A stretch of 44,454 nucleotides of DNA from an uncultured Pirellula sp. Lineage in GTDB: Bacteria > Planctomycetota > Planctomycetia > Pirellulales > Pirellulaceae. The notes beneath the pieces are model-generated. The model was not told where the DNA came from and made no database searches. It saw only the letters and a program-made list of their open reading frames with translations. The DNA is taken from positions 1 through 44,454 of the forward strand of contig CAIYZV010000392.1 in assembly GCA_903930765.1 (NCBI GenBank), written 5' to 3'. Positions 1 to 44,454 of this stretch are shown here, piece after piece. The first letter of the stretch is position 1, and every line of letters starts with the position of its first letter. A program made the position numbers and the translations under genes.

Positions 1-1365
1 CAAAAACTCTTCGTACACGCTCATGTCGTAAAGCACCGCCGGGGGTACTGGGATTTGGTATTGATCCCGATTCCAGTTGCCAAAGGCATCCATGATCTCC
101 ACCGTCTGGATCACGGTGGCTCCCGCATCCCTTTCGAGGGTTACTGTTTCGGACCCACCGGCCGGAATGCGCAGTTTGCGTGGCTGCCCCGGATTGCGTC
201 TGTCCGCCAGTAGGATAAGCAACGTATCGGTATGCGTGTTCGCAATTCGAAGTGAAACAGGAGGCAACGACGGATTCGGTACGATTTGATCAGAACTGAC
301 GCGGTACTGTGGCACCGGAAGCGAGAACGTTGGCTGTTGAGGCCACCAGATCTGCCACGGGCTCCAAGTGATCGGTTGAAGCCATAGCCCATTGCGAGGA
401 TCGCAGGTCAGCCCATAACCGGGCATCCACACACTCTCAAAGCAATACCCACCGCCGTTGAAATTCTGAATCCTCCACAATTGATTCACCGAGCTACCGA
501 GCGACGAGAACCGAATCGAGGCTCGGCCGTTCATGCCGCCCACCATACCTCCAGCCGAGAGTGCTCGATCATCCACACCGATCGCATACCAGTTCCCTCC
601 GATGTATTGCTGCACACGAACCATGTCTTGGCCGACAGGAGTGATGTACCAAGCGGTATCGAGTTGATCCGCTTGTTGCACCAAGGAAACTTGCCCAGGT
701 CGACTCGCTTTCAAAAAGAGTCGCTGTCCAGAATCGCCCGCGGCGAGCTGCACGGCGACCATACCATCGGGATCGAGCCCACCAGCAGCTGGGCCACCGT
801 TGATTGGGCCACCATTGATTGGGCCTAAGCTCGATGCCGGTGACGGCGGGTTGTAGCCACCCCCATTCCACGCCCCAGAATTTGCGCCATTAAAATTTGT
901 GCCATTAAGATTTGCACCAGTGGGATTAGGACGCGTCACTGTCATTCGGCTCGGAGCGAACTCGATCTGGCCATTTCGCAGTGTCCCGATGCGCATATTC
1001 CCTGAGTTCGCAGTTGGCCACTGGATCACTCGCTGGGCGGCTCGCGAACCATACCCGATGTAGGAGCCGTCAGGCGTATCGTAACGTTGCAATCGTTGGT
1101 AGGTCGTGGTCTGTCCTGCTGCGTCGCGGATCGATAACTCCTGCGGAGTGAGGCTGGCCATGGAGCTCGATCCACCCGCACCGGGCAAACTCAGCACAAA
1201 GACGTCTTGGCCATACGCAGCTCCACCAACCATGACGTGTCCACTGAATGCATTCCATGCCAATTCCGCGCATGGCACGATTGCAATCCCTACCGCGATC
1301 GCGACAGCAAAGAGCGACGATACGGTAGTTCGCCAGATTTGCAACAACGGTTTTCGACGGTTCAT
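1..1365 (-). CDS. Exported protein of unknown function, 3' end outside the window
   Basis: The reading frame is open from the ATG at 1365 to the window edge (455 codons), so the C-terminus is missing. The N-terminus (MNRRKPLLQIWRTTVSSLFA, then a long hydrophobic stretch to about residue 35) looks like a signal peptide or membrane anchor. A low-complexity linker follows at about residues 135-175. It holds a five-residue repeat (ANLNG, TNFNG, ANSG; DNA at about 880-925) and a GPINGGPINGGP repeat. Beyond it is a Trp/Gly-rich region with NQLWRIQNF and WLQPITWSPWQIWWPQQ, faintly like carbohydrate-binding beta-trefoil proteins; that resemblance is weak. The start codon overlaps the holA stop as ATGA, so it is probably translated by coupling. 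I do not recognise the family. A cell-surface or periplasmic role is inferred only from the signal sequence. Confidence 0.8.
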   Translation of the reverse strand, partial: MNRRKPLLQIWRTTVSSLFAVAIAVGIAIVPCAELAWNAFSGHVMVGGAAYGQDVFVLSLPGAGGSSSMASLTPQELSIRDAAGQTTTYQRLQRYDTPDGSYIGYGSRAAQRVIQWPTANSGNMRIGTLRNGQIEFAPSRMTVTRPNPTGANLNGTNFNGANSGAWNGGGYNPPSPASSLGPINGGPINGGPAAGGLDPDGMVAVQLAAGDSGQRLFLKASRPGQVSLVQQADQLDTAWYITPVGQDMVRVQQYIGGNWYAIGVDDRALSAGGMVGGMNGRASIRFSSLGSSVNQLWRIQNFNGGGYCFESVWMPGYGLTCDPRNGLWLQPITWSPWQIWWPQQPTFSLPVPQYRVSSDQIVPNPSLPPVSLRIANTHTDTLLILLADRRNPGQPRKLRIPAGGSETVTLERDAGATVIQTVEIMDAFGNWNRDQYQIPVPPAVLYDMSVYEEFL

Positions 1366-2486
1366 GATACGCTCCTGGTAATCGTTCGCCCCGTATTGGC
1401 AACACCTGAATTGTTAGCAACTCCCGGACTCAAGTCCGATAATTTCAGCAGGAACGCTTCGAGGGCCAATCGAGCGCGATCCTCACCGCTATGACTTCCC
1501 TTGAGCTGCAGTTCCAACTCCACCAACCATGATAATAGCTCCTTGGCTCGACTCCTCCCAATTCTGCGCAAACGAGCTTCTGCTTTCCCAACTTCGTAGG
1601 GACGGAACCCCGCCTTTTCGAGGATTTGGGAAAAGACGACCCGTTGCCCCAATCGCTCCGTCTGCTCGACTTGTTGCGCCGCAAATCCATAACGCCTCAA
1701 GGACCACGAGATTTGAGCGGCGACGCCAAAGGCGGACTGACCCGCCATGAAGAGTTTATCGATCGCCTCCATGGCTTCTTCTATTTTGCCGTCAGCGACT
1801 GCATCTGCGAGGACCCATACCGTTTGAGTCCTCCAGCCACCCACGAGTTCATCGACGCGTGTGTCCGACACAGCCCCCGTGTCATCGGCAAAGAGAGCCA
1901 ATTTTGCGAGCTCGCAGTCGATAAGCCCGGCAACCGAACCGATCCGCTGTACCAAGATATCGGCTTGGGTCTTGCTCAACGCCACGCGATGATGCGACTT
2001 GCCCCAACGCAACACCCACGCTTGCAACTCCGCATCGGTGGATTCGGCGCAGGAAACCAGCCAACCATGCTTCTTGGCGAGCTTGTACAGGATGGTGTTG
2101 GCCGGCAACGTTTGCACGTCGATAAAGAGTGTGCTCCCCGAGGCCCCTTTTTCGATCCACCGTTCGAGGACATCCCGGTTTCGGGTAACAAATTTATCAC
2201 CGTTCCGTACGCGGGCTCCTTTATGCCCACCTAAATCGAAAAGGCTTTGGGTCGCCAGTTCATCGTGAACATCCCGCCATTCCGCCTCGTCCCCGTCGAA
2301 ACTTCGCAACGTCGATTCGTCGAGCTGCCCAATGCCAATGGCTTTTTGGATGGCCTTGCGACGCAGGAACTCATCGGGTCCGAAACACGCCACAACAGTG
2401 GGGAGGTTTTCATGACCAGCACGCTCCAGAAACTCGAATGCGTGCGGCACTCCTTCGGCTTTTGATTTCGTCGTTTTTGTTGCCAT
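1362..2486 (-). CDS. holA: DNA polymerase III subunit delta (HolA)
   Basis: This 374-residue protein is the delta subunit of the clamp loader, the part that opens the beta clamp during loading onto primed DNA. The N-terminal segment (FEFLERAGHENLPTVVACFG, then PDEFLRRKAIQKAI) matches the start of the HolA AAA+-like domain. Other typical segments are FDGDEAEWRDVHDEL, VLERWIEKGASGSTLFIDV and, in the C-terminal collar, LRRYGFAAQQVEQ and RRIGRSRAKELLSWLVELELQLKG. Length is close to the family norm (about 340). No clear Shine-Dalgarno sequence precedes the ATG at 2486, but it begins a conventional HolA N-terminus after a short Lys/Thr tail. Its stop overlaps the start of the downstream exported-protein gene by ATGA, an unusual pairing of a replication gene with a secreted protein. 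Confidence 0.93.
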   Translation of the reverse strand: MATKTTKSKAEGVPHAFEFLERAGHENLPTVVACFGPDEFLRRKAIQKAIGIGQLDESTLRSFDGDEAEWRDVHDELATQSLFDLGGHKGARVRNGDKFVTRNRDVLERWIEKGASGSTLFIDVQTLPANTILYKLAKKHGWLVSCAESTDAELQAWVLRWGKSHHRVALSKTQADILVQRIGSVAGLIDCELAKLALFADDTGAVSDTRVDELVGGWRTQTVWVLADAVADGKIEEAMEAIDKLFMAGQSAFGVAAQISWSLRRYGFAAQQVEQTERLGQRVVFSQILEKAGFRPYEVGKAEARLRRIGRSRAKELLSWLVELELQLKGSHSGEDRARLALEAFLLKLSDLSPGVANNSGVANTGRTITRSVS

Positions 2487-2639
2487 GGGGTAGGTAAGGA
2501 CTGCGATTGCCTGCTCGTCCGCTCACTGATTCGGCCAAATCGATACGAGTTAAAAAGCCACACAGGGATATCCGCTTCCGACAGCTTATCTTATCCCGAT
2601 TCGATGCGGGGAATTTTTTCCGAGGCCCCTTGCCAGGCT

Positions 2640-2930
2640 TCTATACTCTCGCGAACAAGCTCGATGAGAAAAATCGTCCATACTTTCCTGGATTGTAGAC
2701 TCTCTTCGAATCCTGTTCATTAGGTGGCGTCTTGTGTCTGTTTCGGGCCTTTGAGGCTCCTCAGACTGCAGGATGACCCTCATCACAACGGAAAACCAAC
2801 TCGGAACCTCTTCGCAAAAAACGGGGGCAACGTTCCGGACCGAAGATTTTAAGTAGTGTTCCTCAAGCAGCCAGAAGCTTGAGTAGCGTGTGGGGGGGCT
2901 CGAAGACACCTGTTCTTCGGGCCCTTTTTT
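2640..2930 (+). ncRNA. Candidate structured small RNA ending at a strong terminator
   Basis: The region upstream of the terminator at 2896-2930 has no convincing ORF in either direction, yet the terminator points rightward and must serve some transcript. A perfect hairpin CTCAAGC/GCTTGAG lies at about 2863-2885, just before the terminator, and CGGAAC/GTTCCG can pair at about 2795-2838. TATACT near 2642 could be a -10 box, but no matching -35 is visible, so the 5' end is a guess. It is not recognisable as RNase P, SRP RNA or tmRNA, and I could not fold it convincingly as 6S RNA. It could also be a long leader or a decayed gene remnant. Confidence 0.35.
2896..2930 (+). terminator. Intrinsic terminator
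   Basis: An 11-bp stem (GGGCTCGAAGA with TCTTCGGGCCC, one G-U pair) closes a 7-base loop and is followed directly by six T. It acts rightward only; the other strand has no U tract. It lies upstream of the nitroreductase gene and ends whatever is transcribed from 2.5-2.9 kb. Confidence 0.85.
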
Positions 2931-3060
2931 CGTTTATCTATAGGGCAAAAGTCGTTGCAGGCTATCGTTTGAGGCCCTCCGAGTGAGTCCCACCGCGTCC
3001 TTCCTCCCAAAAGCCACAACAGAACTCCACTCCAAAAAGAAATCCCACACCGAGGAAAAC

Positions 3061-3741
3061 ATGCATCCAACAGCCCATCGCCCCAGCGACCAAATGACAC
3101 CTCATGGGAACGCAGAAACGTGGCTAGGGGCGTTGCGATGGCGATACGCCGTCAAACGTTTCGATGCTGCTCGAACGATTCCCACGGAAACTTGGAAAGC
3201 GATCGAAACGAGTTTGCTGCTGACTCCGAGCAGTTTTGGGTTGCAGCCATGGAAGTTCATCGTGGTGGAGTCGGAGAGTGTGAAGTCCCAGCTGCCGGCG
3301 ATCTCGTGGGGCCAGACACAACCTAAAGACTGTTCGCATTTCGTGGTGTTCGCCAGTTTGCGATCGGTCGATGCAACGTATGTCGATCGGTTCTTGCAAG
3401 ACGTAGCGACGACCCGATCGATCCGTCATGAAAGCCTTGCTGGATACCGCAAGGTCGTTCTCGGTTTCATCGAAGCGACCCAAGGCCATCACGACGTGTG
3501 GTCGGCCCATCAAGCCTACATTGCGTTGGGACAATTGATGGCGACCGCGGCCCACCTGGGAGTGGATACGTGTCCGATGGAAGGAATTGAGCCCGCCAAA
3601 TACGATGCAGTCCTGGGACTCAGCGACACGCCGTACGCAACACGTGTCGCGTGCGCTCTTGGCTACCGCCATCCCGACGATGGCTACGCGAACAACCACA
3701 AAGTCCGCTTCAACTCCGACGAATTGATCGTGCGTGTTTGA
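3061..3741 (+). CDS. NAD(P)H-dependent nitroreductase family oxidoreductase
   Basis: This 226-residue flavoprotein belongs to the FMN-dependent nitroreductase family (NfsB/YdjA-like). Typical segments are LRWRYAVKRFDA near residue 20 (the first FMN-phosphate contact region), SSFGLQPWKFIVV near residue 55, and the glycine/alanine-rich helix with QAYIALGQLMATAAHLGVDT followed by CPMEGIEP. It ends with a YRHPDD motif, as in NAD(P)H:nitroreductases. The reaction is probably two-electron reduction of nitroaromatics or quinones in the cytoplasm; the natural substrate is unknown. I chose ATG 3061 because GAGGAAAAC stands just before it. The frame is open upstream to 2983, but that extension is basic, unconserved-looking and lacks a ribosome site. 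It stands alone, convergent with the nSTAND gene. Confidence 0.88.
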   Translation: MHPTAHRPSDQMTPHGNAETWLGALRWRYAVKRFDAARTIPTETWKAIETSLLLTPSSFGLQPWKFIVVESESVKSQLPAISWGQTQPKDCSHFVVFASLRSVDATYVDRFLQDVATTRSIRHESLAGYRKVVLGFIEATQGHHDVWSAHQAYIALGQLMATAAHLGVDTCPMEGIEPAKYDAVLGLSDTPYATRVACALGYRHPDDGYANNHKVRFNSDELIVRV

Positions 3742-3817
3742 TTTCGTTCCGAAAACACATCGCCCGTAAACTGTTCGTCACCTTTCCAAGTCGATAGCGC
3801 GAAAAGATAGCCGCAAA

Positions 3818-6800
3818 TCACTGATTTGTGGGTGGAGGCTTCATGCGTCTGGCTGTTGTATATGCGCCGAAAAGGCGTTCTGTCGTATTGATATTTTTAC
3901 AAAAAGGGAGTGTCTTTCTTAGTTTTGCAGCCTCTTCATCACTCAATCCGCAAAAGGAGACATGCAGGCTTTCGAGGAAATTCAAATTTGCCAACTCGCA
4001 CAGTGCTTCATACGATACATGAATGCTTTCGAGTCCAATAGCCTGTAGGCTCCGCAATTTGAGTAGCTTTCCGACCCCCACATCCGTGATATTGCATACA
4101 TCGAGATTCAATGCATACAACGACTTCATACCAACCAGACTATCGAGGCATTTATCGGTAACATCGGTCTCGCTTAGGCGAAGAATGTAAAGATCCATTC
4201 CCTGTAGGTATTCAACTCCTTTGTCAGAGATAGCATTGTTAGTTAGACACAAATCCTTTAACGATTTCATTTTCGCAAGGGGTTTCACACTCTCATCAGA
4301 GATAAGCGTCGTATTGAGATCGAGTAGAAAAACTGAGTCTAAACGCGAAACTGCTTCTGCCATTTCGGATGTGAAGCGGGTTCCTCCGAGAAATAGCGTT
4401 GTCAGTTCGGGTAACTCCGCAAGATGTACGAGCCCCTTTTCATCGATTTGAAGATTTCCGCCCAACCCAACCCTTTTCAGGGATCTACACCCAGCAAGGT
4501 ACTGTAGTTGTTCATTGGTTAGACCAGGAATTGCTTCGATCATGAGGGATTGCAATCCGCGGAGTGAACGGAACTGTCTCATTATTTGATCTTCAACAGC
4601 CGGAGATCCGCTGAGTTTGACCTCAATGATTTCATAGATTTGATCCGGAAGATCTTGGCCAGGATTGATCGTTTTCTCTTGATTGGATTCATCGATAACC
4701 ACGACCACGCCTCCAGCCTCTAAGATGGATTCCGCAAAAGAACGGTAGTCCGTATTTGGTTTGTTGATCTCTTCCCAACGAGCGTCCTTACGGATCGGTT
4801 CGTAATCATCTCCAAGCCTTAGGTTAAGCAAACTAAGCGCCCCATTAGCTAATGCTTCCTCCACCGCCCGAATTGCTTTGTCTTGATACTGCTCAAAAAG
4901 CTTACTTGATTCAGCCGTCGTATTCTCAGAGCCAACACTTCCGCCATCGACTTCCAAACGGGACGCAATTTGCGCGATTGCTAGGTAACCCTTGACTAGA
5001 GAGCGATAATCTCCCTGCCGAAGTTGCGATGCTTGTTCAAGCGGTTGCAAGAGATTGATCGCGGACGCCAAATCCATGGATTCCAGATAAGACTTCCAAC
5101 GCGCGTCAAATGCTAATTCTCGACGTCTAGAATCGAAATCCATCAATTCCGAGGCGGGCTTTTCGACACTGCCCATCGCTTCTAAATCGAGCGTCTTCAT
5201 CCGGTTGAAATTTTGCATTTGCGCAAATCGCGGAGCGATCGATGGTCCGAGTTCAATTCGCTCGATTTGTTCGAGAATTGCGCCTGCTCGATAAAGACAA
5301 TCCAGGCTTTCAGGGATCTTTCCTTGCTTTTGATAAACCTCAGATAGGTTCCAATACAATGAAATCAAATTACGAGCGATAGAAAACTCCTCCGGGTACT
5401 TTTGGAAAAGAGGCTCGAGGATGTCTTTTTGTTTATCGTAAAAGGGGATAGCTTTACTTATTTCCCCGAACTGTTCCTCGATATCTCCAAAGTGACTATA
5501 GGTGATTGCTAATTCTAACTGCGCTTGTAAATCGTCTTTGTTTTCTGCAAGCTCTTTCTTCATTTCGAGCATTTTTTCAAATGCGATTCGTGCGGACTCG
5601 ATATCCTCGCTTGTAGGGGATGGTGGTTTCTTTAGATATGCAAGGCCAATCCGCTCGTGAGCCGTTGAAAGGTCCCGTTTGGTCCTGCGCGAATTGGGAT
5701 CTCTTTGGGCATTGGTCAAAAGTAGATCGAATGCCTTTTTATAATGCTGCAAACGCGTGTCCCACGACTCAGGCTTTTCCCACAAATCATCCCCGCGATC
5801 GATCCAGATCCATGCCTCCTGGCTGCGTGCTTTTACTTCCTCAGGATTAACCCATTTTTTCGAACCACGATCGAGTATCTCCTCGGCACGTTTTCGATAC
5901 CCCTCAGACTTAGTAGGATTGACACCGGCGTACAACCCTGCCAATTCGCCTAAATTATTAGCTTGGATACTTCTCAATTGGCTGCTAAATTGCCCTGATT
6001 GAATCGATGAAATCGTCGCATCCGATTTCTCGAAATAGTCCGCCAATTGCGTGGCCGACAAAAAGCGAGAGCCAGACACTCCCACTCCGTGAAATGCCTC
6101 GGCTAGCAACGCAAGCGATTCCTCGAATATTTCGTGATCGAGAGAAGCATTGATCTGGACGACTGCTTCGCCAAGACTAATCGCTTGCTCATACAACCCC
6201 ATCGCCTGCTTGTACTGGCGTCGACCGCTCGCTATCTGAGCCAACCGCATCAACGAATTCATCCGCGAGTTCTGCGCAAATACGTTTTCAGTCGCATTCC
6301 GTCCGGGGTCAATAATCAATTTTTCAACATAGGAAACCACATCGCGGTGCACTCGCTCCGCATCTTCAAATTGCCCCAACTCCCGATAAACTTCCGCCAA
6401 TAATCCTTCGGTACGAAGCAGCTCCCTCCAGAGAGTATTAGCCCCACTAGAAGCCTTGCTCCTGGTGTATGCGATCACCTTTTCAGCCTTGCGAACAATC
6501 TCTCGCGTCCGCGAATTTAGATCGTCGGTGTTCTCCTGATTCGATTGGTTATCGGCTCTCTTATCTTCATCGGTGTCCTCAACACCTGAGTCATTTACCT
6601 GCTTCTCGCGAACCGGTCCCTTCCCACTCGAGTCGAGGCGCACTAGAGACCTTGCAAAACCTAACTCCGCTGCCACAACCGACAGATTACCAAGATCTGA
6701 CGTTTCGTCAGACACGCGAAGTTCAGATACTTTGCCCCCTAGGTACTTGAGCAGTCGCTGTCGCAGGATTTCTGGATCGGTTCCGGAATCGATTTTATCG

Positions 6801-8572
6801 ATGAGTTCATCAATAAAATGATCTGTTGTATCGATCGCAAGTTTCGATTGTCTCTCAGCAATCTCCTTGTTTCTATTCGCGATGGTATTCGAGGCTTCAA
6901 GCTCGCTAGTTTTCAACTCCAAAAGACTCGACGTACGTTTTTGATCCCGGTATAGCTCCTCTGCTCTGCGATAAGATCGGAACGAGACGACCCCTAAGAC
7001 CAACGCCGCGATCGTCAATCCTGCGAGGACAATGTTTACTATGCGAGTCCGCTTTGCCTCTGCGATCAATTCATCCGCTCGCCGCTTTTCAAGCTCGGCG
7101 AGTGCACGAGCTTGCTGCAACTCACGCTCTCTCGCTGCTTCTTTCGCTTGGCTCTCTCTCTGCTGTTCCGATTGACTACGGTCAAGAAAATCCAGCGCCA
7201 ACGCATAGGCTTCGTGATAACGCGCACCCCACGCTTCATTGGTCGGATGCTGATCGCGCCACGCAAGCGCGATTTGCAAGTCGGGATCGCGATAAAGCCC
7301 GGACTTGTTTTCGGAATGGAGGACCGCCGTTTCCGCAAGTCGCTTGTAAATCCTCGCTGATTGGTATTCTTGTTGCACCCACTCCTTCAATCGGTCCCAC
7401 ACCCGCATCAGGCTCTCATGAGCAATGTCGATCACGGTGTCCGGGTAGATTGTCATCCCTTGAGTGGGTGTGAGAAACGCGCATCCTTTGTCTCGGAACG
7501 CCTCGATCACGCGAAGCAAACTCTCTTCGCTGCACCCTACGATTTTTTGTAACTGATCAAATCGAGTAGGACGACGAATCTCGCGTCGGTCACTACCGAG
7601 TTCCGTCAACGCCTTAAACATTTTTTCAGCGATTGCTTGGTTGCCTTCCGACAAGGTTGCCATGATCTCACCAGCATGCTTTGAGATCGCAAATTCAATC
7701 TCTCCCGCCGACTCGAAATGGCGCAAGTCGATCGGTTCATCGACGGAATGGCCTCGCTCCCAAAAGCTCCACGTCCGCATCAGCGCATGCTGAAGGATTG
7801 GAAGCTGATCTTGGTTATCGGAGACCTTATTCAACAATTTCTGAACCAATCGATTCGCTATCCGACCACCCGCAACCTGGATCGGTCGCGCGATAGCCGA
7901 CTGTAATTCCTCGCGATTCAATCGAGGGATGAGGTACTCACCTCGATTCACCGCTTCTGCGAGGCCAGGGAACAAGGCACAATCGCCGAGATAATCCGAC
8001 CGCATAGTCAACATTACGTAAATGTTGACATCGCTCTGTGCAGTCGCCTCAAGCAAACTTGCAACGAAGTGGGCCGAGGCGAGCAAGCTCTCTTCGTCGC
8101 GACTGCGGAATCGAAAGACTTCTTCGAATTGGTCCACGATCAGTAGGAAATTTGTCCCTTTTTCGATCCCCGCTTGCTTCACCGCATCGACGAGCCCCAC
8201 ACGACTACGATTGATGCACGTCAATACGCGTGGGAGCAGGTCGGCATCGGGCTCATACAAATCCGACTGCTCCAACGATCTCGCAAGATTTTCTAAGGGC
8301 GCACCCCCGGGTCGGGTGACGACAACTTCCCAATTGGAACCCGCTCCTACCATCGCTCCTCGATGGAGCGCAGGGACCAGACCCGCTCGGATCAAGGACG
8401 ATTTTCCACTTCCCGACGTTCCAACCACCGCTAGGAATCGGCTCTCTCGAAGCAGCTTGAGCAGTTCCGCGGTCTGCCCTTCACGGCCGAAGAAAAGATA
8501 GTCCTCATCCTCTTGGAATGGCCTCAGACCTGGAAATGGGTTTCCGGTGATATCGGTTGCAAGCCTACTCAT
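3818..8572 (-). CDS. nSTAND-type ATPase with TM segment, TPR and leucine-rich repeats
   Basis: A 1584-residue giant. Residues 10-35 (NPFPGLRPFQEDEDYLFFGR) are the hallmark entry of the nSTAND1 NTPase family. Walker A is GTSGSGKSS at 51-59, Walker B LLIVDQFEE at 143-151, a sensor-like TMRSDYLGD near 189-197, and the family motif IAHESLMRVWDRLKEW at 383-398. A charged coiled coil (about 465-510) leads to one membrane segment at 511-531. TPR-like helical repeats fill about 700-1200, and ribonuclease-inhibitor-type leucine-rich repeats occupy about 1300-1560. STAND ATPases act as ligand-gated oligomerising switches. The N-terminal ATPase would be cytoplasmic; the side of the membrane of the repeats depends on topology. 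GGGAGG precedes the ATG, which overlaps the kinase-TIR stop by ATGA, so the two proteins are made together. Ligand and effector are unknown. Confidence 0.9.
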   Translation of the reverse strand: MSRLATDITGNPFPGLRPFQEDEDYLFFGREGQTAELLKLLRESRFLAVVGTSGSGKSSLIRAGLVPALHRGAMVGAGSNWEVVVTRPGGAPLENLARSLEQSDLYEPDADLLPRVLTCINRSRVGLVDAVKQAGIEKGTNFLLIVDQFEEVFRFRSRDEESLLASAHFVASLLEATAQSDVNIYVMLTMRSDYLGDCALFPGLAEAVNRGEYLIPRLNREELQSAIARPIQVAGGRIANRLVQKLLNKVSDNQDQLPILQHALMRTWSFWERGHSVDEPIDLRHFESAGEIEFAISKHAGEIMATLSEGNQAIAEKMFKALTELGSDRREIRRPTRFDQLQKIVGCSEESLLRVIEAFRDKGCAFLTPTQGMTIYPDTVIDIAHESLMRVWDRLKEWVQQEYQSARIYKRLAETAVLHSENKSGLYRDPDLQIALAWRDQHPTNEAWGARYHEAYALALDFLDRSQSEQQRESQAKEAARERELQQARALAELEKRRADELIAEAKRTRIVNIVLAGLTIAALVLGVVSFRSYRRAEELYRDQKRTSSLLELKTSELEASNTIANRNKEIAERQSKLAIDTTDHFIDELIDKIDSGTDPEILRQRLLKYLGGKVSELRVSDETSDLGNLSVVAAELGFARSLVRLDSSGKGPVREKQVNDSGVEDTDEDKRADNQSNQENTDDLNSRTREIVRKAEKVIAYTRSKASSGANTLWRELLRTEGLLAEVYRELGQFEDAERVHRDVVSYVEKLIIDPGRNATENVFAQNSRMNSLMRLAQIASGRRQYKQAMGLYEQAISLGEAVVQINASLDHEIFEESLALLAEAFHGVGVSGSRFLSATQLADYFEKSDATISSIQSGQFSSQLRSIQANNLGELAGLYAGVNPTKSEGYRKRAEEILDRGSKKWVNPEEVKARSQEAWIWIDRGDDLWEKPESWDTRLQHYKKAFDLLLTNAQRDPNSRRTKRDLSTAHERIGLAYLKKPPSPTSEDIESARIAFEKMLEMKKELAENKDDLQAQLELAITYSHFGDIEEQFGEISKAIPFYDKQKDILEPLFQKYPEEFSIARNLISLYWNLSEVYQKQGKIPESLDCLYRAGAILEQIERIELGPSIAPRFAQMQNFNRMKTLDLEAMGSVEKPASELMDFDSRRRELAFDARWKSYLESMDLASAINLLQPLEQASQLRQGDYRSLVKGYLAIAQIASRLEVDGGSVGSENTTAESSKLFEQYQDKAIRAVEEALANGALSLLNLRLGDDYEPIRKDARWEEINKPNTDYRSFAESILEAGGVVVVIDESNQEKTINPGQDLPDQIYEIIEVKLSGSPAVEDQIMRQFRSLRGLQSLMIEAIPGLTNEQLQYLAGCRSLKRVGLGGNLQIDEKGLVHLAELPELTTLFLGGTRFTSEMAEAVSRLDSVFLLDLNTTLISDESVKPLAKMKSLKDLCLTNNAISDKGVEYLQGMDLYILRLSETDVTDKCLDSLVGMKSLYALNLDVCNITDVGVGKLLKLRSLQAIGLESIHVSYEALCELANLNFLESLHVSFCGLSDEEAAKLRKTLPFCKNINTTERLFGAYTTARRMKPPPTNQ

Positions 8573-11076
8573 GAGCGCCCTCCCGCAACCGAGGCTCTGC
8601 TCCGATGATTCAATTTGATCTGCTCAACAAAGTATTCGAGCTCAGAATAATCTCCCGTTTCACCTTGCTTCACGACATCCGTCGTCAAACTCTTGTAACG
8701 CTCCTTGCGCTTGTCGGGAGGATCTGCAAGGTACACCACACGTGTTACGATCGGATCGCTATCGCGATACCCGGTTGCTTTGATCAATTCTCGCGCATTC
8801 GAGTCAACCCAATGGCGAGAACCGTTTCCAAAATAGATCAATGCACCGTCGCAAAGTTGGAGGTTATTCAAATGCACCTGCTGACGTTCCTCCTCGGTTC
8901 CATCCAATGCAGGAAGTAAAACCTCGATCCCTTTGCTGTAGAAAAAATCCTCAAGCCCCTCGGTCTGCTCTTCGTCGCGTGGATCCATCATCAGATAAAC
9001 ACTTGGCGGAATCTCTGAAGAGGAGGAAAGACTGTAGGATGCTCCGCGTCTTCGCGAAATCTTGTGCAGCACAAATTCCTTGACAGCACTAATGCGATCT
9101 TCGATGATCTCAAGCCCATCCGAATGAACAGGATCCGATGTGATCTCACGAATCCAGTTCTCTTGACGCAAGTCTTTGATGACGCGATCCCTCGGCAACC
9201 AAATGATTTGAGGGCAGTTGGTATTGGCAGCAAGGCGATATTGAATCGCGACCACGGACTCCTGGGAACCCTCTGGAATCAGTCCATAGACCGACCCGAT
9301 CGGATGGATGCACATGCACGCTGTCGACAATCCACGTTGGATCTCTTCCTCGACTTCCTCGAACGTTCTCGGAAGTGGATTCTCGGGGAGTACAACGCAG
9401 CCCTTCGCTATTAGTTCTCTACGCAACACCTCTCGGTCCGATGCGAGATCCGATGTAGTCTCCGCGAGGTAAACCACCAAAGCACCACTCGATAACGACT
9501 CATCGGAAGACAAGGAGTTTGACGAATCTAGCGATTTCCTGGCTTGCTTTAGCGTCCTGTAGATTGCATCCGCGACGTCATAGATACGATCAAAGTATTT
9601 GAGGCGAGACGCCTCACCCAATCGTTCATCCAACTCTCGGACTCTACCCGTCGTCGGCTCCTCTTCAAAGAATGCAAACTCTTCGACATTCGCAAAAATG
9701 GTATTCAATTCCCGCGGTATATCCTCAGGATCCACCGGAGTCTTGATCACCTTGATCAACCGAGAGTGCTGATTCGACTTTTCGATCGAATTGGCAAATC
9801 GCTGGACAATTTTCTGGCAATCTTTGGCCTTAGTAAATGTTGGGCTTAAAACAGAAACCAACGTCTTCGCGGACGCGACGGAGTCGACCAACGTTTCGTG
9901 AGCACTGGCTTCTCGTTGTCCCGGAAATGGAGTAACTTTGACCAACTCTCCCATCAATTGTTCGACGCGAAGGGCGACATTTTTCTGGAAGCTCGAGATC
10001 CAACCGACCCGATCTTTTTGCAATGGCTGATCATCGACTTGTGCAAAGCTAATCACAATGTCGCTATCTAACAAATCCTTAGCTGTGATTACGCTCCGGT
10101 CACTCTCCTTGTCCAAGGCATGCGATTGGCTCCGATCGAGAAACGCCCGAAGCTCTCGGGCGAAATCGGAGGCCGTCAAGTAACGGTCGGCGATTCGCGT
10201 CGAGAGTGCCTTCAGAACAATCCTCTCTAAATCGACAGGTATGCTCTGGTCTATTTGGCAGGGAGGGACACATTGCCCAGCCGTGATTTTCGCAATGAGC
10301 TCGTCGCGGTTGGCACCGACAAAAGGCCGTTGCTTCGTGAGCATCTCGTAGAGCACAGCGCCGAGGCTGAAAATATCACTGCGACCATCCATGCGGTAGA
10401 TTTCACCACTCGCTTGCTCCGGACTCATGTACGGAACGGTTCCAGCAAAACCCTCGTCTTCCGAGCCACTGTCTTCGCGAAGGGCCAAACCGAAGTCGGT
10501 CAAGTAAGGATGACCATCGTGGTCCACAAGGATATTCCCAGGCTTGACATCCCGATGGATCACACCGTTTTTGTGCGCATGGTACAAAGCTTCTGCAATG
10601 CACGCCGCCAGACGAATCTGATCGTTCCTGGGAATCGTCTCATCAGCGATATGCTTCGAAAGATCCCCGCTGGTAACCAATTTCATTACGACAAACGCAT
10701 CGCCATTATCAGTGACGCCAACATCGTAGATTGGAAGGATGTGACGATGCTCTAAGGCGGCGATAATACGGGCTTCATGAAGAAACCCCCGAAGGACTTC
10801 TCGGTTCGCGAAGACCCTTTTCGTAGTCTTGAAGGCCACTTCCCGCCGCAGTTGCCGATCGTAAGCAGCGTAGACTTCGGAAAATCCACCAGTCCCAAGC
10901 AGCTTTTCAACACGGTAACGGGAAAGGCCCGTACGGTTGATCTTGGATTCAATCCGAGACACCTGTTCTTTGGGTTTCCCAGACTGAAAAGCGATCGTAT
11001 CCAGTTCATCAGACGCCCCAAACTCGTTCTCGGGCGAATTGCTTTTATCGTCATCCGAACGGGAACCATTGCTCAT
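8569..11076 (-). CDS. Ser/Thr protein kinase with three TIR/SLOG-like C-terminal domains
   Basis: This 835-residue protein has an intact Hanks-type kinase at about 54-315: glycine loop GTGGFSEV 61-68, Lys83, HRDVKPGN 174-181, DFG 194-196, SPEQ 219-222. Three Rossmann-like domains follow. At 338-515 is a TIR-like domain (SDIVISFAQ, then KTLVSVLSPTF). At 532-675 is a DUF4062/SLOG-like domain (LVVYLAETTSDLASDREVLR). At 691-825 is another TIR-like domain (SVYLMMDPRDEEQTEGLEDF, CDGALIYFG). The usual catalytic glutamate after the conserved Cys of TIR NADases is not evident (CQKI in the first domain), so they may be binding or scaffold modules. There is no membrane segment. The frame extends to a TTG at 11133, but ATG 11076 is preferred; neither has a good ribosome site. 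It is coupled by ATGA to the nSTAND gene and presumably senses or phosphorylates it. Confidence 0.88.
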   Translation of the reverse strand: MSNGSRSDDDKSNSPENEFGASDELDTIAFQSGKPKEQVSRIESKINRTGLSRYRVEKLLGTGGFSEVYAAYDRQLRREVAFKTTKRVFANREVLRGFLHEARIIAALEHRHILPIYDVGVTDNGDAFVVMKLVTSGDLSKHIADETIPRNDQIRLAACIAEALYHAHKNGVIHRDVKPGNILVDHDGHPYLTDFGLALREDSGSEDEGFAGTVPYMSPEQASGEIYRMDGRSDIFSLGAVLYEMLTKQRPFVGANRDELIAKITAGQCVPPCQIDQSIPVDLERIVLKALSTRIADRYLTASDFARELRAFLDRSQSHALDKESDRSVITAKDLLDSDIVISFAQVDDQPLQKDRVGWISSFQKNVALRVEQLMGELVKVTPFPGQREASAHETLVDSVASAKTLVSVLSPTFTKAKDCQKIVQRFANSIEKSNQHSRLIKVIKTPVDPEDIPRELNTIFANVEEFAFFEEEPTTGRVRELDERLGEASRLKYFDRIYDVADAIYRTLKQARKSLDSSNSLSSDESLSSGALVVYLAETTSDLASDREVLRRELIAKGCVVLPENPLPRTFEEVEEEIQRGLSTACMCIHPIGSVYGLIPEGSQESVVAIQYRLAANTNCPQIIWLPRDRVIKDLRQENWIREITSDPVHSDGLEIIEDRISAVKEFVLHKISRRRGASYSLSSSSEIPPSVYLMMDPRDEEQTEGLEDFFYSKGIEVLLPALDGTEEERQQVHLNNLQLCDGALIYFGNGSRHWVDSNARELIKATGYRDSDPIVTRVVYLADPPDKRKERYKSLTTDVVKQGETGDYSELEYFVEQIKLNHRSRASVAGGRS

Positions 11077-11289
11077 AGGTACAACGCGGCATGAATCGAG
11101 GAAAACAGGGAGTTGGGCCGTGGTCAAGGCCAAAGTCTACTTAATCACTATCGAGCCCACAACAAACCCAGCACCACAAAATTCTATTAAAACCGTTAGC
11201 ACGCTCCAAGCGAAAGCGGAATCCCTGCAAGTACTGCGTTCCACAGCGGCCCCCTAATCCGCCGTCTCAGATCCATGCACCAACTCTAG

Positions 11290-11610
11290 CTAGGGTGCAG
11301 CACCAATCGGCATAGCCATACAAACCTCTGAAACCGGACTCTCTTTGGCCGCAGAACCATGGGCAGGTCGATTATACCAACAGTCACACATGTAATGCTT
11401 GTCCATGCGAATCAAGGAACCTGTCCAAGTTTTTCCGTCCGACGTTTTTCCGTCCGACACATCCCTGTGATCAACCGTAAGCCAGACGCAAATCCAGCAA
11501 ATGCAGATGATCAGCAACATGGGCGTCCAAACCGGAGCTAAAAGTACCATCAGGAAGAGCCTTCCCAAATCCCTCAAGGGGTTTTTGATACTCAAAAATC
11601 GATTCCACAT
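11290..11610 (-). CDS. Small membrane protein, hypothetical
   Basis: A 106-residue ORF with one long hydrophobic segment at about residues 17-46 (RLFLMVLLAPVWTPMLLIIC and onwards), long enough for one or two passes. A hydrophilic tail holds several cysteines. GAGGATGAAATC before the ATG is a fair ribosome site. The tail carries SDGKTSDGKT, made by a perfect 15-bp tandem duplication (11429-11458). It lies 213 bp upstream of the kinase-TIR gene on the same strand. I do not recognise the family; the hydrophobic segment and ribosome site argue that it is real. Confidence 0.5.
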   Translation of the reverse strand: MWNRFLSIKNPLRDLGRLFLMVLLAPVWTPMLLIICICWICVWLTVDHRDVSDGKTSDGKTWTGSLIRMDKHYMCDCWYNRPAHGSAAKESPVSEVCMAMPIGAAP

Positions 11611-11718
11611 GATTTCATCCTCACTTTACTTCCAGCACTTTGAAATTACTTCGCACCTTGATCATTCCACGGTAAAACAAACTCAACTCCGTATCTCAGA
11701 CTTCGCGGCACCGGCGGC

Positions 11719-11952
11719 TTAGCGTTGAAAACCAAGGCAGGTTCGATCTGTCGGGCCCCGTAGCGGATCCGGATCTGCGACGGCCTGTTCTTCGATCCAT
11801 TCCAAGCCTTCATGGATTTTCACCACGGTGGCTGGCAACCGGTCCGCCGAACCTCCGACCATTTGGTACGCTACCAATGAGCATGGAACTATCGTGAAAA
11901 GGAGGACCATCGCAAACACTCGGGGTGGGATCTGCCAGTAGCTTCCGCTCAT
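11719..11952 (-). CDS. Small membrane protein, hypothetical
   Basis: A 77-residue ORF with one hydrophobic segment at about residues 13-33 (FAMVLLFTIVPCSLVAYQM) and a short acidic tail. AAGGAA abuts the ATG, which is closer than ideal. It starts 273 bp from, and divergent to, the sigma-factor gene, and reads toward the other small membrane protein and the kinase-TIR gene. The family is not recognised. It may belong with the sigma factor/kinase unit, but nothing in its sequence proves this. Confidence 0.42.
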   Translation of the reverse strand: MSGSYWQIPPRVFAMVLLFTIVPCSLVAYQMVGGSADRLPATVVKIHEGLEWIEEQAVADPDPLRGPTDRTCLGFQR

Positions 11953-12225
11953 TTCCTTGGGCTCTTTCGGTCAAATGGTTTCATTTCCTATGGCTTCCCA
12001 GACCATTAGTGACTCTTGGGAAAGCTGACTGTCGCCATCATGGAATGCGGGTTTCTCGAGCGTGTCGGAAGCGACTGGAGAAAAAACAGGAAATTCGGGG
12101 AGCAATAGCATTGCAAATTGCAGGTCCTAGTCCGCAGCGTTACCATGGAGATCCCGGTACAACCAGTAAAACGACTGCCGTTAATAGAACCGAACTACTA
12201 AGCATTCAATGACATAGGAATTTCC

Positions 12226-12861
12226 ATGGGTGTTGATGATCTTTTGAACCGTTGCCAGACGGGGGATCGACACGCTGAGAATGAGTTGATTTCGCTCTAC
12301 TTCGGCCGACTGGCGGATCAAGCACAACGAAAGATCGGCGATCATTTCCAGGGGAAATTCGACGGCGAAGACATCGCCATTAGCGTCCTCAAATCCGTCG
12401 CGCTTCGAATGCGATCTGGCAAAGTCGAGATCGAAGACGAAAAACGGTTTTGGGCGCTGCTCATGGCAGTGATGAAGAACAAAGTCCACCGTCAGATCGA
12501 ATATTGGACGGCGCTCGGGCGAGATGTCCATCGTGAAAAAAATGGCGATCGCGAAGGGGAAGACGACTCGTTACCACTGGTCGTCCTAGAGGGAATGAGC
12601 CGAGAGCCAACGCCAGACGAAGCCGTTGCGACTAAGGAATTGATCGAAGGCTTGCTCTCCAAGCTCGACGAACTCACCCTAGACCGATACTCAGAACCAA
12701 GCTGCAAAGAGGTTTTGGTGGCTAGACTCGAGGGAAAGGAATACGCAGAAATCTGCGACGATGCTGAGCGCAAGTACGGCAGGAAACTTTCCACGAAGTC
12801 CATCTATCATCGAATGAAGGCCACCGAAGAAGCGCTCGGTTGCTTTATACAGGGGGATTAG
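12226..12861 (+). CDS. ECF-type RNA polymerase sigma factor
   Basis: This 211-residue protein has the layout of the large planctomycete ECF-like sigma family. The region 2-like N-terminus (ENELISLYFGRLADQAQRKI, then FDGEDIAISVLKSV) spans about 18-70, with KRFWALLMAVMKNKVHRQIE at about 78-97. A charged linker leads to a C-terminal helix-turn-helix with EGKEYAEICDDAERKYGR and STKSIYHRMKATEEAL, corresponding to region 4. AGGAA stands before the ATG. No anti-sigma gene is adjacent. In planctomycetes such factors often sit near Ser/Thr kinases, and a kinase gene set lies divergently about 1.1 kb away, which suggests phosphorylation-based control; that link is inference. Confidence 0.85.
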   Translation: MGVDDLLNRCQTGDRHAENELISLYFGRLADQAQRKIGDHFQGKFDGEDIAISVLKSVALRMRSGKVEIEDEKRFWALLMAVMKNKVHRQIEYWTALGRDVHREKNGDREGEDDSLPLVVLEGMSREPTPDEAVATKELIEGLLSKLDELTLDRYSEPSCKEVLVARLEGKEYAEICDDAERKYGRKLSTKSIYHRMKATEEALGCFIQGD

Positions 12862-12880
12862 TAACCAACGTCTACGACGA

Positions 12881-13144
12881 TTATCTAGCGTAGTTTTCAA
12901 GGAACCCACATTTCTGACAACGGTAAGAAAGTACGCTTATACATGCCGTCGAATCCTTCAGTCCGCCCATAAGTTTCTGGTCAGGTGATTTTACTCCTCC
13001 CAGCCAATGCGGTTCTGGTTTACCCCGGACCCACTTCGTGTCTTGGATTACACCTCTGGAAGCATCAGGCAGGAATCCCTCTTCCATGGAACCATTACAT
13101 TTTGGGCAAACAATTTGATGGCGTCTGTCATTGCCAACACTCAT
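12881..13144 (-). CDS. Zinc-ribbon protein, DUF6487-like
   Basis: An 87-residue protein with two CxxC knuckles: VCPKCNGSMEEGF near residue 13 and YRCQKCGFLENYA at the C-terminus. Between them are WVRGKPEPHWLGGVK segments. The spacing and the ending match the small zinc-ribbon family I know as DUF6487, whose function is unknown. I chose ATG 13144 because AAGGAG lies seven bases before it; the frame also opens at a TTG ten codons earlier with no ribosome site. It is convergent with the sigma factor, with only 19 bases between their ends. Confidence 0.75.
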   Translation of the reverse strand: MSVGNDRRHQIVCPKCNGSMEEGFLPDASRGVIQDTKWVRGKPEPHWLGGVKSPDQKLMGGLKDSTACISVLSYRCQKCGFLENYAR

Positions 13145-13379
13145 GAAACACTCCTTACCAAACCCGTGATACAACTTTTATTTCCATCCGTTCGACATGA
13201 TTCATTAGTCTACCAAACGTCGTCCTTCAATCCAACAAAGTGACCATGCCAGCCCAGAATAACTTAAGAGCACGAGGACAAGGAGCTCTCGTTAGCACAT
13301 GCAGAATTGGTAAATTGCACCGGATCCACCGGTTCAGATGAAGGATGCTAACGAAGATTCAGCCTAGAAGACAACTTAA

Positions 13380-13991
13380 ATGAGCAATAGAAAATCGCAA
13401 GGGCTTAGCTCCGAGGGAGAAACGTCTCAGTACTGCCGCAGGTACTTGATCGCGAGGCACCGTCGTGGCGAATTACTCGACTACTACTTTTTCTGGGGAC
13501 ATTCTAAGAGACCAGACGGAAGGATTTCCAAGGCCTGTTTCAGCCAGTGGTATCCAGCCCCTTTCGAGTTTGAAGGAGAAATCTACTTAACTGCCGAACA
13601 TTGGATGATGGCGGAAAAGGCAAGACTTTTTGGCGATCTTCAAACATGGCAACAGATTCTCGATGCTCCAGATCCAAGGATAGCAAAAGGTTTAGGCCGA
13701 TCGGTAAAACCGTTTGACAACAACACCTGGAAACGATCCGCCTTTGAGATGGTCGTCGCAGGTAACCTCTATAAATTCAGGCAAAACACGGAACTGAGAG
13801 ATTTCCTGCTGCAAACGGATGGGAAAATCCTCGTCGAGGCAAGTCCGGATGATCCGATTTGGGGTATTGGTGTAACTGAGGACGACCCTCACGCTCGCTC
13901 GCCGATGACTTGGCGTGGAGAAAATCTACTTGGATTTGCCCTCATGAACGTTCGAGACATTCTTACCGCTGAAATCCATGGAGCAAACTAA
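13380..13991 (+). CDS. NADAR family protein (YbiA-like, DUF1768)
   Basis: This 203-residue protein carries a complete NADAR domain from about residue 36 to the end. Segments are FFWGHSKRP, then CFSQWYPAPFEFEGEIYLTA, EHWMMAEKARLF, KFRQN, LVEASPDDPIWGIG, and WRGENLLGFALMNVRDIL near the C-terminus. Members either hydrolyse N-glycosidic bonds in early riboflavin intermediates (YbiA) or remove ADP-ribose from guanine bases in DarT-NADAR pairs. No DarT-like transferase gene is next to it. The first 35 residues are basic and unlike the family, so the real start could be slightly internal; no strong ribosome site marks the ATG. It lies a few kb from the TIR-like kinase gene, which also relates to NAD/ADP-ribose chemistry, but no functional tie is shown. 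Confidence 0.88.
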   Translation: MSNRKSQGLSSEGETSQYCRRYLIARHRRGELLDYYFFWGHSKRPDGRISKACFSQWYPAPFEFEGEIYLTAEHWMMAEKARLFGDLQTWQQILDAPDPRIAKGLGRSVKPFDNNTWKRSAFEMVVAGNLYKFRQNTELRDFLLQTDGKILVEASPDDPIWGIGVTEDDPHARSPMTWRGENLLGFALMNVRDILTAEIHGAN

Positions 13992-14074
13992 GGATGGGCA
14001 ATCAGTTATCACAATAACGAGAGGCCGATCCATCGCACTGGAAAAAGCGACAAAGATTATCCCCGCCCCTCGCT

Positions 14075-15007
14075 TCAGCCCGCTGCGTTAGGAAGCACTT
14101 CCAACCGAATTTTATTGCACCGAATAGTGATATCCGCCAAGAAGAGGCCACTCTCATTAGGATGTATCGTTTTTAAACCACGAAAGCTCGACGACTCAAC
14201 AGGGAAATGCTCGCTCATGTTTTTCATGTACAGAACCTGCGGAGTGAGCCTCGCGATGAGTAACTGCTCTCGACTGGCGACCTGGACATCGGTCTCGTCT
14301 GCAATCACCAAACGATGCCGCTGCTTCCCATAAACCATATTGAAGGCTCCAGGCTCTTTCGATCGCTGCCTGCCGATGGAGACTCGCTGGCACAATGGAA
14401 ATCGCTTCATCGCCCCCCGTGTCGATTCGTCATCGGAAAAAAAGCTCGAACCTCCACTTCCGAAAATCGTAGAGGGTCGCCCGATGAAGTCTCGGATGAT
14501 CTGGCTTTCGGTCTGAGGGACGATCACCAAATTCGCTTCCGGAGCTTGAAACTTGCAACCAAATTGCTCGTAGTAATCCTCCCAGCGACCACCATCTGCA
14601 TAGGCATTGCGCGCAACTAGCTCCTCTTTTGCCAACGTGGGGTACTTGCCTACGATGGAATGATCCAATCCGAGAGCCGCCAAAAACGAGGTAATTCGAG
14701 GTAGTTGATCGAATTGCGATAACAGCGTCTCAGGATTACTAGACTCCCAATGGGATTTAACGTAATCCCTCCAGTAACTGAGGCACAAGCAATTGCAGGA
14801 GCAAATCAAATCGGCGAGGAACCCCGGCCGATAGCCCTCCGGCAATTTGTTCACAAGTTCCGCGAACCTTCGCGGATACTCAGCCACAACACGGGGAAAA
14901 TCACTCTTCGTCGAAAGCTCTTTACTGAACTTTTCCTCCAACGCCTCGAAAAACTTCTCCTCACGACGATTCTCCCAAACGGACCCTTCTGATTCCTGTG
15001 AAGTCAC
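14075..15007 (-). CDS. FHA-like domain protein, probable last gene of the Tad operon
   Basis: A 310-residue soluble protein. The N-terminal 150 residues are helical, with a cysteine cluster (CSCNCLC near 69-75), and are not recognised. Residues 207-305 look like a diverged FHA domain: VSIGRQRS at 209-216 (the GR of FHA), then VQVASREQLLIARL near 241-254 where FHA has SxxH, with Gln in place of His. FHA domains bind phosphothreonine. The start is GTG with AGGAG 11 bases upstream. It follows tadC by 88 bp on the same strand, so it probably belongs to the Tad operon and may link it to kinases. The FHA call is from pattern only and is uncertain. Confidence 0.65.
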   Translation of the reverse strand: MTSQESEGSVWENRREEKFFEALEEKFSKELSTKSDFPRVVAEYPRRFAELVNKLPEGYRPGFLADLICSCNCLCLSYWRDYVKSHWESSNPETLLSQFDQLPRITSFLAALGLDHSIVGKYPTLAKEELVARNAYADGGRWEDYYEQFGCKFQAPEANLVIVPQTESQIIRDFIGRPSTIFGSGGSSFFSDDESTRGAMKRFPLCQRVSIGRQRSKEPGAFNMVYGKQRHRLVIADETDVQVASREQLLIARLTPQVLYMKNMSEHFPVESSSFRGLKTIHPNESGLFLADITIRCNKIRLEVLPNAAG

Positions 15008-15095
15008 AATACAACGAGCTCCTAATGGATCCTTTTACGGCGCTGATCCATCCATCAGTTGCGATGCTTCAGCGAGTCTCCCCTAGCAATGTAAT

Positions 15096-16109
15096 CTAGA
15101 TATTGAACATCTCCAAGATTCCTGATTCCAAGGCACCGACCAAGAACGGAGCGATTGCGATGATCATGCACGCAATCGTGATCACCATGGTCGGCAATGG
15201 CATCTTCGCCTCCGCTTTTCCAACTGCGATTTCCATGGCTCTCAGTTGCTTGGTACGAAGATGCTTCGCTCCGCGACGGAAGAAATCAGCTGCCGGAGCA
15301 CCATGCTCATGGGAGATACTCATCGTTCGAAGAATATCGTCAAATTCTTCAATTTGGATTCGATGCGCGATATTTTTGAGTGCATCGTACATCCCGATCC
15401 CCCGCTGAAGATCTCTGATCATGCGCTCAAACTCGTTGGCTAATGGATGACCAGGGAAATCGCGAATCACATCTTCGACGCCAGCTTGAAACGTTCCGCC
15501 AGCACTCATGGTCATCGAGAGTATTTCCATCGAATGCGGCAAGAGTTTTCGAATTTGCGACTGACGCATCCGAATTTTGCGGTCCAAGTGGACCAGCTGC
15601 AGTCGATACACGGCCATCGCCACAACTCCCATGCAGAGGGTGAACTGCAACGACAGATTGCTGCCGACGATGAAGAACGATGCTCCCACGCCGACCAATG
15701 CAGACATGAGACCCATCGTAGCGATATACTCGCTCGCGGTCCAAGCACCTTCGATCACACCGGCACGAAGTGCTATCACTACGCTGGTGCGAGACCCGAA
15801 CAGGGCCTTGGATAACCGTTGTCGCGGTGTTTTTTGGTGATTCGATTTATCATCGTTAGTTGGCATCGGATAGTGATACTCCATGCCTGTAGCGAGCCCT
15901 ACGACCCATGGCTCGAGCTTCTTGAACACCTTAGACTGACGTCGCAAAAGTTTGCGTCGGTTATCGTCCAAATCCCACTGGATCAACTCGTGCTCTACGA
16001 TAGGCCGCAACCACCAGACCAATGGCAGACGGATCAGCATGAAAACCGAACCCGCTAGTAGTAAACAGGCTCCCAGAAGCAGCGGTTCCTTGAAGAGAAT
16101 CTGAATCAT
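15096..16109 (-). CDS. tadC: Tad pilus inner-membrane protein TadC
   Basis: A 337-residue type II secretion F-domain protein. A membrane segment lies at about 9-28 and two more at about 130-170 (TMGLMSALVGVGASFFIVG onwards). The cytoplasmic T2SSF domain is at about 180-300 (LLPHSMEILSMTMSAGGTFQ, and LRTMSISHEHGAPAADFFRR) and a final membrane segment closes the protein. TadB and TadC together form the platform on which the TadA ATPase works to push pilin subunits out. It follows tadB by 48 bp in the same direction. Confidence 0.9.
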   Translation of the reverse strand: MIQILFKEPLLLGACLLLAGSVFMLIRLPLVWWLRPIVEHELIQWDLDDNRRKLLRRQSKVFKKLEPWVVGLATGMEYHYPMPTNDDKSNHQKTPRQRLSKALFGSRTSVVIALRAGVIEGAWTASEYIATMGLMSALVGVGASFFIVGSNLSLQFTLCMGVVAMAVYRLQLVHLDRKIRMRQSQIRKLLPHSMEILSMTMSAGGTFQAGVEDVIRDFPGHPLANEFERMIRDLQRGIGMYDALKNIAHRIQIEEFDDILRTMSISHEHGAPAADFFRRGAKHLRTKQLRAMEIAVGKAEAKMPLPTMVITIACMIIAIAPFLVGALESGILEMFNI

Positions 16110-16157
16110 AATTTTCGCCTATTACCTTGTCCGTAGGTGATTTTATATCGCTAGGAT

Positions 16158-17015
16158 TTAAAGTTTTGGAGTCAAGAGATTCTTCGCCCATGCACATCCG
16201 GCATAGGTGAGTAGCAGTACGATCGCCAACGCCTTCTGCCCCAGTTCCGAGTGGGTCAAGTGCCTGAAATTTTCCGGCGAACCCATATACGCCATCCCCA
16301 TGAACAGCAATGGCATCGCACTGAGGATGACCACTGTGGTCTTGCCCGCAGAAGTCTTCGAGGAAAGGAGTTGCTCAATTTCTGTCGCGTTGGTTAATGT
16401 CTCGGTAACACCAACCAACGAACCCGTCAGTGAACATCCGCGACTCATGACGTTGTTCATCGCAGTGACAAGTAAGGAAAACGCGTCAAGCTGCATCCCC
16501 GAACGAATGCTGTCGATCGCTTCTCGCAACGGCCTACCTCGTCGATGCTCCACCACAATCCGACGAACGAATGGGCCTAGGGGCTTGGCGGTCCTACTCG
16601 CCGCATCGGCCAATGCATCTGTCAGCGACAATCCTCCATGCGCGAGATGGCTTAAATCACCAGCAAAGTGGTGCACTTGCTGCCGCAACCGCCTTTCTCG
16701 AATTTGAATAATCGCATCGAGCACCATCGAGCGGGCATGAAAGAATATCAATAAGCATGCACCTCCAAGAATCCAGCCGATGACATGGACAGCGAGGTAG
16801 ATCACCATCAGCAACAATCCGACTTCGCTGAGGAACAAGGTCAAGCGAACCGACTCCTCTCGAAAGCCCAACTGGCTTAAACGCAAGATTCGGCTGGCTA
16901 GGTTTTTATGCGACACCGACTCCACCCAAGGTAAAATCCAGTGCCAGGCCGCAAAAGATGCTACGGAAACCGTGCCCGAAGCGAGTACGACCAGCAACAA
17001 TGTTTGGGCATCCAT
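16158..17015 (-). CDS. tadB: Tad pilus inner-membrane protein TadB
   Basis: A 285-residue T2SSF-domain protein. It has an N-terminal membrane segment, a central pair at about 62-100, the cytoplasmic domain at about 115-240 (FAGDLSHLAHGGLSLTDALA and RPLREAIDSIRSGMQLDAFS), and a C-terminal membrane segment (ALAIVLLLTYAGCAW). It partners TadC in the pilus platform. Its ATG overlaps the tadA stop (TAATG), indicating coupled translation and 1:1 supply with the ATPase. Confidence 0.9.
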   Translation of the reverse strand: MDAQTLLLVVLASGTVSVASFAAWHWILPWVESVSHKNLASRILRLSQLGFREESVRLTLFLSEVGLLLMVIYLAVHVIGWILGGACLLIFFHARSMVLDAIIQIRERRLRQQVHHFAGDLSHLAHGGLSLTDALADAASRTAKPLGPFVRRIVVEHRRGRPLREAIDSIRSGMQLDAFSLLVTAMNNVMSRGCSLTGSLVGVTETLTNATEIEQLLSSKTSAGKTTVVILSAMPLLFMGMAYMGSPENFRHLTHSELGQKALAIVLLLTYAGCAWAKNLLTPKL

Positions 17016-18955
17016 TATGCCACCTCCCGAGTGCGCAATTCAGATTTAGGGCAAATGTCTTTAAAGAAAAGATCCGGATTGAGATGACCAGCATGAACCA
17101 GTTCTGTAGCAAAGGTTGGCAGCATCCCCGTGGCGATAAGCTGGTAACCATCTTTTGCAGAGCCACGGACGAAAAGTGGTTTTAGACGAAGCTCTGGCCC
17201 TGCCTGACGCTGTGACCCACTGCGACTGGGCTTTACGGCCAGTACCTCAGCGATCTCGGTCACCATCCGTTCTCCTGTAGGTACTCGCGCCAGTTGCACA
17301 ATGATGTCGAATGCCGAACCGATTTGCTTTCGGATCGCATCTGATGGCAATCCCGATTCCCGCACCAAAACCTCCAATCGTCCTAATGCATCCACGGCAG
17401 AGTTTGCGTGGATGGTTGTCATCGATCCATCGTGACCGGTATTCATCGCTTGGAGCATGTCCAATGCCTCGGCTCCTCGGCACTCGCCGACAACGATTCG
17501 ATTGGGACGCATACGGAGGGAGTTTCGAACGAGATCTGCGATGGCGACTTTGCCGACACCTTCCGTATTGCTGTCGCGTGCCTCTAAATTCACCACGTTC
17601 GGATGATGCAATTGGAGCTCACGTGTGTCCTCGACCGTTACGATCCGCTCGGTCCCGGGGATCTCAAGTCCGAGGCAGTTGAGAAGCGTCGTCTTTCCAC
17701 TTCCCGTTCCACCTGAGACCAAGATACTTTTCTTTGCCTTTACAGCAGCACGCAAAAACTCTGCGGCGCTTTCTGAGAGCGATTTTCCTTTCACCAATCG
17801 CTCCAAGGAAAACTCTTTCCGCGAGAACTTTCGAATGGTAAGGCTCGGACCCTTCGTGGCTAATGGTCGAATCACCGCGTTGACACGGCTTCCGTCGCGC
17901 AGGCGCGCGTCCACCATCGGTTGCGCTGTATCAATTCGTCGGCCTACCGTCGCAACGATACGTTCGATAATTGCCGTTGTGATTTCCTCCGACAGAAATT
18001 GGCGACCAGAGTTTTGCAGCAGCCCATCTTTTTCAATAAATATCTCATCCGTCGAGTTCACCATGATCTCCGTCACGGTGGGCATGCGCAACAAGTCCTC
18101 GAGTGGACCGAAACCGTAGAGAATGTCCTTCACTTGCTTCTTGATTTGACGGAGTGTCAGGTAAAGGCGACTATCTTCTAAGATCCTGGCGACCTGTACC
18201 TTCCAGAGCCCCCAGAACTTTTCCTCAATGCGCGAGATTTTGTCGAGCACATCGATATCTCGCGAGGGGAATAGGGAACGATAAAAGTAACCCACAATTT
18301 TTGCGAGTTCCTCTTCGCGGTTCGGAAGCGATGTCGCCATCTGCATCCAAAAATCGATTTTCTCCCCCCGAATTGCGACGTTAGTACTGCCCCCGACAAT
18401 CACTTTGTTGAGCAGTTCATCGCGCACGCACTCTCCCGCCAAATGAACTTGCGTTCCTTGGTAGGTACCCGAGATAACCCCGATCTTCTTAGCAACAGCT
18501 TCGATAAGTCGCTCAATTTTCAAAAGTTCATCGAGACTCTTTGGTTCATGCGACGTGTCTGTTTCCAGATCGAGGTGCGCCAACAACTCGATATGCGTGC
18601 GTCGGATCACTTCTTGAGAAAGAGTGGATTCCTCAGCGACCGGCGCACTGGCTTCGGGAGTAAATCGGGTATCGAAATGGAATGAATATGGAAAGACCGT
18701 GAAGCTTTGGGGACGATGGCTGGTTGCACTCTCGCCGCTATGCAGATGTTTTCCATCGACGTCACATCCATTCGCCCCCACCGCTCGAATCTCCCATCCC
18801 AAATCGCTGATGGATATCTCCACAGCAACGGGATCCACAAAAGGGCCGGAGATGACGATCTCATTGGTCGCGGCGGAACCGATTTTGAATCGTTTTCCAG
18901 CAACCCGAGCCACCTTGGGCTGGCTTTCAAAAATGCTCGCATATCGCAGAAACAT
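17015..18955 (-). CDS. tadA: Tad pilus secretion ATPase TadA/CpaF with N-terminal FHA-like domain
   Basis: A 646-residue secretion ATPase that powers pilus assembly at the inner membrane. The C-terminal 390 residues are CpaF-like: FGPLEDLLRMPTVTEIMVN at 282-300, Walker A GGTGSGKTT 415-423, Asp box VEDTRELQL 441-449, Walker B RIVVGECRG 486-494, and the His-box region TTIHANS 514-520. The first 95 residues look like an FHA fold, but the phosphothreonine-contact residues are changed: GS replaces GR at 26-27, and VAVEI stands where SxxH is expected. It may therefore bind protein without phosphate. CpaF proteins are usually about 450-500 residues, so the extra length is the FHA module. It sits 54 bp downstream of cpaB. 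Confidence 0.93.
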   Translation of the reverse strand: MFLRYASIFESQPKVARVAGKRFKIGSAATNEIVISGPFVDPVAVEISISDLGWEIRAVGANGCDVDGKHLHSGESATSHRPQSFTVFPYSFHFDTRFTPEASAPVAEESTLSQEVIRRTHIELLAHLDLETDTSHEPKSLDELLKIERLIEAVAKKIGVISGTYQGTQVHLAGECVRDELLNKVIVGGSTNVAIRGEKIDFWMQMATSLPNREEELAKIVGYFYRSLFPSRDIDVLDKISRIEEKFWGLWKVQVARILEDSRLYLTLRQIKKQVKDILYGFGPLEDLLRMPTVTEIMVNSTDEIFIEKDGLLQNSGRQFLSEEITTAIIERIVATVGRRIDTAQPMVDARLRDGSRVNAVIRPLATKGPSLTIRKFSRKEFSLERLVKGKSLSESAAEFLRAAVKAKKSILVSGGTGSGKTTLLNCLGLEIPGTERIVTVEDTRELQLHHPNVVNLEARDSNTEGVGKVAIADLVRNSLRMRPNRIVVGECRGAEALDMLQAMNTGHDGSMTTIHANSAVDALGRLEVLVRESGLPSDAIRKQIGSAFDIIVQLARVPTGERMVTEIAEVLAVKPSRSGSQRQAGPELRLKPLFVRGSAKDGYQLIATGMLPTFATELVHAGHLNPDLFFKDICPKSELRTREVA

Positions 18956-19009
18956 GATGGACTTCCAAATCGTTAGCTGGAGGTTAAAAACGAGATGCTT
19001 TGCCGACGC

Positions 19010-19750
19010 TTAGGAACCGGATTTCACAGCAGCGTTGTTTCCTGAAGACGGCCTGACGCGATGCGGAATACACCAACTGTGATACTTGTTTTCGTTTTCT
19101 AAAACTTCGAGTAGTTTGAGAATCTGCAAGTCGGCATCTGGTCCGATCTCGACATTGAGAATGGTCGCTGGATCCGTCGACTCGGAACGATAGCTAGGAT
19201 CGACAGGACCTACCTCAAAGGGCCCCAGTTCGTAGATCTGCTTCGCGTCGCTTTTCATCGCGTACTGAAAACTGACCCATTGTCCGGGCCTCACCGACCG
19301 GGCCAACGATCGACTCGCGTTGCGAGGCAACTCAAAACTTTTACTTTTCCCTTTCGATAGGCTCACTCCTCCAAATTGGGAATCAACCACGAGCTCCCCC
19401 TTCTTTACCGGTCGATTCATCACCCGGCCGACGAGTTCCGATTTCGATGCTACCGATGGTCGCATATACGGAATCTGACCCAGCTCACCGCCGAGATTGA
19501 CCTCCACCACATCTGATTCCGTGAGCATGTGGCCTATTGGAAATTCCTCTTTGAAAGCGAAGAATGGCTGTGTCTGCATTTGTCGGGCGACAGCACTCGC
19601 ATTCAACACTCCAGCGAGCACCGCCAATCCGATGGGAATCGCGATCTTAACAAGCAACTCAGTCGATCCACCCTCGTTTGGTTTTTGTTGGGAAGTTGGT
19701 TTTTGCTGGGGGGCTGGTTTTCCAGGTACCGTCGAATTTCGCGATTGCAT
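19010..19750 (-). CDS. cpaB: Flp pilus assembly protein CpaB
   Basis: A 246-residue periplasmic, membrane-anchored pilus assembly protein (RcpC/CpaB family). A basic, Gln/Pro-rich tail with QQKPTSQQKP precedes a membrane segment at about 34-52 (LLVKIAIPIGLAVLAGVLNA). A SAF domain follows at about 70-130: EEFPIGHMLTESDVVEVNLG and LVGRVMNRPVKKGELVVDSQ. CpaB helps stabilise or space the outer-membrane secretin (RcpA/CpaC), but no secretin gene is visible in this window. ATG 19750 is chosen because AAGGAG lies seven bases upstream; the frame opens 14 codons earlier without a ribosome site. A terminator-like hairpin lies upstream at 19904-19933. Confidence 0.87.
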   Translation of the reverse strand: MQSRNSTVPGKPAPQQKPTSQQKPNEGGSTELLVKIAIPIGLAVLAGVLNASAVARQMQTQPFFAFKEEFPIGHMLTESDVVEVNLGGELGQIPYMRPSVASKSELVGRVMNRPVKKGELVVDSQFGGVSLSKGKSKSFELPRNASRSLARSVRPGQWVSFQYAMKSDAKQIYELGPFEVGPVDPSYRSESTDPATILNVEIGPDADLQILKLLEVLENENKYHSWCIPHRVRPSSGNNAAVKSGS

Positions 19751-19902
19751 TTGAAATCTCCTTGGTGGGTGCGGAACAACATCACCGGACAAAATCGCCG
19801 AGGTTGATGCGAAATGATGGAGTCACACGTATGCATTCGATTTTCTGACGGCAACCGGAAGTGAACCTGTTCGGATTTTGGAAAGCCCCGATCCCGCAAA
19901 CG

Positions 19903-19933
19903 CAAAAAGCCGCAGGGGACACTCCCTGCGGCT
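19903..19933 (-). terminator. Terminator-like hairpin inside the Tad operon
   Basis: On the minus strand a perfect 10-bp stem (AGCCGCAGGG with CCCTGCGGCT, six-base loop) is followed by four to five T. It stands 80 bp after the pseudokinase gene and 150 bp before cpaB. It would at least partly separate the two transcription units, or act as a processing or attenuation point. Confidence 0.65.
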
Positions 19934-20013
19934 CTGAAACTGCACAACGAAAACCTCAGCATTACTGCGAAAATAGCGAGCGGATTCTATTGCGCACTCC
20001 TTCCACGCAGGAA

Positions 20014-22791
20014 TCACGACTTCGATAGCATTTTCACTTTGCTGGAAGGTGGCAACGTAGCCCGGATCCTTTCCACAAGGAAAGAGAGGCTATGATCGAA
20101 CGTCAACGCACGCCGTTGAAGGTGATTTGCCAATCGCCGTCCTGGAGCGGCAACGAACTGGGACTGGTCTGATTTCGCACTTTCATCGGCCCCCTTCGCA
20201 TGCGATTGTGTGGTGTCGCCGCTGGAACTCCCGTAGGTACCCCACGTGTTTCCACGTGCTCGACCCCACGATGATCGGTTGCTTTCCGCCATCCACACGG
20301 GACGCGTTTGTTTCGTTCTCGAGGCATATTCCGCGTGCCCCTGTAAGAGCGGGTCCTCAGGAATCTTCTTGTTGATTTCAACAATCTCAAGGTAATCAAC
20401 GTGATCGATCTGATCGGCGATCGATTTTCCTGTATTTGCCACGGCATGAGCTGCAACCTTTCCGAAAACCCATAATTGCTCCATCAATAACCCTCGGTTG
20501 TCGTCAGTAGGATCGGCCTTGTATTGCTCGCAACGCTTCTTTACCGATTTGGCAGCGAGGGAGACGCTCTTCTTCGTTTCGTGCTGACAATCGTGGATAT
20601 GGATTAGAAGCTGGTAGGGAAGCACAAACGGGAGTTCATTTTGTTCGATCACCTTGATGCTTTCTTCACAAAGTTCAGCCGCCACTTGCAACTTGTTTTC
20701 CCGATACGCGCAGATTGCCAACAAAGTAGAGATCCGCGGGTCACGATTCTCGCGTCGATCCAGCGTGTTCAGACTCGGTTTCTCCCGACCATGATCCCCA
20801 AAGTCATATTCCAAATAGTCGATGAGATTTTGGGAGATCGTTGACAGGCGCTCCGATCGCTCATAATCCTGCGGAGATACCCCCACAAAATCAAAAGGTA
20901 CATCGGTACGAAAGGGGCGTAGTTGGATGGGTTCAGGCGTCTCAACACGGGTTGGTGCTGACGTCACAACATCCGGGAGTACGATCGAGATCGTATAGGG
21001 TCCTTCGCCTGCAGGCACGCGAAAATTCCTCTTCAAAACCTGATTACGGTCGTATTCGATGTTCGCGGTGTAATGCCCTGGCTCCAAGTGCCAGGAGTTC
21101 CCTTTGCCAGCTATCGATTGTTTCGATTCGACCATGACGCGACCGGCTCTAACACCATCTACCTCGATGGAAACGATCCGCCCTGGTTTGGTATCCGAGA
21201 CAACCTTTCCTTCATCATTAGCCAGTTTTTCAACCGTACGATCGCTCACAGGAGACTTGGCAGCCAAATCCTGAACCGACTCAAGTGGAAACCTCGGAGC
21301 CCGAACTACATCGAACGACTCTGCTTCGTCGACTTTCTCCTGCACCAACTGTACAGGTTTTTCCCGGTTCTTTTCTGGGGTGATCACGAATGAGACAAAA
21401 CAGACCGCGAGCGATGCTGCGGAACCCAGAACAATCCATTTGCGTTGAGGATTCGCGTCGAGCCAATCCATGGTTGCTTGTTTAATCGACTGCCAGCCAG
21501 TCAACGACGAATCGTCAAATTGGGCATCATGCAATGCAGGGGGCGCACCCATTTGCTCTGCGCTGAGGTCGGCCCAATTCGGTGATTCACTGTTGGATGT
21601 ATCGAACTGACCGTTGCCCAAAGGTCTCGCGGCGAGATTGAGTTCTTCCAAGAGTTGCAATGCTGCGGTCGCATCGACCGGCCGCTTTCCAGCTTGTTTG
21701 TTCGTCAATGCCTCAACGAAACGGATAATATCCTCCGGCATTCCATGCATCCACTCCGCAGTCGTTGGAAGAGATTCCATCGCTGCTGCATGCCACCGGT
21801 ACCACTGCTCTTGTTCGCTTCGATGCTCATCACTTGCTGGATCGATAAACTCCATCACTCGGTTTCGAGTAATGAGCTCCAGGATGAGGAAACCCAGCAC
21901 ATAGAGATCCGACGCGGGACTGACCGGTCCAAAAATATCCGGGCGTAGCATCTCTGGAGCAATGTGAGTGATGTCGCTCGATGGAACTGCCGCAATCGAG
22001 CTCTCCCGCAGCCCCGGGGTGATGCTGAGCTTGACATTGCCATGATCGTCGAGCAGCAAGTGCCCCAGACTCAAACGACCGTGCACCCATCCTCGCGAAT
22101 GCAACACTTGCAATCCTCTCAAGCATTGCCGCAGGATTTCCCGAATTTCGTGCGGCGTGTAATCTCGATCGTGCTCTGCCCACTGCCGGCGACTGACCTC
22201 ACCCATGTGACTTGGTAACCACTCCATGACCACCCGGAAGGACTGCTCGTCGTAGTCCAATACCTTAACCAGGTGTGTCGCGTTACTTGCTGCATAAAAA
22301 CCGCATTCTTCGCGAAACTGCTTGACTTGATCCTCGGTTCGAACCAGGGAAGGGTGCAATTCCTTGATGAGCACTTTTCGATTCAGGCGTTGATCGATGG
22401 CCACCCAAAGTTTGGCGCGTCGCCCCGACGTGAGCAACGATTCTGTGAGATAACGGGCTGCAAATGCCTCGGCCGGTTTTACCGCCACGACCTTGCTCTT
22501 CTTTTGCGCTCGAAACAACTCCTTATCGTATTTTCGGCGAGCACTTTCATCGGCCAACGTTTTATAGGCTGCCTCGATCAACAGAAGCCCTCGCTGGCAC
22601 TCCTCGGCTGTGATCAGATTGTCGACGCGCGCTTGCTCGAATGCCACGCATTTAAGGCTCCAAGCAGCATGGATAGCGTCGAGTTCCACTTGGTTGGTGT
22701 TGAACCCAAGTCGCTTGTAATGGTTGTAGCTCTCGATGAGTTCCAAGAAATTGGTTGGGATTTCCATGGTTTGGGTGTCCGAGGTCGTCAT
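20014..22791 (-). CDS. J-domain-like pseudokinase, membrane-anchored, heading the Tad operon
   Basis: A 925-residue protein. Residues 24-93 resemble a J domain (YNHYKRLGF, then AAYKTLADESARRKYDKEL), but the HPD motif needed to stimulate DnaK is absent. Residues 112-385 have a protein-kinase fold: Lys143 (VLIKEL) and APE 278-280 are kept. The glycine loop is absent, the HRDLKPxN motif is HGRLSLGH (237-244, no catalytic Asp, Lys or Asn), and DFG is SIT (256-258). Catalysis is therefore unlikely. One membrane segment lies at 452-470. The remaining 450 residues, probably extracytoplasmic, include a PEGA-like beta domain (GRIVSIEVDGVRAGRVMVES) and a helical region. ATG 22791 follows AGGTG; an ATG eight codons earlier is also possible. 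It is likely an assembly scaffold or signal receiver for the pilus. Confidence 0.87.
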   Translation of the reverse strand: MTTSDTQTMEIPTNFLELIESYNHYKRLGFNTNQVELDAIHAAWSLKCVAFEQARVDNLITAEECQRGLLLIEAAYKTLADESARRKYDKELFRAQKKSKVVAVKPAEAFAARYLTESLLTSGRRAKLWVAIDQRLNRKVLIKELHPSLVRTEDQVKQFREECGFYAASNATHLVKVLDYDEQSFRVVMEWLPSHMGEVSRRQWAEHDRDYTPHEIREILRQCLRGLQVLHSRGWVHGRLSLGHLLLDDHGNVKLSITPGLRESSIAAVPSSDITHIAPEMLRPDIFGPVSPASDLYVLGFLILELITRNRVMEFIDPASDEHRSEQEQWYRWHAAAMESLPTTAEWMHGMPEDIIRFVEALTNKQAGKRPVDATAALQLLEELNLAARPLGNGQFDTSNSESPNWADLSAEQMGAPPALHDAQFDDSSLTGWQSIKQATMDWLDANPQRKWIVLGSAASLAVCFVSFVITPEKNREKPVQLVQEKVDEAESFDVVRAPRFPLESVQDLAAKSPVSDRTVEKLANDEGKVVSDTKPGRIVSIEVDGVRAGRVMVESKQSIAGKGNSWHLEPGHYTANIEYDRNQVLKRNFRVPAGEGPYTISIVLPDVVTSAPTRVETPEPIQLRPFRTDVPFDFVGVSPQDYERSERLSTISQNLIDYLEYDFGDHGREKPSLNTLDRRENRDPRISTLLAICAYRENKLQVAAELCEESIKVIEQNELPFVLPYQLLIHIHDCQHETKKSVSLAAKSVKKRCEQYKADPTDDNRGLLMEQLWVFGKVAAHAVANTGKSIADQIDHVDYLEIVEINKKIPEDPLLQGHAEYASRTKQTRPVWMAESNRSSWGRARGNTWGTYGSSSGDTTQSHAKGADESAKSDQSQFVAAPGRRLANHLQRRALTFDHSLSFLVERIRATLPPSSKVKMLSKS

Positions 22792-23099
22792 CTTTTTCAC
22801 CTGAAATCTGGACATATCAATTGGTTTACTGAACCTGACTTAGCGTAGATGCGGATTCATGCCCACGATCGGAAGTCGCGTTTTGATCCTGTCTCTAGAA
22901 TCAGGGCCACGATAGCCATTCTGGGGCTCGCCCGAATTTTTTCGGCTTCCCCAATCGCTTTTCGCTCGGCTCAGCCCAACCTAAAAATACCACTGCTGCA
23001 ACTTCCGCCAGGCCACTCGATTCCGCATTCCACACCGGAGGCCCCCCTCTTAAACGACCGCAAAAGCCCTTGTCCGCCATTTTCGGAGTTCCCCTGTCG
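22792..23099. promoter_or_regulatory. Divergent intergenic region between the two Tad arms
   Basis: About 300 bases separate the starts of the pseudokinase (minus) and second TadA-like (plus) genes. Promoters of both Tad transcription units must lie here, unless longer leaders are used. I see no convincing sigma-70 boxes, operator palindromes or ORF. Confidence 0.5.
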
Positions 23100-24077
23100 A
23101 TGGACCATCAACACCTGTACGACTTGAGTCTCAGGACCTTTTTGGGCCCTATCCAGCACCTCCTTCAGGATCCGGATGTCACCGAGGTCATGGTCAACGG
23201 CCCCGATCGGATCTACTTTGAAAGGAAAGGGCGTATCGAGTCGACCGATTCCTTTTTTCCAGACGAACGGATGTTGATGGCGGCAGTCCTCAACATTGCG
23301 GAGTTCGTCGACCGCCCCCTCGGGGATGGCTTCCTCTCGATGGATGCTCGGCTGCCCGACGGTTCGCGGGTTCACGTGATCCTTCCGCCTGTTTCCCGCG
23401 TCGGTATTTGCTTAACCATTCGAAAATTCAAGAAAGCTGGGTTTTCGTTAGATGAGTTGGTTGATTCTGGTTCCATCGATGAGGAAGGAAAACGATTTCT
23501 CGTCGAGGGGATCGCATCGCACAAAAACATCATCGTGGCGGGTGGGACCGGCACAGGCAAAACAACGGTTCTCAATGCGCTCTCCGCATTTATCTCACCC
23601 GCGGAGCGAATTATTGTCATCGAAGAGAGTAGCGAACTGCAGTTAACTCAGCCCCATACGATCTACTTGGAGACCCGAACCGACCAAGACCCCGATTTAC
23701 CCGTTTTTTCGGTACGAGAACTCTTCGTCAATTCCTTGAGGATGCGTCCCGACCGAATTCTGATCGGTGAAGTCCGCCGTGGCGAAGCCTTGGAATTGGT
23801 GCAGTCGATGCTCTCTGGGCATTCGGGCTCTCTAGCAACACTGCACGCCAGCACCCCTGCCGCCGCCGCGACCCGATTGGAGACATTGTGCATGATGAAT
23901 GACATGCAGATCCCCATGATGGTTGCACGCGCCCAAGTTGCCGAGGCGATCGACTGGGTCGTTCAAACCAAGCGGAACGCGAACGGTAAACGATTTATCT
24001 CAGAAATCGCCGAATTATCAGGCCTCGACGCGTCCCTTGCCTACCAATGGCGAACCCTCTGGCGTGCCACCGAATAG
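23100..24077 (+). CDS. Second TadA/CpaF-like secretion ATPase
   Basis: A compact 325-residue member of the CpaF/VirB11 family, lacking the FHA and N-terminal domains of the tadA copy at 17-19 kb. Segments are FLGPIQHLLQDPDVTEVMVN 14-33, Walker A GGTGTGKTT 148-156, Asp box IEESSELQL (about 173), Walker B RILIGEVRRG (about 213), and LATLHAS with a conserved His near 243. All catalytic elements look intact. It starts the plus-strand pilin arm. ATG 23100 is chosen over an upstream TTG (23070); neither has an obvious ribosome site. The family drives extension or retraction of secretion fibres. A second copy suggests a retraction or specialised motor, or a duplicated Tad system, which is inference. 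Confidence 0.9.
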   Translation: MDHQHLYDLSLRTFLGPIQHLLQDPDVTEVMVNGPDRIYFERKGRIESTDSFFPDERMLMAAVLNIAEFVDRPLGDGFLSMDARLPDGSRVHVILPPVSRVGICLTIRKFKKAGFSLDELVDSGSIDEEGKRFLVEGIASHKNIIVAGGTGTGKTTVLNALSAFISPAERIIVIEESSELQLTQPHTIYLETRTDQDPDLPVFSVRELFVNSLRMRPDRILIGEVRRGEALELVQSMLSGHSGSLATLHASTPAAAATRLETLCMMNDMQIPMMVARAQVAEAIDWVVQTKRNANGKRFISEIAELSGLDASLAYQWRTLWRATE

Positions 24078-24447
24078 CACGTATTCGCTCTTTGATGAGC
24101 TCGCATTCTCTCGTTTCTCTTCGCCTCTGTTCTCGTTGGAACGCGTGCATTTCGCATCAGGCTCATTCCGATGAACACTCTGGGCAACCAGCGCATCCCC
24201 TTTCTATCAGATCTCTGCATGCGGCCGGCTCCGATCTCAACACCACCCTTGCCGTTCCTCCACCTTACAAACATCCATCGAAGGTTTTCAAAAAATTCTC
24301 GAAACTCACTTCCTGTGGTTACTTCGATTCCGCATTCCATAGTGTCAGGCAATCGCGAACCATCACCTCGCAATCAACCTAAGTGCAAGATGTCTTGTAC
24401 GTGCGAGCTGAGTCAAAGGTTGCGAAGACATGTAGAAAGAGAAAACC
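24078..24447. other. Intergenic stretch, no gene seen
   Basis: A 370-base gap between the second ATPase and the first pilin gene. ORFs present on both strands have no recognisable features and poor ribosome sites. It may carry a separate promoter for the pilin gene, which in Tad systems is often transcribed most strongly; no clear boxes were seen. Confidence 0.4.
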
Positions 24448-24678
24448 ATGTGCAAGTCTTTTCGAAAGGTGCTCGCCAATCTTCATCGTGATGATCGCGG
24501 GCTCGGAACCGTGGAAGCCGTTATGCTCCTCGGCGTTGGATGCATCGTGCTTTATGCAATCTCCAACATCGTTGGGGTTGGAAGTGGCGCTGGCTCAGAC
24601 ACCAACACCTTTACCGGTGGATTGGTAACCATGGCAAAGAGCTACATTTTCAACATCAACGGCGGCGGGGGAAAGTAA
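24448..24678 (+). CDS. flp: Flp-like type IVb pilin subunit
   Basis: A 76-residue prepilin. A 17-residue basic leader ends at Gly18, followed by LGTVEAVMLLGVGCIVLYAI. This is the G|xxxxE cleavage site with Glu at +5 and a hydrophobic N-terminal helix, the class IVb pattern. The mature protein would be about 58 residues, with a Gly-rich C-terminus (FNINGGGGK). It would be cut by the prepilin peptidase encoded next and polymerised by the Tad machine. A strong terminator follows at 24702-24740, consistent with high-level expression of the pilin alone. Confidence 0.87.
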   Translation: MCKSFRKVLANLHRDDRGLGTVEAVMLLGVGCIVLYAISNIVGVGSGAGSDTNTFTGGLVTMAKSYIFNINGGGGK

Positions 24679-24701
24679 GACTCCGCTTGTCGCACGGACC
24701 A

Positions 24702-24740
24702 AGCTACACCTTGGAGGCATCTCTGGGTGTAGCTTTTTTT
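24702..24740 (+). terminator. Intrinsic terminator after the pilin gene
   Basis: A 9-bp perfect stem (AGCTACACC with GGTGTAGCT) around a 15-base loop is followed by seven T. It begins 23 bp after the pilin stop, so the pilin transcript probably ends here and only partial read-through reaches the peptidase gene. Confidence 0.85.
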
Positions 24741-24833
24741 ACGCCAATAAATAAAGCATCGAAGCCTAGAGATCCATTCGGGCTTCGTTCTCGAAAAAAC
24801 CGTCCTAACAGGTAATGCTTCACGAGACCAATC

Positions 24834-25376
24834 ATGGCAACTGCAATGATCGAAATACTCGGCAAGACCGGATCCATGCAAATGGTCATGATCATGGTTT
24901 ATGTGATCGCAATCGCCGTTTTTGATTTGCAAACCCATCGAATCCCCAATGCCTGGAATTACTCCTTCTTTGGAATCGGGATTGGCCTCGCGATCGCAGC
25001 TTCGGTTGCCCGTGCATTTCCTGAGTACGGATGGTCTGCAGCGTTCACCAACGGACCGGATTATCAAAGTGCCATCCTTGCCGCAATGATCGGCTTCGCC
25101 TTCACCTTCGTTCTATGGACGTATGGTTTTATGGGTGGAGGTGATGTCAAACTGTCCTGCGCGCTCGGAGCACTCCTAGGTATCTCACTCCTGGTGCAAA
25201 CCATCCTTTACGCGCACATCTTTGCTGGAATGGTCGTAGCCGCCGATCGGTTTCTCATTCCCAAGCATTGGAGATGCGAGGAAATGACGCCGGACTCCAA
25301 CACGATGACGTCGAACACAATTCCTATGGGTCCATTTTATGCAGCCGCAACGGTATGTGCGGTGATTGGAGGCTGA
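24834..25376 (+). CDS. cpaA: Prepilin peptidase CpaA/TadV (peptidase A24)
   Basis: A 180-residue inner-membrane aspartic protease that processes Flp-type prepilins. The first catalytic Asp is in FDLQTHRIPN (Asp31) and the second in the GxGD motif MGGGDVKL (Asp104). At least five membrane segments surround them. The length matches the short CpaA/TadV type, without the methyltransferase domain of PilD. The ATG has only a weak purine run before it. Its stop is one base from the start of the following 53-residue pilin-like gene. Confidence 0.92.
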   Translation: MATAMIEILGKTGSMQMVMIMVYVIAIAVFDLQTHRIPNAWNYSFFGIGIGLAIAASVARAFPEYGWSAAFTNGPDYQSAILAAMIGFAFTFVLWTYGFMGGGDVKLSCALGALLGISLLVQTILYAHIFAGMVVAADRFLIPKHWRCEEMTPDSNTMTSNTIPMGPFYAAATVCAVIGG

Positions 25377-25377
25377 A

Positions 25378-25539
25378 ATGCATCGTCGTAGATCACGATC
25401 GGGCTCGATTGCCGTGGAACATGTCCTCACCATTGCATTCATGGTGCTGGCCCTTGGGACCATGTACATGATCGCGAAAACCGTCATGGGTAACTTTTAT
25501 GATTTCGGAGCTTTCGTATCCCACCGACCGTGGTTATGA
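25378..25539 (+). CDS. Small pilin-like protein (53 residues)
   Basis: A short gene between the prepilin peptidase and the first TadE-like gene. The product begins MHRRRSRSGSIAVEHVLTIA: a basic leader, Gly9 followed by SIAVE with Glu at +5, then a hydrophobic helix (IAFMVLALGTMYMIAKTVM). This is the same prepilin pattern as the Flp-like protein at 24448. It starts one base after the peptidase stop and runs into the next gene region, so coupling is likely. Mature length would be about 44 residues. It could be a second major pilin, a minor pilin or a small pseudopilin. Confidence 0.75.
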   Translation: MHRRRSRSGSIAVEHVLTIAFMVLALGTMYMIAKTVMGNFYDFGAFVSHRPWL

Positions 25540-25549
25540 GCGTGTCATC

Positions 25550-26206
25550 ATGAGAATCGTTTTATCCAGTCCGTCCAAGCAACATCGATCGCGACGAGGT
25601 GCGTCCAACTCGATTTCCCTCGTGTTGGCGATGCCGTTCTACCTATGCATCTCTGCCCTGGCGGTTGAGATTGTCATGTTGGGGATCAATCAAAACGCGT
25701 TGATGACCGCGGTCGATCGCGCCGCTGCACAAGCCAAGCAGTGGGTTCCGCATCGAGACTCACTCAGGGAACATTCGAGTTCCTGGGAACAGCAAATCCA
25801 TCGTGAAGTGTGCAAATCTCTGTTGCCCTATGCCGTGACCCGGGAACGACCGAACGATCAATCAACCGACAACGATATCCGACGCCAACTTCAGGAATCG
25901 CAATTCCACTCCCGCATGACGGAGCATTACGCCGTTCGCTGGAATCGAATCGCCGCTGCGACCAAGGTCTGGGTGGAGGAAGAACCCAGCACAGGCCCCT
26001 ATCAGAAACTCACGATCCACGTCTCCTACGAATCCCCATTCTGGACCCCGGTGATCGGTCGCATCATGGGAACCGAATCGGAATCAGGAGCGAACTACTA
26101 CGTTTGGAAATTGCACCAAACGAATCAAATCGCGGTCCTCAAAAACCAGTGGAAGCGAACCAACCTCGGTATCGAATTCAACCCCTTCCAAGCAACGAAA
26201 CTCTAA
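25550..26206 (+). CDS. TadE-like pseudopilin
   Basis: A 218-residue protein. A basic leader (KQHRSRRGASNSIS) precedes a hydrophobic helix at about 24-46 (ISLVLAMPFYLCISALAVEI), as in TadE/TadF. The rest (about 170 residues) is a soluble, probably periplasmic domain. The Glu at +5 of the prepilin site is not in the usual place, so processing is uncertain. I prefer ATG 25550, which begins with the basic leader; an in-frame ATG at 25499 would overlap the preceding small gene by 41 bases. TadE/F/G proteins are minor pilus components needed for assembly. Confidence 0.7.
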   Translation: MRIVLSSPSKQHRSRRGASNSISLVLAMPFYLCISALAVEIVMLGINQNALMTAVDRAAAQAKQWVPHRDSLREHSSSWEQQIHREVCKSLLPYAVTRERPNDQSTDNDIRRQLQESQFHSRMTEHYAVRWNRIAAATKVWVEEEPSTGPYQKLTIHVSYESPFWTPVIGRIMGTESESGANYYVWKLHQTNQIAVLKNQWKRTNLGIEFNPFQATKL

Positions 26207-26248
26207 CAACAACTCTTTCAAATATTCCCCTTTCCTTCGTGGTGCATT

Positions 26249-27814
26249 ATGGCTCGCTTTCAATCAATCACCTCCATCAGAAACAGCCTCCCAGCTTCTT
26301 CCTTGCACGATGATGATCGCGGTTCGATCGCAGTCGGACACATTTTCTGGGTATTGATCGCAGCATGCTTTATGTCCTTGTTCTTCAACGCGGGCTATGC
26401 GACCAAAAAGAAAAACGACTCTCAACGTCCCGCGATGGCCATCAGCCAGTCCGTAGGCGTGTGGAAAGCTCGCGGAATGAACGTGGTCGCCTCGCACCAG
26501 CATTTGCAAGGGGAACTAGCCGCGATGGTGGTCATCCATCACGCGATCGGTGGCGATGCACTCGACGAACATCATCGCGGAAACACCCGGATGCAGGATG
26601 CGGCTTTGGACGTCGGATTTGGACTAGCAACGATCGTCGGTGCTCCGACACCTTACTATTCGCGAGTCCGCCAACCGGTTTACGCAGGCGCGACCCTTCT
26701 GAAAGCACACAAAATCAACAAGTCCTCGCTTGCGGCTACTTATGTGGCCAAGTTCTTTGCAAAGATCTATACAGGCGATACGTCGGCCCTCGACGCCTTC
26801 GAGAACCAACTAGGCCGTGAATGGGAAGCCCTTCGACGTCTTTACCAGCAAGCCCGAAATATGGTCGCATTGAAGCAATCGATCATGAAAACCATCCTTA
26901 CCGAGTCGAACCGTCAAATGCATCGGATCATCGAGGATATCCCTTCGCTGGCGATGCGCACCGCAAAAGAAATCGCCCATCGCTACGACGTCAAATTGCA
27001 TATCCCACCAGAGGATTTGAGGCTACCCGTCGAAGTGGATCCTTATACCACGCTACAGGGCCCACCAGCTGGTTATGACCCACCGCAAGACTGCGACTGC
27101 GACACCGAGAGAGCTGACAATCCACGTTACCAGATGGTCAAAACCTCGCAGCTCGCCCGTTCCTCATTCCCGTGGGTAAACTACCACCGAACTGCGATGA
27201 TTCGGAGATTGCTTCTCCGAGCGCCTCTCAGTTTGGCGTGGAAGTACTACCACGATGAAGCAGCTGGCAATTCGCGCGTGATTTACGATCGATTGCTTAA
27301 GGACCACGGTGTACGCATGGTGGTCATGCCGACGAAGGTTGCACCTGACAAGGGTTGGGAGGATTGGACCTTCGAAGAGCATTCCAACCTCGCCGACAAA
27401 CACCTCACCGCGATGGTGCTGACAGGCCAGGAGCTGAAAGATCCCATGGGCAGCCCATTCCTGTTCCGTAAACCGGAAATGGAGACCTGGGTCCGATGGG
27501 ATGCGGTCATGCTCAAAAACGACAACCCGCAGCACCGTCCCAAGCAACGTATCGACTTGCTCGGTTGCAAACGGATCGTTCCTAGTCGCCAAGCTGTCGT
27601 TGGCTACGACACGCTGGCCTGGGACCAATCCAAGGATCGGGTCTCCGAGCTCGTGGGCAACGGTATTCCTCATGTCTTCCCAAAGATCCGTAATGCATGG
27701 AACTTTACCCCAACCGCCGTCACCGATTTTCAAAACAATCGCATGCGCGAGGCGAATTTGCCAAGCTGGGCAGAGGATATGCAAAAGGTTCTTCCAAATA
27801 CACTTAACCCCTAG
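26249..27814 (+). CDS. TadG-like pilus-associated protein
   Basis: A 521-residue protein with the TadG/TadE N-terminus: DDDRGSIAVGHIFWVLIAAC at about 21-40, Gly followed by SIAVG, so the prepilin-type Glu is Gly here. A membrane helix at about 28-48 is followed by a large soluble region with no domain I recognise. It has an acidic Cys cluster (CDCDTE near 285) and is rich in basic and aromatic residues. TadG proteins anchor the pilus machine to the envelope. It follows the TadE-like gene by 42 bp. Function is assigned by position and N-terminus only. Confidence 0.62.
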   Translation: MARFQSITSIRNSLPASSLHDDDRGSIAVGHIFWVLIAACFMSLFFNAGYATKKKNDSQRPAMAISQSVGVWKARGMNVVASHQHLQGELAAMVVIHHAIGGDALDEHHRGNTRMQDAALDVGFGLATIVGAPTPYYSRVRQPVYAGATLLKAHKINKSSLAATYVAKFFAKIYTGDTSALDAFENQLGREWEALRRLYQQARNMVALKQSIMKTILTESNRQMHRIIEDIPSLAMRTAKEIAHRYDVKLHIPPEDLRLPVEVDPYTTLQGPPAGYDPPQDCDCDTERADNPRYQMVKTSQLARSSFPWVNYHRTAMIRRLLLRAPLSLAWKYYHDEAAGNSRVIYDRLLKDHGVRMVVMPTKVAPDKGWEDWTFEEHSNLADKHLTAMVLTGQELKDPMGSPFLFRKPEMETWVRWDAVMLKNDNPQHRPKQRIDLLGCKRIVPSRQAVVGYDTLAWDQSKDRVSELVGNGIPHVFPKIRNAWNFTPTAVTDFQNNRMREANLPSWAEDMQKVLPNTLNP

Positions 27815-27951
27815 AGCCAATGGAACGATGCTCAGGTCAATGACTGCATGGAACTCTACCTCGGTGGTGTGCCGTCAGCACCATGGCATCCCCGATTATC
27901 GGTTCAAGATCTAAGCCTGGGTGTCACCGATTTATATAGCAAAAGGATTCG

Positions 27952-28542
27952 ATGATGACGAGTAACAGAACGCGACTTCAGAACCTGCGATGGTCGAAAT
28001 CAGGTTTGCTCCGCCCCCGTCGAACTCGACGGCAGCAATTGCCATACGGCAATGCCTCGTTGGAAATGGTCCTGATCATGCCGTTGACCCTAGTAGTCAT
28101 CATGATCTTTTTCTGGATGTCGCGAACGTTTTCGGCCAAGCACGGTTCGACGATCGAATCGAATCGCGATGTGCACGAGCGGGCGATGGTGGTGGAGTAC
28201 ACGGGGAATGACCGTCGCACCGAAGCCGTCCCTGGATTGCGCCAATCGGACCTCGAGTATTTCCTATCAAAGTGGCCTAGCCGCAAGAACCTGCGTAAGG
28301 GATTGGTGGAAGGCAAGGGCGAGGTCGATTCGGGAAAAGGTGTATTGTCGCACCAAGAGGGTGCGGGTAGCGCGGAGTCGACCGACTGGCTGCTCACCGA
28401 CACATGGCAGCATGCGTTCATCTTTCCGAAGAGTGCTGGGGAGCAACCGATGATGACCCTTCCGAAAACCATCCCATCGATTCTGCCGCGAGGCACGGGC
28501 GAAGTACACCCCAACACCTTCCGCCAATTGCTCAACTTCTAA
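27952..28542 (+). CDS. TadE-like pseudopilin
   Basis: A 196-residue protein with a long basic leader (about 33 residues) ending in YGNASLEMVLIMPLTLVVIM: Gly, then NASLE with Glu at +5, and a hydrophobic helix, the TadE pattern. The remaining 130 residues are soluble and not recognised. AGGATTCG precedes tandem ATGs at 27952 and 27955; either could be used. It is the last gene of the plus-strand Tad arm. The 137 bases between it and the TadG-like gene hold no gene that I can support. Confidence 0.7.
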   Translation: MMTSNRTRLQNLRWSKSGLLRPRRTRRQQLPYGNASLEMVLIMPLTLVVIMIFFWMSRTFSAKHGSTIESNRDVHERAMVVEYTGNDRRTEAVPGLRQSDLEYFLSKWPSRKNLRKGLVEGKGEVDSGKGVLSHQEGAGSAESTDWLLTDTWQHAFIFPKSAGEQPMMTLPKTIPSILPRGTGEVHPNTFRQLLNF

Positions 28543-28770
28543 CGAGCCTATCGAAGCGAGTACCCTGACAGCCGCGATGCATCAACTCCGTTGTGTTGTC
28601 CCTGTTATCCATTGTGGCACGACACTCTGCCGTCGTCCTCCAACACAGACAAGCGATTAGCGCACTATGGTGGCCTTGCGAAGCTCGTGGAGTTGAGAGA
28701 CCATCGGGAATTAACAAAACTCGAAATGGCATCAATACATCATTTCAAAATAACGATTCCAAAAACATCG
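28543..28770. other. Intergenic stretch, no gene seen
   Basis: Lies between the convergent ends of the Tad plus arm and the kinase-STAND-FGE gene. AT-richer than its surroundings. No ORF, terminator or RNA is supported. Confidence 0.4.
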
Positions 28771-28909
28771 CGAGCGGGGGCATAGCCCCCTGCACCCCAG
28801 ACTTTCAAAACCGCTACGCCTGCGGTCTACGGCACCTCCGGTCGCCGCTCCGCGCTCCCTCCGTGCCTGCGACCCCAGGCTCCGCTCTCCTGGACCTGCG
28901 CGGCTCCGC
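28771..28909 (-). repeat. GC-rich hairpin-bearing element downstream of the FGE domain
   Basis: About 140 bases with far higher GC than the adjoining 230 bases. It contains a perfect hairpin GGGGGC-ATA-GCCCCC (28776-28790), a smaller CCGC/GCGG hairpin (about 28811-28825), and short repeated CTCCGC words. It starts directly after the stop of the kinase-STAND-FGE gene. The look is that of a dispersed GC-rich element, or of the stem-loop tail found after diversity-generating-retroelement target genes. No second copy occurs in this window. Confidence 0.45.
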
Positions 28910-31900
28910 CTACTTGGGGATTCCGGATGGGGAACTCAGGGCAAGGCGCAAGCCGCTGCCGTGGCTGCGGAGGCCCGGCGTGAGCCAGTACCGGGGCACC
29001 GACCGACAATTCGCGGCCACGCCGCCCCAACTACCGCCACTGGACACGCGGGCCGAGCCCACTTCCAAATCCCAACACCACTCCTGGACGTTGCCATGCA
29101 TGTCGTGCAGTCCCCAGGCATTCGGAAGCTTCTTGCCACTCGGTGATGCCAGCTTCGATGGAATCATCTGACAATAAGCCGTTAGCAGCGCTTCATCGTT
29201 CCCGGGACTCCATTCCGTATCACTACCAGACCGACACGCATACTCCCATTCCAATCCCCTCGGCAACCGGTACCCATTCGCTCCCTCCACCTCTTCCCAC
29301 TTGTCCACTTCGATCTCGCGATCAGCGTAATCCTTGATCTTCTCTTTCCCAACGCAACGATACGCAGGTGTACGGCCTTCCCGTTGACTGAGCCAATTGC
29401 AGTACATCACCGCATCGTACCAACTCACGCTCTGGGCCGGATGGTCCATCGTCGGACTGGTCTCTTTGTAGGCGTAAAGCTCGGATTCCTTTCGATCTTG
29501 CGGCTTCTCGCCTGCGTAACTCTGATCGTTGATAAACGCCTCGAACTCCCCACGCGTGACCTCGCGATTTGCAAGCCAATACGGTTGTTCGGGTACATTG
29601 GAGCGCTCAGCCGCTAATTTCACGAACCGAGGATCAGCGTGCAGAACGAATAGGTCAGGATCGGAACGCATCTGATTACGGGATGAGTCATTCCCCTGAC
29701 TCCAACGCTCCAGAAGACCAACCGATCGGTCCATCCAACCGCGTTTTTCCTCGGCAGTCGACGACTCACTCGCAGCAAACAACGCTGCTGCGCACGCCAA
29801 ATTGTAAAGTACTCTGAAATCTGCGAACTCTGTACCCGCAAGCCCTTGTTCCAGTCTCGCGACGGCGGCTTCCTTGCGACCTAGCCAAAGGGGCACGAGG
29901 CTCTCGACATAGTCGCGATAAACGGCATCGGGTTCGGTCGCAGACCACTGAGCCAGTGCCGCGTCCGCTTCCTCCGTCCGCTTCAACCGAGCCAATGCAA
30001 ACAGACGAAGCTGATCGATTGCACCACGCACGCCTGCCATGGAATCGTCCAATTCCATTTTCGATACCGCCTCGAGGTCCGCCAACGCATCGTCATACTG
30101 CCCAACGAGGAATAGGGATCTGCCGTGCCAATAAAAAAAATTGGCCTGAGCCTTTTGTTCCGGTGTTGCGCTCTCTATCTGCGACAGGGTCTGACGCACT
30201 TGTTCCAGCGGATCCGGTAGCGGCTTTAGCTCGACCGCGGGTGGTGTGATCCGCACGAACGTTACTCCTTGCGAGTTCTGCATCCAGTTGCGGCCATCGA
30301 CCATCTGCTCGGCATCAGGGAGGGTCGGCTCGGGGAGTTCCCACTGCCGCATCAGCCATGAGGAAGCGCTGTGTGTCGAACTGTCCGGAAGCGAATACCA
30401 CGTGGTCGCGAGTTCGGCGATGCGAGTTTTCTCTCCCTCCGCAATGCGTTTCAAAGGAATCTGACCCAAACCTAAACATACCGCCGAACGCAACGCTGGA
30501 CTGGGCGAGTCCTTGACAGTCGTGACTAATGCAGCGCGATTGAGTTCCCAACGAGGGAACTCGTCGATGAACCAAGTTCTTATTCCATGATCGGTCCGTC
30601 CCTCGAATTCCACCGCATCGATGGGTAGTGCCGTATCTCCGATACTCAACGCTGCTAATGCGAGGCGCGCTTTGCGGCGATAGAGCTCCGGCGTTGTACA
30701 TGCACTGGCCGCTTGTCGTAGCTTCTCTATCGATCCGACCGGATCGTGCCCCAGCGCCTCGACCAAGTTTCCTATATCCCGATCCTCGATCGCATCGATT
30801 TGCGAGATCAGGTAATCGACTTCCACCTGACCGAAACTGGACAAAGCGTACGCCAAGGAGAGTTTCTCCTGAGGTTCACTCGCAGCCGAATACCGACTCG
30901 CTAATTCCGGACGAATCAGATCGGGTCGTTGCATCTCGAGCAGCTTTTCGATATTCACCGGAACCGCTGGACCAAGCGTTTTCTGGAGCGAATCGAGGGC
31001 AACGGTGATTTTCTCCTGCTGGCTGCGAAGGCTCTGCTGCTGGAACAGAAATCCGGTGATGCCTCCTAAGATCAGGACGCAAGCGATCGAACTGCCCCAA
31101 TTCTTCGCATGCACGCGAGCCGCCCTTCGCATCAGAGACTGTTCTGGCACAGTCCAGCGTTTCTTGTCGGTCCAGCGACGGATCGACCACCACTCCCAGA
31201 GGGTCGGGAGTTGCTTGTTCTCAGGGTTAGCACTCCATACCGCCGACCGTTCAGTCAGTTTTAATTCCGCACGACCTTTTTTCGTCTCGCGCTGCTTTTG
31301 CGTCAGCCAATCGCGCAGCGAAGGGACCATGTAATCGTGAGCGAGTTGATAGTAGAGCGATTGTCTCAATCGCTCGGGAGTGTCGACGGTTGGCTCAGCT
31401 TCGGAACGATTGGGGACAATCGTTCTACGGTTGGCGTCCGTATCGGAATCGCTCGGGGCAATGGCACTCCCCTCATCGACCGGTGTGATCAATCGCAGGT
31501 TCTTATCGAGGATGTCGATCAACTCCTGAAATTCGCGCGGTTTATTTTCGTAACCAGCGGCCTTCTGCAGCGAAGCCGCACTTTGCATCGAGCCCTTGAT
31601 GTCGGTTCCAGTCGATGGGAGCAAGGCCGACAGCAGGCCTCGCACTGCTTCCTGATGCTGGCGATGCTGGATCGGCGCATGCCGCGATCCGAACATCTCC
31701 TCCAGGAAGGTTACCCCAACCCCTTCGATACCACCCACCTCACGCAACGCTGCCGTCGTCCAGTCTCGCGATTTCATCATGTCGGCCAAGATCGCAATGC
31801 GGACCGAAATCACCTTGCGATCCTGCGAAAGACCGTTGATCGCTTGGCGAACGAACTCGTTCTGGTCTTGGATCCATGCCTTCGTACTATCCGGGAGTTT

Positions 31901-33610
31901 GCCATAGGCCTTGCCGAACAAGCCCAACACCTTAGACGCATGATCCAGGTCGAACAGATCGACCAACGCGCTGTTGTCGCGTTCGAGGATCGGGATATCC
32001 AACTCTCTTAAGAATCGGCTGACCGAGATCCAGAAGTCGTCTCGCACCATGACAATAGCTTGAATGGCACCTCCATCGCATTCCAGCAGAGCATCGGTCA
32101 GGGATGTTTTGGCATAATCCGGCTCTGCAAAGAGCCATTGCTCAAACTGATCCAGAACCAGCAGCAGTTTGCCACCCGAGGGAACCAGTTTGCGACGGCG
32201 AATGACACTGAGGATTTCCTTGAGCGATCCTCCCTCGGCATCTGGAATCGCTTTGCGTACGGCACGCAGCAAGCGGGTTTCCGTATCGTCGGGTGTTGCC
32301 TCGAGATAGATCGGGATAATCTTGGGACTCAAGCGCGGCAGAAGGCCTGCTTTCATGAGCGAGGATTTGCCGCAACCTGAAGGGCCGTAGACCAGCCCGA
32401 CCTTGAACGTTTTTTCTGGGTCTGTCTCTTCGATACGCGTCTTCCAAAATCGAAGCCCTTCCGGCAGCCCCTCGCGATCGAACGGGCCGGGAAGGAGTTC
32501 TAAGAAAAAGCTAGCGTCCGAAGCGTCGAAGGAGCGGAGACCTTTGGGAACAATTCGCGTGGGACCAGTTCGCTGCGAATCCGACCCGCGAGCCGCGAGT
32601 TCCGCTGTGTTTGGCGTTAAAGGACTGGCAGGAGTGACACCCACCGGAATGGGCATCGAGGAGGGGCGCACACCTGGGGTCGGGGCGTGGTTCGAGAGTA
32701 TCCATCGTATCTCTTCGGCAAAGTCTCTTGCGACGGTGAAACGGTCGCTCGCACGACGCGATAACGCCTTCATGCAGATACGCTCTAAGTCGACTGTAAG
32801 CGAATCATCAAAAAGCCTCGGGCTTCGAACCTCTTCATTGGCAACCAACCTCATCAAATCGAGCGGATTATCGGATCGGAATGGACGACGACCCGTCAGT
32901 AACTCATAGAGGACGACACCAAGGCTATAAATGTCGCTTCGATAACCAACGCGGTGCCCTTCGCCGCGGGCTTGTTCTGGGCTCATGTAGGCAGGGGTAC
33001 CCGCCGATTCACCTGACCTTCTCTGATCGCTCTCGCGCAGAGCAATACCAAAATCGGTGAGATAGGGGCGGTCTCGTCGATCTATGAGGATGTTGGCTGG
33101 TTTCACATCGCGATGCACTAGCCCCTTCGAATGCGCATGGTTGAGAGCATCCGCGATTTGTTCGACGATCCGAAGCGAGAGGATACGGTCAGGCCGATCC
33201 ACTTTGATTCGAGTAGCAAGATCCGCTCCATCAATTAGTTTGGAGACGACGAAAAAATCACCCTTCGCTGTTTGGCCTACATCGTAGACAGGAACAATGG
33301 CCGGGTGGTCGAGAGCCGCGACAATCTGGGCCTCGTTGAGGAAGCCTTGCTTCGTCGAGGAATCAAGCTTTGAACCGAGCGTTACTTTGATGGCAACATC
33401 GCGCTTGAGTTGGTCATCGATCGCACGGTAAACCTCACCGAATCCACCGCGGCCTAAGAGAGAGATCACTCGATAGCGACCAAACCGCCGGTCGCTCACA
33501 TCGAAATCGTTGGACCCCGTCACCGCGGTATCTTGAGACTCTCTCGGCTTCTGAGTGGTGTATTCAAAATCGCTGGTATGCCCAGGATCATTCGCGTCTG
33601 GAGTTGGCAT
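28910..33610 (-). CDS. Ser/Thr kinase fused to STAND ATPase, TM, TPR and FGE-sulfatase domain
   Basis: A 1566-residue multidomain protein. The kinase spans about 44-305 and looks active: GRGGFGEV 53-60, Lys75, HRDVKPAN 166-173, DFG 186-188, SPEQ 210-213. A STAND-like NTPase follows, with Walker A GPSGCGKSS 409-417 and Walker B LLLVLDQFE 482-490. A membrane segment lies near 825-845 (IACVLILGGITGFLF). TPR-like repeats come next, and the final 240 residues form a formylglycine-generating-enzyme (sulfatase-modifying) domain: LANREVTRGEFEAFI, VSWYDAVMYCNWLSQREGRT, YRLPRGLEWEYACR, LHDMHGNVQEWCWD. The FGE fold here is more likely a binding module than an enzyme. The C-terminal 35 codons resemble a retroelement-diversified region. 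The gene stands alone, divergent from the LEPR-like gene. Confidence 0.92.
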   Translation of the reverse strand: MPTPDANDPGHTSDFEYTTQKPRESQDTAVTGSNDFDVSDRRFGRYRVISLLGRGGFGEVYRAIDDQLKRDVAIKVTLGSKLDSSTKQGFLNEAQIVAALDHPAIVPVYDVGQTAKGDFFVVSKLIDGADLATRIKVDRPDRILSLRIVEQIADALNHAHSKGLVHRDVKPANILIDRRDRPYLTDFGIALRESDQRRSGESAGTPAYMSPEQARGEGHRVGYRSDIYSLGVVLYELLTGRRPFRSDNPLDLMRLVANEEVRSPRLFDDSLTVDLERICMKALSRRASDRFTVARDFAEEIRWILSNHAPTPGVRPSSMPIPVGVTPASPLTPNTAELAARGSDSQRTGPTRIVPKGLRSFDASDASFFLELLPGPFDREGLPEGLRFWKTRIEETDPEKTFKVGLVYGPSGCGKSSLMKAGLLPRLSPKIIPIYLEATPDDTETRLLRAVRKAIPDAEGGSLKEILSVIRRRKLVPSGGKLLLVLDQFEQWLFAEPDYAKTSLTDALLECDGGAIQAIVMVRDDFWISVSRFLRELDIPILERDNSALVDLFDLDHASKVLGLFGKAYGKLPDSTKAWIQDQNEFVRQAINGLSQDRKVISVRIAILADMMKSRDWTTAALREVGGIEGVGVTFLEEMFGSRHAPIQHRQHQEAVRGLLSALLPSTGTDIKGSMQSAASLQKAAGYENKPREFQELIDILDKNLRLITPVDEGSAIAPSDSDTDANRRTIVPNRSEAEPTVDTPERLRQSLYYQLAHDYMVPSLRDWLTQKQRETKKGRAELKLTERSAVWSANPENKQLPTLWEWWSIRRWTDKKRWTVPEQSLMRRAARVHAKNWGSSIACVLILGGITGFLFQQQSLRSQQEKITVALDSLQKTLGPAVPVNIEKLLEMQRPDLIRPELASRYSAASEPQEKLSLAYALSSFGQVEVDYLISQIDAIEDRDIGNLVEALGHDPVGSIEKLRQAASACTTPELYRRKARLALAALSIGDTALPIDAVEFEGRTDHGIRTWFIDEFPRWELNRAALVTTVKDSPSPALRSAVCLGLGQIPLKRIAEGEKTRIAELATTWYSLPDSSTHSASSWLMRQWELPEPTLPDAEQMVDGRNWMQNSQGVTFVRITPPAVELKPLPDPLEQVRQTLSQIESATPEQKAQANFFYWHGRSLFLVGQYDDALADLEAVSKMELDDSMAGVRGAIDQLRLFALARLKRTEEADAALAQWSATEPDAVYRDYVESLVPLWLGRKEAAVARLEQGLAGTEFADFRVLYNLACAAALFAASESSTAEEKRGWMDRSVGLLERWSQGNDSSRNQMRSDPDLFVLHADPRFVKLAAERSNVPEQPYWLANREVTRGEFEAFINDQSYAGEKPQDRKESELYAYKETSPTMDHPAQSVSWYDAVMYCNWLSQREGRTPAYRCVGKEKIKDYADREIEVDKWEEVEGANGYRLPRGLEWEYACRSGSDTEWSPGNDEALLTAYCQMIPSKLASPSGKKLPNAWGLHDMHGNVQEWCWDLEVGSARVSSGGSWGGVAANCRSVPRYWLTPGLRSHGSGLRLALSSPSGIPK
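28946..29041 (-). other. Putative DGR variable region in the FGE C-terminus
   Basis: The FGE tail reads GGSWGGVAANCRSVPRYWLT then PGLRSHGSGLRL. In known FGE-type DGR targets, the same frame GGSW...NCRS..R...TP..R....G.R is kept and Asn (AAC) codons of the template are diversified. Here the corresponding codons are CCC, TAC, CTC, GGC, CTC, AGC, CAC, GGC and AGC. All end in C, with the first two bases varied, as expected from adenine-specific mutagenesis of AAC. Adenine is about 9% in the 81 bases from 28946 to 29026. No reverse transcriptase or template repeat is visible in the window, so this is a candidate only. Confidence 0.45.
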
Positions 33611-33914
33611 CGGGAGGGCGAATATTCCGCTTCGGGTTGGTCGAACGGGCCTAACACAAAAGAATTTCTACCTGAACATCATAACCTCGCCCCTACGACA
33701 TCACCATCCAAGCAAGCCGCAGGTCGCAGCGATCCACGATTTCCCAGCAGAATCCAGTAGGGCCTGGGGGCCTGCGATGTCGCGTTCAATAAATTTTCAA
33801 TCTCACTTCCGGTTGGTCGGGAAATACCGCATCTCATTAACGTGGACGAACTCGCAACAGTTCCAACGAGAAACGACGTCCTAAAGCATCAAACCACCAT
33901 TGGGAGTACAGATC
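33611..33914. promoter_or_regulatory. Divergent promoter region
   Basis: Some 300 bases between the divergent kinase-STAND-FGE and LEPR-like genes. Both promoters presumably lie here. I see no clear hexamers, operators or ORF. Confidence 0.4.
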
Positions 33915-34619
33915 ATGACCAACACCAATCGCAAGACCAGAGCACTGAGCGTCGAGAACCTAGAAAATCGACAGTTGATGGCCGCAGACTTTGCATCCGC
34001 CGGTATTCAAGGGAATACCCTTGTCGTCAACGGCACCAACAATCGGGACGATATTCAAATCCTTCAAGTCAGCCCTACCATTATCCAAGTTCGAAATCTC
34101 GGCCGGGTAGTCGGAGACTTTTCAAACTCGGCAATCAGCAATGTCCAAGTCAATTTAAACGCTGGCAACGATCGAATCACGATGAACTTGAACCAGAAAT
34201 CGCTCGATCAAGTTTACATCAATATGGGTTCCGGCTCCAACGACACTGCAGTCCTCAGATTCGGCAACGTCAATACCCTGGTCACTGACGCGAAGGCTTC
34301 GTTAGGATCCTACGTTGAAATGCGAGGTACCGTTAATGCGAAAGCCTTCGTGGATTATGGTTCAGATCCGGGTGCAGATACATTCCTTGCGTACTCCTCT
34401 TCGATCGCAAGCCTTGAAGTGAAGATGGGTGGGGGTAAGGATCTATGCAGCTTACGAAACACCTCGGTGTCTAGTGCCAGCATTAACTTAGGAAGTGGCA
34501 ACGACACCTTCATCAACGACAGCTCCAATGTTGATAGCGGCACCATCGATGGTGGGGATGGGGGAAACACCTGGCGCGGTGCAAAATTCGGGCGAGGTGT
34601 TCGAGCAAGGAATTTCTAG
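33915..34619 (+). CDS. Exported protein with LEPR-XLL-like N-terminus and RTX-like repeats
   Basis: A 234-residue protein. Residues 10-24 (ALSVENLENRQLMAA) match the planctomycete LEPR-XLL-type N-terminal motif found on many large exported proteins. The body has loosely repeated beta-strand units with Asn/Gly/Asp turns: NLNAGNDRITMNL, NMGSGSNDTAVLRF, NLGSGNDTFIND and DGGDGGNTW. These look like degenerate hemolysin-type calcium-binding or right-handed beta-helix repeats. Such proteins are exposed on or released from the cell. ATG 33915 is preferred because GGAG lies eight bases before it. A symmetrical terminator follows. Confidence 0.78.
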   Translation: MTNTNRKTRALSVENLENRQLMAADFASAGIQGNTLVVNGTNNRDDIQILQVSPTIIQVRNLGRVVGDFSNSAISNVQVNLNAGNDRITMNLNQKSLDQVYINMGSGSNDTAVLRFGNVNTLVTDAKASLGSYVEMRGTVNAKAFVDYGSDPGADTFLAYSSSIASLEVKMGGGKDLCSLRNTSVSSASINLGSGNDTFINDSSNVDSGTIDGGDGGNTWRGAKFGRGVRARNF

Positions 34620-34640
34620 ACAAATGGCTCCATATCCGCC

Positions 34641-34675
34641 AAAAAGCACGATTGCAAGTCGCAACCGTGCTTTTT
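34641..34675 (+). terminator. Intrinsic terminator (possibly bidirectional)
   Basis: A 10-bp perfect stem AAAAAGCACG with CGTGCTTTTT around a 15-base loop gives a U tract on either strand. It lies 21 bp after the LEPR-like gene and ends its transcript. Confidence 0.8.
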
Positions 34676-34727
34676 CGCTTTGAGGCCAAGCAACTTTGTT
34701 AACCATCTCTTCGGTCTATCCTTTTCC

Positions 34728-34757
34728 TTGACAGCGGTCACCTTGAGGACTTACAGT
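34728..34757 (+). promoter_or_regulatory. Possible sigma-70 promoter for the DUF1592 gene
   Basis: TTGACA (34728-34733) and TACAGT (34752-34757) are separated by 18 bases, about 100 bases upstream of the start of the DUF1592 gene. The match to the consensus is good at -35 and fair at -10. Planctomycete promoters are poorly defined, so this is tentative. Confidence 0.35.
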
Positions 34758-34855
34758 AAAGCTCCCTCCGAAACCGGCGGCTTGAACGCACTCTCCCTCC
34801 CCGTGCTACGTTTCGTCCGCCCCTACGCTTCCTGCCGGACAACGCTGTGACGACC

Positions 34856-37276
34856 ATGTCCAAAACCCCTGCGCCACCATCTCCTTTGCACGAGAACACT
34901 GTTCACGGTTTGACTGTTCACAATTTTACCGTGCCCCAGATCGTTGCGTTGTTGCGGTGCGCGATCAAGATCGTTGGGACGCTTGTCGCTGGTACCTTCA
35001 TGGCAAATTGCGCGGTCGCTCAAGATCCACCGCCGAGCTTTGACGCGGGTCAAGCCATCTATCGCGAAAAGTGCCTTTCGTGCCATGGTGAACGTGGTCG
35101 AGGATCCACCGAACATTACGACGCGCCTCTCCATGGGGATCTATCCACGAACGAATTGGCTAAGGTCATCCAAGAAACCATGCCCGAAGGCGCGCCGGGA
35201 AGTCTGTCGCTCGAAGATGCCTCTCGAGTCGCGTTCTATGTCCATCACGAGTTCTATTCCCCGATGGCCCAACTCCGCAACTCGCCTCCCAAGGTCGAAC
35301 TCACCCACTTAACCACGACCCAATTCAGGCAGTCGGTCCTCGATCTGATGAGCCCGTTCACTGGGCGGCCTTCCGAATGGAAAGCTGAACGAGGACTCAC
35401 ACGCCACATCCATCAAGGAGATTGGGGCAAGGATCGCAAGGAGATCGAAAAGAAAGTCGACGGACGCCTCGTGTGGGACTGGGGCGAAGGCAAACCAATA
35501 CCCGAGATCGATCATGAAAAGTGGCAGATACGCTGGAGCGGTTCCCTGTTCGCACCCACCACCGGTGTCTACGAGTTCTACCTCGATGCCACCGTTCGCG
35601 CCAATCTGTTCGTCAACGATGATGCCGTCCCATTGATCGATGCCTCCGTCGTCTCGTTTGAAAAGAGCCTCAACACGGCGACGATTTTTTTGATCGGCGG
35701 CCATTCCTATAACATTGCCGTGGATATCTCGCGGCACAAAGAACCCAAAGCCCGCGTCGCTGTCGAATGGAGGCAGCCAGGTGGGATCCGCGAAACCATC
35801 GCCGAACGCAACCTTTCTCCAACATGGTCACCGACAGCCCTCCTATGCGATACTCCGTTTCCGCCCGATGACAGCAGTGTTGGCTACGAGCGAGGTAGCA
35901 ACATTTCGCGGGAATGGTACGAAGCCAATATCGCCGCTGCGATCGATATCGGAAACCAACTGACCTCGAACCTGAAACGCTGGATGCCTCGGGATGCCAA
36001 CGATCCGAACAACGCCGATGCTGTCAAATCGTGGTGCCACCGTTGGGTATCGCGAGCGATCCGACGACCGCTGAGCGACGACGACAAACGTCATTTCGTC
36101 GACAGCCATTTTGAATCGGATCCATCCATCCCACGAGCCGTGAAAAAAGTATGCTTGCTGACCCTCACCTCTCCCGAGTTCCAATACCCGGCGATCGAAG
36201 GCACCCCCGATGAAATTGCCGCAGCGACTCTCGCATTGACCCTTTGGGATTCGATCCCCGACGAGTGGATGTTGCAGTCTGCAGCCAAAGGTGAATCGCA
36301 CACCGAACCTGCGATCCTCGCCATGGCCGATCGAATGATCAGCGACCAACGATTCCAACAAAAAATGCGGTGGTTCCTCCACGAGTTCTTGGGAACCACC
36401 ACCGGCAAAGAGCTTACCAAGGACTCCCAAAAATTCCCTGACTTCAACGAACGACTCTCGGCAGACCTTCGCACCAGCTTGGAACTTTTTCTAGACGAAT
36501 TCGCCACCGATCCAGCGATCGATCTTCGCAATCTGTTCCGATCCGATGCGCTCTACTTGAATGGCAACCTCGCCAAGCATTACGGTGCCGAGCTAACTGC
36601 CGACGCTCCATTTCAAAAGATCGCACTGCCGGCCGGCCAGCGATCCGGTGTTTTGACCCACCCGCTGGTCATGGCCAATCTGGCTTACCACAACAATAGC
36701 TCGCCGATCCATCGAGGCGTCTTTTTGGCCAAACGGGTGCTGGGTCGCAATCTCCGTCCACCTGTCGATGCCATCATTCCAATCCCCGAAGAAACGGTAC
36801 CTGGGATGAACACACGCGAGCGGGTTGCCCATCAAACCAGTGGCGCTATGTGCCAATCGTGCCACCGGGTCATCAATCCACTCGGTTTTACCATGGAAAA
36901 TTACGATGCGATCGGACGGTTTCGTACCGAGGAACTCAGCCGCCCGATCGATTCCACCGGTTCGTACATCGCCGCCGATGGACGCGAAGTCGCGTTCGCA
37001 GGCGCCAAGGATTTGTCGGACTTCCTGGCGGCTTCCCCCGAGTTCCATCAAGCCCTCGTTCGTCAATTGTTTCAGCATTTCGTCAAACAGCCCCTCCCTG
37101 CGTTCGGTCTGGAAAAGAGTGCCGAATTGGCGAAAGTGTTTGCGGACGAAGGTTTTGCCAGCAAGCCTTTGATGAAAAAAGTAGCAATACTCGCGACTCA
37201 ACGGCCGATAGAACCTGCCAAAGGGGAAGATCGCTCAGTATCCTTGAACGAATCGCCCCAACCCGAAAAGCCTTGA
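34856..37276 (+). CDS. Planctomycete cytochrome c-type protein, DUF1592 family, with PA14 domain
   Basis: An 806-residue exported protein. A hydrophobic export segment near 36-55 (VGTLVAGTFMANCAVAQ) precedes a cytochrome c domain with heme motif CLSCH (73-77). The long body matches the DUF1587/1592/1588/1585 series found in planctomycete multi-domain cytochromes. A PA14-like beta-domain is inserted at about 215-310 (WQIRWSGSLFAPTTGVYEFY). A second CxxCH (MCQSCHRVINPLGFTMENYD) lies near 665. In this family the second motif is part of DUF1588. The role is unclear, possibly redox or polymer binding at the cell surface. A GTG at 34847 is an alternative start; no ribosome site marks either. The DUF1552 gene follows 90 bp downstream, a standard pairing. 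Confidence 0.9.
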   Translation: MSKTPAPPSPLHENTVHGLTVHNFTVPQIVALLRCAIKIVGTLVAGTFMANCAVAQDPPPSFDAGQAIYREKCLSCHGERGRGSTEHYDAPLHGDLSTNELAKVIQETMPEGAPGSLSLEDASRVAFYVHHEFYSPMAQLRNSPPKVELTHLTTTQFRQSVLDLMSPFTGRPSEWKAERGLTRHIHQGDWGKDRKEIEKKVDGRLVWDWGEGKPIPEIDHEKWQIRWSGSLFAPTTGVYEFYLDATVRANLFVNDDAVPLIDASVVSFEKSLNTATIFLIGGHSYNIAVDISRHKEPKARVAVEWRQPGGIRETIAERNLSPTWSPTALLCDTPFPPDDSSVGYERGSNISREWYEANIAAAIDIGNQLTSNLKRWMPRDANDPNNADAVKSWCHRWVSRAIRRPLSDDDKRHFVDSHFESDPSIPRAVKKVCLLTLTSPEFQYPAIEGTPDEIAAATLALTLWDSIPDEWMLQSAAKGESHTEPAILAMADRMISDQRFQQKMRWFLHEFLGTTTGKELTKDSQKFPDFNERLSADLRTSLELFLDEFATDPAIDLRNLFRSDALYLNGNLAKHYGAELTADAPFQKIALPAGQRSGVLTHPLVMANLAYHNNSSPIHRGVFLAKRVLGRNLRPPVDAIIPIPEETVPGMNTRERVAHQTSGAMCQSCHRVINPLGFTMENYDAIGRFRTEELSRPIDSTGSYIAADGREVAFAGAKDLSDFLAASPEFHQALVRQLFQHFVKQPLPAFGLEKSAELAKVFADEGFASKPLMKKVAILATQRPIEPAKGEDRSVSLNESPQPEKP

Positions 37277-37366
37277 TCGAACACGCGAAGCGCTCAACGC
37301 TTCGCTCCCACCCTTTCCCACGCCAGTGGAAACAACATCCCACCCACTCCATGCTGACCCATTCCT

Positions 37367-38683
37367 ATGTCTAGCAACTATCTATCGCGTCGAGCATTTG
37401 CGCAACAACTAGGAATCGGAACCGCCGCCCTTCCGTTCCTGTTGAACTTGTCGAGCATGGCTCCAGGGTTTTCGACCCCATCCCGCCAACGGATGATCAT
37501 CATTTTCAGCCCGAACGGCGTCGTCCCGCCGAACTTTTGGCCTGATGAAGAAGGGGACCAGTTCAACCTCAAAAGGATTATGGCTCCGCTCGAGCCATTC
37601 AAGAACAAACTGCTCACGTTGCATGGTGTCAGTGATCGCATACGAGGGGATGGCGATAACCATATGCGCGGCATCGGCTGCTTGCTAACAGGCATCGAGC
37701 TGTACCCGGGAAACATCCAAGGCGGCTCGGACACTCCGGCCGGTTGGGCCAGTGGTATCTCGATCGATCAAGAGATCAAGAACTATCTCCAATCCCGTCC
37801 GGAATCGCAAACGCGTTTTGGGTCCTTGGAGTTTGGGGTCGGCGTCCCCAACCGAGCCGATACGTGGACGCGAATGGTCTATTCCGGACCGAACAAGCCG
37901 ATCTCACCGATCGATGATCCCTATGCGATGTTCAATAAGCTCTATGGTCAGCGCAAGGACGAAGAGAGCATCAAGAGCATTCTGGACGAATTGCAAGCAG
38001 ACCTCGCCAAAGTCAGCTCGCGCGTCAGCGCTGCGGATCGCAAGCTTCTCGACGAGCATCAAGCTCTCGTGCGCGACTTTGAAAAGCAACTGAACTCCGC
38101 AGCATCCGAAACATCGCACGCAGTGCCCGAACTCGATCCGAATGTCGAAGACAACAACGACAACATACCCAAGCTTACCCGCATGCAGATGGACATGATG
38201 GTCCACGCCATGATGGCCGACTTTGCGCGTGTGTACACGTTCCAGTTCACCAATTCGGTGGGCCAAGCAAAAATGCGTTGGCTCGGGATTGAAGAAGACC
38301 ACCATGGCCTGTCTCACGAACCGGACACCAACGAAGAAGCTGTCGAGAAACTGACGAAGATCAATATCTGGTACTCCGAACAAATCGCGTATCTCACGCA
38401 GAAGTTAGCTGACACTCCGGAGCCGGGCGGAGAAGGCTCGATGCTCGATCATACGACCATCGTCTGGACCAATGAGTTAGGGAAAGGCAATTCCCATACG
38501 CTCGAGAACATACCATTCGTCTTGATCGGTGGTGGTCTAGGATTCCGGATGGGCCGTTCGCTAAAACTGGGTGGGATTTCCCACAATCGGTTGCTGATGA
38601 GTTTGGCTCATGGATTCGGACACCACGTCCCCTCGTTTGGCAATCCAAATCATTGCGGCGATGGGCCGCTGGTCTTGAGCTGA
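37367..38683 (+). CDS. DUF1552 family protein
   Basis: A 438-residue protein with a Tat-like N-terminus ([20 protein letters not shown]) suggesting export in folded form. The body has DUF1552 features: [47 protein letters not shown], and [20 protein letters not shown] near the C-terminus. The fold resembles alkaline-phosphatase-like hydrolases, but the family's activity is not known. In planctomycetes it almost always follows a DUF1592-type cytochrome gene, as it does here, so the two probably act on the same substrate outside the cytoplasm. Confidence 0.93.
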
Positions 38684-38827
38684 TCATCCGCCAGAATAAA
38701 ACGTTTGCGAAAACGACCGCAGTTGCAAAAAAGGATTCGCGATCGAGCGTTGAGAATGTACGATAGCCTACAACAATTCCCTTTGCAGTAGCTGGGTTGG
38801 ATCCAAAAACTTAGGAGATGTAACGCC

Positions 38828-40504
38828 ATGGCGTCTCTATTGGTGGTTCGAGGCCCCGGCATCGGGACCCAGATCGCCATCCGTGAAACCTCGCAAAAAA
38901 TCGGTCGCGATGCGGCTTGCGATATTCATTTCGACGACTCGGAAACATCCCGATTGCATGCGGAAATCTATCTTGTCGAAGGCCACGCGATTCTTAAGGA
39001 CCTCCGAAGCAGCAACGGCACCATCGTCAATGGATCAAAAATCCAAGAGCGAGTCCTCGAACCTGGGGATCGGATTCAAATCGGCAAACGTTTGCTCGTC
39101 TACCGACCTGCTCCCAAAAAGCCGAACACGACGGAGAACAACGTCGACATCATTCAAAATGGTGGCACGGATGCGTCGCACATCATCGGCCGCGCGGATT
39201 TCGAGGATCCCATCGAAGGAACTGCGATCTTCCAAGCCCCCTCGGAAAAAAAGGAGGCCCGAAGTCGTTCGCAGTGGGAAATCATGTATCGGACCAGCGT
39301 CGCGGTCAGCCGCACACTGGACATCGACCAACTTCTGCATCAAATCCTCGATCTAATCTTCCAATGGGTGGAATGCGATCACGGCTGCATCATGCTCGCC
39401 GACGTGGATACCGGCCAATTGCGCCCTTCGTACCGCAGGAATCGCAAACGGAAATCGAGTCACCGCATGACGATCAGCAAGACGATCCTCGATTATGTGC
39501 TCAAGAACGAAGAAGGAGTGCTTACCAGCGATGCCAAAGACGACCAACGATGGCAGTCGAGCGCGAGCATCGAAAGCAGTGGTATCCGCGAAGCGATCTG
39601 CGTGCCGATGCGAGGACGCTATGGCATGGTCGGGGTGATTTATATCGACACGATCATCTCACAAGGCCAACGGGCTCAATCTCCTGACGCTCGAGTGTTC
39701 AATGAAGAACATCTCAAGATGCTGGTCACGATCGGCCATCAAGCCGCACTGGCGATCGAAGACACCACGTACTACCAGAGCATGCTTCAAGCGGAAAAGT
39801 TAGCCGCGATCGGACAAACGATAGCAACCTTGTCTCATCACGTGAAGAATATCTTACAAGGTCTACGTGGCGGCGGTTTCATGGTTTCGGAAGGGCTGAA
39901 GCGCAAAGATCTAGAGTCGATCCAAGCGGGCTGGGGAATCTGCGAGAGGACTCACGAACGGATCGAATCGTTAGTCTTGGACATGCTCACCATCAGCAAA
40001 GATCGAAAACCAGAGCGCCGCGAAATCGACGTGCGCGATGTCCTCAGCGATGTTATCGATCTTTGTCGAGTTCGCGCAAACGAAACCAATGTCGAACTCG
40101 ATTGGGATCGCCCCGAAAACTTTCCCACGCTGATGCTTGACGGGGAAGCCATCCATCGCGCGGTGATGAACTTGGTCGGCAACGCCATCGATGCATGTTC
40201 TGAGAAAACCGATGGTCGTGTCTCGGTCCACCTCAAACAAACCAGCGACGCGGCTATCATCGAGGTGATCGATAACGGGTCAGGCATCCCGGCCAATGAA
40301 CTCTACAGAATATTCTCGTTGTTCGAGTCGACCAAGGGAAATCGAGGAACCGGTTTGGGACTGCCGGTCAGCTTGAAAATCGCACGGGAGCACGGTGGTA
40401 ATCTGAATGTCCATAGCGCTCTCGGGACTGGTACCACGTTCACCCTCGACCTACCGTGGCGATCCAACAGCCCGCCAGTGACGCCGAACACTCTGCCAGG
40501 TTAA
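38828..40504 (+). CDS. FHA-GAF sensor histidine kinase
   Basis: A 558-residue soluble signalling protein. FHA domain at 5-92 with intact phosphothreonine residues: KIGRDAACDI (GR 26-27), SRLH 41-44, SSNGTIVNG 61-69. GAF domain at about 150-312 (SRTLDIDQLLHQILDLIFQW, ICVPMRGRYGMVGVIYIDT). Histidine kinase at 320-545: the phospho-acceptor is probably His337 in LSHHVKNILQ; N box NLVGNAIDA 448-456; G1 IDNGSGIP 481-488; G2 GTGLGLPVS 507-515. The H box is atypical (HHVKN rather than HEIRN). AGGAG lies 10 bases before the ATG. It could read a phosphothreonine made by one of the nearby Ser/Thr kinases and respond by autophosphorylation; no response regulator is encoded in this window. Confidence 0.9.
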   Translation: MASLLVVRGPGIGTQIAIRETSQKIGRDAACDIHFDDSETSRLHAEIYLVEGHAILKDLRSSNGTIVNGSKIQERVLEPGDRIQIGKRLLVYRPAPKKPNTTENNVDIIQNGGTDASHIIGRADFEDPIEGTAIFQAPSEKKEARSRSQWEIMYRTSVAVSRTLDIDQLLHQILDLIFQWVECDHGCIMLADVDTGQLRPSYRRNRKRKSSHRMTISKTILDYVLKNEEGVLTSDAKDDQRWQSSASIESSGIREAICVPMRGRYGMVGVIYIDTIISQGQRAQSPDARVFNEEHLKMLVTIGHQAALAIEDTTYYQSMLQAEKLAAIGQTIATLSHHVKNILQGLRGGGFMVSEGLKRKDLESIQAGWGICERTHERIESLVLDMLTISKDRKPERREIDVRDVLSDVIDLCRVRANETNVELDWDRPENFPTLMLDGEAIHRAVMNLVGNAIDACSEKTDGRVSVHLKQTSDAAIIEVIDNGSGIPANELYRIFSLFESTKGNRGTGLGLPVSLKIAREHGGNLNVHSALGTGTTFTLDLPWRSNSPPVTPNTLPG

Positions 40505-40810
40505 GAACTCTATCGCCAGCCCCTCCCGGCCCAACCCAAGCCCCCCAGGTTGCCCAGGCCGGCAAATCCACAGAGCGAATTCACAGGATGATTCACCCTA
40601 TGAATCCACCATAGATCGCTTGTTATGTCGCTTCAATCCGGTCAGGAGCCCGGCTGCAGACCGAGGCGGACTTTGTCACAGCGCAGCTTTGCGAGTAAGC
40701 TTAAAGGTTCGACAATACCCTTCAACCACTTCCTCGCTTAGCATCTTTCCCCACTCGGAATCCCGCGGGGGCAACCACCGAACGGCAGGATTCCTGAATC
40801 TAGCAACCCC
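40505..40810. other. Intergenic stretch, no gene seen
   Basis: A 306-base gap between the FHA-GAF histidine kinase and the membrane Ser/Thr kinase. Only short, unconvincing ORFs occur. No terminator hairpin or clear promoter is visible. Confidence 0.4.
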
Positions 40811-43090
40811 ATGACGTTGGACCAAACACTCAATCAGTCCGTTGGCGAACAAATACGAGCCGAGGAGCTGAGCCTGCGCTCGACGGTGCCTCCATCCCAG
40901 GTGCCCGGTTACCGCATGGAGAAGCTGCTCGGGCAAGGAGCGTTTGGACAAGTTTGGATCGCAACCAATCTGAACACGGGCCGTTCGGTAGCGATCAAAT
41001 TTTATCTTCACCGGTCTGGAGTGAATTGGTCCCTTCTGACTCGTGAAGTGAAGAACTTGGTCTCGATGTCGGGAAACCGAGCGATCGTTCAAGTCCTCGA
41101 GGTTGGCTGGGATGCGGAACCTCCGTACTACGTGATGGAACTGCTTGAGAACGGGTCCCTGGATGATCTGATTCGCAATCGAGGAGCACTGCCCGTACCG
41201 CGGGCCGTGGAATTATTTACCGACATTGCGATGGGCCTGAATCATTCGCATGGCAAAGGGGTACTGCATTGCGATCTCAAACCAGCGAACGTCCTTCTCG
41301 ATCAAGACATGCAGCCACGGCTGGCGGATTTTGGACAAAGCCGTCTGTCGCATGAGCAAACGCCGTCGCTTGGCACGCTGTTTTTTATGGCTCCTGAACA
41401 AGCCGACCTCAATGCGGTTCCGGATGCACGTTGGGATGTCTATGCGCTGGGCGCGATTCTCTATTGCATGCTAGTCGGGACCCCGCCTTACCGAACACCG
41501 GACACCGTCTCCACGTTGGATACCGCGGGAAGTTTGCCAGAGCGTCTCAAGCGTTATCGAGACACCATTTACAAGAGCCACTTTCCTCGGGCCCACTACC
41601 GGGTTCCTGGAATGGATCGTTGGTTGTCCGCGATCATCGACCGTTGCCTGGCCAAGAAACCTGAGGATCGTTTTGACAACGTCCAGCAAGTCATCGCTGC
41701 GATCGAACGGCGTCGCACCGCACGACTCCGAAGGCCATTGATGATCCTCGGGATCCTCGGCCCGATCCTATTGGTTACCATCATGGGATTGTTCTTTTGG
41801 CGGGCAGTGACGGTGGCAGAAAGCGATCTTTCGAATGAGCTTCGAGAAGGTGCACTGCAGAGCAATTTCTTCGCAGCTCAGTCCGCGGCAGGAACCTTAG
41901 AATCAGAGATCTCGGGACTTTTTCGATTGATCGAAGAAGAAGCCAGACGCCAGACACTGGAAGACCACTTCTCGGAAGCCGTTGACACCGCCGGGATCGA
42001 GCTCCTCCAAAGCTTGGCAACCGACGGCGATATCCCCGAGGAAAGCAAATCGCAGCTGCTCGCTATCCCGGCTCGAAATGAACTCGATGCGCACCTCAAA
42101 GCCCGATTGGAATTGATGCGATCGAGAGGGTTCGGAGCGACCAAGTCCACCAAATTCGACAGTTTGTTTATCACCGATCGATTTGGCACGATGCTCGCTG
42201 CCGCCTTTGCCGGAGACCAGTCCTCATCCCCTATCGGAGAGAACTTCGCCTACCGCAGTTACTTCACCGGCCAAACGCGCGATCTCAATGAAAGCACCCC
42301 ACGAAAAAATGTCCAGAGGACGAAGAGCTCCCACCTTAGCGTGCCGTTCAAATCCACAACAACAAATCGATGGAAAATCGCAGTCTCCACACCGATTTCC
42401 GTCCGCGAGAAAGTCGACGATAAAGAACGAATCACCGAAGGGGTCCTCGTATTGACCATCAACATTGGTGACTTTGAATTGCTCGCGAACAATCCCGCAC
42501 CCAAAGAGAAGAAGAACGACGAAGAAAACACTCCCGCCCCGAGTCAGTTCACAGGTTTTGCGGTCCTCGTCGACGGCCATGAGGGGAGTCGTGAAGGGAC
42601 TATCCTCCAGCATCCCTTTTTGTCACAAGCGGGCCGACCGATCGAAGGCCAAGCCGATTTGAAGTTTCAGATCGACGAACCTACGTTAAAACGTTTGAAA
42701 GAGACGGGGACCTACCGATACATCGATCCCATCTCGAAAGACAAGGATGGAAAAGCCTACGAAGGGGAATGGATCGCGGCGATGGAGAAAGTGGAAATCG
42801 CCCGCCGCGGATCGGACGAGTTCGAACGCCGTCAATCCACATCGTTGTTGCTACTCGTCCAAGTACCCGCCAATTCCATCACCGTACCCGTGGCGATGAT
42901 GGGTCAGAAACTGGCCAAGCTATTTCTATTCGCGGTGATTGCACTTCTCGCGGCCATCGTCGCGCTGTGGCTTTTCGTTTTCCGTTTCATGAGGCTCCCC
43001 GATAGTTTTGCAGAAGCCTCTCGCGCTCGCACGGGAACCACGGAAAACCGCCCCGGAACCTCCGACGAAGCCACCCTCGGGATCGAGTGA
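40811..43090 (+). CDS. Membrane Ser/Thr kinase with extracytoplasmic sensor domain
   Basis: A 759-residue protein. The kinase is at about 34-300: GQGAFGQV 41-48, Lys63, HCDLKPAN 153-160 (Cys in place of Arg of HRD), DFG 173-175, APEQ 194-197. Two membrane segments lie at 310-330 and about 701-723. The 370 residues between them should be extracytoplasmic. They begin with a long helix and contain a Cache-like sensor pattern: FITDRFGTMLAAAFAGDQ, then FAYRSYFTGQTRD, and a second half with YRYIDPISKDKDGK. Double-Cache domains bind small ligands in chemoreceptors and histidine kinases; here one would drive a Hanks-type kinase. The short C-terminal tail is cytoplasmic. No ribosome site precedes the ATG. 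Confidence 0.9.
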   Translation: MTLDQTLNQSVGEQIRAEELSLRSTVPPSQVPGYRMEKLLGQGAFGQVWIATNLNTGRSVAIKFYLHRSGVNWSLLTREVKNLVSMSGNRAIVQVLEVGWDAEPPYYVMELLENGSLDDLIRNRGALPVPRAVELFTDIAMGLNHSHGKGVLHCDLKPANVLLDQDMQPRLADFGQSRLSHEQTPSLGTLFFMAPEQADLNAVPDARWDVYALGAILYCMLVGTPPYRTPDTVSTLDTAGSLPERLKRYRDTIYKSHFPRAHYRVPGMDRWLSAIIDRCLAKKPEDRFDNVQQVIAAIERRRTARLRRPLMILGILGPILLVTIMGLFFWRAVTVAESDLSNELREGALQSNFFAAQSAAGTLESEISGLFRLIEEEARRQTLEDHFSEAVDTAGIELLQSLATDGDIPEESKSQLLAIPARNELDAHLKARLELMRSRGFGATKSTKFDSLFITDRFGTMLAAAFAGDQSSSPIGENFAYRSYFTGQTRDLNESTPRKNVQRTKSSHLSVPFKSTTTNRWKIAVSTPISVREKVDDKERITEGVLVLTINIGDFELLANNPAPKEKKNDEENTPAPSQFTGFAVLVDGHEGSREGTILQHPFLSQAGRPIEGQADLKFQIDEPTLKRLKETGTYRYIDPISKDKDGKAYEGEWIAAMEKVEIARRGSDEFERRQSTSLLLLVQVPANSITVPVAMMGQKLAKLFLFAVIALLAAIVALWLFVFRFMRLPDSFAEASRARTGTTENRPGTSDEATLGIE

Positions 43091-43255
43091 GCGTCGTCCC
43101 AATAGAGACGCATTCCGTAAAGATATAAACAGATTCCAAACGAATCTATGAGTGACGAACGACGCCTGATTGCGTGCTGCTCTGGCATTCGGTAGAACGG
43201 TCAGGAATTGTGCAGAACCAACTCAGTGAACCAATCTCATAGCCGGAGTTAAATC

Positions 43256-43774
43256 ATGTCAAATTTTGAAAATCCGTACGCACCTAGCCAAGGCCCAGCG
43301 ATGTTCGATCGCGACATGCACGAAGGGGAACTCGCAACGCTCAGCGAACGATTCTCCGGGGCGTTTATCGACGGCATCATCAATCTCGTCACGATCGTTC
43401 CACTTGCGCTTGGAGCAGGTTTTTTCCTCGGCGCAATGATGGGTGACAACCCGACTACACAATTGATCGCTCAAGTTATCGGTGGGCTACTTGGAATTGC
43501 AGGGTTTCTGGCTATCCAAGGCTACTTCCTGTCGACGCGATCTCAGACGATTGGAAAGATTGCCATGAAGACAAAGATTGTTTCCGACAGTGGGCAACCC
43601 TTAAACTTTGGTGAACTTTATCTCAAACGATACCTGGTTATCCAACTCTTAGCGATTTTGCCCTTCATTGGCGGACTCATTGGGCTCATCGACACGCTGC
43701 TGATTTTTAGGTCCAGTCGCAAGTGCTTGCACGATGACATCGCCGGGACCAAGGTTATCAAGTTGCACTCCTAG
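43256..43774 (+). CDS. RDD family membrane protein
   Basis: A 172-residue membrane protein with the RDD signature residues: RFSGAFIDGIINLVTIVPLA (Arg and the first Asp) and the C-terminal CLHDDIAGTKVIKL (second Asp). Four hydrophobic segments lie at about 41-62, 74-95, 128-144 and 145-155. RDD proteins are small transport or stress-related membrane proteins of poorly defined substrate; some act in sodium/proton exchange. GGAG before the ATG supports the start. A fragment of a GxxExxY gene begins 12 bp after the stop. Confidence 0.88.
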   Translation: MSNFENPYAPSQGPAMFDRDMHEGELATLSERFSGAFIDGIINLVTIVPLALGAGFFLGAMMGDNPTTQLIAQVIGGLLGIAGFLAIQGYFLSTRSQTIGKIAMKTKIVSDSGQPLNFGELYLKRYLVIQLLAILPFIGGLIGLIDTLLIFRSSRKCLHDDIAGTKVIKLHS

Positions 43775-43786
43775 GCACAATCGCAA

Positions 43787-43897
43787 GGCCTTCACCGAAT
43801 CGTCAACAACCTCTCCCCCTCCGCGTCTCCGCGCCTCCGCGTGAACCAATCCTCGCAATCATCACAGCAAAACCATGATGTAGACCAACACGAATAA
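43787..43897 (+). pseudogene. 3' remnant of a GxxExxY gene
   Basis: This stretch encodes the last 36 residues of a GxxExxY protein in an open frame to TAA at 43895-43897. It differs from the end of the full copy (44317-44427) by one base in 111. There is no start or body: the first base pairs with the interior of the full gene. It is the surviving tail of an upstream copy, cut 12 bp after the RDD gene. Confidence 0.85.
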
Positions 43898-43924
43898 CGA
43901 TGAACAACGCAAAACTCGATGCAG
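43787..43924 (+). repeat. Direct repeat, copy 1
   Basis: 138 bases that recur at 44317-44454 with a single mismatch (43804 C against 44334 A). They cover the end of a GxxExxY gene, a 2-base gap, and the first 25 bases of the next gene. The offset is 530 bp. The second copy continues beyond the window. Confidence 0.97.
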
Positions 43925-43964
43925 CGGAAGAAGAGACCTCACGCGGAGACGCGGTGGCGCGGAG
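43819..43964. repeat. Imperfect inverted repeat around the GxxExxY start
   Basis: CTCCGCGTCTCCGCGCCTCC-type sequence (43819-43844) at a gene end faces its reverse complement (43939-43964) near the next gene's start; 23 of 26 bases match. The gene-end form recurs at 44349-44374. The arms are coding (SASPRLRV at the C-terminus, RGDAVARR at the N-terminus), so each gene body lies between such arms. Confidence 0.8.
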
Positions 43965-44427
43965 AGTTAGAGGTCTGGATGAAATCACTGGGGCGATTAT
44001 CGATGCGTCCATCACGTTGCATAAAACACTCGGTCCAGGATTGTTGGAAAGTGTCTATGAAGCAGTATTAGCTCGCGACCTCGAACGAAATGGTCTGCGC
44101 GTCGAGAAGCAGAAAGTCCTCCGTTTTGAATACGATGGAATGGTATTCGACGAAGGCCTTCGTCTTGATCTAGTGGTCGATGATCGAGTGATTGTCGAAT
44201 TGAAATCTGTCGAAACTATAAACCCAGTCCACAAAAAACAGCTGCTGACCTATCTCCGACTCGCTAACAAACCCGTTGGTCTTCTCATCAACTTCGGTGC
44301 AGCCACCTTGAAGGAGGGCCTTCACCGAATCGTAAACAACCTCTCCCCCTCCGCGTCTCCGCGCCTCCGCGTGAACCAATCCTCGCAATCATCACAGCAA
44401 AACCATGATGTAGACCAACACGAATAA
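43900..44427 (+). CDS. GxxExxY family protein (PD-(D/E)xK nuclease-like)
   Basis: A 175-residue protein of the GxxExxY family. The name motif is GLLESVY near residue 46-52 (PGLLESVYEAVLARDLERNG). A nuclease-like core follows with LRLDLVVDDRVIVELKSVET (Asp, then ExK). Family members look like small PD-(D/E)xK proteins and are often found in multiple tandem copies; the substrate is unknown. The N- and C-terminal ends are encoded by an imperfect inverted GC-rich repeat. The gene belongs to a tandem array with a 530-bp period: a tail remnant precedes it and a further copy starts two bases after its stop. Confidence 0.88.
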   Translation: MNNAKLDAAEEETSRGDAVARRVRGLDEITGAIIDASITLHKTLGPGLLESVYEAVLARDLERNGLRVEKQKVLRFEYDGMVFDEGLRLDLVVDDRVIVELKSVETINPVHKKQLLTYLRLANKPVGLLINFGAATLKEGLHRIVNNLSPSASPRLRVNQSSQSSQQNHDVDQHE

Positions 44428-44454
44428 CGATGAACAACGCAAAACTCGATGCAG
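44317..44454 (+). repeat. Direct repeat, copy 2, running off the edge
   Basis: Second copy of the 138-base repeat described at 43787-43924. It ends only because the window ends; identity probably continues into the next gene copy. Confidence 0.97.
44430..44454 (+). CDS. Start of a further GxxExxY gene copy, truncated by the window
   Basis: The ATG and first eight codons (MNNAKLDA) are identical to the start of the full copy, two bases after its stop codon. The rest lies outside the window. Whether it is intact cannot be seen. Confidence 0.75.

Follow-up and report, generated by a model that had tools for sequence, protein, structure and literature searches.

The DNA analyzed here, referred to below as the window (44,454 nucleotides), is the entire contig C392 of a 527-contig, 5.74-Mb metagenome-assembled genome (MAG) that is 96% complete. 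On its minus strand an open reading frame at 28910..33610 encodes a protein of 1566 aa that terminates in GGSWGGVAANCRSVPRYWLTPGLRSHGSGLRLALSSPSGIPK followed by the stop codon. Pfam identified an N-terminal protein kinase domain of the Ser/Thr type (aa 46-293, 32732..33475, minus strand; PF00069, E 6.8e-47), an nSTAND1 NTPase domain (aa 356-797, 31220..32545, minus strand; PF20703, E 1.3e-18) and, after a long middle region, a C-terminal FGE-sulfatase-like C-type-lectin domain (aa 1339-1557, 28940..29596, minus strand; PF03781, E 2.9e-30). The protein thus has the order effector, STAND NTPase, sensor, and the kinase-STAND-FGE architecture that the original prediction had read from the sequence is borne out. 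PknB kinases were the best-scoring solved chains for the kinase domain, and all of the PADLOC matches listed (25 of 34) start in the kinase part. The closest named full-length protein match was from an uncultured Pirellula sp. MAG, Loclat_bin-07289. Two more genes on this contig have protein-kinase matches (20014-22815, minus strand, and 40811-43090, plus strand).

The most hydrophobic 19-residue stretch found by a hydropathy script, aa 838-856 (31043..31099, minus strand), is a probable membrane span and has basic residues on its N-terminal side. In the receptor topology that we infer from the sequence, the kinase and the NTPase would lie on the inner side of the membrane and the FGE domain on the outer side.

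A profile of 52 FGE domains ranked Treponema denticola variable protein 1 (PDB 2y3c) first, with an E value of 3.2e-63 (next match, 5.4e-34). The same structure came first in a fold search with an AlphaFold model (E 2.1e-14, TM 0.69, rmsd 8.1; next match, 2.2e-11); the pLDDT of the model was 81.8 overall and only about 59-67 over part of the variable region (VR) described below. We take the Treponema protein to be the variable protein of a diversity-generating retroelement (DGR), and to our knowledge it carries no kinase or STAND fusion. By sequence profile and by fold, then, the VR sits at the 3' end of a C-type-lectin-fold gene.

The variable region and its template repeat

The last ~43 codons of the receptor gene aligned without gaps to the 130-nt template repeat (TR) of a congener, genome G022 (L080:1729-1858), and this match sets the VR at 28931..29060 on the minus strand. 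The TR reads GSNRVNRGGSWNNEAANCRSANRNRNNPSNRNNNNGFRVALNS and the window VR, in the same alignment, reads GSARVSSGGSWGGVAANCRSVPRYWLTPGLRSHGSGLRLALSS. Compared to this TR, 24 of the 33 adenines were changed in the VR as against 9 of the 97 non-A bases (Fisher p = 7e-12); one of the 24 changes (AAT to AGT) is a TR/VR end difference common to many VRs, and the stricter count is 23 of 32. Codon changes confined to A include GAG to GTG and AGG to TGG. The third C, which had been described as fixed, was indeed kept in 12 of the 13 AAC codons of the TR; C occupies the third base in 28% of the codons of the gene and in 40% of its last 80. The differences at non-A bases include CGT to AGT and TCG to GGC, and these nine differences are explained either by a true TR that is not identical to that of G022 or by drift in the VR.

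Other details of the original prediction were corrected by the alignment. It had listed nine codons as former AAC codons: eight do sit at AAC in the TR, while the fourth, GGC, sits at TCG, and five further AAC positions, now GCC, TCC, GGC, GGC and ACG, had been missed. The range proposed for the variable segment, 28910-29041, overlaps the VR, but the VR (29060..28931) starts upstream of it and 28930..28910 lies beyond the VR/TR homology. We place a putative IMH-like 3' end of the VR at about 28931..28950 (minus strand) from the VR/TR alignment. It contains a slight IMH/IMH* difference, as the window has CTGAGT where the TRs of G022 and G001 both have CTGAAT (AGT in place of AAT at 28936..28934).

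It could be argued that ordinary divergence within the FGE family, with its structurally variable positions, would mimic a DGR VR, all the more since members of this domain family generally share the motif GGSW...CRSA.R...P..R....GFR. However, FGE genes of the same genome that have no VR history differed from the TR at 37-49% of non-A sites, as opposed to 9% in the window, and they kept the third C in 2-9 of 12-13 AAC codons as opposed to 12 of 13. These values come from five control rows (L037, L040, L042 twice and L047) out of 14 FGE loci of this genome; eight of the other loci gave no row because they fell below the filter or were duplicates, one is the window itself and one, L044, is on contig C70. 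On non-A identity to the TR we rejected ordinary FGE divergence, which is now a very improbable explanation. Among 47 VR-like rows from congeners, with the template rows and the window's duplicate set aside, the non-A difference was 0-22% in 41 and 25-34% in six.

The comparison with the closest full-length orthologue, from the sister genome G018, was made in blocks of 150 bases. Most blocks of the kinase and STAND parts were 93-100% identical; this range held over 33900..30451 except for the indel-rich block 31500..31351. Identity was 85-87% in 30450..30001, then 99, 93 and 89% in 30000..29551, 78-81% in 29550..29101 and 66% in 29100..28951, the VR block, and downstream of the VR it recovered to 89, 93 and 97%. 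Inside the VR the two orthologues differ at 24 of the 33 TR-A sites versus 23 of the 93 others. The original prediction would have been weakened by a lack of variation among close relatives; in this comparison, of species and not of strains, the relatives do vary. Change peaks at the VR, though the whole FGE domain is also less conserved; identity of 78-81% in that domain outside the VR implies that recombination or selection acts there too. In the indel-rich block (31351-31500, about aa 704-753, within the nSTAND1 match) 87 of the 150 bases are gapped relative to the sister, and the neighboring blocks are 95-96% identical.

The DGR reading is supported by the TRs and DGR-type reverse transcriptases (RTs) of congeners, by mismatches that fall on template adenines and by interspecies differences that peak at the same place. 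These sequence comparisons confirm the original observation and bear out its reading of the receptor C-terminus as a DGR variable region.

Beyond the stop codon lies a GC-rich tail (28700..28909, minus strand) that is partly common to other genes of the genus: 28700-28960 matched 17 of 60 genomes (this one included; 16 in the genus) at up to eight places per genome. The description of this tail as hairpin-bearing holds only in part: there is a perfect 6-bp stem-loop at 28790..28776, about 120 nt past the stop, but the structure is weak (z = -2.2 for its stretch) and the stretch at the VR end, 28945..28850, folded no better than shuffles (z = +0.4). Within 28500-29300 a repeat finder reported no inverted repeats with a length of at least 12, and Rfam at gathering scores gave no match in the window. 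A BPP-1-like hairpin directly downstream of the VR was therefore rejected on the z score at the VR end. We did not treat a hairpin as a defining feature, since some BPP-1 homing remains without it (PMC3240598, PMC12875486).

Reverse transcriptases and templates in the genome and the genus

The original prediction had looked to the genome for an RT and a template repeat and had held that their absence from the complete genome would count against the reading. Neither is present in this incomplete, 527-contig MAG. An RVT_1 search and a profile of ten DGR-type RTs found no DGR-type RT in it, and below E 0.38 a TR query matched the VR of the window and no other place. The only two RTs of the MAG, on contig C272, were rejected as the DGR engine: both score above the TIGR04416 group II intron cut-off, and the one that was scanned with Pfam has a GIIM domain. 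A near-identical second copy of the VR within the genome was likewise rejected, the matches being one on C70 (74% over 122 bases) and two of ~40 bases. The C70 match (L044, C70:15897-16011) is an FGE gene with a degenerate VR that differs from the TR at 22 of 33 A and 21 of 96 non-A positions (22%); it shares part of the window's downstream tail and has no copy, within two mismatches, of the 14-base address proposed below. The sister genome G018 gave no DGR RT by profile and one short RVT_1 fragment on its contig C126. With no DGR RT and no TR in the assembly, the window VR would be a remote target whose engine has been lost, is unassembled or lies elsewhere.

The genus as a whole gave a different picture. 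We found eleven full-length DGR RTs in 9 of its 27 genomes (the window's genome counted), all with profile E values of 6.3e-142 or better; ten of them are members of the search profile and the RT of G016 is not, and all eleven had been found by the RVT_1 search before the profile was built. In the RVT_1 search of the 27 genomes, RTs of ~350 aa adjoin tails like that of the window, for example on contig C162 of G001 and contig C31 of G022. A motif scan of the fetched loci showed (L/I)PIG(S/N/A)xxSQ in the RTs of the genus, which we take to be the DGR form of this RT motif, and one of the RTs matched 160 phage records, including the annotated DGR of ANMV-1 virus. Comparing locus with locus gave A-biased TR/VR pairs within the genus, and the TR query matched 22 of the 27 genomes. 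Of 296 genomes sampled from the order, 15 matched the DGR RT profile at E 1e-90 or better, and two of these 15 are from the genus. By these searches the genus is rich in DGRs.

Several loci recovered in this survey differ from the others. Four (L081, L083, L084 and L091, from G010, G006, G007 and G021, respectively) carry a second DGR-type RT lineage with asparagine-rich template-like repeats just downstream, e.g. GGNWNNNSNN...NNNNPSNENNNIGFRVA, and locus comparisons found no cis VR in them. At the expected place of the TR in L085 (about 3650-3780; G008:C17:28147-28277) the 5' half is template-like and the 3' half VR-like, so that the sequence looks as if a template had been overwritten. In G001 a 181-aa open reading frame lies between the target and the RT (L079:6511-7056, minus strand), with a candidate HRDC-type end recognized by eye; HRDC-type domains are a DGR accessory type.

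The absence of a DGR RT from both assemblies, that of the window and that of G018, is what one would expect if the DGR had been lost in an ancestor of the window species and its sister. The VR would then be a relic, frozen or drifting, which is compatible with a DGR origin. The state of the G018 VR fits such a loss: it has 19 non-A mismatches to the TR in 93 sites, one codon is missing and its longest run against the proposed address is only 7. On the other hand, the address in the window is intact (14 of 14 bases) and its VR has 9 non-A mismatches in 96. In addition, VRs with no more than 1-3 non-A mismatches occur in four genomes that lack an assembled RT of this TR class (G009, G024, G006 and G017; the DGR RT of G006 belongs to another lineage), and these near-clean VRs imply that missing RTs may be partly a matter of assembly. 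Another locus bears on the same question. L191, from MAG K_Offshore_surface_mx_130, encodes the first 189 aa of the receptor at 99% identity and then reaches its contig end; its collinearity with the window extends for about 6.5 kb, at 85-90% identity. We took its genome, G320, to be G007, and the TR of G007/G320 equals that of G022 over 126 nt, has the same antisense and is cut by a contig end. A close relative therefore possesses the matching template, and assemblies break at loci of this kind. Taken together, we regard ancestral loss as a serious possibility, with a chance somewhat below one half.

As to the VR itself, the sequence data make it very probable that it is a remote (trans) DGR target in the C-type-lectin tip of a kinase-STAND receptor. 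RNA from a TR encoded elsewhere would have been the template of an error-prone RT with misincorporation at adenines, and the mutated cDNA would have overwritten the end of the receptor gene in this lineage. The rewritten residues would belong to the C-type-lectin (FGE-like) domain, with the kinase and the STAND NTPase across the probable membrane, and binding of a ligand by the tip would be expected to switch the NTPase and the kinase. Action in trans, signaling and a role of the receptor in defence may be suggested on this basis. If so, the kinase-STAND protein would be an immune-type receptor whose recognition end is redrawn while its signaling body stays unchanged.

Antisense sequence beside the template repeat

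A 14-base sequence adjoining the VR end, CCATCCGGAATCCC (28917..28930, minus strand), is the exact antisense of bases 40-53 beyond the end of the G022 TR. It was first seen in a BLAST alignment, it lies outside the VR/TR homology and none of 5000 shuffles gave a run as long. We refer to it as the proposed address. The TR flank of G007 also forms a 14-base run with it. In G001, where matching changes are present in both partners, the run is 15, and in other systems of the genus the best runs are 11, 12, 10 and 7. The orthologue in G018 has lost the address (longest run, 7). Among 62 aligned entries, templates included, 22 have an address of the window type when up to 2 mismatches in 13 are allowed; two of the 22 are the window itself. 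For one remote VR of G001 (on C17) the run is 14 with the antisense of G022 but 6 with that of its own TR.

To compare cognate with non-cognate partners we used 24 DGR systems. The sum of cognate complementarity was 190, which was reached by 0 of 20,000 permutations; as the systems are related to each other, these permutations are not independent trials. Cognate pairing beat every non-cognate pairing in nine of the 24 systems, namely eight of 18 planctomycete systems and BPP-1, and failed to do so in the other 15. For the 18 planctomycete systems the sum was 153 versus a shuffled mean of 105.6 (0 of 20,000), and for the 12 systems from other genera it was 83 versus 70.0 (8 of 20,000). No excess was seen in the five phage DGRs other than BPP-1 (cognate runs of 5, 5, 7, 6 and 5) or in L249, L251, L253, L254, L257, L259 and L261 (runs of 4-6), and L088 and L263 were weak, with runs of 7 each. 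Of 25 loci supplied for TR/VR pairing seven had no pair, and L264 (a 61-nt pair; run of 6, p 0.30) was left out of the permutation and flank tests. The set contains no VR belonging to the G022 system itself; the partners used for it were the window and, in the permutation test, a VR of G010 as well.

In the flank at +5..70, runs of 8 or more occurred in 9 of the 18 planctomycete systems, as against 0 or 1 of 18 in each of five control readings (the same strand, the TR 5' flank and three distant stretches). In L248 (G165:C373), from another genus, a 12-base complement of the VR end occurs in both the 3' and the 5' TR flank.

BPP-1 provides a case outside the planctomycetes. Bases 48-56 of its spacer match nine bases of IMH, but not IMH*, in antisense; 8 of 2000 shuffles gave runs as long. 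The TR end gives a run of 5, and the nine-base IMH run stops on adenine 56, which we take to be the cDNA priming site. The search stretch for this result was moved after the sequence had been seen, because the annotated VR extends past IMH; with the stretch used at first, a 9-nt run lay at another place and equaled the shuffle maximum. Four bases between the VR and the hairpin of BPP-1 can be changed without loss (PMC3240598), so an address located beyond the VR is not general.

The cDNA of BPP-1 is primed from an adenine of the spacer, which yields a covalent RNA-cDNA hybrid, and homing is incompletely understood (PMC12875486). Because the TR 3' flank carries sequence antisense to the target at the VR end or immediately past it, homing may be addressed by base-pairing. 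With this antisense RNA making up its 5' portion, the RNA-cDNA hybrid would match the target to either side of the junction: the RNA ahead of the priming adenine and the cDNA would together read as one antisense target strand. In G022 the predicted priming site would be the adenines adjoining the antisense, 54-55 beyond the TR end. In general terms, we tentatively propose, at close to even chances but short of them, that DGR retrohoming is RNA-addressed, with template RNA beside the priming site antisense to the target at the VR end or immediately past it, and matching IMH rather than IMH*.

Two other roles for the antisense sequence could be imagined. One is that it only self-primes the template RNA and that pairing with the target is a by-product of the likeness of TR and VR ends. 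Priming of cDNA synthesis by the spacer adenine of BPP-1 does take place in IMH* (PMC12875486). However, where the run at the VR end is 8-15 bases the run at the TR end is only 4-6. Moreover, the antisense in G013 and G008c129 agrees with the VR at the bases where VR and TR differ, and that of the window lies outside VR/TR homology altogether. We consider self-priming alone unlikely. The second is regulation of the target mRNA instead of homing. The stretch is complementary to the sense strand and hence also to the mRNA, although the clear cases sit at the VR end and no more than about 15-55 nt from the template, a location that fits homing better, and we regard mRNA regulation as improbable.

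RNA addressing, if true, would explain the IMH/IMH* difference and the one-way flow of sequence, and scattered remote receptor genes could share one engine through the same 14-nt address. It would also make the open question of target finding by the mutagenic cDNA accessible to a base-pairing test, and it would offer a way to find remote targets; the authors of a large survey state that their own method would miss remote DGR targets (PMC8144416). We found no statement of an RNA-borne address in the open-access literature searched, as far as its accessible text goes, although one may be in print.

Comparison with known systems

The DGR of the Bordetella phage BPP-1 resembles the system of the window lineage in its A-specific TR/VR change, its RT and its IMH (PMC3240598, PMC12875486). 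It differs in that it acts in cis, its target is a phage tail protein and a hairpin follows right after the VR; the window has no hairpin in that place. DGR-linked domains of the FGE type have been reported almost exclusively from cyanobacterial ternary systems, and planctomycetes have related ternary systems (PMC7159879).

There is a close likeness to the clade 5D DGR targets of Thiohalocapsa PB-PSB1, which are described with nSTAND1/NACHT and FGE-type CLec domains and, like the window receptor, combine nSTAND1 with a C-terminal FGE-type CLec domain that carries the VR (PMC10907252). Several related loci per genome are a further common feature, and some of the remote PB-PSB1 targets were inferred to be diversified in trans (PMC10907252). 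Both nSTAND1-FGE DGR targets and action in trans are therefore already known. The partners named for PB-PSB1 are EAD8, peptidase and TIR (PMC10907252); the window receptor, unlike these targets, has no EAD adaptor by Pfam, and its genome assembly has no RT or TR. The order kinase-STAND-FGE was not seen spelled out in the accessible text of the open-access DGR literature searched, but kinase-bearing targets may already be included in PMC10907252, as a figure legend there lists a protein kinase domain. Relative to the PB-PSB1 targets as described in that part of the paper, the window receptor is distinguished by its N-terminal Ser/Thr kinase and its probable membrane span.
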